Below, one piece after another: positions 1 through 64,000 of a DNA stretch of 64,000 bases; within the stretch, counting starts at the first letter, position 1, and each line of letters starts with the position of its first letter. The notes below the pieces were generated by a model that was given only the letters and a program-made list of their open reading frames with translations, was not told the DNA's origin and made no database searches. Position numbers and translations under genes: made by a program. Location of the stretch: assembly GCF_008831285.2 (NCBI RefSeq), contig NC_045143.1, positions 8,751,503-8,815,502 on the forward strand. The letters are read 5' to 3'. The DNA is from Nymphaea colorata. Lineage: Eukaryota > Streptophyta > Magnoliopsida > Nymphaeales > Nymphaeaceae.

Positions 1-1600
1 TAACTGGTCAGGCTGATAGGTCGGCAAAAGTTTGACCGTCAGTCCGATTATGGTGGGTGCTACTCCTCTAAACTGCAGACTGCGCTCCAATTAACAGGTG
101 TCTTACTTCTTACCAAAGTCTCGAAGTAGCTTTGGAGCCGCAAATGGGCAGGGTTGGAGGGGCTGACTTTGGCCTCTTTAAGGTACCTCCATACCTCGAG
201 TGAAATAAAACTTGGATCATGTGATTATCCCAGGTCTCGAAACAGCGGGAAAAGGGCGAGGTTCTACCTCTCAATGCAATCAAATCTATTGAATCCCTAT
301 TCATATAGAAGCACCTTTCTTCATCATGTGGGATCCAATTGGATTCTACCTGCAGGGGCGGAGCCAAGATTTTGTTCAGGGGCGGGTCAAGAGGAGCGAC
401 GGGTAGGACCAAACTAAAAAAATTGACTTTTTCGATATAAAAAAAAAATTCCTACGCTCACTCGGACCATGGCCCAGGCGCCACTATTTTAGCTGTTTGG
501 GATTCTGAATGATTTTGCAAACATACTTGTGGTTTATACATAATTATGTGTCGTTTGTTCACATTTCATATCTACTAGACCATTCTATTTGACTTGATGA
601 AGCATCGAATTCACTGATTTTATATTATCAACGTCCATTTATGGCCAATGTTCGACAATAAGGGTATTCTATTATTGTTTTGTATATTTGCCCCCAAAGA
701 TTGGGATAGATTCATAATACTGTATAGTGCCAAATGACCCAAGATGTATGTTTTATATGATGCACTGTACAAGTTCAACTGAAATAGACCCCAATCATGT
801 TGATTCATTTCTTGGCCCGGTCCATCAATGGGGAAATATTGATCACAAGAAGCCATCAATCGTAATTTGATCCACACTCCAAATTCACATCCCTATTTCA
901 TGAGGTGAATGTATTGATCCAAAAGTTGTTTTGAATTATAGTCACAAATATTGTTTTTCAGGTTTTAAATCCTGAGTATTTGGGCACGTATAAAATGGCA
1001 AAGTTGTTTTTTTAAGAGAAAAAAAAGAGACAAATTTCAGCAAATTTTAAAGCAATTAACCGTTTAGTGAGAAATCTTAAAAGTAAAATGCAAAAAATGT
1101 AAATGTAAAAATCTGGTACCTAAAAACCGCAGAAAACTAGAAAAAAACATGAAAAATGAAAACTAAAGGAGGTTTATACCAAATCTAATTCCAATACAAA
1201 TTTGACTTTTAAGTTCACAACCGCATTCCAATCTGATTTGTAAATACACAACAGAATTTGATCTACATGATTATATATCAAAAACGGGCTTTTCGAAACC
1301 TATAGGTATTAAATATAGGATATTTATTTAAAACTAGATCCGAGTTCAAGTCAGAATTCAACAAGATATTTATTAAATTTGAATCCTACCCGATTTCTTA
1401 ATTAGATATTTTTTTTTCCAATGTACAGACTTTTTAAATCAATTCCATCTTTGATATGAGTCAATTTAGAGCTCGTATGTGTAAATATGCTTGAATATAA
1501 CAACAAAATGATATTTAAAAAAATTAGTGTTATTTACCCTTTTTTTTCTTTGACCGACTTAATAAGCATGGGCTTACGGTGCATTAGATGCGCCTCCGCC
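1..1600. other. AT-rich spacer with dispersed-repeat remnants
   Basis: No credible gene. Open frames in the first 420 bases are short and show no recognisable protein. A motif of the GGGGCGGAGCCA type, common at ends of plant dispersed elements, is at about 356-367. From about 936 to 1180 there is an A-rich stretch related to those at 28.95-29.34 kb and 60.07-60.24 kb. From about 1290 to 1410 the text resembles the inner part of the hAT-like MITE at 63.17-63.59 kb. Confidence 0.5.
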
Positions 1601-1639
1601 TCTAAAAGGTGGAATTCCGGAATAATTAATCTGGTCCTA

Positions 1640-1870
1640 ACAAACACGGAATAAGTGTCAGGGGTGCCCAGCAGACTTCAGAGCGCGGGAAATTTAATTT
1701 GCCGGTTGCCTCGACGCGTGCCTCCTCTCTGTCAGGGTCATTTCAGGTCTCTCTCGCTCCTTCTCACTGTCTCCGGCCATTTCACGTCCGTCCCCTCAAC
1801 CGCCGTGGCCGTGTCTCCTCTCTCTCTCTATCTCTCTCTGCTTCTCTTCTTGAACACGTTTGATACGGTA
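1640..1870 (+). promoter_or_regulatory. Possible CT-rich 5' leader exon of an unidentified transcript
   Basis: The stretch is less AT-rich than its surroundings and carries CTCTCTCTCTC runs at about 1815-1840, as many plant 5' untranslated exons do. It ends near a plausible splice donor (ACG followed by GTATGG, about 1868). An open frame runs through it but shows no family resemblance, and no downstream coding exon could be joined to it with confidence. It may be a leader of an unannotated plus-strand transcript or chance composition. Confidence 0.25.
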
Positions 1871-2231
1871 TGGTTCTCTCCTTTTGCTTTGATCTTGCTT
1901 CCTCGGCTCTTCCCTGTGGTCGTTCATGGCTTTAATATGTATACATGCGGCGAGGAATGAGGGTTTAATTCACTTGTCTTTTGGGCGTTTTCTCTATGAA
2001 CATCTGGCTTTGTAACACTAGCTTTGATTGTAGGATGATTGACATGAAAGGAATGATTTGGAATGACTCTATGACTCTGCATGTCGTCTGATTTGGATGT
2101 CTATTTTGATCCGTTTTTTATTGTGTTTTCTGTTTTTTTTTTTTTTCTTGGGGAGATGGGTGTTACTGCATTGGGTGACTTGAGGGTGTGCTTGTAAAAG
2201 GAAACACTCTACCGCCTAAAGATAGCGTAAC

Positions 2232-2571
2232 GCTGAAGCTTCTCCCTTTGATTACTTTTTAAATCGGTTGTTGCTATGTAACCATCGGATCGTGTACATT
2301 AAAATGTAACAGCAATGACAACAGAATAGGGTTCGCTGCGCTGCCCAGAGACAGAGCACCTTGTAGAGGGTGCGGTTCTCTATCAATCTTTTGTTCACAT
2401 TAAGCTGAAGCTTCTCCCTTTGATTACTTATTTAAATCGGTTGTTGCTATGTAACCATCGGATCGTGGACATTAAAATGCAACAGCAATGACAACAGAAT
2501 AGGATTCGCTGCTCAGCGACAGAGCACCTTGTACAGGGTACGGTTCTCTATCAATCTTTTGTTCACATTAA
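2232..2571. repeat. Tandem duplication, 172-bp period, two copies
   Basis: Copy 1 (2232-2403) and copy 2 (2404-2571) both start GCTGAAGCTTCTCCC and end near TTGTTCACATTAA. They differ by scattered substitutions and small indels, so the duplication is fairly recent. No coding potential was recognised in the unit. Confidence 0.9.
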
Positions 2572-4518
2572 CAAATCTTTGGCTGTTTATTTTGTCATGG
2601 AAGAATGTAGGCGCGATATTATTTTTGGTTTGTTGTGATGTGATTAATCTGTTAGGTTGACTTGTTGATCTGTTAGGTTGACAATGAACGTGTCCATGTT
2701 CAAAGTGGTTAGATGTTTGTCCTGTCAGTGCATCACTAACAGGTAGATTCATCCGTGGGATGACCAGAGGATTCGAGAGCCATTGCTCTGCTATTCATTG
2801 ATGCCATTCAAGGAATTCCTTGTCGCCTTTGGTTTTCACATTTTTTTTTTCCACTGCGTGAGGATTTTGGCGTATGATGACACCTAAGGCTTTCTATGGG
2901 TGACCAATGCAAGACGTAACGAGTGCTGCAAACGTGCCATATATTAACACTATGAACACTATCAGGCTTGCAAATATTCCATGTTATTGTTCCTGTGACA
3001 CTTATTATGGGAACATTTATGTCACAAGGATTTTTACGGAGAAGAGAAGGAAGAAGTGACACAAGGATTTTTACGTGGTTTGGAGACAAGGTTCTTCTAA
3101 ACACAATATTACATGAATGCCTTTACAAAAATCTGTTGAAATTAGGGAAGCCTATTAAATATAGATCAGGCTCCACACTCCAACACAGCTGTCACATAAT
3201 TCAAAAAATATCTTCATAGCAAAGCATGAAAAAAAAAAAAGTGTGAAACTCTTCATGACTAAGGAAAAAACACATATAGTGTGTCATTTTACTCTCATCT
3301 CAATTTGTTTTTCTTGATGCCTTCTGTTCAGCATCACATTAGAGAACATAACCTCTAGTACCATAGCTTTCTCATTCACCTACCAACCTGATGGTTGGAT
3401 AACTGTGAACACCTAAAAAGTTTGATTTAGAGCTTATTAGATGTACATGTTATTAACAATGAAATTCAAGGCTTAAGATACTAAACATGTGGATGGATTT
3501 TAGTATGCAACAGTTTTGTGACTGCAAGTCAATGGTGAAACAGATAGTTCCACCATCATTTGTAAAATTCTGCAGAAAAGTAGCTTACCGAAGATGATAA
3601 AAGACACACTTGCCATTAGCCATGTCCATTGACTCAACAGAGTCTTGTGACTCATCTACCATATCTGCACAGAAAAACCTGGATGTAATTAACATATTGA
3701 CAGCAAATTCTATAACTTTCAAGTGAAACTGTTGCCTGAAAGACTTTTAGTTATGGTGATGACTAATGTAAAAAATCATTGACAATACTTGATATCAGAA
3801 ACCCCTTGAAGCAGCCTTTTCTAAATCTAATTAAGCTCCATCAGTACATTTAAGATGGTCACCCATCTGCGCACTAGTTATCTCTGATATATGGGTTTCT
3901 TGATCTGGACATGAACCATTTTTCACACATTGATAATACGAAGCCATTATCTTCATAGAGAATTATGCTTTTTCATTGAAGTGATTTTTATCCTTAGAAA
4001 CGTCACTGCCTTTTGGAACTTTATCCTATGATGACAAGTTGACAACATATGATAGATCACTATCATCTTACTTTATATGCTTGTGCTTTAAGGTCAGAAA
4101 TGCGTAATTGATTGACTATGAAGAGGAGCTTTGTTCTCAGATCCATGTTTCATCTCCTTACTCCATTTCTTGAGGCAGCCTGTATATATGGTCTTAATAA
4201 AAAATATATATGTCTCTAGTGTCAACGTTTATATGTGTTTCCTGTTAATTTTTATATGAGTTTCCTTGAATACTAAAATTTTTGAGTTATGTCTAGATCA
4301 GCAATTGATGCTGTCAGGATTCCTTTTGTTTAGAACGTGTGATACTTAACTATAGCTACTAAATTACTAATTTCGATAGTGTCTTTCCATGCTCACTAGT
4401 TCACCTGTCTCTGGAGTTACAAAGTTAATTTTTATCGTTTAATTTTGATAGATTTTGCCATAGTTTTCTCTTGCAGTTGGTAGTAGCCTATACGTAAATG
4501 TTATGAGTAGTTGAGTAC

Positions 4519-4550
<32 letters not shown>

Positions 4551-4640
4551 GTGTGTGAATTATGCGAACTATTATTTATGCTCATATGTGTGCATGTATG
4601 TCTAGTATGTATTTACTTATGCTCTTGGAATACATAGATA
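2572..4640. other. Spacer without a recognised gene
   Basis: AT-rich sequence. The only coding-like piece is a candidate minus-strand exon at 3589-3664, listed separately. A short direct repeat (CACAAGGATTTTTACG) occurs at about 3023 and 3061. A (CT)n run followed by GTGTGT lies at about 4520-4556. Confidence 0.5.
3589..3664 (-). other. Candidate orphan exon, unknown gene
   Basis: On the minus strand a 76-nt segment is bounded by a good acceptor (TTTCTGTGCAG) and donor (CG followed by GTAAGC). It reads MVDESQDSVESMDMANG, then KCVFYHLR, without a stop. The acidic/serine composition is protein-like, but no partner exons or family could be identified within several kb. It may be a displaced gene fragment or chance. 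Confidence 0.25.
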
Positions 4641-5937
4641 TGGAAGATTCCAGGATACCAAGGGGCGAGTATCTGCTTTGGAGTGAAAGAGAAGTTGACT
4701 ATTTAATTCAACTTTTATTGGAGCTACATACACCTGGTATGAAATCAGAAAGTGGGATGAAGAGAAAGGTGTATACAGTGATTGGAAGGTATGGGCCAGC
4801 TGGCCCAGTTTTTACAAGGGAGAAAATTAAAAATTAAATTCAAGACTGCAAAATCAAGTTTGACGATCTGCAAAGAGATTTTGAATATGAGCAAGTTTGG
4901 TTGGATCCTGATAAAAGGTATATTGATGTTTCTCCTAATGTTTGGGCTGAGTACATCCAGGTAGTTGTGTGCAAAATTTCAAGTACAATTGTATGGTGAA
5001 TTAATCTTTGCCTGAGTAATGTGGTATGCAACATATTGCAGAAATACCCAAACAAAAGAAAATAGAAGTATGCCCAAAGATGGAGATACTGCGAAGAATT
5101 CCTTGAGATCAGTGTTGTACGTATTGTACAATACGGGGCCGTATCGTATGATACGTATTGTCGCGTTTCAAAAATGTGATACGATACACCACCTTTATCA
5201 TACAGTTACGATACAGGCATCGTATTGTACGATACGATTATGATACGTAATGGTACAGTTACGATACATTAAAATACAGTTACGATACGTTAATTTTTAC
5301 TGATTTTTTATGATTTTTTCTATGTTTTCTGATTAATTAAAAAAAAATACGATACAGTTATGATACGTTACGATATTTTACGATACAACGTAAAGCCAGG
5401 CCGATACGGCTTACGATACACTTTTTACAATAATGCTTAAGATATTTGGAAACTCTCTGCTGGTAATAATAGAGATGCATGCAGGAGCATGTTCATGAAT
5501 GAAGATAAGAAAAGTATCCGTAATGCCCCCAAGGATCAATCCAAACACCATCTGATGCAATATAATGAATGCCAATCATTTAGAAAATTGCTGAAGAGTG
5601 AAAGTCCCCTTCAGCCCTCACGACCTCATACCCAAATGTTTCAAGAGCATTTTGTATCAAATGAAATAATCGAGGTACTGGCAAATCTAGAAAAGGGGAA
5701 CTGTTAGATGATAGTTTTCTTACATTGCTGAAAAGCCGTTGCCAACTGTACTCAGAATGTTCTAGGAATTATCAATTTGATCGTTCTGTAAAAATACTGC
5801 AAGGTATGCAGACTGCAGGAGAAATAGATGCTAATAGGTATGCGAGTGCTTTTGGCAATCATGGGCTTCTAGCATTCATCAACCATGAACCTGAGCTGAG
5901 GGTGTCTTGGTTGCTTTTCAAACTATCAGGAAATTAG
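4640..5937 (+). pseudogene. Decayed PIF/Harbinger Myb/SANT-like (ORF1) gene
   Basis: The frame beginning at about 4640 reads as a Myb/SANT-like domain of the kind encoded beside PIF/Harbinger transposases. It has an LLWSEREVDYLIQLLLELH helix, then KIKFDDLQRDFEYEQVWLD, then VWAEYIQ. After a probable intron (donor about 4961, acceptor about 5040) come KYPNKRK and RWRYCEEFLEI. In-frame stops interrupt it after KIKN (about 4836) and after KYPNKRK. A GATACG-rich repeat (5105-5425) then breaks it. The C-terminal part resumes at 5489-5937 and ends in an RVSWLLFKL-type helix typical of these proteins. Domain assignment is by remembered family pattern. The gene cannot make an intact protein. Confidence 0.6.
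5105..5425. repeat. GATACG-rich degenerate repeat block
   Basis: Dozens of overlapping GATACG, TACGAT and CGTATC words in both orientations, with a T/A-rich centre (about 5300-5350). The block begins immediately after the conserved EEFLEI segment of the Myb/SANT-like relic, so it looks inserted there. A weaker GATACA/GATACT-type block occurs at about 25,885-25,945. Confidence 0.7.
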
Positions 5938-6189
5938 GTATGACACATTCATCCACTTTCATAGTTAGTTGTTTTGTATGGCAGTTTTCATTCATGTCAA
6001 TTCTTGATTGTTATAGGTGAAACTCAAATGCTTATTCATGTATGAACATGTTGTTACTTGTGAAAAGTTAATGTTGTGGCAACCATGTATGGATGTTTTG
6101 GCAATCATGTACGTGCATGTATATTTGAAATTATTATGTGCGTTTTATCATGTTATGTCATCAAATTGTTAATTGTGGGTCATGTTGTT

Positions 6190-7150
6190 TCATAGACATG
6201 CTGCTATACGAGCAGAGAGAACAACTCATCATTCAACTCATGTTATCATTGCTTATCTTCTTCTTTAGACATTTACGAGTTGTCAATGGACACTAATTTT
6301 TTCATTCATATACAGACGTTGGTTCCTCATTCATTCAAAATATCATTCATTACTCATCTGAAGAATTGTTTCAACTTACTACACATATCGCATTTATGTA
6401 ATACACTAAAAGAAATCTATTAGAAGATGCTCATGAGGTTAGCATAGAAGAACAAGTAGTTGTTTTTCTTCAAAGCTTTTGATATAATGGGTGCAATCAT
6501 GTGTGTGAAAGTATATTTCAACATGTGGGATAAAAAACTAGTAAATATAACAATTGTTGTTGTATGTATGGTCTATCGATTGGCATAAGAACACCTTATG
6601 GGAAAACAATGGTGCCAAAAAATTGAGGCAACTATCAATTTCATCCATATCTTTGGACTCGTACATGAATGTTTAAGTTCTTACAATACCAATCGTATAA
6701 CTGTCGTCCTTAAATGCACATAGGATCATGTAAGAGCTATTGATGGCACTCATTACCTGTTTGGGTGCCATCATTTGAACAAGGTAAATTTTGCAATGGA
6801 AAATGAGGTTGTTCGCAAAACATGATAGCTGTAGTTTGATTCAACATACAATTCCACTGTCATGGTAGGAGGAAAAGGAAGTACAGTAGATCAAAAAGCA
6901 CTATGTAGTTCGCTTAATGATCTAAACAACATTTTTTTGGTAACTAAAGGTGGACATGACTGTACTACACAATAACATAGTTCCAAAAGATACTTTTTGA
7001 TGGCATAAGAAAATATTATTTTACTGATGAGGCTTATACAAACATTGTGCAACTCTTAATTGTATATGAAGCCATCATGTTCATATGTCTGAATTTAACA
7101 TAAAAAGTGCACGATCTGTTGAGACTACAGAATCTGTTTAATCATTGATA
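6190..7150 (+). pseudogene. Decayed PIF/Harbinger DDE transposase
   Basis: Pieces in changing frames follow the order of a PIF/Harbinger transposase. VSIEEQVVVFLQSF at about 6440 corresponds to the usual VTVEEQVAMFLH segment. RAIDGTHYLFGCH at about 6733-6770 corresponds to the catalytic IGAIDGTH block (first aspartate). A poorly conserved FNIQFHCH stretch follows, and KYYFTDEAYTN at about 7010 corresponds to the KYYLVDAGY block (second aspartate). Many stops and frameshifts show it is dead. It lies just downstream of, and parallel to, the Myb/SANT-like relic, the arrangement expected of one two-gene element. Termini and target-site duplications were not located. Confidence 0.65.
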
Positions 7151-8480
7151 TTCTTCTCTACAAACAACCATGAAGAGCATATGGATTATTGAAAGGACAG
7201 ATTCCTGTACTGAACTTGCAAGTGGAATTTTTCTTTCAAAAACAAGCTCAAACTGTGGTACCTACAAGTCTATTGATAATTTCATTATAGAATGCAAACC
7301 AAATGCAAGGCAAGTTAATATTGAGGTGGATCCATTGTGTGATACTGCATCAAGTGCAACCTTCTCAAGTGAATGTGAAGTTGCAATACAATCATCTCAA
7401 CATGAAGGCAATAATTCTTGGCACGTAGCCATAACAGATCAATTTTCCAAGATTTTGAAATTAGTGTGTCATTTTTCATGATACATGCATGCTTATGTAG
7501 GATATCATGATATGGTAATTGAATCATTTGTCAAGTTTTGTTATTATGATTATACACTGTGATCAATTCATCGTTCATAGGACTTTGAAGAAGCTTGTTA
7601 GAAGCAATTTTTTGTGTTTGAAGGCAGAGTACGAGACATCTATGACAAATGGAAGCATTATCATCCTCTAGTCCACAGATATGCAGGTGCAATCTACAGG
7701 CCATTCACCATTTTGAAGTGGCAAACACGTATGAAGGAGTGCCTGAAAAAAACAAGAGACAAATAATAGTCAAAACGTGTCTGGTCATGTGACTCTGGCT
7801 GTTGATTGTTATGTTTGTATTGTGGGTTACTAACGTTTCTAGAATTGCAAATTGACATGTATTGTGGGTTACTCTTGAGATATTGAAAATTACAGCTCCC
7901 TGCTACACTTTATCATGTATAGCATCTTATCCAGAGCTGCTTGTCGGGCCATTTGCTTTTTTAGTTGCTTGCTTTCATAGTTAATGACATTGTAACAAAA
8001 AACATGAACAGGTATTATACGGTGAGAAATTTCTTGGGTTTAATACGGCAAATCTGTATATCTTAGGAATATCTCGGGGAAATCTCAGCGAATTTTTAAA
8101 AAATTTAAAACATTTAATAAATTCTGAAAATTATAAAAAAATAAAAATTAATAAAAATACAAAAAAAATGCATATTATATGTGTATTATACACGTTTTTT
8201 GGCATTTAAAAAAAACGTGTTTTTTTTCACTTTTTATATGGCTGACTTGTTTTTCACGTTTTATACGTCTTTTTTTCACATTTTGAGATAGAAGTTAGTC
8301 TTGTATATTTACATTGTTCGTTTACATACATACTCCACATCTTCGTATCTCTATTACTCTTTGTGAAGCCTGACATTATGGGTGATTTGTATAATGTCTT
8401 TTGAAGTTACTACGCCCTTTAATGGTCTCCGCATAAAGGAAACTTTTCTGTAGAGTTCTGTTTCTTTTTCTTTTTTTTTT
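7150..8480. other. Spacer with coding-like scraps
   Basis: An open frame at 7170-7481 and a stretch at about 7580-7770 read as protein-like text but match no family I recognise. They may be the tail of the adjacent transposon. From about 8005 to 8290 lies an A/T-rich dispersed repeat containing ACACGTTTTTT-type words, related in style to the block at 28.95-29.34 kb. Confidence 0.35.
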
Positions 8481-8493
8481 ATAATTTGGTCTC

Positions 8494-8936
8494 ATGAATA
8501 TGATTTCAATCAAGGGTGGCAGAAGAGGAGTGGTTGGTCTCTGTAGAGACGCCTCTGGCAGGTTCCGTTTTGGTCTGGCCTGCTGTATTGAGAATAACAT
8601 TGGATTTGAGAATAACATTGGATGGTGGGAGACAGAGGTTCTAGTGGAATGCATTGGGCACTTGGTGAACATCTAGTGGAATGCATTGGGCACTTGGTGA
8701 ACATTGAGGATAACTTCGGACGCATTTACCTTCTGGCTAATGATGGAGACTGGAAGCAGCATTTACGCAGCAACATTGAATGTGGCACAGAAATAGTGAA
8801 CAATTTTTTGATGAGCAATTACTTTCTTAATAGGCTTACCATTTGCAATGGATGGCCTTTTACCTTTTGTCGAGTATTCCAGCAGATGGATTGTATAGGA
8901 AATAGATTCACCATGACAACATGTGGAAAACATTAA
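8494..8936 (+). pseudogene. Possible RNase H-like retroelement scrap with internal duplications
   Basis: The frame from 8494 opens with a GGRRGVVGLCRDASGRFRFG segment. It resembles the first strands of the RNase H domain found at the 3' end of plant non-LTR retroelements (GG-G-V-RD-G). The frame shifts within a tandem duplication (8639-8704), and the continuing text to 8936 contains CRVFQQMDCIGNRFT, loosely like the last helix of that domain. The catalytic residues cannot be placed with confidence. It could equally be unrelated sequence. Confidence 0.25.
8584..8704. repeat. Two adjacent short tandem duplications
   Basis: The word TTGAGAATAACATTGGAT occurs twice in a row at about 8588-8622. 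Immediately after, a 33-bp unit containing TAGTGGAATGCATTGGGCAC is duplicated at about 8640-8672 and 8673-8704, almost exactly. The second duplication is a multiple of three and keeps one frame open. Confidence 0.85.
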
Positions 8937-8939
8937 AAG

Positions 8940-11900
8940 TAATACTATGAGTTGAGGTCCTGTGCGGACCCATTTTTGTTGTACATATTACTTCATTGTG
9001 TTTGTTGAAATAAAAGGATGGGGGCCTAACCCCCAGGCAGTCATTGTCCGGAATCAAGCTGACACATATGTTAACCTATCATGATGCCATATAGAATAAC
9101 TTCTCTCCTTGACCTTCTTGTGAGACTCTTGCTATGGTGTACTGATTGGCATTTTGTGTAATCAGCTCATTAATCTTGACTAATGCATCTCTTTAATCTG
9201 CATAATCGTGACTCCATGGTACCGTGAATATTTCATATTTCCCAATCATAATTCTGCCGGTTGAAATGCTGCTGCCAGTGGAGAACTTTTGCTTGTGTGC
9301 CATGTTGCCTGCTCCAACCCCTTTTTTTTACTACGTTGGTATACCTTCTACTCTTTGGCCATATCATGATCTTTGGATATGGCAATCGTTTGACAGTGAA
9401 GAGTTTTAATTGCTCACCAAATTCAATTTTTTTTGTAATTGAGCTTCAAAAACATTTGTGGTATGCTGATACTTGGATGATAATTCTTACTTTACATACA
9501 TAAAAAAGCTTAGCGAAGGATGATGATGTATCATGCATGACTCTTTCTCTCCCTCCCTTTTCATGTGACTGGCAGTTTCATGACGTGAGCAAGTTTTGGT
9601 CGCTCATATTAATTCATATAATTGGTGCGTATACAGGGGATTTATGAAGACTAAAGCTGTCCACGGTGAAGTGTATTTGAAGGAAAAGTATGTTGGAGAA
9701 ATTGCATACTTTGGGCAGCTTACTGGGATTTGTAGAACACCTCTGGCAAATACTGTGTGAAAAGTACTGTATTCTTCTCAAGTTGAACCTCCAACTGCTC
9801 TCTCTCTCCCCCCTTTGGCATCACGATAGGTGTTTGTTGCATTCTGTAACAAGAACCCCAATGTGGTTACTGGCTCCCTATTGTTGTTTGATCTCAGGAG
9901 GGTGAGTTTCCTTGGCTTCTCCCAAACAGAAAAAAGACGCCTTCAAGGCCACCAAGTATTCTAAGTTTCTTAGTATCTTTCCAACCATGGTCACTGTTGT
10001 ATACTGACTTTCCATTTTTAAAGGATTTGGACTTCTAGAAAATAAAATACTTGAAATACAACCAATGGTGACATTTCCTCAGGCATAAATATTTTATTGT
10101 TTCATTAAACACCAAAGAGATCTTCTGGAACTACTAGTCTAAGCCATCAAACTATGAAAAAAATTGCGCCTCAAAAGTGTTCCTTCTCCACTCTCAGCTG
10201 GAATGGTTTTTCTGCAACGACCTTCTATAAAAATCTATTCAAGGGCCATCAAACGCTTTCTTAGTGATTTCGGTATGAAGTGGAATCCAATATTGATAAC
10301 ATTGAAGTTTCTGTGTCTCGGTCCTGAGATTTACATCCGTTGCTTTGAATTGCATAATTAACTACTCTGTTAGTTTTAAAAGTGAGTTAACCAAACGTAA
10401 ATCCAACCTATGGTAGCACCAGTGTGCTGTTGAAGTTGGGCATGTGGATAAATCGAATTTGAATTAATTATCGCTATACCATATGGGTTGTCCGGGTGTT
10501 GCTTAATTTTATCTTGAATTCTAATTGCAAGAATTACAAAACTATATGTGGACTTTTACATGTTATTGGATTCAAACGTCTATAAAAACCGGATATCAAT
10601 TGAATTTGCAAGAGAAAGCGTTGTACTATTTTCTTATTATATTATTCAAAGAATGTGAATTTTGATTTTTTTTTCAGATAAATTCAACCACTTGAACTGA
10701 CACTTAGATCGCATAGGCATCCGTACATGAAGTATTCCTTGAAGATGAACTTTCTCTCTCCTCTCTTTTTGCTTTCTCTCTATCCAAACACCTTTTTTTA
10801 ATCTTTCTCTCACTTAAAATCAGCTATATCCAAATAAAAAAAAAACTGTGTCCACTCCTGTCCTTTCTCTTTGTTTCTTTCCATCTAAACAAGGTGTAAA
10901 GGTGTTTTTGGTGGAAATTGAATCCTAGATCCAAGGTGATCTGTGATATGAGGAACTTAGATCGAAGGCTTAATCTCAAAACCAGCATTTGAGAATCTCT
11001 TGCATGTTTAGGCTTATGCAGACGAGAATTTTGTCAGGGTTCTCTCACAAGTAAAGTTTTTTTTTTCTTTTTTTGCAAGTTAACCTTATCATATTATGGA
11101 TATGATCTTAAGAATAGGTTGATGCAAAACATATATTAAGTTGATCATTTTTTAGAATTTAATAATGTTTTTATAATAAGAAAAAAATGAATATCTCACA
11201 TAACATCAACATTTTCATACTAGAAAAATCAACATTTTTTACAAAAACAACTTGAATCAAAAGCATCTTTTATATCAAATTAGTTTTTATAAATATATTA
11301 GGATGTTTATATTCTATTTTCTTTCTTCCAGATTTCCCCTTGATGGTAACCACCCGATAGACCTATCCTAAAAACAATAAAATACTAGAATTGTTTCTGT
11401 CACCAAACGTCCCTTTAATCTCAAAATCTTGACAACTAAATCTGGCACAACGAATGACCCGTCTTACCACTCAAACACACCTATACAGGAATGGGCTGCA
11501 TTATCTCCTCATATTTGACATTAAAAGTATAATTGCAGTTATTCTCATTAACTTTCACATTCAAACCCTTCGCTTCTAATATAAAAACCAAACACAATGC
11601 AAATATGGAACACTGAGAACGCGACCCTCAAAAAATAGCCATTTTGTAAAAATTAAAATATTGTTATAACTTGATTTTTTAATCACTTTTTGAAACGTGA
11701 TTTGTTTATTTGGGTGATATACAAAGTGGCTTTCTTATAAAAAAAATCTAGACGGGGTTCAAACTGTTTACTTTTTTTTTTTTGAAAAAAATAAACATGA
11801 CATATTGTTAAGGAATGAAAAATCAACCATATGGTAAGTCAATAAAACTTTGCACCTTCATTATTAAGACGAGATGTGAGAAAATTTCCAAATAAGAAGG

Positions 11901-12050
11901 TGTAGACATTTTATTTTAAAATAAAACGTAATCAAGATTCAAGAAGAAACTGCATTCTAAAGACCAAAAAAAAAAGGAAAAACTTTTTAAAACCCTTTTT
12001 TGCAAGTCTTAGAAACTATTTGGCAAAAGCTCGAAGCTTGGACCTCCTCG
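8940..12050. other. Spacer; one 38-codon coding-like frame
   Basis: No gene is recognised. At 9644-9760, just after a plausible acceptor (GCGTATACAG, ending 9636), a frame reads MKTKAVHGEVYLKEKYVG and continues to a stop at 9758-9760. Its composition is protein-like but no family was recognised. The rest is AT-rich. A dispersed repeat starts at about 11,105 and is listed separately. Confidence 0.4.
11105..11330. repeat. Dispersed repeat, copy 1 of 3 (family with 21.8 and 61.05 kb)
   Basis: Shared blocks in order are ATTAAGTTGATCATTTTTTA, then AATAATGTTTTTATA, then AACAACTTGAA, then a TTATAAA..ATGTTTATATT tail. The same order occurs at 21,795-21,990 and 61,040-61,260. It looks like a non-coding interspersed element of about 200 bp. 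Termini were not defined. Confidence 0.7.
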
Positions 12051-12055
12051 TAAGA

Positions 12056-12560
12056 GTGAGGAGCTACAAGTCTGCTGCTTTCTTTGCATAAACCCCTTTT
12101 CTAAACCCTCGTCCTACAGAGAGGCTTCTCTCCATTGACAAGCACCACCAGCCAGAGGGGAGAGCACCACCGGTGGTGGGGAAAGCACGAGCAGGTCCGG
12201 AGGGCTCAGCATCCAAACCGCAGGCTGTAGAGGAAAGGTAGGCCGGAGAACGAACATAAGAAGACGAAGCACAGGTCTCGAACGTTATGGTAGGCGGACG
12301 GATACAGAAGGGAGGTCTCACGGGGCCGTTAACGGACACAGGATAACATGAAAAATACTTGTTTGGACTTCTAAGTGACTCGAAGAGAAAATGCAGAAGC
12401 GGGAAAAGCAAAAGAAGGTTGGCGCAAGAGCCGTGCTGTTTGATTTTGGGCTGCTTGAAGGATCGTAAATCACGATGAATTCCTCGGTGACTGCCACAGG
12501 TGGCGGAGAGGTTCAGCGATTAAAGAGTGCCCAGTGATCGCAACGGTACCTTAACCCAAT
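12056..12560 (+). other. Candidate 5' exon region upstream of the PPR gene
   Basis: This is the only GC-rich island between 9 and 14 kb. Both strands have open stretches of about 100 codons, none with a recognisable domain. A 20-codon reading frame (ATG at 12,475, stop at 12,535-12,537) lies near a possible donor at about 12,546 (ACG followed by GTACC). The island is placed where a leader or transit-peptide exon of the downstream PPR gene would be expected, but the link is an inference from position. Confidence 0.3.
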
Positions 12561-14111
12561 TGGGTTCTCAATATACAAGGCGTTCTGGTGTTGAAGGTAT
12601 GCTGATGTTGTTGCCCAAAAGCTGTTTGGTAAATTGTCTGGAAGAATTCTTTTGAGTATGCTTCTTTTTCTTTAGACATAGAGACTGAAATCTCTGACTT
12701 CAGAACAGAAGCAACCAAAGGTGGGTTCTGTAGATTGTGGCATGCATGCTGTTAATCGATAATCAATAAGAGAAGTTTCAGAATTTTAGAATGTAAGTGA
12801 ACTCTATATCGTAGCCTGATGTGACCTCCTTAGGAATGTGATTTTAACGATTTTGTTCTAGGTCTTATTCACGGATACAGTATAAAAGTTTGAGGTAAAA
12901 AAGAGGCCTAGCATGTACTAAAATCCAAATTCTAGAGTTCCCTGATTTTACGGTTTTACTCCAATTCAATACTAGCTAGTAGCGTCTTCCACATGATGTT
13001 TTACAATTTTTACAGTTTTTACTCCAATTCAATACGTTAATCTCAGGTCACCTATGGACTGACACGAATGTTTATAAGCTGCCTTCATCTCTAGCTGTTG
13101 CCCTATCTGAACGATCATTTAGAACTCTTTCTATCCATTAGGAAACCTCATGTCATACTGAACCTGTGTGTGAATGTCCTACTTTTCTTTTTCAATCATG
13201 TACAATCGTTTTCTCATGATGCATTTCTTGTTTCTGGCGTTGCGATAATTTGGACTTTTTTTCTGAGACAGGTATCCATCATTGGTGATGGAAAATTAGG
13301 GGTGCTTCCTGCTCAGCTATGCGTTTTTGTAAGTTTTCCTTTTGGCCATATAAATAAATGCACTCAGAGTCACTCATAAAACTAAAGTGTACTTTTTACT
13401 TGGTACTAAACTTTATTTCTGTATACTTCTTTACAGGGCCGACCTTATTTAAGGGCAAAACATGCTTTAAGGACGTCATTTGTGGAACATACTCTCTTAA
13501 AAAGTTGTTGGGTCTCTCAACGGTTAGACTGGTTACTATCTATTCCTTCTCTTACTTCTTCCTTATGACGTGATGACACTGCTGTTTAGTGTTTTGCACT
13601 TCCATTCTCAGATAGCTGAGGGGCTTTTTATGCTCCTTTGTTGCGATAGTAGCTTGGAGCTTGATATTTTAGTTCCCTTATGAGCGCCCTAGGATCTGGG
13701 ACTTTTGTCTGCCAACAGTTAGCTTTACCCTGTAGATTATAGTTAAAATCCACCGCCTGTTGTGAGGTGGTTGCTGCTTTGTTTTTCATTTTCATGTACA
13801 CCTTTTAGTTGGTTTAAGATAATGCTACTCATAGTATTTTCCATGTTGAAATTATTCCCATTTGTTTATAATTTGATCATGCTAACGTCTTTGCACTGAG
13901 ATATAATTTGATATTTTTACATGTTGATGGTTTAACGTTTGAAATCAGAGTATCTACATCAGTGATCAATGTCTCTTTGCCATATCTGAATCATGAGATC
14001 TGGCTTTTAAGAATTTTATTTGTTACACTTATGATTTGGGTCCTTTGGCTTAAAATGCTTTCAAGTAACTAGTAATATTGAAAATTGAATCTTCATGTTT
14101 AACTATTGCAG

Positions 14112-15170
14112 AACTCAATTCCACATGTGAGGTTTGAGTTTCGTCAAGTTTTCTTTTTGACCGCTGTTTTATACAACTCAGTGCCTGATGGTGAGCATGG
14201 ATCAGTATCACCAAAAGCTTCTGCCTGTCAACAAGACTCACAAGAGAAGGTGACTGTACAAATACCCTCAGCAAATGAAGGAGATCCAGTTTCTATACAG
14301 AGTCAGTGCATGCTTCATATTAAGGAGCTCTTGAAGGCAGGCAGGTTGTTAGATGCTATTGAGTTTTGCAGAAATCTCTGTCGTAAACAAATTAGTATAA
14401 GCTTGACCACATACAATCTCCTGTTAATGGCAGCTGCACGAGCAAATGATTTTGTTCTTTCATCTCTCATCTTCAGAGAATTGTTAAATTGCCACTATCC
14501 TGATTCAACATCATACTCTGCCCTTGCAAAATCTTTTTTGCATGTAAAAGATGCAGAAACAATTCGCAGTTTTGGTAGAGATTTTTGTGAACTGACATTC
14601 TCTGGAGGTGCCACTGTCATGAACAGAATCATACTTGGATTTGCTGAAACAGGGCAGGCTGAGAAAGCACTGCAGATTTTCGAGGACATGAAATATCCAG
14701 ATTCAAAATGCAGTCCTGATAAAATTACATACAACACCATCCTAGCAATATTGGGAAAATCTGGTCGGATGCAGAAAATGCAAGATGAGTTTGATTCAAT
14801 GAAGGAATGTGGCCTTGTTCCTGATATCATTACTTATAATACCTTGGTCAATAGCTTTCGTAAACAGGGAAGATTAGATTCGTGCCATGTCCTTGTGAGA
14901 GAAATGATTGAAAGAGGAATAGAGCCTGATCTGCTTACATTCACTGCACTAATTGATGGTTTTGGTCGGCTTGGACATGTGGAGAAGGCACTGGAGCTTT
15001 TTTATGAGATGAAACGCCGGGGTATCCGCCTCTCCATTTATGTGTATAGGTCACTGATAAGTGTGCTAAAAAAGTCTGGGAATTTGCAGATGGCAGAGAA
15101 AATATTGGAAGAAATGAACGCAGCCGGACCAAATCTTGTAACCTCAAAAGACTTCAAGCGAAACAACTAG
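14112..15170 (+). CDS. Pentatricopeptide-repeat (PPR) protein, 3' exon
   Basis: PPR proteins bind single RNA molecules in mitochondria or chloroplasts and guide their processing, editing, stability or translation. This exon starts after an acceptor (ACTATTGCAG, ending 14,111) and runs open to a TAG at 15,168. The first in-frame ATG is at 14,310 (MLHIKELLKAGRL). Tandem 35-residue repeats are evident, with motif starts at DKITYNTILAILGKSGR, DIITYNTLVNSFRKQGR and DLLTFTALIDGFGRLG, plus weaker repeats before and after. The repeats are of the plain P type, and no E, DYW or SMR tail follows. Possible upstream exons at 13,273-13,329 and 13,437-13,522 have good splice sites, but their phases do not join this exon cleanly. 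The true start and the targeting peptide are therefore unresolved. Confidence 0.85.
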   Translation, partial: NSIPHVRFEFRQVFFLTAVLYNSVPDGEHGSVSPKASACQQDSQEKVTVQIPSANEGDPVSIQSQCMLHIKELLKAGRLLDAIEFCRNLCRKQISISLTTYNLLLMAAARANDFVLSSLIFRELLNCHYPDSTSYSALAKSFLHVKDAETIRSFGRDFCELTFSGGATVMNRIILGFAETGQAEKALQIFEDMKYPDSKCSPDKITYNTILAILGKSGRMQKMQDEFDSMKECGLVPDIITYNTLVNSFRKQGRLDSCHVLVREMIERGIEPDLLTFTALIDGFGRLGHVEKALELFYEMKRRGIRLSIYVYRSLISVLKKSGNLQMAEKILEEMNAAGPNLVTSKDFKRNN

Positions 15171-18100
15171 GTGGTCTTGGAGGTGATTCTTGTGGCGTAA
15201 TAACTTGCGGGTGCAAATATCAATTTTTTGTCTATGATTTTTTGGTGGATCACATGCAAAATGTCTTGATGCTGGAATCCTAAAGTGCTAGTTACCAGAT
15301 GCAGATTTATGTGATGCGTAGATGGCAGCTTTTCAGTTTAATGAATCAGCCTTCTTATCAGAGGGATCAAGATAAATTCAGAATGGGCTCAACTGTTCAT
15401 ATATGTTGAGATTTATCTTTTATGCTCTTTGATCAACTTTTGTGGTGGAAAAGCCATTGCCTCACAATTTATGAAGATGGGAGATAATTTGGAAACTGTC
15501 TAGGAGAATGCACGGGACACTCGATTTTAGCATTTGATCTAATCAATTTTAGCCTGGTTTTAGCACTTGGTTATTTTAAGATGCAGGCAGAGGCTGATTC
15601 GGTATAGATGACTCTGCATCTTCATGGTAAGGGATTCGTTGTTGGTTTTGATATTTACCCTTACTGCTGTTTTGGGGCCAAGTGTACCAATAACATCTTT
15701 TTTAGCCAAGTAAAATGGGGCAATTGAGCTCCTGCAGTCGCCATTTTATAAGCACTTGTCCAGTGTTCAAACTTCAAAGAGAGAACGAAATGTAAGCAGG
15801 AAAGAACATCACCTTCCGGTGAAAGGGAAGAACATTATCTTGCTGTCATGAAGGTAAAGAGAACAGAGGCTTCAACTATTTCGTGGTAGCATTAGCTAGG
15901 GCGCGGGGCCTCCGATAGCGTTGGCACCAGAGGTCCAGATTCCCTGTGTTGTATGCTTTTTTTTATATCTGTGTAAGAACAAACACGTAATCAGGAAAAG
16001 TTTTGACCATCGTTTCGTGCAGGATACGAAGTGAAAAGTTATTCTTGTGGTGCCTTGTTATCAAAACTTAACTTACACTTGGAATTTCCTTAAACAAAAT
16101 TCAACTCTTAAATCAACTCCATAACAACTAATAAGCCTGTTAAATCTTTGCAAGATCCTGTATGCATGTAATAATTTCTGGAGTCAAAAAAATTTATGAT
16201 CTTATAGTTTACCCATGAAATTAAAAAAACTGAAAGGTCAGTTCGTCGTAGAAAAATAGACAACTGCAAATAAAGCTGCTAACCAATCAAACAAACCTGA
16301 CAGGAATTCCACATTTGAGTCTTTTTTTAATACAGCCTACTTGAACTTCAACTCTGTAAACCAATCCATCATATATTTGGCAGCTAGGCTGCAGCAATTG
16401 ATTACTGACTGAATGGAGGCAACAATTTTAACTCCATATACATTAGTTACAAGTAAATTTCATACTGACATTCGGTTATGTAAAATGAAAAAAAAAGTTA
16501 CGATGGAGCTGATGGAAGTAACAAATTGATAATGCTTCTCTAATATCAACCTTCTATTTTCAAATTCAACCTCCAAATCAATCCACAATTTTGCCAATCA
16601 AAATGAATCATCCCATGGCAGGATATTAGCTATGCTGCTGTCCACCTGTGAAACTTGGTTTGGCCCAAGTACAACTTTACTGGAGCATGGCAAGCATTAA
16701 GAAGACTTCAATTCTGACGTGCTCAATCAGAAACAATATGGTTCCTAGAGGATAATATCCATAAACGATGCTACCCATCAGCAACAAACAGTATTAAGAG
16801 GACATGGTAAACCCCCGAAGAAAAACTTTGACATCTAGCAGGCTGTCTGTCTAAAGGTCTACAAAATGATACTTTCTCTGGCCATTCTGCTAGAAAAAAA
16901 ATTTCCATTTTCATTTTTCCAGGTGAAATTTAAGGAAGAAGTAAGAAAAAACGTACTTCTGTAATTATCAGCGCATACGTCCACTAGTATAAGGACATTG
17001 CAACTATCCTTTCATATATATTCTTTAGTGCAGACTTCAAGTTGAAATTTTATCATGTACTCTACTGTGTTTCCCTTGAGCATGTGTGACAGTTTATATA
17101 CTTCTGCGCTTAAATGGTCTAGAAACTTCAACAAGATGTGTTAGGAGACGCATAGAAATTGTTCAGCCATGTCGAACCATAAGAACTTCATACAATATTA
17201 TTACAAATACTCCCAAAAACTCAGAAGGCACTCCTTTGAAAGATTAAATATGTACAACGATTTGTGGATAACAGCACATAATTATAAAATATTTACTCTG
17301 TAAGTATAAAGAAAAAGATAGAAGCTACTTCTTACATCAGTAACAACTCTAGTATAGTGCATGACCACCTCCTCATTATGAGCTCCACCATATTCTATGG
17401 TTCCCAAGTCTCTAACCTTAGAGCTGGGAGTATATGAGATGAAATTAGATATCTGAAACTATATACTAGTTAAAGAGATCTCTTGATTATTACTCTTTCC
17501 GGTTTTTCTCTCTTTACATGTTCAGGGTTTTGTTAATATATCCTGCAGCCATGTTTTTCTTTTTCTTAAGGATATTTTCAAACTAACATATCTAGTAGAG
17601 GAGTTTTGTACCTTATGTTATAATTAACATAATAGTGCTTTTTATGCCTTAGATTGTCATTAACTCTGGAATTGTTAACGTCGTGTTTTCAGTCATGCTT
17701 GTTTATTAGGCTGACTTTCTAATAGGGTGATTTTGTTTCAACTATACTTGTTTTGTTACTTTTCTATGCCTTTGGATGATTTGAGATTATGTACATTACT
17801 GATTGCTGTTTGATGGTTAATTTTTTATCGTAATTCGAAGGTTGCTTTTTAGCTTTCATTAATTTTTTAAATAATTTTAAACTTTTCATTATTTTAGTTT
17901 TTCTGACCTTTCTTAATTCTTATACATTTAAAATGCATTTTTAACAGAATTGATTCAATAATAAGGGGAAAAAAGCATAAATTATATTTATATTACTGTA
18001 TGCTACCAGTTTAGATATATAAATGTTCAGAAGTTTCCCTGTTTTTATCTCATTAGGATTTGAAATGAAAAACCCTTTTATTTTATTTTTTACCGAAATA

Positions 18101-18358
18101 AAATATAGAAATATGCTAGACAAGTTTTCCGTTTTCGGATCCGGTCGGGCCTCAGGCGCTCCCATTCGCGCGCTACCCGTCCGCTACCTTCACGGCCGCC
18201 TCCTCTTCGACTAGTTTTCCGGCGTCCTCCGATGCCCATCGACGATCAGCGATTCTGAACGTTGGCAGACGTTGCCGGAAGGCTATATTTTATGATCGTG
18301 GGTTTGCCGAGCGTGGGAAGTGGTTATTCAGTCCTGAAGAGGGTTGGTTTCTTTTAAA
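15171..18358. other. 3' flank of the PPR gene and AT-rich spacer
   Basis: No gene is seen. The first few hundred bases are probably the PPR 3' untranslated region. From 16 to 18 kb the sequence is AT-rich with only random short frames. A GC-richer stretch at about 18,130-18,358, ending at the start codon of the next gene, is probably its promoter and 5' untranslated leader. Confidence 0.6.
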
Positions 18359-21300
18359 ATGGAGAAGAAGGCCGACGACGGTGGTTCTCCTCAGAACGAG
18401 AAAGAGGAGAGCTCCAGCGGCGTCCTTCCAGAATCCTTTGTTCACCCACGGGTACGCTCCAATGGACTTGCTTGACTACTATTTCTGGGATTGATCTGTT
18501 TGTGTTCGTGGGAAAACGAATCCCTGTTTGGTTTAATTGCCTTTACTTGGGAAAATTAGATGAATAGCCAAATAGGTTGGGTTTTTATCATCTAAAGTTG
18601 AAATTTCGATATTTTTGGGTTTACTTAATGGAAGAATATTCAGCATTCATTGATTCATTCTGAGAAAAAAAAATTTCTTGCATGTAATTGTACATAAATG
18701 CGGCAGAAATGACGTTAAATGTACTAACTGGTCCGAATTCAAGACGAAAGTGGTTTGCTCCATCTGAACTGTAAATGTGCCCAAGAGATGTAGTTAAAGT
18801 GAATTCGACTTTCATGGAACATGTTTTTTGTTTCTTTCGGGTCAAATAACAGCTTTCTTGCCTTCATCTCTTTGGTGAGTGTGGTTCTGGATATCAGGTG
18901 GTTCGTTTGTGTTCATATAGTGGGTTGTTTCTTTTCGTTTCGTTTTTTTTATCTTTATTTTTAACAAGTTCCTCTTATCTTTCTGGTTCAGTTGCTGCCC
19001 TTATTTTCCTGTAAGAGATTCATCTAACTTTGCTTGAAATCATACTCAGGGAACAGTAGGAATGGTGAATTGGGGTACAGCTACCGTAGTTGGAGTGTTT
19101 GCTGGATTGCTATATGGAGGTAGCAGGGAAGCAGTTGCATCTGTTGTGAGTATACTCTGAAATCATGTTTAAGAATTTTGTTTATGAAGGCATATATATG
19201 CCTAGATTTTTCTTTCAGTAACGATGAATTCTTTTAGTGCTAGTCTTCAACTGGCTGTTTGCATGCTTTATCTTCTGATGGCTGATTGCTGGAATCAGCT
19301 TGGAGACGCATGTTATCAGGATGGCTGTTATGTTGCACACTGGTGGCCTCTGCATAGTGTATCTATAGAAAGGACCATACACCATCGATAGCAAATCCAC
19401 CCTTGGCATTTAGTTGCATGCTTTAGTATAACTAGAATGGTAAAACTTAGCAAATTATGTCAGATCAACCAGAAATCATCTGGATGTATCGTCAAAACAG
19501 TGGAAAAGGGTGTAAATATGAACATCTTGTTAACTGTTTCTTGTAGTATCTACTAACCATCCCCGATATTTTCTGGCATTATATTATTTGTTGTCATTGT
19601 CCTGGTTGTCCTTTTGCATATAGTGGACAAATTTGAAACTGGAAATATCAGGGCAGTATGATGATGCATGCACCAAATACCACATAATTCTTTTCTGTGC
19701 ATGTTCAACCAATGTAAATTATTGCATGTTCAACCAATGTAAATTATTCCATCGCTTGATTATATTATTGATTGTTATAACCTGAACTTCATTTTATTTT
19801 TCTGAACCAGTCAGCCTTTTTATTTCATTGTGGCTTATGCATGGCTGTGGAATTCCTATTTCAGAGTAAAGATGCGGAAGTGACACTGAAACTTGGGAGC
19901 ACATCAGATAAGCGAGAGCAATACAGACTCATGAGGGATGCAATGGAGAAAAGGTTTATTCGAGTGACACGTGGCTCCATTGTTGGTGGTGTTCGTCTTG
20001 GGATGTTCACAGCTAGCTTTTACGGCTTGCAGAATCTCCTTGCAGAACAACGAGGAGTGCATGATGTTCTAAATGTAGTTGGAGCTGGTTCTGCCACGGC
20101 TGCAGCCTTTGGCCTTATATGTACACAATCTGAACTTTTTCTCTAGAAACATACCTAGTTTGCTTTTGAAGCATTCTGTTAAACTGGTGGTATTATCCTG
20201 CTGAAGGATTTTGAATCTTTTAATGAGTCTGCTGCTTAATCCATCAGTGGTAAAACTGTGGGGCCTGGAGAAGAATGGTTGGGTTGTTAATCAAGTGCGG
20301 CATGTCTTTTATTTGGTCAAATATCTATTTGGTCCAGTAGCTTTAGCATTGCCAATGGTTGATGTCTTCGTTTTTGGTTCAAGCTACTGGATTTTTTATA
20401 TGCAACGTAAATTTCTAGCAGTGTAAAGTTGGTATTTGTCATGTTGAATATGTTGCTAATCATTTTCATCTATTTGCAGTGCCTGGTTCCCTTGCATGGC
20501 GTGCTAGGAATGTTTTACTTGGTTCAGTGCTGGGGGCGGTTTTTGGCTTTCCACTTGGTAATCTGTTTCAAAATAATCTTAATCTGCCTAAATACCATTT
20601 TTTTTAGAAGTTGTTTATATAATACCTCAAAGTGGGCTAGGTGGTTTTAATTAGATGATCATGTGATTTCTCTACAAGTTATATTTTCTTGACCAAATGC
20701 TAACTGCATGTTAGAAATGTGACATAAAATTTCAAATGCCATACTGTTAGAACAGATAAAGTAATGCATGTTCCCTTGAACTGGTGCTACTTTTGCTAAT
20801 TTTCAACTCTACAACTGTAGCCTAGATTCTTCCCTTTTACTTAGTATTGAAGCAGTTTGCCTACCTTTCAGCTTGGAATTCATAACTTAATGGAAGTTTA
20901 GTACTAGTAATGAGTCTTAACTTGCATAGTTGCATATGTGGGAGTGAACTAACTTGGCTATGGATGCAGGTTCTGCGTTACAATAAACCAGCTTTTCAAA
21001 GTGGAAGTTTCTCTTTAAATAGAATAAATTCATTGGGTTTAAACATTGAGATCATTAAGGACGACAACCCACAAGCCTATTCCTGATACGTATTTTCACT
21101 GGGATTATTCAAAAAAGCCTAAAAACATAGTACAAGTCAATTGTCATTCATGCCTATAGACAAGCCGGTCAATTTGAGGTGAATGTATGCCACTCCTCCA
21201 TAGAATTATGGTGTAGGACAACTGACCAAATGTTCTTCTATATGAAATTCATTTTCAAGTCGGTTGGCAGAAATGTTTTTATGAAGCCTTGGGACCAAAT

Positions 21301-21434
21301 TTTGGACAGGTTGGGCTCATTTGAAGTTGGTTGAGAAGGCAAACGAGGAGATCGTAGCTGCAGCTGAACAGGGCAAGACGAAGGGTGGAATTACTGCAGC
21401 CATCGAGAGACTTGAAAGTAACTTGAACAAATGA
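18359..21434 (+). CDS. Tim17/Tim22/Tim23-family membrane protein, TIMMDC1-like
   Basis: Five exons, 18359-18451, 19050-19145, 19865-20120, 20480-20557 and 21310-21434, give 215 aa with all phases closing. The protein opens with a hydrophilic MEKKADDGGSP segment. Glycine- and alanine-rich membrane segments follow: GMVNWGTATVVGVFAGLLYG (about residues 35-54), GSIVGGVRLGMFTASFYG, VVGAGSATAAAFGLI, and NVLLGSVLGAVFGFPLG. It ends with a charged helix (KLVEKANEEI). This Gly-rich pattern is the Tim17/22/23 fold of the mitochondrial inner membrane. The total length and single-domain layout suggest the plant counterpart of the complex I assembly factor TIMMDC1, but another member (preprotein or amino-acid transporter) cannot be excluded. 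The first ATG is used, and all introns are GT-AG. Confidence 0.85.
19699..19748. repeat. 25-bp tandem duplication in intron 2
   Basis: The unit starts GCATGTTCAACCAATGTAAA and occurs twice head to tail (19,699-19,723 and 19,724-19,748) without differences. It lies in the second intron of the TIMMDC1-like gene, about 120 bases upstream of exon 3. Confidence 0.9.
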
Positions 21435-21794
21435 CTGCCAGGACAGATGACTGCCTTCTTCTATAAGAAAAAAAAGAGCTTTCTTTTCTTTCTTCCGTTA
21501 ATCGTGCTGCAGTTCTCTATTTGGTGTAACTTCGAATTCATGGATGCAGTGTATGGTTTCACATTTTGAGGCTTTCCAATTGGTTAATAATCTACTGCAC
21601 TGCAAGTTTTTTAGACTGCTCTCAATCTTATATATACTTGATGATCCAGACTCTAACATGGCCCATGTCCAGTTGTTGCAGCCAAATATCAACTCCCCCA
21701 ACGAGTAATGACCACTTGTTTATATATATATATATATATATATAGGTGTGTGAGTGTGTGTGTGTGTGATCTTATGAATGTTATGATAAGGAAC

Positions 21795-21990
21795 ACATAT
21801 TAAGTTAATCATTTTTTAATCTAATAATGTTTTTATAGCAATAGAAAAATGAACAGCTCTTGTAATATTAAAATTTTACAAGTAGAAAAACTAATATTTT
21901 TTGTAAAAAACAACTTGAACCAAGACTTTTTTTATGTTAATTCAGTGTTTATAAACAATCTACAATGTTCATATTTTGTTTAAAATATAC
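21795..21990. repeat. Dispersed repeat, copy 2 of 3
   Basis: Same block order as 11,105-11,330: ATTAAGTTAATCATTTTTTA, then AATAATGTTTTTATA, AACAACTTGAACCAA, and a TATAAACAATCTACAATGTT tail. Orientation is the same as copy 1. Confidence 0.7.
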
Positions 21991-22278
21991 TTTTACAAGA
22001 ATTTATGAGGTCTGATATAGGTGAATGTGATGTGTGTGTGTGTCTTATTTGTGTGTGTGTGTGTAGGAAAAGTCCATGGTGCCAGATGTAGATAGTTGCC
22101 AAATAATTAAAACTTAAAAATTTGTTGCTAAATGTACCATAAACCGTCCCTAAAGCCACCACATATCATCACCACATCATAAACTATTGTGAATACTAAA
22201 ATTGTCTTTTTTTGTGTGACAATTTTTAACTTGTAGTCATCCCACAACATCAGACATTTGGCAGCAACATTGAACTAT

Positions 22279-22279
22279 C

Positions 22280-22370
<91 letters not shown>
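22279..22370. repeat. Compound (TC)n-(TA)n microsatellite
   Basis: About 55 bases of near-pure TC dinucleotides run directly into about 33 bases of TA dinucleotides. Confidence 0.95.
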
Positions 22371-22375
<5 letters not shown>

Positions 22376-23725
22376 TAAAGTAATTGGTAGGTACGAGATC
22401 CTTAGGCGTGAAACCCACAAGATAAATGCCTGAGAAAAAATCAATGAGAAAATTTAGAAATTATCTACATATAAACTGAAGGCTCACCAATGGCTCAGAG
22501 TCTCAGACCCAACAGTTATCTACACAAGTTAAAAAGCGGGAAAGCGACTTCTAAACTTAAAACCCTTTTCTTTTTGCTTTACTTTTGCTTTGTTTTGCGT
22601 GTCATATGTATCAGCAATAAGAGAAGACACGCAATCGAAAAATAAAGACAATGTCCACTTTATAATTTATATCTTTTGATTATTTCTCATCTTTTGGCAA
22701 TATATGTCCGGGTACCCATCATCAGCAGGTTTGCATTTGAATCCCAACTTATTCGAGTTTGAGTCAGATAATTTGGGAGCCACTAACATCCACAGGATGT
22801 GTTTGCAGTTGCCCAACATAAAATTATCCCCCTTCCCCTTTGAGGCCGGATGTGGGCACGGGGTCATTCAAACCCATGCCACCGCTTCTTAAATCATATC
22901 AACTCGAATTTATTCCTTATTTAGAATCTCCTTAAGAAACTTGTCGAGTCCCAAGTGCCACCAATTTGTCTCTAAATTGCAGAGAAACTAAGGATTAGTG
23001 ATTAGATCCTTGGCTTGTCACATCCATTTTGAGAACTCCTACTTAGTAGTCGGGGCAACTCTACTTTCGTTCGCCAAGAACTAATAGAAGACTGACCTTT
23101 CGCTTTGGAGATCACCACCAAAAAGCTGAAACACATAGGGTGTGATCTGAGGTGAAAATAATTTGTCTGTGGTGGCCCTCTTACCGCAAACCGTCCAACT
23201 TGTTATCCGCACTCTTGCGCCTTGTAGAAAACGAGAGACGGGTGCACTGCTGCGAACACATTGACACATTCTTTACAATGACCTTCTCCAAAACACACAT
23301 TTTCTATCTTATTAAATTCCTTCTCACCATTAAGAGCCACATTTCTTAGCAATGAAGGGGAAAAAAAATGGAGATCCAAAACAACTGAACAAATGAACCT
23401 GTTGCTTTCTCTTCTTTTCACGTATGGCAATAAATCATCTAAATGTAAAAACATAACATACAGTTGAGCAAGCAATCTCATAGAATAACTGAAGTGCCAG
23501 GGTTGGACATTGCAGAAAAGAACCAGCCTCGCAGAGGGCCACCTTTCAGAAGCCTCAGCATGCCGACTCCTTTTTTTCTTTTATGGTCTTTATCAATCAA
23601 TTGACATGTACATATGAAAGCCAAATGGCCCAAGGAAAGATTTGCCCGATGGGTTGTCTGCTGATAAAAGGGGCGGTTGAAGAACAAGAGATTGCCTGCT
23701 CAATGCCAATAGATTGATACATTTC

Positions 23726-26700
23726 TCAGTCGGTTCTCCGGTGGTTTGCCCCACCCCTATGACTATCATAAAGAGGCAACAGGGATCGGCCGCCATGTTT
23801 CCTCCTGCCATAGCACTTCCAGTATAGCAATAACAAAAGCAGCATTGCACAGACAGGGATGGACCATCTGATAACCAAAATGACCAGCAAACAAATAAGG
23901 ATGTGTCATAATTTGAGCATATATATGAACTTGTTTAACATAAACCACATGAACTATGTGTTCTTCATGCCAGGACCAGTGAATGAGTGCATATAATCAT
24001 GACATGGTAGGTGGCAAGCTTCAAGTAATTTAAGTAGCATGAAGACTAACAAGCCTCACTCACCCAGTTCAAGCATTCAAGTTTCGCATAGTCATTGAGA
24101 TATCAGATGGTTATTTCTTTTCAAAATTCTAGAAACATGCTCATGAGAAAAAACTATCACACTGCACCAGATGCTAAAAGTTAAGCAACCACACATAAAA
24201 ATGCATCCTTGCGATGTGTAAATGCTAGGTTATGCCATATCATTTATAAGCATAGCCTGGTAAAAAGTGCATGTACTGAACAAGATATGCAAACACATGT
24301 TCATGTGATCGGACATTGGCAGCACAAATGGACAGCCTACAATAAGATGATGCATGATGAACTAGATTAGATTATTTATCCAGCCCACGTCCAAATTATT
24401 GCCATCTTTGTACCTTGTGTAAAGTGTATTAACTTTTTGTACCAAGGGATATTTTTTACCTCTGAAATATTGTAAATTCTTCATACATAATGAAAAGATG
24501 AGGTCACACCTGTTTCATTTGGAATAAACATGATTAGTTTCATTTCCAATTCCCAAGTTCTTTCGTCTTCTCTGCTAGTAAGCTTTGGTTTTCCTCTTAA
24601 ATCTGACATAGTCAAGATTATGATGAAACCTTTAGCTATATATATTAGCAGTTGAACAGGGTCGGGTATCGACTCAACCCGATGTCAAGAATGCACTCTT
24701 ACATGGGCGTTTGAACAAAGAAGCTTGTTTCATTGACACAAATATCATTCTCAGATTTTTAGGGTGAGGTTTTCCTTGGTTGGGTAATGTTTTTTTTTGG
24801 GGGGGGAAATCATAGCAAACTTTAAAAAATGAAAGAATTTCTCAAAATTAGGTAAAATAAAATAAATGATAAATTCATAAGAAGGCATAAATAAAACTAG
24901 GGAAAGTGATAAAAAATGTTTTTACAATGAATAAATGATGAAAATAATTTAGTTTAAGTTTATAATTGAATCCATGTTGATATTAACATTAAAAAAGATA
25001 AAATTGAAAAAATTACTAAAGAAGCAATAAATTTATTTTTCCCTTTTTTTCACATCGTGACTTTTCACATTTTTCACTTTTCTTATTGTTTCATTAATAT
25101 CACAACGTTTTCGAAAATATAGCAATATCTATCACTGGTTTGTACAGAACAGCTACTTGGATGTGCAAAAGGAGAATCTGGGACATGTATGCATATTAAA
25201 GAATGTCATTTATGGTCTAAACATGTTTTGACGTTCCTGGTATGAAATTTTTCTTTGGAAACAAAAACAAAGCTTGGCAACCGGCATTTGTGGTTCATCT
25301 TCGAAGGTAAGAGAATAGTATTCTTCCCACTGATACATGCGGATGATGTCATTGTCAATAGAAATTCAAGGAGTCACATGAAGAAGTAAAGCAACTCCTA
25401 AGTGAGATATAAAATGAAGGATCTTGGCAATTTCCTGATATTTTTTATGGAGTTAAGGTGGATAGAAGGGATAATATCATAATTGTTTGGTTTTAACTCA
25501 ACATAAGTCACACTGGATTCGTTGAAAAAGGCTGGTACTGGAGACTGTAAAGTGTAAACCATGGGCCTCACCAAGTTCTTCAACAGAAGCTTAATGCACA
25601 AGAAGGAGACCTATATAGTGATCTCACAAGATATTGGAGTAAGTATGCTTCAATTTCTTACCTTTACTCGACCCAACACTGTCTATTCAGTTACTCAAAT
25701 TTCACAGTTTATGCATGAGCCATGAATTAGACATATGGATGCAGTTAAAAGCAATGCCATTAATAACGCTCTATATCAGAGTATAACAGCTTGTTGCCAA
25801 CACAATACAGGATACTATGAGATTTTTTTTTTCATTTTTAAATCAATTTTAAATCTTTCAAATTATTTTTAATTCAAAAATTAAAAAAAAAATGATGATA
25901 CAGGCTGATATATAATGATGTATCGGCTGATACAACACTGATACAAGTATTCACAACATTGACACGAAGAGCATTAAGCACAAAGATACTATTTCAAAAC
26001 CGTGAGATGAACAAGGGTAGGGATTCACATTGGGAAAACAAGTACTCCCTAACATAACTAGATTTTGATGGATGATGAACATTTTCAGAAGAACCAAAAG
26101 GTCAATAACAATGCACCAGTCATTTCTTCGCAGTTTCACTTCGGTTCGAATTCCAGGAAATGAAATTTCTCCTACTTATACTCACTGTTGGCAAATGGCA
26201 ATGTCACAACTAAATGTGTGATTAGTCGATGTTGACTTGGGTAACTTGCTCAAATCAAGTGGATTATCCAGTTTAGTCTTATGTATCTAAAGTAAATGAC
26301 AATTATACGGATTTAACGTGAAAAATCATCAACCTATATATGTGCTTTATTACATATAATAGTAATGAAATTAAAGAAAGAGGGTTAACTTCAACCTTTT
26401 CCCTCCATCAATCTCCCTTTGCACGAACTAGCCTTCTTAGTTGAAGTTGTCTTTATGCTAGCGGCAGCCAGCTGCAAGCCTGAAACTCATCAGCTAGAAG
26501 CCAAGCAACTCATAGCTTCATTAATGCTCTCTCTCTCTCTGAGAAATACAGACCTCCATGCTACTAGGTCTGCAATCCCTGTTTTTTTCTTTATGTGCAT
26601 TCTCTCTTTTCTTGCCCTGCATTCTTTGTTTTCTGCAATTTTCTGCAGCATTTAGTCTGCAAACTGCAATATGGATTGCAGCCTGCATTATTTTCTTTCC

Positions 26701-29700
26701 CAGTTGCACACTGTATAGGTCAATAATGTATTCATTTTATGTATTTTGGCTATACAGCTATACTGTTGTGACTGTGTCTTACTGTATTCTGACTCTGTAT
26801 AGTGATTCTGTGGCTACTGAATTATGCATTTGTGTTATCATAATAGGTTTATAGATAGAACGCATACGCGTATCATTTTGTTTATCTATCAGTCTGCATA
26901 AAAGACTATTATTGATGTATTTGTGTTATCATAATAGGTTTATAGATAGGACGCATACGTGTATCATTTTGTTTATCTATCAGTCTGCATAAAAGACTAT
27001 TATTGATCTGCTATAGTACACATATATATGGGACTAGGTTCAACTATTCCCATCCTGGGGCTGGTTATTCCAACCCCTTTTCTGACCAGCTTTTTCTCTT
27101 TTTCCCTTCTTGTCAGGTTTCCTTTTTAAACATCCCCTCCACCCTAGGATTATTAAACTCTAGGGAGAAAAAGGGACTAGAACTGGTAAACCCTAAGCAG
27201 GAAAAGGGACTCGTTAACCATCTGTGTGTATACGTATACACACACAAATATCACTGCTCCTAAACCTTCTTAAAATTTATTCACGGCCACATCTGCACCC
27301 ACACCTGTGCTGGGATCCATTTAACATGACTTTTGTTACACTATGGATATAACAAATCATAAATAAACAATAGTCTTATTATTTATTAATTAATATAATT
27401 CAGTTAACTGGCTTGAGTCAATAATAAACTCAGTTGACACAGCCCAAGGCAAAAATGCTGACTTCACCCAGTCAAGTAATAGATTCATAACCTAGTGAAC
27501 CACATTTTCAATCAGTTGGTACCTAAACTGAGTCGACTCGAACGAGCCAACTTGTGACTTACCCAAGTTTGGCAACAATAGTAGTACTTGTTTAGAACAA
27601 AGTTCACAAACATGCTCAGAGTATCCAGATTTTCAGGCAAAAGTCACAAGGAATGATGCTATTTGGCTGAAATCCTTGAACAGTCATTCTTTCCACATCT
27701 TTAATTCTTTATACTCATGCAAGGAAAATAGTTTTTTTCCATGTTCAAATGAAACAGGCAATAACATAAGATGCACAAATGTTCGAGCTTTCATCAAATT
27801 AAGAAGGTGATCATACAACTAGTAGCTCAAATTTAAATATCAAAACTAACTTCAAGTTGGCTAAAATGAAATTGTAAAGATAATCACCATACCTATCCAA
27901 GTCCAGAAAGGGACTGTAAACAATAGCTTCCCAAGTTGCTACGATAAGATGCCAGGCAGGATTATAGTACAGTGACTCTGCTGACCAAAACATTCTTGTG
28001 TATGTCTCTAAGAAGATAAACATTATCCATGCAGCAATCTCCACCAAAATAAACTTAATAACAAATCGACCAACCACGACCATAACAAGGGAGAATGCCA
28101 CCAACCAGTTGAAAAGCCTGTGGTTATACTCTTTGATAAACAAGGACCTGGATTTCATGAGCATCTGCAGAAATTTTCCCAACATTAGTTGGTATCACAC
28201 TCATTTGTCTAAATAGAATTACATTTCCAGGTCCAGCCATACAGTAGGCATGAACATGTCCAGACAATTTTTGAACTGTCATGTGCCAGAATAACTCAGA
28301 CTCTCATGGAGCAAAGTGTCCACCTCACTTTTGTGTGCATGTGTGTGAAATATGAGCAAGTCAGTCACTGACTGACTGAAACAGAGAATGAGAAAGAGAG
28401 AAAGAGCATAGAATTTAGTCATCAACCAACATAATAATATGGACTGTGTTCCTAGAATAATATGTTCTTGGACAACCACACATGAACTCTACAATAACAT
28501 GTTGGACCTCAACCCACTAGGGAAGGGTTGAAATTAGGCCTTAGAAACAAGAGGTATGTTGCACCACATCACAAGTACATGTCCTGGACAAAGTAAAAAA
28601 ATTAGCTGAAAAAAATATGATCAGAATGGAAATAAGGGAAAAATTAAAAACCAAAACAACAGAAATTGTGCTCAAATTCTAAAGTCGCCAAAAGTCTAAA
28701 ATATCTGGACTACCAGTCTACCACAAATCAAATGATAACTGACCAAAGAAAAAAATTGAATAACCAAAATTTTGCAGGAACAAACGACCTAAGAAAAACA
28801 CTCACAATCATACTCTCAGAAATTTATCCATGAGATTGGTTTAGGGATTCTTTCATTTAGTTTTCTTAAGGAAAATCTCCAGAGTTCAAAACGTTAAAAA
28901 AATTTACTTTATGGAATAGTGGAAAACTTATGAAGTTTAGGGGTCTTAAATTCATACTCACAAATAACGTTTCGGAGTTTTAAACGGTGAGGTTTATCTC
29001 GGGTACAATACGGCGAGCTTGAAAAAAATGGAAAAATATGGTAAACTTTTAAAAATTAAAAAAAAAACTAAAAATGGAGGAAAAATAAAATAAGTGAAAA
29101 ACTAATAACACAATCATCAAAAGATAAGTAAATTTGCAACAAATAAAAATAGAATATGAAAAGAAAACTGTTTGGCACTAAAAATATGAAAAAAATGAAA
29201 TAAGTAAAAAAAACACGTTAAAAACGTATTTTTTAGCTTTTAACATTTTTTTATGTTTTAAACATCAATTTAATTTATCACGTTTTTTCGCTTTTTTTAA
29301 AAAAAACACGTTTTTTGTGACACTACTTTCATTCTTAATATTTCATAAAGAGAAAATGGAAAATATATATTTAAATTACATATGAAACAGAATTCTTTGT
29401 TATTGTTACTGACATTCTGAAATAGCGAGATATTTTAACAATTAAAACGTTTTTTTTCTTTCATGATAAGACTGTGATATTCTCAAAATGTAGCCAAGAT
29501 TTGTGGTGATATTTTTTACAGAAGGTGAATATAGTACACAATCACAAGGCTTTATCATAGCATATCATTGTTGATTGAAGCATATCTTACAACTTGTAAT
29601 ATTGTTCCTATATTTGTAGAAGAATGAAATTCAGACACCAACATTTGAAGTTCATACACAAAAGTCAAGATCCAACTACAATCCCTCAAACCTCTCAAGT

Positions 29701-32700
29701 TGCACAACAAGATCAACAGGACTAAATTTCTATTAATAACTTAATCCTGCTTCTTTGGTCAATTTGCTTATGGCATTGCATTCTCCTAACACATAATATC
29801 CAAGCTCAAAAGCTCTTCTACATGAAAATTCAGAAGCATGTTCCAAAGGCAACAGAAAAAGACAATAAACAGGGCATGTGTGTTGACAATCAAAAGAATA
29901 CTTAACTCATGAAACACACCAACGGAGAACTGGCAGCAAATGAATTCTAACCATTACAAATTCTATAACTTTATGGTCCAGAAAATGAATCCCAACAAAT
30001 GCCGTACATTCATGACTAGCACTACAACCCTTACCTTAGCCATGCGCTGCTCATAGTTTGCCTTGGAAGGCCCAACACATTCATCTTGAAAACTTCTGTT
30101 GCACTGGAGAAAACCAGCATTAAATTTAGCCATTGAAGGGAGCCTCAAGACTTGAAGCTGGTCCATTTTGTCTTCACAACTAATATAAAGCGCTTCACAC
30201 AGCTTGGATGACTGATATTCATTTGCAAGAATGGCATTTTTAAAAGCCTGCAATATATATAAAAAGTAATGCCTTTAATTTTATGAATTGCCATGGTGGT
30301 TTTGACCCCTAACACTGTTAGTTATCCTGGAGAAGTCCAGAATTACTAAGGAAGAACTCTGATAAGAAACAGCCAATGTTTAAGAAAATAAAATGAAAGC
30401 ATAGCACTACAACATAATCCACATTGCACACCTTGTTAATTTCATCTTCCAATTGCATCACAGATTGTTTTGCGTGATGTCTCCCAAAATGCTGTTGCTC
30501 AAAGGCTTTCAGTGCACCAGCTTTTGCTTCCTCATGTGCATGCTGCAACACGTCCTGTGGAAGTGGCAACTGTATATTGGAGATCCCCTCACTGTACAGC
30601 TTTAAACAGCGCTCAAGAATAGCTTTGTTGAAAACCTCCACTAGTGACCCCGTAGATGGAATTTCACCTTTGTTTAGTGCTTCAACAATCTAGGATGCAA
30701 ATGCAAAGTAATTAAATGAAAATTTCTATAGAATTACAAAACAAGATGAAACTGTTTGCTTGACAGGGATGCATGAACCTGCTCCAAGAAAGAAACAAAC
30801 TCCTTCCCGTTCAAGGCTCTCCCCTGGACAATTTTTGGATGAACTATTGAAGCAACAAGCTTTTTCAATCGCTCTCGCTTTTCTACATATGAAGGATCGA
30901 GATCACTATCCTTTAAGTCACAAAGCCTTGTACGCTGAAGATGAGGCTGTCATGCATTTAAAGCGGCATTAGAACTGAATCCTGTTGTTGTATAAAATAT
31001 ACAAGAAAACAATATATATTTCACAAATTTGCATATCTAGTGAAAACAAAGGTACAAGAAGATGCATAAAAAAGAATAAAAGCTCAAATTCTGGCAAGCC
31101 ACAAAGAAGGTAACACTCTGAAAAGCAAAAAAAAAAAAATCATATAGGAGCAGCATCAGTTACATCGTTTGACAACTGTTGTTGCCATCAAAATCATGTG
31201 AGGGCAAATGAGGTACCAATTCAATTGAAAGAACAACAAGAAAAACCTCCTATATATACTAATTTGGTTGTACTTTGTTGGCATGATACTGATTTTTTAA
31301 ACAAAATTATCTATGAATAGTTTACAACGGACACACAAAGCCTGGAATAATCAGGTTGCAAAAACACTGAAGAGATGAAGGGAAAAAACAACGAGCAGCA
31401 GGAGCCAAGAGAAAGTTTCTGTAGAGAACTGAAGGGCACCTGTGGTAAGCTAAACGCGGTGCTGTTATCACCCATAATCGCCAAAGATTTACGGATCTGA
31501 TTCACCTGAATAATCATAAAGTAACTACTTCAGATGTACATAGTGTAGACTATCCTGAATTGCTGCATGGATAAAAACCAATTGAATGCTACCTGATCAA
31601 TATTATGGTCACCTGCAATCACAAGCACAAACATAAATCAGTTCAATATTTTGTGTATACACAACACACAAATTTTATGGTACAAACTGTTGATCAATTT
31701 ACAAACTGACCATTGGAATTGGGAACTTGCTGAAGTGCTTCATTAACCATCTCCTGCACAGACTTCCCTTCTGCACAATGTTACAAGCTAATAAGACACT
31801 TTGACAGGCAAATATACCATCATGCACTTTCAGAAAGACTGAGAAAGGAACCTAAACCAGCCCAGAGCACAAGGAAAATTACTACCAGTCCTCCTTCTAC
31901 ATCCATTGAAGAGTAACTGAAGATCCAATTCCAGGAGACACGGTAGAAACGAGTGAAGTGGGTCACTTAACATTACTTAAAGTCTCAAAACAATCAAACA
32001 CGGATAAAATAATAGTCTAAGACTCTAAACACTAACCTTTTTCAATCCTATGATTACTTTGTGCTCATAATATATACCAGACCACATATCTGAGTTATAT
32101 TCTATATTTAATTCTTGAAATTAAGAAGGCAAATCTAACAGGGTACATCATTAACTTTCTTAAATGAACCATTTCAAACTTACGAAGGAAATCTCGCTGA
32201 ATTAGCCACAATAACTTAGCTGGCTCAAATGCAACATCTTGTCCCTACAAAATGAAATCATTGAAAATTGTTCAGAATTTTGTTCACCTTATCTGCTTCA
32301 ACGGAGTTAATGTCAAATATAGGAATAAAAAATCACCTTAACTCTGATAGCCCAGAAATCATGTTGAAGAAAAAAAACAAAAACTTGTTAGTAATAGTGA
32401 TAGGAACATAAACCTGAATAGCATGTCCATGCACATAATCCTATTGATGTGTTTGTGAAGATGGATGAATATTTTCATGTCTGTTTATACAAGAAATGCT
32501 TGAGATATCAAACCTTCCATAGAACTCTTCTGCAAGCTCCACAGCAAACGACAAACGAGATATGTCGGCCTCGCGTATCTAAATTTTATCAAAAAGAGAC
32601 ATCCGCAAACAAACAGTCAAATTTCAACTTCAATAGACATATGGGCTATAAAATAATGGGGGATTATGGACTATGGCAAACCAAGTTTCAGAAAAAATAA

Positions 32701-34360
32701 TCACAGGTAGAGGGATGAACCGTTTCTGGTAGATTGTATATTAGAACAGAACTTAGAACAGTAGCAAGAGCAAAGATCCTGCAAACCAATATACAAGCAT
32801 CAAGAAACACATAATTAAGGAAATGTGTAGGAAAGAGTTGATGCTGCAAGACAGTAGTTTTACGTAATACCCGAATCAAGAACCTACCGGTCATCATAAA
32901 CATTTGATTTACCAACACTTTCAAATCCTTCTGTGTCAAGGTACAGTACTGATATTTTCTTCCCATCAATAACCATTTCCAAAGGAGTGCCCCACACCCA
33001 TATGCCTGCAATAGCACAAAGAGTTCCACCATCAAACATCATGTAGACATCAAAGAGTTCTGGACCTCTGGTGAACCAACGAGAGGAGAAAACATGTAAT
33101 TTATTGAAGCTTAGTCAATTTGGAGATACAATAAAATAATGATGTTTTTTTCTCCCCGACCTTTTGTTTTTGTGTCACGCATATGACCAACACCAAAACC
33201 TGTAATTTCCAGAAAATTTTAATAATCAAAGGACTAGAAAAGACAAAATTGAAAAGTACAAATTTTAGTCCCCAGTATGAGATTTTGAAGTAAATAAAAA
33301 AGCAAACCTTCATAACAGGAAAGAGAAAGAAGCTGGTTTAGTAGAAAGGATTTCCCTGAGCGGTAAGGACCAATAACCTGAAATAATAATAATAATAATA
33401 ATAATAAGTCTTTATGCCAAAAGCCAGGATTATAAAAAGGAGAAACGTTCTAAGCTTACCGCAACAGCTGCAATGGGGGTTGTTATTCTTTCTATTGCTT
33501 CCAACCCCTCTTTTGCAAGACGAAGCTTTGTATGACCAGGATCAGGCTCCACAATCGGGAATCTGCAAGTGAAGTGCCAATCATAAGCATAACCCTGACT
33601 GACTGAGAGGAGGACACGACTTAAAACAACAAGGAAGACCAACAGAAAAGGTGAAAGACAACACGATATTAGGACCCATCCAAGGGCTGGCGTGACATCA
33701 AAAAGGAAGACCTGAACATGTATAGACAAAATCCCTACCTCAAGACCTACATTGCAAGTAGGAGGTGACAGCTGAACACCTACCGACGTACATTTGACAG
33801 GCCAAACATCGAAAACAAACGAAGCCCATAAGAACAATCACATCACTAGCATCCAACTGCCGAGAAATGCACGTGAAACATACTTAACGCATTTTGAAAA
33901 TGGGTTGGCGCTTACTTTCAAACCATGCATGGGTAATAAACTTATTTTACTCAAATCGCGTTCAGCGAAGGGGATTCGTCTGTCTGCCGCAGGTTACCTC
34001 CCCTACAGAAAGTTTAGTTTTTTTTTTTTTCACCTATTACGTTCCTTTAGGAAGCTTAAGCATCAAAGGACAATATCTGGTTTTCAAAATGAAACGGACA
34101 ATTTCAAGAAGATTCAGCACAGAAGTCACAGAAGCCCTAATTGTCACGTTATGAGCTCGTGGATGCATCAATTCTTCTACATTCGGACAAGAAACTACAG
34201 ATCTTCAGGAAATTCCTTGAAAAGAGAAATAACATGAAGGCGAAACAACTCACGCTCGATGTAAATCATCCGGTAAGGATACCACAGCCACCGGAGAAGC
34301 GACGAAAACGATGACGGTGGAGAAGAGGAGGACGATTGACAACCTGACGGAGACCTCCAT
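23726..34360 (-). CDS. Membrane-anchored guanylate-binding (GBP-type) large GTPase
   Basis: Seventeen exons read on the minus strand: 34360-34254, 33562-33460, 33377-33308, 33199-33161, 33005-32888, 32778-32721, 32578-32514, 32343-32337, 32244-32184, 31770-31711, 31612-31593, 31505-31440, 30946-30779, 30689-30432, 30247-30035, 28164-27893, 23867-23726. They total 1827 nt and give 608 aa with every phase closing. Residues 1-28 look like a signal peptide or anchor (MEVSVRLSIVLLFSTVIVFV). The GTPase domain has the P-loop GPYRSGKS (73-80), DTEG (130-133) and the guanine-specificity RD in WLIQRDF (206-207), the marks of the guanylate-binding/atlastin GTPases. A helical domain follows, then a hydrophobic region at about 490-525 and a final segment VCAMLLLLLYWKCY. 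Length and order match plant GBP-family proteins of about 600 aa. The cellular role is poorly known; endomembrane location is inferred. Confidence 0.9.
25310..25790 (+). pseudogene. Ty1/Copia reverse-transcriptase relic
   Basis: Frame-shifted text follows Copia polymerase order. HADDVIV at about 25,335 corresponds to the catalytic YVDDM box. YKMKDLGNFL at about 25,410 corresponds to the FEMKDLG box. CKPWASPSS at about 25,555 and LTFTRPNTVYSVTQISQFMH at about 25,657-25,715 correspond to the conserved C-terminal RT/connection blocks. Stops and frameshifts are frequent, and no LTRs were recognised, so it is an old fragment. Confidence 0.75.
26825..27006. repeat. 91-bp tandem duplication, two copies
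   Basis: Copies at 26,825-26,915 and 26,916-27,006 contain ATTTGTGTTATCATAATAGG and end with AAAGACTATTATTGAT. Only a few substitutions separate them. Confidence 0.9.
28165..30034 (-). other. Intron 15 of the GBP gene with an AT-rich dispersed repeat
   Basis: 1,870-base intron. From about 28,955 to 29,340 it holds an A/T-rich dispersed repeat beginning near CACAAATAACGTTTCGGAGT and containing ACACGTTTTTT words. The start is the reverse complement, with few changes, of sequence at about 60,195-60,235. No coding potential. Confidence 0.7.
32337..32343 (-). other. Seven-nucleotide microexon (exon 8 of the GBP gene)
   Basis: On the minus strand AGTTAAG is flanked by a TATCAG acceptor and a GTGATT donor. 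Exon 7 ends GGA-AG and exon 9 begins GGACAAGATGTT. Without these seven bases the frame is lost. With them the junction reads G-R-V-K-G-Q-D, as expected from family conservation around FYGRVKGQDVAFEP. Confidence 0.8.
33381..33408. repeat. (AAT)n microsatellite in a GBP intron
   Basis: About nine AAT/ATA trinucleotides lie immediately upstream (in gene sense) of the exon carrying the P-loop. Confidence 0.9.
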
Positions 34361-37300
34361 TTCCCAGCCAAATCAATCCCTCCCTACCGAAACAGTCCAG
34401 ACGATCCTGACAAGAAATGCATCGATCTGCCAATCCAGCAGCTCGGGGAAGCACATGTCATCGAGCGCATTGATCCACCGAGCAAGGGAAAAGAATCCGG
34501 TAACGTGCGTTCCGCACCAGCAACGGATGCTTTCTTCTCCAACAATCCTCCCTTCCTTCCTTCCTAGTTTCCCATTTCTTTCCCTTTCCTCGCAGGTTTA
34601 CCTCCTTCTCTGGTTTTCAAACGCGTCGGGTACCGCCACACGTGATCCCGAGAAACCGCTGTGACACTCGCCGGAGAAAGAGAGAGAAAGCGAGGTGGCC
34701 CCCGGTTTCAAAGGAGGGACAATGAGAGAGATGTATTTATTGTGCATCCGGTCTTCACGGATTGAGTGTCTTGAGACAAGGGAGGTCTCCGCCTCGGCCG
34801 GACGTCACCAGAAGAACTCGGCCTCCGTCGTCCAGATGTGACTTGTGAGTTGCGAACTTTGGATATGGATCAGAGAATTATGAATTCGATGTCATTCAAA
34901 TCTGGATCTGACGAAATCCAAGCACTGCTCCAGCAGATAAGTGCATGTTTACTTTCTCTTGGATCTCGAATCTGAAATCCATATTGCATGAAATTCTCTC
35001 TAGATTTAAGCTCATCGTGGATCTCGGATCCATACCACTTGTAAGGAAAAAGGATCTGCGAGAGACGAAACCTTTCGTGACCTGATCCTTTATTAATGAA
35101 AATGCCTTAAAAGGAAGGTGTTTGATTGTCCATGATTTAAAATCCTTATGATTTGAAAGTCATGGATTTAAAATCCGACTCTTTCCTTCTGATTTTAAAT
35201 GAGACCTTTTCTCAATGCAAAAAGGCAGGACAAGGATTTCAAGTACAGTTTGATAAATCATGTATGGAATTTTTTGTCGCATCAGTAAAAGCATGACACA
35301 TTAAATACATGGATTTAAAATATAAAGTAATAAATGAGTTAGAATCCTATTTGGATACGGATCTGGCATGCCAAGTGAATCCAAATCTGGAAACTAAGTC
35401 ACCCAATTTATGTCTGTAACGTACTCAATCTCTAAAAAGATCTTTCTTTCAGTCATCAGATTTATACTTCAGATCCATGTACGAGTAATTCAGGTTCTAT
35501 AGTAGCAGCATGGATAAGGCATGCGCGTTTGAACGGTGGAGGAGAAAGTTTATAACAAGACTTTTTGTCACATTAGCTGACTATTTACAAAAATACAAAG
35601 AAATCGTGCGGGTTACTCGAATGTTTTGTCTTATACCGTGTAAACGCCTTTCTCCTATCAAACACGAGTGAAGAGTGAACCTTTAATTAAAACACAAATA
35701 AATTGCTGACCATTCTGAATAAGTGGGGTGCATTTTCTAAGGGTGTTTGTTTTGCCCCCTACTTAAAATCCTCAAGAACCATAGATTTAACATCAGATCA
35801 TCTCCTCTCGATCTTAAATATGAAATTTTTATCAACACAAACTGACAAAATAATGTCATTAGTTTGGTAAACCATGGATTTTGTTGTAGATCTTTTAGTC
35901 ACATTAGTAAAAGCATGCCACATAAAATTCTTGGATTTTAAATCAGAAGTAATCTTCTTAACAAAAATGAGGAAAATTAATCTAACATAAGTTTATTGTT
36001 TACCAATCATAATAGTTTAAAATCATAAAAAAGGAAAAAAATTAAGATTTACCATTGGAATAATTGAAATCGTGTGGACCTGATTCCAATTCTAATATCT
36101 TGATTTGGTTAATCATGCAAAGAGTTTTACTAAATAAACCATGAATAATCACATTTTGTATGTAAATAACATCTGGGTAGCTTGAGTTTAAGACAAGTAA
36201 CCTAAGGGCATGTGATCCAAATCCCAAAGCCGCCAAGAGATGTGCACATTGGGAACGGAAAGAAGAAAGCTGTGTGTGAAAGGTTCAAAAATAAATGTGT
36301 TTGAATCATCTGACAAAATGTCATTAGACAGCCCATCCCAAACACCCTGTCATAAGGAATAGTAACTTGGAGACATTTTCTCTCCAACATTTTCAAAATA
36401 GTTGTGCCCAATATTTTGGGGCCGTTTGGCAACAGTGACAAATTGTGAGTCTTTTCCTAAAAAATAAATCCCAAAAAATAAAGCAGATTCTTAGAACACT
36501 GGGAAAGATTAATAAGATAGTAACAAAATGTTATTGTGGCAAACAGCCCCTTTTACCCCTTTTAGTTCTATTTTTTTGAGCAAAAATTTGATCTTTTTTC
36601 TTCACTTTAAATTTAGAAATTATAGAAAAAAAAAAAGATGATATCCTATAACGAGTTTGCTCTAGTTTAATCAAGTAAATCTCATGTAACTCAAATTCAA
36701 TTCTGTTATAAGTTCAAGTTTTCAGTTAATCTCGAGCTCGACTCGTTTACAAACAAGCTTGAGCTGCAATGAACTTAACCCAAATGAGTTTAAGCTAAGG
36801 TCAAGCTGCTTTCCTCTTATGAATACATGGGGTTGTTTGGCAATAGTATTGTATTTGTTCAACAAATTGAGGTAGATAAAGATTGGCTGGTAAAAGCTAA
36901 AAATGTGAAGCATGTGTTTGGGTTTATCACTAAAAGGTGATCCCTTAGATAAAAAATTGTTCGCTTAGATCGTTTTCCCATAGTCAATGGGAAAGTTGTA
37001 GCACTTTTTTGGCAGTTAGCCGGCCGCGTCGGTGCTGGTTGTGAATTCCTCCACCACTGGATCCCAATGTAAAATAAGAGGTTTTTAATGTCACGGATAG
37101 CTTGGTTGCGCAAATGTAGGCACAAATCCAATAATCTGAATTCAAGAGACTTAATTGCTTCATAGGTAAGGTTAGGCGTCGGGCCGGATACTTGATCGGC
37201 ATCGGCTTCGGCTTGACTCGAGCAAGGGCATGGTTTAAAAAATTGGGCACCAAGCCAACCTGAAAAGTTGCCGGGCTGGGCTGACCCGACCTAGCGTGAC

Positions 37301-39259
37301 TTCGCTTGATAACTTACTTTTAATATTATTTTCTTGATTATATATATAATTATATATTTTTTATTATAGTTAATTATATTTGAATATTATTTTAAAATTT
37401 TTTAACCACCCAATGCCCAGCCTAATTCAGGGGCTTGGGAGACGCCCAACCTTATTCGGGGGCCTTATCCCATTTTGGGCAACGTTGGGGAGCCTTATCT
37501 CATATGAAAATAACTAAAATTTGTAAAACTGGTGTAGGCAATGGTTCTTACCAGCAGCGGAGCCCAGGGGCCTGGCCCTACCTTAATTTTTTTTTTTAAA
37601 AATATATGTAAATTTTAAAAAATTTCACTTGTATTATATAAAAATTTTGAAAAATGATATTTCGGCTCAGGTCAAAATTTAAAAACTTAATTCAGCCCGC
37701 TCATGAAAAATGTCTACCTTCGCCCCCAATTCGTACCAGCCCATGTAACTCCACTACTAGAACAAAAAAGTGTTCCTATCTTGTACATTCCAATATGAGA
37801 ATATGTGACCAGGAGCCCATTACTGTAGTGGAGTGCTCAATCCTCTGTTGTGCAGGTACTTGTGGACTTGTTTGGGTAATTTCTCACACAGTTCATATAA
37901 ATTGTTTGTTTACATATTAGTGTTCATAGTTATTTGCTCAGCAATTTGTTCATTTCCATATGGGTGCCTTTCAACTATTAAACTTTTGAAGGGTCTGCCC
38001 TCAGCTAGAAACTTCTGGCTCCACAATTGCATTTTACATCCTTACGTTCAAGTCAGAAAAGTATCAGACACCTAATGTGTACGTGAATTTCTAAAAAGCA
38101 TAAGGGCATCTTGGTAAAATATTTTGCAGCAAAATTCAGCAACTTCAGTAATTTTAATTACCGCTGCATGCCAGTGTTTGCTAATCTATTTCTTTCTCTC
38201 AAGTTAATATACCATTATATATATATCCATCTTTTTATATTTAAAAATCTTTTAATATAGATATGTAGATATGTATTTAGTTGCATACACCACGTACATG
38301 TGAATGTTTCAATATTGGGGAGCTTAGTTAAGGGTTAATTATTGCTTATTAATTTCAAAGAAACGTCACAATTCACACTTATTTTGTTATAACTTGAAAT
38401 AGTTAAATTTAAGTTGTTTCACATTTTATAACATGGCATAAATAATAATGTTATTTCACTCCCCTATATTGGGAGTGAGTTTTTAAAATATTATGTTATT
38501 TCACTAATTACGATTGAAGAAGAACATGCCATTCAAGATGTTTAGATACAGATTTATTAAAGAATTTATAAAATGCTAAATGTATATCTCTACCGTTCTC
38601 TAAAGCCCAGGTGTGTGGATGGGCCACCTCTTTAGTTGCAAGTGATACTACAAACACTTCTTTAAATATAAAGAATAGAGATCTCCTAATTTGTCTACCA
38701 GTTTTGAGCGGTCCGGCCATTTTAGCTAGTTTCTTTTAATACTGCACTATACAAATAAGGCTATAGCATTTAAAAATATATGGATTAAAAAGTAACTAAA
38801 AAACCAATATCCACGCTAAATTTTATGACTTGAGAAGCTTAGATTATTCAATTTTGAGTTCTTATGAAATCGAGATGCACACTGGGTTTTAGTGGTTTTT
38901 TTAGACATAGTTTTTGCACATACCAGTTACATCCTTACTTTCGACGACAAAAAGGACAGCTCGTCGTTTCCTGCCATTAGCAAACTGCATTTGCAGCAGA
39001 TGGTTTAAAGGACAAACAGTGTTAAACTTTGCTGTACTTGAATTAGATCAATGGCAACAGAACTTCCATTGACCATTGAGTGTTACAACATCATGAGAAT
39101 GAGAGCCCAAGCCAAAAGGGAAGAGAAGAGGCCACCTCTTCAACATCTTCCGCTATTTCCATTAGCTGGACCATATTTTTACACTGTACAAAAGGGTAGC
39201 CCTTGTACTAAATACCAACTATTTTTTTTTCCTTCAGGAGACTGAATAACCTCACAGGA
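34361..39259. other. Promoter side of the GBP gene and repeat-rich spacer
   Basis: 34,361-34,900 is GC-richer and probably holds the GBP leader and promoter. From 35 to 39.2 kb no gene is recognised. A related pair of repeat copies lies at 35,110-35,340 and 35,740-35,960. A GAGCTCGACTCG-type fragment is at about 36,730. A GC-rich patch with repeated GGGCTTGGG and GCCTTAT words is at about 37,180-37,530. Frames at 38,508-38,720 and 39,051-39,245 are open but match nothing I recognise. Confidence 0.6.
35110..35960. repeat. Two direct copies of a roughly 220-bp dispersed element
   Basis: Copy A (about 35,110-35,340) and copy B (about 35,740-35,960) share the order: GTGTTTG start, ACTTAAAATCC/TTTAAAATCC, TCTCTTTC-like centre, TTTGATAAATCATG/TTTGGTAAACCATG, then AGTAAAAGCATG(A/C)CACAT and GGATTTTAAAT. 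They are diverged, in the same orientation and about 630 bases apart. Confidence 0.7.
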
Positions 39260-42200
39260 TTATCCATTATGCTCGTGTTTCAGGCGGCCTTTAAGAATTC
39301 CTGGAACTGGAGGTGAAGAAGAAAGCCGGCCTGCAGCAGCACCTGGTCTCGAAGGAAGAGGCAATGAATGCTGGTAAGTGACAAGCATGTTGGAGCTTTC
39401 CCCACCATTTGCAGCTGGAGTTTCATGTTCTCCATTGTTTCTATTTGTCCCACAAAGATTCATAGCCTTCATCACATATGCATCATCATGCAATTCAAAT
39501 GGGGTGCTGCAAGCATGACCAAAGTGCTTAGATATACATAGGCATGAGAGTGAAACAAGAATGTAGCTATCAACCAGATGAAACCGCAAGTTACTCATAT
39601 ATATCACACAATGAAATGTGACTTGCCTGTTGAAGTCAAAATGCACCAGCTGCATATCTTCAGATATTTCCACCTCAACAGTCGCATGCGGACGTGTCTT
39701 TGGAAGGTCATGAAGCAAACAAAAAGAGGCATTCAAAATGAATGTAATCCATAATGATCTTATATTCAAGCACCTCGTTCAACAGTGTTATATTTCATTT
39801 TATGTATCATTCAGGGTTTAAATTTGTACTGTTGAACTTCAAGGAAATAAAGAAAAATAAGGCAAGTTTTTCAGATAAAGAACAATAAGTTTCCTCAACT
39901 GCCAAATAAATGATATTGTGCAAGAGAAAATTTTTCATAAATTACATTATAAGAAAGAATTATGTTTTCCCTAAAAAGTTAAACCATGAAGGATAACAAA
40001 ATATAGTACCATAAATAATGAGAGGACAAGTGCAAAGGCATACACACCTGAACTAAGATGAATGGTAAATGCAAATATGAAGTATTATTGTCCGGATCAT
40101 GCGATTGTTCATTCCTCTGTACAAGATTTTGAAGACCAACTATCTACAAGAAATACCATCTTCAACCAGTCAGAACCTACGTTTAAAGGTGCAAAAAAGA
40201 CAGTGGCCCAATGAAGCAACATACAATTGACTAACAAACAACAAGGATTGGGAACCATCCATATCAAGTATGAAACGGCTTCAACTGAAAGTAGGAAAGG
40301 AAGCATGAATGATATGCCATACTTGTTCTTCAAGCTCTTGCAAGTAAGCAGTTTTCTTTTCAATCCTGCTTCTCAAAGCAATGCGTTCTGCCTGTCATAA
40401 TTCAAATAAACAGTGAACCAAATGGTATCTTACCCATAAGAAGTGGTTTCACAGTAATGGAGCTGCCCAAAGTAGCATAAAAAAACATTCAGAAAACAAT
40501 GAACCTTGAGCTCCTCAATATCATTCAAGCTAGTGCGAGGCAATCCTTTCCATTGTATTTCCTTCTTATCTTTTGATATAATATCCATTGCCATGAGAAC
40601 GTTTAATGCATCATAGACCCTTCGACGTATATTTTTCTCATCAAATTGTTGCTGCAACTCACAAAGCTACAAGTGTCAATAAAACTTCACAATTGCAGCA
40701 GGTGAAGGGAACCATGTTTTAGTTGAAATTGACAAACACACCTGGTCAGGAGATGCAATGCTACTAGGATTTGCAAATTCTGCTACAAGTTCATCGGCAA
40801 CCTGAAAATATTCAGATTACTAGACCAGGTTATTGTGAATGGATGAAACAAAAAAACTTATCTGTGGAACATTTTCAAAACCAATATATTTATATTTATA
40901 ACACTTCTCATTTCTTTCTGTCTTTTTTCTCAAGCAAGCCAAGCAAAGTAGTCAGATAAACATATTACCAGCAAAAAGAAGAGAAGATGGGTGACTTTTG
41001 CAATCATTACAATCTTTCAGAAAAGGAAAGTAGTAAAAATATAGCATTGATGTAATTACTGAAGAAAGTGACCACAGAAAAAGGACAAACAAAGAAATAG
41101 TTAACTAGAATACAATAAGCTAAATGCCAATTATGATAACTTGGGTCAATTGCTGGACAAGGTGAGTATGAGTGGTATAGGCACAATAATGACAATCTCT
41201 TTGCTCAGCAGTCTGCTTTTGGTGGGTTCAAGCAGCAGACAAAGATCAATTTGCTCAAATGTTTGTGTTACAACAACAAGGACTTCAACCATCTTATTAG
41301 TCACATAAAAGAAAAGGACCCCACAGGGATAGTGCAATGTGGTCCTTCAAAAGGATGAACAGAATTCTCGAAAGCATTTGATAATAAACTTATCTACGAG
41401 TAAATCATTCTAACACAACTAACAAGCCAATAAACATCAACTGATCATTCTTTCTATAGATTTTTCAATTGCTCCAAGATCAAGCACTTGCCAGCCATTG
41501 TCTGGAGGTGTGTTGGAGAGGGGAAGTTATATTTATAGAAGCTGTATTTTATATGAGGCTTGCAGAAAAGGATTCAAACAATTGCTTAACTGTATGGTGA
41601 AGCATTAGCTTTTATAGGCTGAAGCCTTTGGGGTGGATGGCAAGATGAACATAAGGACGAAACTGGAGATTCTAGATAGATGAGTTCATCAATCCATAAA
41701 GACAGTTACAAATTTCTTTTATTAATAATTCTGTTGTTGCAGGCTCAATGAGTTATCACCTGGTGCAATTGTTGGCATAAGTTTCTGAACTAATAAGAGA
41801 GCTTGTTGACAATTACTCAACAGTTATTTGGCAGCTATCAGTTCCAGAAAATTTTGCACTCCCAGAAGTAGGCCCCTAGCCTTATTCAGCTGTTCATAAT
41901 TCAAAATGAGGAAAACACGCTTGATTCTACTCTTTGCTGACTCCCCAATCCAAACAGGTATGCATCTTTTGGGACCATCCAACCACCCCCCGCCCCCTGT
42001 TCTTATAAACCACAATCCCAAGAGGTGCCTTCTTACGCCCTCATGTATATGTGTAGAATTGCTGGAGCATGGTTATGCACATAGCGAGAAAGAAATCAGA
42101 ATGTCCTTAGGAATACCTTAGGTCTAAATAACACGGACTCTTCAAAAAGGTTGCTGCACCCAGTCGTGTCCAGTGCAGCTTGGGTGTGGCTCAGGTGCGA

Positions 42201-43412
42201 CAACAAATAAATTGCTCTCTTTTCCATTGAACCATTGATAAAATCATAAATTTGTTAATCATTAATTGCTATTTTTATTACTTGTGAACAATTTTATTGC
42301 TATATTGTTTGTAGATGATTTTATATATTCCCTTGCCACACCTGCAACCGTATGAGCAACCCCACCAGCACTCACACCCCACACCTGTGCGACATACCTT
42401 CAGTATTTATGTTATTATGCATCGAATAATCAATATACATCCAGCATAGAATGTCAAAATTCCAACTGATCCACATATAAATAATACCATAAAGACTAAG
42501 TAAAATATCAAAAGAAGAAATTGTACCTCATTGTATGTGGTTCTACCCTTGCTCTCCACCTTTTCACATACTGAGAATTAACACAAACATGTTACCTGAT
42601 AAATTTATGCAGAATTACAAAAAGGGCAAGAAAGGACAACCATAAACAGTTCAAGCACATTACAACATTTTCATGATTTTTTCCTATTAATTGGTCCCAT
42701 TCATACTCCAACATTACTATAATTATGCCTACTTAAAAATATGCCAATTATGCACAATGCAGAAATCCTAGCATGCTTCCACAGCTTTAGTAGTTAACAT
42801 GAATGAGTCAGCAGTTTCAAATACCAAAAAATGGAGGGAAAATCATGCCAAAGAAAAAAAAAAAATCGAACGTCCAATATCTTAAATTCACCTCTCATGC
42901 TGAATTGCCGAAGCCCCCTCCCGCTCTTATCTCCCGTCACAGCCCTGGTCCCCCTCTTTTTCTTCTTCCCACTGCCATCACAAGAACGACGGGAAGTCAC
43001 AAAACCAATACAGCAATTACAGTTATCAATCACGGAGGCAAGCAATTCAAGCCTCGCAAACCCAACTACTCCCCCCTCTGGCACTCTAACCCCCCAAAAC
43101 TCCACAAATTACACATCAAGGGAGACCGCCGCAGAGACTGTCCGCATACCCGACATTGGATGGGAACGCCTCGTCATCGCCATGGATATCAAGATGGTTC
43201 AACCGAGCGAAGGCTCCTTCGTCGGCAGCAGGTGTCATGGCGACGGCCGGCTCGCTACGGCTAGTCGGCGACCCGCCGGCGCTGCCACTGGTGGAGAGGG
43301 ACACGGACTGACCCTGCCCGGTCCACGACCGCGCCACCCTTTGGAAATTGGCGTTGCTCTCGCCGCCATCGCCCTCGTTCAGGGACTGATCCCCGTTCCC
43401 GCCGTTCGCCAT
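39260..43412 (-). CDS. DPB: DP-type dimerisation partner of E2F
   Basis: DP proteins pair with E2F factors to bind promoters of S-phase genes and so control the plant cell cycle in the nucleus. Nine minus-strand exons, 43412-43150, 42971-42892, 42570-42527, 40801-40742, 40666-40505, 40391-40323, 40143-40048, 39697-39627 and 39506-39260, give 363 aa with closed phases. The winged-helix DNA-binding domain spans about residues 93-196, with [30 protein letters not shown] and [21 protein letters not shown] dimerisation coiled coil follows (about 200-240, [20 protein letters not shown]), then the conserved [20 protein letters not shown] block. The tail [13 protein letters not shown] resembles the DPB branch more than DPA; the symbol rests on that resemblance. 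The start MANGGNGDQ was chosen because upstream in-frame sequence is leader-like. Intron 8 uses a GC donor. Confidence 0.92.
39507..39626 (-). other. GC-AG intron in the DP gene
   Basis: Exon 8 ends AACAG and the intron begins GCAAGT (39,626), the strong consensus for the minority GC-AG class. The acceptor is TTGCAG ending at 39,507. Joining gives [13 protein letters not shown], the conserved family sequence. Reading through instead gives an altered but open frame. Confidence 0.85.
40802..42526 (-). other. 1.7-kb intron 3 of the DP gene
   Basis: Splits the DNA-binding domain between RTTYNE and VADELV. It contains AT-rich sequence with no recognised gene. The short open frames at 41.1-41.3 and 41.8-42.1 kb have no family resemblance. 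Confidence 0.75.
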
Positions 43413-46400
43413 GACTGCAAAGCTCAAAAGGATCCAAATCCCAACCCTAGCCCTAATTAGGGTTTCGAAGATCGAATTTCCGCGCCAAGATGAACGTGAA
43501 AAGAAGCACAGAGAGAGAAAAGAGGTATAAGAAGAGAGATGATAGGAAAAAAGGAAGTGAGAGAAGAAAGGAGGAGATTTGCAGCGAAGAGAAAGAGCAC
43601 GCTCTGTCTTCGTCTTCTCCCCTTTTCCTCCTCTCTCACTCTCTCTCCTTTGAACGGTGAAAGCAGGCGAGGAATTCGCGTGGGAGGATGGTGGGATCAT
43701 GCTGAATTACAGAACTGGCCTTCGAAAATTTCATACTTCTCTCATCACCACTAAACGACGCAACGTTCTCAACGGCTCGTCCCGGTTGGTTGGGGAAGAC
43801 CGAAAAGAGAGCGACTGCAGCGACCTGGCTTAGTCAGGTGAGCTTCGTGTATGCACGTCTAAGCGGATGGCTGTAAGTGTTTGATTATAAAAATGCATGA
43901 ATCAATAACTTAAAAGCATAATGTGATTATAAAAATTGTTTTAAAATCTAACAATTATTTATTATAAAAATGCATGAATCAATAACTTAAAAGCATAATG
44001 TGATTATAAAAGTTGTTTTAAAATCTAACAATTAAACGCTGTAATTTTTTTCATTCTTGAAACACATGTTATAAGTGTTTTAAGAACGTAATGTTCTTTT
44101 TATTAAATATCACTTTAAATTCATGAGAGAGATATCACGAATGAGCAGAAGTCCCTCTCCTTTCTTCTGTTCCTGAATGTAGGATTTTTGAATTCCACTG
44201 CAACCCTATGGGGGGATCACCCTGATATCTTATTAACAAAGTGATATGAGATGAGAGAATTGAATTGATGACGAGGTTTTTACTGGCGGCAAGGCAACTC
44301 ACATTCAAGGGGCTCAAGGTTAATATCTCACAGTCGTTGTCTTGATTCAGTATAGTTTCACCTATGCTTCAAAACAAACTAGTATCTTGAAATCATAAGG
44401 GTATGGCCTGGAGATTTTAAGGCTAAAGTGGTTTTTCTTAAGTAAACATTAAGATAAAAAATTAGAGTCCAATAAAACTTGATGGTATCAATGCGTAAGA
44501 TCATTATATCTCTCACATAATATCACAAAACTCGACCACTCAAATTTCCACCAAAAGTTAACCGATGGTGAGTTCTTCAACCGAACAAATGGGAGATAGT
44601 GAGAGATAGCACTACGAGGAAAATGGAACTGAGGATGTCAAAAAGTAATTGGTTGCTGCCTTGATGGCAGCAGCTCTAGATGAAGACAATGAATTGCTAA
44701 TCTTGAATTTCTCCTTTGCCTCACTTATAATGAATCACCAGTGTGTTTTTGATATAGCATCATTTTCTAGGGTATGTTTTTGCAGTATTTTCACTCGCTT
44801 CCAAAATTTGGTGTACTTTTTTCATCTAAAATGAGAGAGAACGGTGAAATTCTGTGGTGCCATCTGGGCTCACTTAAACAGTATTATACAGGAAAGGACA
44901 ATCTTCATCGTACTTAACCGAGTTGAAGAATGTCCCATCCATCAAAAGACACCCAAAGGAAAGATGTTCATATTCAACATGGATCTCTTGATATAAACTG
45001 GTAAAGATCGATTTAGCCTCATTCTTGCTACTAAATTTAAAAGAAAAAAAAAGGGCAACATCACTTGTATGCACGGATTCCTACGCATCTATTTTGCTCC
45101 TTGTCAATCTCCATATAGTAGGAAAGACCTGTATACACATATTCTTATGTGTATATGTACATACATATGCAAAACATATTCTAAGAAACTCGTCAACAGA
45201 CAGAAACAAGCCTAATTTTTCCTTCACGGATTATCCCAAGAATTTTACAAATCAATGAGAAAAAAAGAGATTACAAGTTAAACAATTAATGCATACATAT
45301 TGTTACAAGGAAAGGCCTCCAATAGAACTGAATAGCTCTATAATCTGCAACATTTTTTATTACTCTACGAACATAGTTACATATGAAAATCGCCTAATCT
45401 CTACATGCATATGTTTGTTTTTATGCTCCTGCTATTTGTTATGATGCTAAGCAGACAACAGATAATATATGTCTACGACAGATAACACATGTTGTTGCTG
45501 TTAGAAAGCACTGGACTTGCGCCCATGGCTCTACGGCAGGAAGGATCTGCACCACTGCTTAAGAGTGCCTCTCCACTACTTGAGATGACAACATATTGAG
45601 GAGACTATTAACCGGCCAATGTAGGCAATGGTAGCTAACTGCAAGTTCAAAAAGGGAATGAAAATTTCAGTTGGGTGATAAGTGGTATAGAAGAGGCAAA
45701 CCAGATGGTGCACACAACAGGGCTAGGTCACATTGATGCCCACTAGTCCTTTTATACATGCATTTTGTTGCTCTGTGTGTGTGTGTATATATATATATAT
45801 GATTCATGTGCTTGCATTTATAACAAATATAACACATACATATGTATGTCCTACTGTTGTGAGCTTGTTGCTACTGCATAGCAAGACCGGAAGAAAGAAA
45901 ATAGGCAAACTCAAATCTTCGACCACCATTTCCACAAAAATGGTTTTAGGAGGAAGGCAACTAATGTAGATTTATATACTTGAAAATATGGTAATACCGT
46001 ATTTTTCCATGAGACCCAACACCATCTGTGACTTGCAATCATAGACGTTTGTCATTCTAAAAAATGAGTGTTACTGTACCTTAGAATTCTTATAGTATAT
46101 GTCTTTGGGCATGATAGCAACATTCATACATTTTCTGAAGAAATAAATTATAGATTTTCTTGAGAAATTTTCACAAACATTTGATATGCAACATATTACG
46201 TACTTAGCAAATAAAAAGAACGAAAGAACGAAAGAACTCAAATCGATTGAAATTACACTCATTCCCACCGTTCATAACCATTTAGCTGAACCCGCTGAAT
46301 AAGTGTCTTGTTGCATTACTCCCATTCTTCCCTACCTTGTCCTCGTTGTTGCCCGCGAGCCTCTTGTTTCATTCATTCTCCATCGTCTGTCAAAATCTGA

Positions 46401-47974
46401 GAAACGGAATAGAAACAGAAATATGGTCCAGGCACAACGCACAAAGAGAGAGAGAGAGCGAGCGAGTGAGTGAGATTTACATGTTTGTAAGTAAGTTAAT
46501 CAGAAATGATAACGACGTTGTCTTCTTTTGTTCTTCACTCGAGCTTCAAGGAAAGACGGTTGTTACCTGTAAATACATGTTGAAAGATCAGAGAAATTTG
46601 CTCTAATTTTGCAGAAACCGACATAGCTCTGACGGAGGGGCTTTCGAGTAAGTTATGGTTCACAGATTCACATAGTTGTTATTCAGAATATTTTTCTGAC
46701 TACCAATTAACTCTGCCGTTTGAACATCATGATGTCCACAGGCAACAACTTTTTCTCATCATAAACGGGTCAGATTGGTTAAATGTAGAGTGTTTAATGG
46801 CCGGGTCTTGATGGAATAAAATAGGGTTGCAAACGGGTCGGGATTTCGAACAGCTATTTATAAATGCATTAGAAGTAGATCCCAAAATGGATTCAGTACC
46901 ATGTATATGAAGTGATAAATTTTCATACGACAACTAAGCTCATAATTTGGGGACCGTAGATGAAAGATGGTGATCGAGGCTTTTTTAACAATCTTGATCT
47001 TGATTCGGTTCGGTCCGGGTCGTGTTCCAAAAGCAGGCCAGCGGTAGACCTAAAGAGGTGGGTCGCTGGGTCCAGTGCCGAAATAACAGGCCGGGCGGAA
47101 GGGGGAAGCCAGCTGAGAAAGGAAGCCAAGTGGAAGGAAGAGGTCCACCTGCATTTCCAGCTGAAAAAGCAAGCAAACAGGAAGAAAGGGAACTTCTTTC
47201 TTTGTCGTTTCTTTTTTTTATTTTGTTTCTTCATCTTCATCTTTTCGGCTTTATTTATTTATAATTTTTCTTTTACCTTTTTTAGTTTATATTTCGCCTA
47301 CTTTCCTTGCCTCTTTGTCTGTTCTTTTTCTTTCTTAGTTTTTCTTGTTATGACTTCCAACACCCGCGCGCTCAGAGTTGATTTTATTTTTATGTTATTT
47401 GGCCATGCTCATGTTTGAGCATGTAATTGTTCTTAACATGCACTTGTACTCTTCGGTTACGGTTCTAAGTTTTTTAGACGTTCAGACTAATTCACCACAA
47501 TCAATACTTGAAATGAATTACATTGTACGTTTGGGCGATTTTTTAAGTTTGGTGTTTGGTATTAATTCATAAAATATGCACCTACGTGTTTCTATTAAGT
47601 TTGTTAGATTATTTATTGTGGAATTAATTTATGTCTAAAAGACTTTTTTATGCCACTTCGGATCAGAAGGCTGAAAATGACATTATGATGAAGAGATATT
47701 TCACATGTTATAGGGAAGTACCACATGCAGCAGAATTTATATTGCTATATACCTAAAAATATTTCTGATTTCCTAAACAAGCCCATGATGATCACGATCG
47801 AGAAGAACATAAAAGGATTGATCTCCGGGGCCCACACCAGTTCCTCTTCAAACTCCAGTCCCTTGTCTCGATCTCTAGCACCGGGAAAAACGAGAGGGGC
47901 AAACAAGGGAACCACAACCTATCGATCGGTCACAATATTAAAGAGCCAATGCTGTATTCAGGGGAAAAAGAATA
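43413..47974. other. DP promoter side and repeat-bearing spacer
   Basis: 43,413-43,700 is purine-rich on the plus strand (CT-rich in gene sense) and is probably the DP 5' leader. A 77-bp tandem duplication lies at 43,884-44,034. A minus-strand stretch at 44,874-45,074 reads FTSLYQEIHVEYEHLSFG and could be a gene scrap, but no family is recognised. A (GT)n(AT)n tract is at about 45,774-45,800. The frames around 46.9-47.4 kb have T-rich, low-complexity composition and are not credible. Confidence 0.6.
43884..44034. repeat. 77-bp tandem duplication
   Basis: Units at 43,884-43,960 and 43,961-44,034 both contain ATTATAAAAATGCATGAATC and ATCTAACAATTA. They are nearly identical. Confidence 0.92.
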
Positions 47975-50150
47975 TCACTGAAGACGGGTAGCAGAGACCC
48001 TCTCCTCGTCCGTGAGAGCATGACGAAAGTGGCAGCGATGGCCGTATGGACAGGTCTCTCCGGCAACCACCATCTTGCAGAGCTCTGTTTTGTAGCGAGG
48101 GTGGCGGATGACAGGTCGAAGTTCCTCGATGCCGTGAGCGAACTGGCAGTGGTCGTTGTAGGGGCATTCCCCGCTCTGCTGCCACTTGTTGCATAACTCG
48201 GTCTTGAATGTCCCCTGCTTGAATGCCTCCACCTCCACTTCAGACGCCTCCTCCTTCCCGCTCGAAACGCGAACCCTCTGCTTCATTATTGACGCCAAGC
48301 GCACACAGCCAAACACAAATCTTACATGTTAATAGCCAAGTCAAATTGAGGTGCACCATTAAATGAAACTAAAAGCCAGCTTAACCAAATATTTGTATGC
48401 GTGCAGATGTCTTCAGTTACTGAATACGCGGAAATTCCTAGTGCGATCAGGAACTTACTAACACTGTGAGCCTGCCACCCACGGCAGGACCTAAAGACCA
48501 AACTGCCATATTCAGCCATGAGGGATCAAAGGGAGAAGAGAAGTGTTGACAGTACACCCATCTGAGCTATGGGAACAGTTGTTCATGGTCTAGAGCACCC
48601 AATATAAGGATGATCTTCAATCATTTTCAGTTTTACGACGATTCTCTTGAGTTAAAATTTTCCATGCCATCCGCCATTTCACATGATCGATGGTCGATGG
48701 TGCTAGCGATTTGACCATATATGCCTCCCCGATCTTGCTTGATAAAGGTGTTATGTTAAAGAGACCGGGAACATGTCAAGAACCAAATCAAGTGCATTGT
48801 GGGACTCACGGTTTGAGTGACAGGTGCTTTACTGTAGGAGGGCAATGTCGCATACTTAGTGCAACGTGATCGCACCTAATCCGCCCCCACATTAGGTGAA
48901 GGCTCACCCGCTATATCATCCTCATTTCCCCCTTCATTCTCAAACTCATGATTGACCGCTGATGTGGATCAATATAGACCTGACGGAGGCCATCACTCAG
49001 TTTAATAAGCATAATATCAAAACATTCAAAAGAAAACATGCACATATGACCCCTCAACATCCAACAAATGGATGGCGGTAGTAACCGTTTGCATTGAAAA
49101 TTTTATTTTTTTGGTCAAAAAATACGTTTCAGGTTTTGATTCAGGTAATGGGGACCCCGTTTAAGAAAATATGATACGAAGTTTCATACAGAAAGACCCG
49201 TTCCAAACCTACATGTGTGGTCTGCTCCCATTATTATGTAGACATGCCATTCTTTTGTCTGACATAACGAGCCAGATCAGATACGAAGGGTCCGGGGTTT
49301 AATTAGGTAACGAGGTTGGCGCTTGGATGCTCATCCGGTGGCAGCTAAAGGGGCATTAGTATAAAGTTTTCAACCTAAGGAAGCCATCACCCTTCCCTCC
49401 CCTCGCAGTAAAGCTCACCAAATAACCAACCGGTCCAAATCAATCGCCATCATCATGATTCTGGATGGTAGAAGATGATCGCCACAGCAAACACAACAAA
49501 ACAAAACGTGAGGGGAAAGTAAAGCTTACCATCCCAGAAACCGGACTGGAGAGTCGGACTCGGCTCGGGTGATTTGAGATTCTCCCGCTCCTGCCTGGCT
49601 GGCTCATTTTCAGGAACCCTGCCGATCGAATAGCTATGCTTTTCGGAAGTGCGATACGACCGGTGCCGCTCGTCCCCGTCGACTCCGCCGCCGCTACCAT
49701 GCGCGCATTATCGATGGGGGGAGGTTCCTCGAAGCTCAGCACGCTCGTTGGACTGCTGTCCGTCAATCCAGCAGGAAGCCCTCCTCCCAGGGTGTCATCT
49801 TCAATGTTGAGCCGCTGGAATTCAGCGAGAAAAGGAACAGAAGAGGAGGCAGGATAAGCGAGGTATCCTTGACTCCAGAACGAGCTGTTGAACATGCTGA
49901 GCTTCCGCGTGAGATCCGCGTTTGCCTCCCGAAGCATTTCGTTTTCTTCTCGTAGAGCAGCAACCTCCATGGCTGCCTCCCGCAGGCGCCAATGGTACCT
50001 CTCAGCCATCTCCTTATAGTTGAAAGTTAAGCAAGTCAAGGTGCTGATATCCTCTTGCCGTGGAGAAGTAGGCTCCGGGGCGATGGTAATGGCGGTGCTG
50101 TACCCTGAGGTACGGGCGGCACCGCTGCTTGAGCTGTTTGTTGGCTCCAT
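47975..50150 (-). CDS. Tandem CCCH zinc-finger protein (AtC3H14/C3H15 type)
   Basis: Tandem CCCH proteins of this type bind AU-rich mRNA and also act in transcription. Their Arabidopsis relatives AtC3H14/15 influence cell elongation, secondary wall and anther development. Two coding exons, 50150-49530 and 48277-47975, give 307 aa. Residues 45-87 form a coiled coil ([20 protein letters not shown]). A conserved [16 protein letters not shown] segment follows at about 178. The zinc fingers are C-X8-C-X5-C-X3-H at 236-255 and again at 274-293, each preceded by KTELC, separated by [14 protein letters not shown]. The first ATG after the upstream acceptor (ATTGCAG, exon start 50,174) encodes [11 protein letters not shown] three-nucleotide acceptor shift (CAG) at exon 2 could add one glutamine. 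A 5' leader exon probably lies upstream. Confidence 0.9.
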
Positions 50151-50836
50151 CCGTTGTCGTTTCCTCAACAAAACCTGCAATGCATTGGCCGGTCATATAT
50201 GTTCGTCGTTCGAATATTATATTCATTAGAGAAGATCAGGCGTATTAACTCATCTGAATCCAAAAACGAACGAGAAAGGTTGAGATGTAAGTAAACAAGA
50301 GAAACCTCAAGGAAGGAAGCATATGTAACAAGAAAACAACGAATAACTAACGAGAAATTTCAGCCAAAGGGGGAAAAGTAAAACTCAGAATAGGAACGAA
50401 CAAAGGACCGACAATTTCCTCAAGAAACGGAGGTCGAATCGCATGAACAAAGGGAAATGCGCTAGAAAGTCGATACCTGAACCAGAAATCCTTCAAATAC
50501 CCAGGCTCAGAGCGTCGATTAAAACCCAAAACATGATTCGTTGTCACCCTTCTCGAAAGAAAGCCATAAGTAAGAGGAAAAACCACAGACGAAAAGGAAG
50601 ATTTCAGCGCTTCAACAACGACGCTCGTAGAAGAATCCAAAAACTTCAACGAATTTTAGAATTAAAATACCGAACACAAAAAACCTTCCAAACTTCGCCC
50701 CTCTTCCCGTTCAGTAACAGCAGTTCTTAAAACACACAGCAAGCAATCGAATAAAAGCAGCAGCTCACGGAGCAAAGTAAAACAACGAGAGAGAGAGAGA
50801 AAGAGAGAAATGAGAAAAAGAGATAACGATTCGCAC

Positions 50837-51115
50837 CTCAGAGCTCCAATTAATGGCTTCCCTTGGAGTTAAAGAAGCCTGGAACAACTCAATCGTCACA
50901 GACAGAGAGAGAGAGACAGAGAATTGAGATACGAATGCCTAGGGCGTCTCGACTCTATAGGATCGAAGAGAGTGAAATCGACAAAGCTCCGAAATCATAC
51001 AGCACTCCCGCTCCTTCTCCTGCTTCCGATCTTCTTCTCCACTTCTTCTTGGCTCTGCTCAGCAAGAGACAAGGGGACAGAGAGAGAGAGAGAGAGAGAG
51101 CGCTACTGTAAGAAG
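50837..51115 (-). promoter_or_regulatory. Probable 5' leader exon of the CCCH gene with (CT)n
   Basis: In gene sense this stretch has a long CT run (complement of GAGAGAGAGA at about 51,079-51,102) and ends at a plausible donor (CTGAG followed by GTGCGAA, 50,836). That would pair with the acceptor at 50,175. CT-rich leaders near the transcription start are common in plants. No transcript evidence is available here. Confidence 0.45.
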
Positions 51116-52752
51116 AAGCAGGTGCGCGCCAAACAATATATATGAAATGATGACACGGGACGTGCTGCAGCGACAGGGAGCTCGGGTCAGTTACACTTTC
51201 AACAGAATGAGGGTGGGGCCCTCCATATCAAATCCAGACTCGAATCGGGTCCGATGGTTGATCAGTTTGACAAGTCCAAACAAGAACAGGGAATGATGTT
51301 TAAGTTTGGATCCACTGTTTAATGGATCCGTGGCATAATTGAGTCGGCTTTAGCAGACCCAGACTTCGACTCAGCTTTTCGGAAATGAACATTTGAAATC
51401 GAACCCAGATCCAATTGGGATAAGATCTGAATCTTACCACAAGGCCGGTCGGATCCTTATAGAATCTCGGATTTGGTTTCATCCCTTCACCTCCCTTCAA
51501 GTATTTTTTGAAAGAGTCAATTTCTATGAAATAATTAGTTTCAATGTGCGATCTTCGCTTAGCAACTAAGAGATGCATGATAAGAAATGACTTCAAGCTC
51601 AATCTTTTCAACTACTTGAGGGCAGATATGTTTGTTCTTTTATACATGTCATTTTGTTCATGAAAAAATCACATAATTCAAAATAAATGTTTGGCTGCAC
51701 AAGTTTTTTTTAACGTCCCAATTGTGTTCCAGTTTTACAATTAAAAAAAAAAATCCACTTTAGTACTTCTAGCTTGGAGAGGTCTGTGTCCAAATAATTT
51801 CCACCTTTGCTCGAGGAGAAAGTAAGGATATCAACAGATCGAATTCGGATTGTATATATCTTTAATCATATCTGCTTTTTTAGATATTTTCGGATTCGAA
51901 TTTGAATAAAGAAAAGTCATATCCGAATCTGAAGTCCGATTTTACAATTCGAATCTGATTTTTATATTTATATCCGAATTTTGAGTTGGATTTAGCCAAT
52001 TTTCAAAATTTGATAGTATTAGATATAAGATATTTGTCTAAAAATGAATTCAATCCGAATCCATATTCGAATGTGATCGGATATCTGATGTTAAATTTTG
52101 TTTCTATATCTGATTTTTTTGGATTGGTTCGTTAGATATCCAATTCAAATAGGATATATTGACATTCCTACCAGGAATCAGCACAGTGGTTGCAATTAAC
52201 CTTGGTTTTGGTTGTTGGAAAGTTTTCCCTGTTATTTCTTTTCATTTGTTACGTTTCCCAGCTCTCTCTCTCTCTCCTCCCCCCCTTCCCAGGAAGGGGC
52301 ACAGTGGCTGCACTTGTTTTTTTTATGTATACAGTAAGTTGTTCGAGTTGTCACCCTTAGCTCAGTAGTAACATGCAGTAAGTTTCTGCAAAGCTGAAAT
52401 ACATAAAACAAGTGCAGCATTAGCAACAAAGCAAATAAAATAATGACTTCAATAACACATGCTGATACCAATATCTTACAAGCATTCAATAGCATTAGAC
52501 TTTACGGCATTTAATCTAAAGTTGTAAAATCTCTCCCGTATCAGAAAGAAGCAGCGCTATGGACAGCTTTTTTTTTTTTAAAAAAAAAAAAAAACAATGA
52601 ATATTCGCAACAAGGAAAGGTGGTAGGCCTCTACAACTAATCTCTTCTCTCCAACTTTCAGGCTCAAGGACACACCCTAATTCCCATTTATTTACATTCC
52701 ACAGGGTCAGAAAATAATCTAAGTCCTCTCCTTTCGGAGCTCAAAACTCCCT
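51116..52752. other. Spacer between the CCCH promoter and the U-box 3' end
   Basis: AT-rich sequence with one MITE-like element (51,826-52,158, listed separately). T-run/A-run text lies at about 52,570-52,595. The U-box 3' untranslated region probably begins just below 52,753. No gene is recognised. Confidence 0.6.
51826..52158. repeat. hAT-like MITE, diverged copy
   Basis: It shares long blocks with 63,169-63,588, including GAATTTGAATAAAGAAAAGT, CATATCCGAATCTGA, TTTTACAATTCGAATCTGAT and AAAATTTGATAGTATTAGAT. The ends read TAAGGATATCAAC and TTGACATTCCTA, degenerate forms of the inverted termini of the other copy. No target-site duplication is evident. Confidence 0.75.
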
Positions 52753-55700
52753 TCAAAGAAGAGGCATTGGCTTACTATTGCAGTTAAGTTGTGCGATGAC
52801 TCCATCTACTTTTTGCCTAACGTATGCATTTTTGAGTCTCCCAGTCAGATCAACAAGAAGAACTCTAGCCTGAATACCATATGCATCCACCATTCGGTTG
52901 TCCATAAAAATCTTCTCCAACAGATTCAGGGCCGCCTCCTTGATTGCTGCATTCTCCCTCCCTACAAGGTCTAAGATTGGGTAGATGGCACCAGCATCAG
53001 ACAGAACTCTCACTGCCTCAAAGACCATTGTTCCATCAACCAATGTAGCCAATGCCTGCAGTGCAGCAAGTGCAGCTTTATCACCATCTTGCAAAACATT
53101 TACTAGTTCTGACAGAGCATTAGCCTTCAGCAGACAAAAAGTCGTGGCTGTATCACAAACACCCCCATGAACTTCACACACAGAAAACCACAATGGCCAA
53201 AGGCACCAAAATCCAGTGTTCACTGGTGTTATGCTAAGTTTAGGTGTACTTGTGGATAAGTTGGTCATAATTGCAGCTGCTCTTGCCTTGGCTGTCTCAG
53301 TTCCAGATTTTAGGAAGTTTACAAGCAAGGGATAAGTACCCATTCGGACCACTGCTCTCTGCATCTCCAAATCCAATTGATTTGTGAACAGAAGGATTAC
53401 CCCAAGTGCATTTTCCTTCAATTCCGAGTTTTGAGAAGAAAGGAGTCTAAAGATCTCGCGTAAAGCATCTAATCTGAACAAAGCATGAGCTACAGCTGGT
53501 GCAGAACTTCGAAGGGATGATAAAATTCCTAGTACTGCTACCTGTAGTTCTGTCCTGCTGTCATCTTTGAGTAAGCTTAAAAAATTCACCAATCTATCCC
53601 CAAAGAGCAGATAATCTGCTAACTTTGTTGTTTCTTCACCACAGAAGCAGAACACCAAGTTAATGGCCATTTCTTGGATTTCATAGTTTGAGTCTTCTAG
53701 GAGAGGCAGAATAATAGAAATGCCATTAGCATCAGAGAAAGCTTTGTTGACAGGTTCTTCCCTTGATCTGCATATACCAACTAATGCCCCTAAAGCCAGC
53801 CTCCTAATCACATGGTTTGAAATTGGATTTTGCTGAAGGCATAGCAAGTTGGTGACTATAGGTTGCAGGTCTAAAGCAACAGCACATGCATCAACAAGAA
53901 ATTGAATGCAACTGCTTGCCACAAGCCGCTCAAGGATCACGGCACAACTTTCCCTAATGAGGGTAGAGATGTGGGCTGAAAACAATAAATCAAGAATGTA
54001 AGGGACAGCACCTGCACTTGCTATGTACTTTTTGTTCTCTTGGCAGGCGGATAACTTGGCTAGAACTCCCAAAGACACAGCTTTTGATTCAAGATTTCCA
54101 GATATCATGGCTACCAGCGGAGGGACTACCCCTTCCTCACCAAGAACCTTTAAGTTCTCATTGACCAATTCCATTTCCAGAAGGGCTTTAGCCAGCAACA
54201 ATCTTGATGATTCTGGCCCTACAGTGTGCAATAACAGAATCACAAATTATTCATATGCAGCACAGCATAACGAATGTGAATTTATTTGCAGGTGGCATCT
54301 TCAAAGTTCCAGGATGCTATCATGCAAAACACCAAATGAGAAACACATAAAAATGATTTTTTTAATTGCAAACTCATACTAAAATTACAATGATGCCTGA
54401 TGATTCTGTTTGGATTCCTACATTAAGTGATTTAGGGAAAATATAATTTGACCCAGTGGGCCTGGTCATGCATAAACCTTCAGCTTAACTTGTTAAAAAA
54501 ACAACCAAAAATATTTTCCCTAATGCTGAAGCGTGCATAGGCTGGATAAACTACAAGTCTACAAGTAGGACCAGCATTAAAGCATAATACAAATAGACAG
54601 ACAACCATATGACTAAAAGGAGTCGTTGACCGTTTGACAGATAAAATATAAAAAAAACATGCCATAAGTGGCCCGTTACCATTCTGCTTTAAGAATTATT
54701 TAATGACTAGCAGTAGCGTAGCCAGAAAACTAAAACAAGAGGTGCACAATATTTACTAAAACAAAAACATAATTACTATTAAATAAGAAATGTTTGCTTA
54801 TGCCCCATTCACTGTACTACAAAAAGAGCGGAGAGAGAGGAAGGAAAGGGATCAACCCACTTAAAATTTCTGCAAAAAGTAAACACTCATGCTTTTCTGA
54901 GAGAGAGAGGGAGGGGATCCACTCACTTCAATTTATTGGAAAAAGGAAATCTGGTTTTTCTAGAGAAGGGGGCATTCTAAGGAAATAGATGGGCCAAGAG
55001 GCCCAAACCCAGTTTTACTTGACTAGGCTCATCAAATGCTGAAACAAACGGATAACAGCACCAAGCGAGTAACCTACAAAGCCCATGGCCATAAACTTTT
55101 TATTTCCATGTGAAAAGGGTGGACTTACCTTGCTCAAGACGATTGCTAAGTGGCTTATACCAATTTGCTGCTGCAACTCGAACAATATTATCATCTTCAC
55201 CACAAATACACCACAAAATTGCTTCTGCCTTTTCAGCCGATCCTCGTACAGAACCTTTTAAAAGGGTAACAAGTAAATGAATTGCAGTGCTCTGTTGGCT
55301 TATGGTGTCATATACTGGTCTGTTCAATTTAGGTCCATCATACAGAAGCTCAAACAACAATTCAACTGCAGGCTTTGATATACTGGGGTTCTGATCCAGG
55401 CATTTCACAACTTGATCAATACCTCCAGAATCAACAAATCTCTCCTGTATGTATTGTTTACACATCAAATTTCCAGAGAGAGTATTAAAAAAGGTAAACA
55501 TACAACTCTTGCTTGTCAACTAAGAATTTGGTGCAACCAGAAGTTAACAAGAAAATGCACAACAGCAACACAAGTTAGTGAATTCCGTATATTCATCTCA
55601 GAATCTCTATCGAACATAAAACGGCAATCCAATGCTTCAAATTCATTCAAAGCAACAAGATATCTCACAAAATCAACTTAAAGCAATAAAATTGCTGGTT

Positions 55701-58700
55701 TAAGATGGATCATTGAACCATCAACTCCATGGTCTAAAAGTAACTTTATTGCCAGGAAAGCCTTTCTCCTATCAGACTCTTGAAGCTCAATTGTCTATGA
55801 CAAGATAAAACAAATATAACAACTAAATTTTGTGGTATACATTATTTGTTAATGAAAGTTGATTAAGATGAAAAGAAATGCTAAAACTGCAACGCCATAA
55901 AGAGTATTCTTAAGTATTTAGAGATGGCAGGTGTCGTTAGATAGCAACACTTCATGCTTCTTAGGAACAAAAAGTTCAACATGAATCTTCAGAATTGTTG
56001 TATTGAATATAGATTTCATGATTCAACACAGCAATTGCTGTCGTATGAACAAGCAGACTTGTCTAAATAAAAGTCAAATAAGCAACATGATAAACAGAAG
56101 GATGGCCGTAACTGAATTAATTGTGCCATTAGCAGCTAACAACAGAACACTTCGAAAAAATGGTTTTTGTAAAAACCTGGTTTTCTGAAAACATTTTTTT
56201 TAATGAGTTTTCAAAATCTGGTTTGTGTGTTTGGATGACACCTTGAAAACTAGGTTTTCAAAACCTGGTTTCTGTTTGGATGACAAAAAAATGAGTTTTG
56301 GAAAGTGCCCTTAATGATTAATTTCAGCTGAATGGCAGTTAATAGTCCATTAATTTAAACTGAAAGGTAGATTTAGAGAGCGAGAGAGAGAGAGAGAGAG
56401 AGAAATTATGGATTTCAAAGGAACTAAATTGTACAAGTAGGCAAGGAAAAAGAGAAAAAAATTGAAGAAATATTCATCTGAAAAATATGTCGGTATATCT
56501 CATTAAATATGACATAAATTAAACATGGGATTTGGGGAGGTTAAAAAATAATAATTTATTTTGTAAGTTAAAAGTGAACTAATAGTGGCTTGTGTATCTC
56601 ATTAAATGTATAACTATCTTCTCTCACTAACAAAAAAGAAAGAAAGTAAGATTGGCTTCTTATAAATAGAACACAATCTAAAATGGCCCTTAGAAATAAT
56701 AAAGATTTGAAGCTGATGTCGATTTTGAGCACAGTAATTACAAAAACAACAGAACGCTTGCATGCAACTCGGTTATAATAGGCAATGCAGCTGCATGTAT
56801 AATAATGCAATTACTCATGCAGGCATAATTGCATACGTAATAATGAAGTTGCGTGTTATTTTATTTTAAGGCAACGAAAAGGTAGACAAAATGCATTATT
56901 TTATTTCAGAGCAACACTGTTTTTCACTCAATATTATCAAATTAAAATACATGTTTAGCAGTGCTCTCTTGGCCTTATGATGTCATATACTGGACTATTC
57001 AATTTATGTCCATCGTACAGAAGCTCAAATCAACAGCAGGCTTTGATGTACTGGGGTTCCAATCTAGGCATCTCACGACTTGATCAATACCTTTAAAATC
57101 AAAAGCTCAAAATGCAAAACATGCATTTTAATATGATAATATTGAGTTAAAAACAGTGTTGCTCTCTTGTTTTATCATATGGATCGGAACCCCAGTATTG
57201 TTTCACTCTGTTTTATTATCATCATCTTCACACACACCAGAAAATGCATTGAGGGAGACAAAATAGTGTTTTTGAGTGAAAAACCTGCGCCCCCCAGGTT
57301 TTTCATTCAAAGCATGTAAACGTCATTTGCTGTAAATGAAGTTTTCTGAAAACGTTGTTTTGATTGCAACCAAACACACCCAAAATGGTGTTTTGGAGGC
57401 AAAACACCATTTACATCCAAAACACTATTTTTGGGCATGCAACCAAACACACCCTTAGATATTCAGATCAGAGAAGAAGCATGCATAGAGTCCTAGATAT
57501 GTCCGATGCTGATCAGCATTCATGTCTCACCAGTCAAAGTTTCTTCTTTCTTCAAAAACAAAAACACAATGTGTTTGTTTCTAACAAAGTAAGTCTACTC
57601 TTTGCCCCAATTTTAAGGTTCCAATGAATCTCTATATCAAATCGTAAAACTAAAGGAAAAAAAATCTCATCATTGCTTTGCATCCACATCTAGTTTGCAA
57701 TGCCTCTACTGAAGTCTTCCAAAACAGAGATTAACCATTTAAAGAAAGCCAGCAAATATTAAACAACTACAATTTTTTTTAGCAACTATTCTAATGGTGC
57801 TGGTGGTTAATGAAACCAATATATCATAGATACAAATGCACATAATGAACAGCAAAAGGTCAACTGCAGCTTATTTCTCACCTTATTCCTCGGGTGGTCC
57901 TTAACAAGCCCCATTAATGTAATCAGACCTGTTTCTTCTACAGATTTTTGTGAACTTCCTACAACTGACAGAACTATACTAATCAACCCTTCAGTTGCAA
58001 TCCAATCTTTGTTGATTGGATTCTGTTCAGTTAGCTCCTGTATTTGGTTTAAGGCATCCAAGATACGTGATTCCGTGCCAGAAAGCAGCCTGGATTTGGC
58101 ATTCCTGATCTTCAGACAGTAATTCAGTTCTTGCCACTCTTCAATTGATTCTTTCAAGCGAATATTAGGCCGTAAACTAACATCATCAAGGACTTCACCT
58201 GTTTCAGGGTCACTTGTCTGACCACCATCAATCCAGGCTTTGATGCATGCTCTTTCACATGTGGTACCAGTGCAAAGACTTACTGGGTCAATCATCACGT
58301 TTCCACCTATGGGGCAGATAAATGACCTAAAAGGGGGTATGTGGTCATCTTCAGTCGTGAACTTCTTAATGGTTTGAACCCTTCTAAAGTACAGCATTTC
58401 TACTTCTTCCTGATTATTCACTGCGTCAGCCCTGGAAAGGAGAGCTATAACCTGCTCCAAGAAACACTCTTCTGCTCTTTCTTTGCGGGCTGCTGCTTCT
58501 TCTTTCTCATGCTTAAAGCTAGCAATTTCCTTGTTTATCTCCAATGGCTCAACCGGCACACCTACTGCTCTTGCTATCTCTTCTAACAGATCATTTGCAA
58601 AGCCTTGGTCAGTCTTATGCTCCTTGAGGCCCTGCTGTAGTTTCTCAAGTATCCTAACCTGTGACAGTGAGGCCTCAAATTCTGCCTTCTGCATCTCATG

Positions 58701-59114
58701 ATGCAATTGATGGACCCTCTCACTCATGTCGGACAACACCTCAGAGCTTGCAAGGGATAAACTAGCCAAAGACCTACCAATGTTCCTTGTGACATCTTGT
58801 ACTTCCTTAACAATGTGCCTACACTTAATGAGTAAGTAGAATCGAGACCGGTTCTTATACTTGTCTACCAACTCCTTCGCCTTATTGATATCACTCTTCA
58901 GACTCTCAAGTGCATGCCTAACAGCCTGTGAGTCCTTGAGCTCCCTCAACTGTAATTCTTTCAAAACAGGCTCAATGTCGCACAAGTATTTTGATAGAAC
59001 CTTGAAGCTTTCCTTCTCAATAACAACATCCTTGGCAGCTAATGCAGTCCTTAGTACTTGCTCAGCTAATAAAGCCAAAAAGGTACCTACGGGAACAATT
59101 TCCAGCCCTAACAT
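52753..59114 (-). CDS. U-box/ARM-repeat E3 ubiquitin ligase (PUB43/44-like)
   Basis: Plant U-box proteins of this class attach ubiquitin to target proteins. The PUB43/44 (SAUL1) branch is linked to senescence and immunity at the plasma membrane. Three minus-strand exons, 59114-57882, 55444-55129 and 54218-52753, give 1004 aa with closed phases, the usual length of the family. The N-terminal helical domain (about residues 1-240) contains LRTALAAKDVVIEKESFKVL and KYKNRSRFYLL. The U-box is at about 262-336 (FICPIGGNVMIDPVSLCTGT, TCERACIKAWI, DPETGEVL, RLKESIEEW). The remainder is armadillo-type repeats, including the conserved WCLWPLWFSVCEVHGGVCDT insert. The start MLGLEIVPVG is the first ATG of the open exon. 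Intron 1 (57881-55445) contains a rearranged partial copy of exon 2. Confidence 0.92.
54219..55128 (-). other. Intron 2 of the U-box gene
   Basis: 910-base intron, donor AAG followed by GTAAGTCC and acceptor CACTGTAG. It contains GA-rich patches (about 54,825-54,840 and 54,900-54,913) and a short GCAGTAGCGTAGCCAG motif at about 54,710 of the kind seen at dispersed-element ends. No gene is present. Confidence 0.75.
56150..56410. repeat. MITE-like fragment in U-box intron 1
   Basis: It contains GGTTTTC/GAAAACC palindromic words and TGTGTTTGGATGACACC (about 56,226-56,242), a 17-base word whose exact reverse complement is at 63,111-63,127. A second partial copy of the word (GTTTGGATGACA) follows at about 56,274. 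A (GA)n run closes the block at about 56,380-56,402. Confidence 0.6.
56908..57165. repeat. 49-bp inverted repeats enclosing a copy of U-box exon 2
   Basis: The left arm (56,908-56,956) and right arm (57,117-57,165) are reverse complements at 46 of 49 positions. Both include AGAGCAACACTG at the outer end. Between them, 56,957-57,101 matches U-box exon 2 (55,284-55,436) in the same orientation, with scattered substitutions, a one-base insertion and a deletion of about 11 bases. The frame is lost, so it is a pseudo-exon. Confidence 0.85.
57284..57460. repeat. MITE-like block with repeated CAACCAAACACACCC
   Basis: The word CAACCAAACACACCC occurs at about 57,368-57,382 and again at about 57,440-57,454. 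TGGTGTTTTGG/CAAAACACCA inverted words lie between them. This resembles the ends of small non-autonomous DNA elements. Exact termini are uncertain. Confidence 0.5.
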
Positions 59115-61035
59115 CGCAAATTTTTCAGTAAGCCCTCCAACAAACAGTAAACATGATCAAACCAAACTCTCATACGAAAGTACAACCAGTTAATTTAAAT
59201 TGGCAAAAGCTACCATTACAGTATTCGATCACGATGACTAGAAAACATGAAAAGTATGCTTGTCCTCATTGGAAACCATAAAATCGAAGGCCACAGATTA
59301 CAGAATTCACTTCACCTAATGAGTACCCAAATGAATTCCTTCCCCCCTCCTCTATAATTAGACACTAGTCGAAAGATAATCTCACCTACCAGCTCTTTAG
59401 TACAACGGAACAGAAATCCACTACCAACAATTGATAGCATAGAAATCGGCACCTTCTATATAACTGAAGCCTTTCACTTCTCGCCCACCTGGAAATCTTG
59501 ATGCCAGACTAAACTTCCCATCACCACCACGAGAAAAGCAAAAGAAAAAATCAAACTTCATCCTACCTTTTTAATCTCAAAGACAAACAAAACGAAAATA
59601 TGTAATCGCTACATGCCAAATTAGTAGACAGACAACAAGACGAGCGAGCCAAAAAATTCATCAAATTAGCAGCGAGAGAGGGAGAGAGAGAGAGAGAGAG
59701 AAACAGAGAAGACACTGCCAAGTTGCCCTGTGTTGACTAAGATGATGGAGTCTATCTTGGAAAGGACGCAGTTGCTTCTGGCAAAGAGCCGAAGACGGAT
59801 CGTCCAGGAGTAATGCGTGAGAACGACCCCGACTCCTGAGGACGAAACGACGAAGTAATACCCACGCGTTGGGCGCCACGGCGATGAAATTGAAACTGTA
59901 AGCAGGTTCGAATTCATTTAACACGAAATCCGAATCCATTTGGCATGGGAAATCCAAATTTGAACCTAAAATATCCGGATAACAGGTCCAACTCCAACTA
60001 GATTGAAAATGAATTTGACCTTGGAGGAATTTGACCGTCTTAAAATTCGAAGTGAATTTTAAAAATGGGACTCCAAAAATGTATTTGTGATATTAGTTAC
60101 TTATTTTTTTTCCTAATTTTTAGTTTTTTAAAGTTTCCAAAAATTCACTTTTTTTGTTTTGTCAAGTCATATTATACCCAAAAAAACATGGATGTTTAAA
60201 ACTCCGAAACCTTATTTGTGACTATGTTTCTAACGAGTAGGCTTAGGGGTGCATTTATAAGGTCATGGGTCCCTACATGCATGCTGAAGTACACGGCAGC
60301 ACATCACAGTTATGAACCTTGAGGGTAAGAGAAATGAGGAGATGCTTCAGCTTTGGCTCAGGCAGTTGAATAATTCTTTTATTCACGCGAAAATAACTAT
60401 TCTTATGTCTTTTATTTTTTCTCACATAAACATGCCAAAGGCCATCTCGAAGGGGATTGGTCCTACAAGATTAAATAAGAGTTGGCAGGAGACCAGTCTT
60501 TGTCAACTCTCTGTTTGTGAACGAGGGGTCACTGACATGAAAGATGAAATATAATAAGGGCAACATCTCGAAGCACCGATGTAATGGGGTTGGGTGGGGG
60601 CTTCGGACTTTTTCTAGAGGTGGGTCAAACCTCACTCATCCGAAAATGCGCCGAAAGAGGTCGTGAAGTTTCCATTCCTTGCATGTCAATCAATCAGTTG
60701 TCATCTCCCATCTTTATTTTCTCTCTTTGGTCCCAACTAAAGCTTGAATTGTTTAATTGATTTGGTCATCTTGGTCGTCATCCTTCTAAGTTCTTTTTAT
60801 TTAATTCAGGTTTTGTTGACTGACCTAGGCGACCTTGAGGTTTTTTTCATGCCATTTTTTTTTTGAATCGTTTTTATGTGTTTCTTACGCGATTACTCTT
60901 CTAAGACTAATTAATGTTGGTTGTACGTGGAATAAAATTTGTGATTGCACTTGGCTAGGGACAAAAGCCAACCTAATAAAATTAATTAATGAAAGTATTT
61001 TTGGTTTTTTTCAATAACCTAACTTTTTGGACATG
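59115..61035. other. U-box promoter side and AT-rich spacer
   Basis: 59,115-59,950 probably includes the U-box leader and promoter, with a (GA)n run at about 59,675-59,701 (CT-rich in gene sense). From about 60,070 to 60,240 there is dispersed-repeat text ending near GTTTAAAACTCCGAAACCTT, the inverted form of sequence at about 28,960. Short frames at 60.3-61.0 kb are not convincing as genes. Confidence 0.55.
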
Positions 61036-61039
61036 ATCT

Positions 61040-61260
61040 TAAGAGGATAAATATATATTAATTGGTCAATTTTTTTATTTAATAATGTTTTTTTGGTAAT
61101 TGGCTTCTATAACATCAAAGGTTTGATAATGGAAAAGATCTATTAATTTTTGACAAAAATAACTTGAACTAAAGTATGATTTACATAAAATTAGTATTTA
61201 GAAACACATTAACAGATTTATATTTTGTTTATAATATTTTCTAAAAGGTTTGGTTGTTGT
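61040..61260. repeat. Dispersed repeat, copy 3 of 3
   Basis: It has the same order as 11,105-11,330 and 21,795-21,990: ATTAATTGGTCAATTTTTTT, then AATAATGTTTTTTTGG, AATAACTTGAACTAAA, and a TTAACAGATTTATATTTTG tail. A further head fragment (ATTAAGTTAGTTGCTTTC) begins at about 61,422. Confidence 0.65.
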
Positions 61261-61262
61261 CT

Positions 61263-61339
61263 ATGACTCTCTTACCCAAGTGGTATGGTATATATTTAAG
61301 AAAACCAGACCACTTGGGTAGGAGAAAAACTAGAGTCAT
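61263..61339. repeat. Nested hairpin
   Basis: The outer arms ATGACTCT (61,263-61,270) and AGAGTCAT (61,332-61,339) are perfect complements. Inner arms ACCCAAGTGGTATGGT (about 61,274-61,289) and ACCAGACCACTTGGGT (about 61,304-61,319) pair at 15 of 16 positions, with a loop of about 14 bases. Confidence 0.8.
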
Positions 61340-61740
61340 TAAACTTAACAATTAAAATATCTTTTTTGCAATCTGACCTTATACACTAAGAACTTAAGGG
61401 TCATTTGGTGAGAAACATATATTAAGTTAGTTGCTTTCTTACTTAAATAATATTTTTTAATAATAAAAAAATAACCACCACTTATAACGTTTAACACTTA
61501 GTATGTCCTTAATTAGTTAGAATGACAGACATTCATACATTAGAGAGAACACATATTATCAACAAGGATAAAATCTGGTAAGTTCCATTGAAGCAGATTA
61601 TGGGATTAACTTCAGACATCATAATTCATAACAACGCAGTTACGGAGACGCCATAAGAGAAGAGGGGATATTTTGATAATTTTTTAAAAAGAATGTCCTT
61701 TCTAGTCTTCGATTTTCATTTTTATCCTCACAGAAAGTTT

Positions 61741-61777
<37 letters not shown>

Positions 61778-61801
61778 CATACACGTGTGTGTTTGTGTCT
61801 G

Positions 61802-62752
<951 letters not shown>

Positions 62753-62849
62753 CGTGTAGGCAAATAACATGTCACCACTCAACTTTTGAGAGAAACAATC
62801 GCTTAGTTGCTAAAGGGAAGCATTGGTTTTTTATATAAAAATTTAAAAT

Positions 62850-63135
62850 GGTAAAAAATACCTATTACAAAAACTACTCTTCCCATGGTTGGAAAAGATA
62901 TTTTACAAGAAATCATGGGTTGTTTGCGTTGTTTTATACCAACCGGCCCGATTTGGGATATTGCAAAATGTTGTTTTTTCTCCGAAATGGCGTTTTTGGA
63001 ATGTCTAATAACATGCCCCTTCTCCTGTGTTATTCACAAAAGCCGGTTTTAGAAAATGTTTGAAAGTCATTTTTTCATAAAACCAGTTTTCACAAAACAT
63101 TTGTTTTCTCGGTGTCATCCAAACACAGCCTGTAT
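62850..63135. repeat. MITE-like fragment related to 56.2 kb
   Basis: It ends with GGTGTCATCCAAACACA at 63,111-63,127, the exact reverse complement of a word in U-box intron 1. Preceding GTTTTC/AAAACC words are also shared. It is probably one non-autonomous DNA-element family in opposite orientation. Confidence 0.55.
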
Positions 63136-63168
63136 TTTCATGTAATTTAGTAGATGGCTCCTTGGGAG

Positions 63169-63588
63169 TAGGGATGTCAACGGATACGGATCATATTCGG
63201 ATCTGATATATCTTTTAATTATATCAACTTTTTTTGGATATTCACATACTTGGATTCGAATTTGAATAAAGAAAAGTCATATCCAGATCCAAAATCTGAT
63301 TTTACAATTCAAATCTGATTTTTATATTTATATATGAATCCAAATTTGAACCGGATTTTGCCACATTTTCAAAATTTAATAGCATTAGATACATGATATC
63401 TGTTTAAAAATGAATCTGATCCGAATCTGATCGGATATTTATGTATATCCGAATTTGATTGGATGCCATTTATTAATTCTGAATCCGATCCAATTTCTTA
63501 ATCGGATATTAAAATTTTTTTCATATCCAATTTTTTCAGATCAGTTCGATCAGATATCCAATTCGAATAGAATATATTGGCATCCCTA
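63169..63588. mobile_element. hAT-like MITE, about 420 bp
   Basis: Terminal inverted repeats TAGGGATGTCAA (start) and TTGGCATCCCTA (end) match at 11 of 12 positions. The flanks CTTGGGAG (63,161-63,168) and CTTGAAAG (63,589-63,596) look like an 8-bp target-site duplication with two changes, the size made by hAT transposases. The interior is non-coding and dominated by GGAT(A/C)(T/C)GAAT-type words. A diverged copy lies at 51,826-52,158 and fragments at about 1,290-1,410. Confidence 0.8.
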
Positions 63589-63599
63589 CTTGAAAGAGT

Positions 63600-64000
63600 T
63601 TCTTTTAAAAATTGAGTTTTTATTCATTAGCTTCTAAAAATCGAGTCATGATTTATTATTTGCCCAGACCTTGGGCGTTTTATTGTAATTTTCTTGGACC
63701 TCCTACATATAGTTATCTAGATATAGCCACCCACAGACTTCATTTGTTCTTCATTCTCTCCTTCCCGAAAGTTGCCTCATAGCCTTTAATGTGTATGTGC
63801 CTTCTTCAATAAAAGTCGAACTAAATAGTTGTCTTCTTTTATCATTTGAAAGCAATTAATTCTCATCTCCTGATATCGACACATTAGACGTAGAACTAGG
63901 GGCGGAAGCAAGTGGGGTTTCTGTGGGGGCGTATGCCCACCCTTGAAACTTGGGCGAACTTCGATCTCATTATATTGCTTAGCCCCACGATCTAGGTGGT
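63600..64000. other. Window end, no gene recognised
   Basis: AT-rich spacer. From about 63,897 TAGGGGCGGAAGCAAG begins a GC-richer block that runs off the window, resembling the terminal motif at about 355. It is probably the end of another dispersed element. Confidence 0.4.

Follow-up and report, generated by a model that had tools for sequence, protein, structure and literature searches.

A partial exon 2 copy within a resident intronic repeat of a Nymphaea colorata U-box gene: a candidate in-place repair patch

Introduction

Intron 1 of a U-box/ARM gene of Nymphaea colorata contains a degraded piece of the gene's own second exon, placed between two inverted repeats. Such an arrangement resembles a miniature transposon that has captured a gene fragment, and the question raised by this locus is whether the exon piece was carried there by a mobile element or was made where it now lies. 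The original prediction had favoured a small transposon or foldback element that took up the neighbouring exon and landed back in the same gene. The analyses below were carried out on a window of 64,000 nucleotides (NC_045143.1, positions 8,751,503 to 8,815,502; coordinates are given from the first base of this window), and all genome comparisons refer to the 408-Mb assembly of the same source.

Results

The U-box gene and the exon 2 copy

The gene is encoded on the minus strand. Exon 1 (57883..59156) encodes a U-box (Pfam, 54.6 bits) and terminates at the donor AATAAG/GTGAG, 57883 being the edge of this splice donor, while its upper limit of 59156 represents the end of the open frame and not a mapped transcript start. 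The limits of exon 2 (55130..55445, minus strand) were set by the splice sites AG/GAGAG and CAAG/GTAAGT together with the open frame. Exon 3 (52753..54219, minus strand) was identified by its open frame and encodes ARM repeats, with Pfam Arm and ARM_PUB detected over 52756-54219. The exon 2 protein had no relatives in the viral and prokaryote collections and no match in PDB at E<=0.1.

The exon 2 copy is located at 56958..57102 (listed on the plus strand, the exon sense reading on the minus strand) and aligned with 55284-55434 of exon 2. The 145 bases of the copy were in the same orientation as the source and identical to it at 128 of 144 aligned bases, with one 7-nt deletion and one 1-nt insertion; the reading frame is broken and stops are present. 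The diverged, frame-broken 145-bp copy in the same orientation that the original prediction described is therefore real. Its exon 2 origin was also upheld, but the copy covers only the first half of exon 2 in sense. The 16 differences between copy and exon were distributed over codon positions 1, 2 and 3 as 3, 7 and 6, and 11 of them, taken singly, altered the residue, one of these to a stop. The copy has evolved free of coding constraint.

When exon 2 was used as a query against the assembly (E<=0.001), it matched only itself and the intronic copy. The matches of the 258-bp hairpin stretch were limited to itself, exon 2 and an arm-like site on C1. Most simply, the source of the copy would be exon 2 of the same gene, since exon 2 matches nothing but itself and the copy in the assembly, with the reservation that these searches score the best candidates only and strongly diverged paralogues may escape them. 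The source lies on the same chromosome in cis, at a distance of about 1.5 kb.

The inverted-repeat arms

The copy lies between a left arm (arm L, 56908..56960, plus strand) and a right arm (arm R, 57113..57165, minus strand). Both arms are 53 nt long and complementary at 49 of 53 positions (92%), and the match of 46 out of 49 reported earlier is the same pairing trimmed slightly shorter. The description of the copy as exactly enclosed holds on the left, where arm L abuts it; on the right, 10 nt (57103..57112, plus strand, delimited by sequence and alignment) separate it from arm R. These 10 nt may be what is left of a degraded end of the copy.

The outer 22 nt of the arm, allowing up to 3 mismatches, occurred at two sites in the window, which were the two arms (mean of 0.00 in 100 shuffles). 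A genome-wide search with the 25-nt arm core, again with <=3 mismatches, identified arm R (0 mismatches), arm L (2), C1:4782018 (0) and C3:25784054 (3), the last of which is probably a chance match; the reversed control gave no match genome-wide. Because the core was found only at the two arms, at one C1 locus and at one site that is probably due to chance, the arms are not the ends of a mobile family. They form an internal fold-back in the window's copy of a longer dispersed repeat, here named F. Arm copies flanking unrelated sequence, which had been put forward as a sign of a mobile element, did not turn up: the C1 site belongs to a one-armed copy of F.

No convincing target-site duplication was identified next to the arms. 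The best flanking direct repeat measured 9 bp with one mismatch and unequal ends, and was equalled by 64 of 1000 random placements. A perfect 9-bp pair of CAAAATGCA (56887-56895 and 57108-57116; equally long in 28 of 200000 random junctions) was considered as a target duplication around a 212-bp insertion. This candidate was dropped because two other F copies, L029 and L030, have a second unit of a direct repeat, D7, after that place, so that D7 and the sequence beyond it belong to F.

A derivation of the arms from exon 2 was also rejected. Their best match to this exon was AT-rich and extended over 11-15 nt, with p values of 0.035 and 0.009 under strict scoring vs 0.106 and 0.088 under lax scoring. 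A third arm-like stretch at 57199-57221 was not significant. In external collections, the arm gave one 17-mer match in IMG/VR (L001), which was taken as chance, and no match in prokaryote genomes. A literature search with the letters of the arm returned a match in a paper on wasps, as judged by its title.

The dispersed repeat F

F occupies about 56147-57458 (approximate ends, based on genome matches), which is roughly half of intron 1, and appears as an old transposon-like relic. With 56140-57262 as a query, 48 matching stretches were obtained, the window's own included, among the best 40 of 418 candidates that were scored. Most of them lay in roughly the first 230 query bases. Taken alone, the 5' part of F (56147-56345, about 200 bp) recurs often in the assembly and accounted for most of the 48 matches; at 11630-11717 and 63035-63127 the window also has partial matches to it.

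Seven places outside the window matched F past query position 500 (among the same best 40 of 418 candidates), and one stretch was read at each of them (L028, L029, L030, L031, L032, L033 and C1). In four of the six fetched copies (L028, L029, L030 and L032), F continued beyond the place of the hairpin into its 3' part, while the parts read of L031 and L033 contained no F there and were hence uninformative on the hairpin site. No match to the exon copy was detected at E<=0.01 in the stretches read at the seven loci. In the window, the copy is flanked by F sequence on the left and on the right.

Arm L is preceded by two D7 units of F in tandem, separated by CAAAATGCA (56856..56915, plus strand), and two D7 units were also found in L029 and L030. 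The outer part of arm L is F sequence, as it is contiguous with F in L028. In this copy, located on C9, the outer part of arm L joins directly the F sequence found past the hairpin in the window (57218..57263, plus strand, 80% to L028), where F resumes after the inserted stretch. L028 has no arm pair, and L029 and L030 have no arm stretch beyond the D7 unit. The mismatch rates to the window, calculated from the longest aligned piece, were 0.133 for L028 and 0.127 for C1. In addition, a 41-bp self-complementary stretch inside F (57271-57311), with GTTTTTCACTCAA in common with arm L, has a counterpart in L030. There seem to be several related fold-backs in F.

The C1 locus

The C1 locus matched F at 56148-56891 and then the right arm, in the order of F. 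The right-arm sequence at 57110-57155 was 91% identical to C1:4782007-4782052 over 46 bases, in the same orientation relative to F, which makes C1 a single-armed copy of F. Between F and this arm lies a 240-bp insert bordered on each side by AAATG (C1:4782053-4782292; L008:8053-8292), which is a repeat of high copy number (40 scored of 400 first-look candidates). The insert interrupts C1 at the site corresponding to the centre of the palindrome, at the same central AAATGC.

C1:4782007 was considered as a duplicated U-box intron and rejected, as no U-box exons are present nearby. A blastn comparison of 50000-64000 of the window with 18 kb of C1 gave four matches, all within the F region, and tblastn with the three U-box exons found nothing in 180 kb of C1. 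C1 and the window may share a palindromic ancestor, the left arm having been lost from C1; otherwise the right-arm sequence has another history. C1 can neither date the capture nor document a former palindrome free of the copy, because the region where the exon copy would sit is absent there.

An inverted exon piece outside the arms

Just outside arm R, a 19-nt stretch at 57180..57198 (minus strand) matched 55380-55398 of exon 2 in inverted orientation at 18 of 19 positions. Its score was reached by none of 1315 other tiles on that strand and by 0-1 of 1000 shuffles under strict scoring (p 0.061 under lax scoring, over 57150-57262). The stretch at 57217-57245 was examined as a second exon fragment with the same strict score of 33 and was rejected, as L028 shows it to be F sequence. 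The 19-nt match is weakened because this false case passed the same control, and the derivation of the piece from exon 2 is no more than probable. The sequence is ATACTGGGGTTCTGATCCA in the exon, ATACTGGGGTTCCGATCCA in the inverted piece and GTACTGGGGTTCCAATCTA in the copy. The inverted piece and the copy have in common one base that differs from the present exon, as expected if both had been taken from an older state of the exon.

Origin of the exon copy

Since F is dispersed and the arms lie inside it, and with a single detectable source of the exon and no copy in the F stretches read elsewhere, we incline, with confidence a little above even, to the reading that a resident F palindrome was broken and filled in place with about 150 bp copied from exon 2. 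Intron 1 would already have held F as an old dispersed repeat with an internal palindrome, the left arm of which is largely F sequence. We infer a DNA break near the centre of this palindrome, the palindrome being older than the copy, and a repair in which about 150 bp of exon 2, 1.5 kb away, were copied as filler. The copying probably took place by strand invasion or template switching with few matching bases as a guide, after which the ends would have been joined. The patch would thus have been made in place, nothing having jumped with the exon inside, although the product has the look of a miniature transposon. The locus is most likely a relic and a curiosity of genome repair, not a mobile exon thief.

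The geometry is consistent with this reading. The copy starts where the left arm ends, no more than a few bases from the palindrome centre, and without it the arms would meet with little spacer to form a palindrome about 110 bp long. TTGCA is common to exon 2 and to the right arm, read inward, at the left junction, where the present left arm has TAGCA. A narrower form of the in-place patch can be put forward tentatively and is itself rather doubtful: the palindrome of an intronic transposon, nearly free of spacer, would have been cut at its centre and stabilised by the nearest exon as a new spacer. If this were true, two loci, the window and C1, would have been broken at the same centre, and introns with palindromic relics would keep giving rise to pseudo-exons resembling gene capture by transposons.

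The divergences argue for caution about the order of events. Arms older than the copy should be more diverged, but the arm divergence (4/53) was not above that of the exon copy (16/144; Fisher p 0.60, and 0.07 to 0.34 under a simple rate model), and these values cannot show a greater age of the arms. They are compatible with one age for both, as would be expected from a single complex repair event in which, after a break in F, template switching produced both the inverted second arm, as a fold-back of adjacent F, and the exon 2 copy. This is a serious rival, possible though on balance unlikely. It would account for the inverted 19-nt exon piece just outside arm R and for the missing palindrome in L028, L029 and L030, and in yeast, as far as the account in PMC11724301 goes, break repair leaves short inverted insertions of the fold-back type as well as inverted pieces that come in pairs from a single locus. 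The missing palindromes can be read in two ways, as a loss in these copies or as a later formation of the pair, possibly in the same event as the copy. The C1 copy of F speaks against a single event: it has the sequence of the right arm, oriented with respect to F as in the window, suggesting that the inverted arm was present in a common ancestor.

Two further explanations came with the original prediction. A small element with the arms as terminal repeats, which captured exon 2 and reinserted in intron 1, would explain why long inverted repeats enclose a gene fragment, and the flanking 9-bp repeat with one mismatch could be regarded as its target duplication. However, 64 of 1000 random placements scored as well as this duplication candidate, the arms sit within F, their core is found elsewhere only in one F copy and one site with 3 mismatches, and exon 2 matches nothing but itself and the copy, all of which makes this element very improbable. 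What stands of the transposon capture is that a transposon-like repeat is involved and that it received a copy of a neighbouring exon from the same gene; a small arm-bracketed transposon landing back does not fit arms that are inside F and not repeated. If the exon region had been duplicated locally, segmentally or in tandem, and had then undergone inversion and decay, this would fit the shared orientation, the single source and the distance of 1.5 kb within one gene, yet such a course is improbable too. Only half of exon 2 was copied and flanking intron was found on neither side, the left edge of the copy coincides with the end of a palindrome arm, and 55446-56907 contained no excess of similarity to exon 2 (the best scores on the two strands were reached by 711 and 321 of 1000 shuffles).

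Relation to known systems

In animals, Pack-TIRs have been described that form by gap filling independent of transposition (PMC8277862). Of the 281 unique animal Pack-TIRs counted there, the source is no more than 15 kb away in 160, in most of these less than 5 kb, and at least one breakpoint shows microhomology in 190. A piece of H2BC15 that was duplicated and used as part of the 3' UTR of its own gene offers a precedent for same-gene capture, and the available text of the study leaves open whether Pack-type elements arise by gap filling in plants too. The present locus resembles these single-copy gap-filled Pack-TIRs in its nearby source, in having its filler inside a resident element, in its single copy and in a possible short microhomology at one junction. 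It differs from them as the host is a plant and the filler is an exon of the element's own host gene, as the identity (128/144) is just below the 90% cut of that study, and as F is assigned to no superfamily and the locus is known from one genome.

Plant Pack-TYPE transposons, as presented in PMC8903248, likewise have inverted repeats with a host gene fragment between them. Unlike in those elements, the arms here are not the termini of an element, no convincing target-site duplication was present, no further copies were found, and the 258 bp are below the 300-bp lower limit given in that source. The locus also differs from Fold-back (FB) transposons, in which long inverted repeats terminate a mobile unit at both ends; here they do not. 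The templated and fold-back insertions at breaks in yeast, to the extent covered by PMC11724301, share with this locus the locally copied filler, the inverted pieces and the template switching. The exon piece of about 150 bp differs from the fold-back class there, which is mostly 5-34 bp, and the event here is ancient and known from sequence alone.

The locus may be regarded as a patch of the gene's own exon set into the hairpin of a repeat resident in the intron, and as a plant candidate for the repair route described in animals. The candidate is of value in that its exon has one detectable source in the assembly and its arms do not behave as mobile ends. It also calls for caution, as inverted repeats with a captured exon may be mistaken for a transposon unless the arms are searched genome-wide. 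Our literature search on same-gene intronic capture returned no paper on this subject by title, and a wider absence from print is not claimed.

Folding and other self-complementary stretches

A role of the hairpin or pseudo-exon as a functional regulator of the gene, through splicing or small RNAs, is highly improbable. The RNA strand of 56880-57260 is predicted to fold at -114.7 kcal/mol (z -6.48, with 0 of 100 shuffles as good), and the 19-nt antisense piece is predicted to pair with exon 2 at -31.7 kcal/mol vs -26.6 for the best of 138 other intron segments. Against such a role, the antisense piece would pair about equally with the pseudo-exon (-31.5 kcal/mol, predicted), the copy shows no coding constraint and the arms match the mRNA over no more than 11-15 nt. 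The proposed hairpin matching the mRNA was not supported, the arms having just this short match to exon 2 and the copy in the loop being in sense. A search of Rfam over 52500-60000 gave no match at gathering scores, and from the sequence there is no sign of a function of the hairpin or pseudo-exon.

Elsewhere in the window, two further imperfect self-complementary stretches were observed at 5118-5157 (40 bp) and 61268-61325 (58 bp). The 25 longest inverted repeats listed for the window were filled by simple-repeat arrays at 62394-62751, which contain an open frame of 180 aa in which Y and I alternate.
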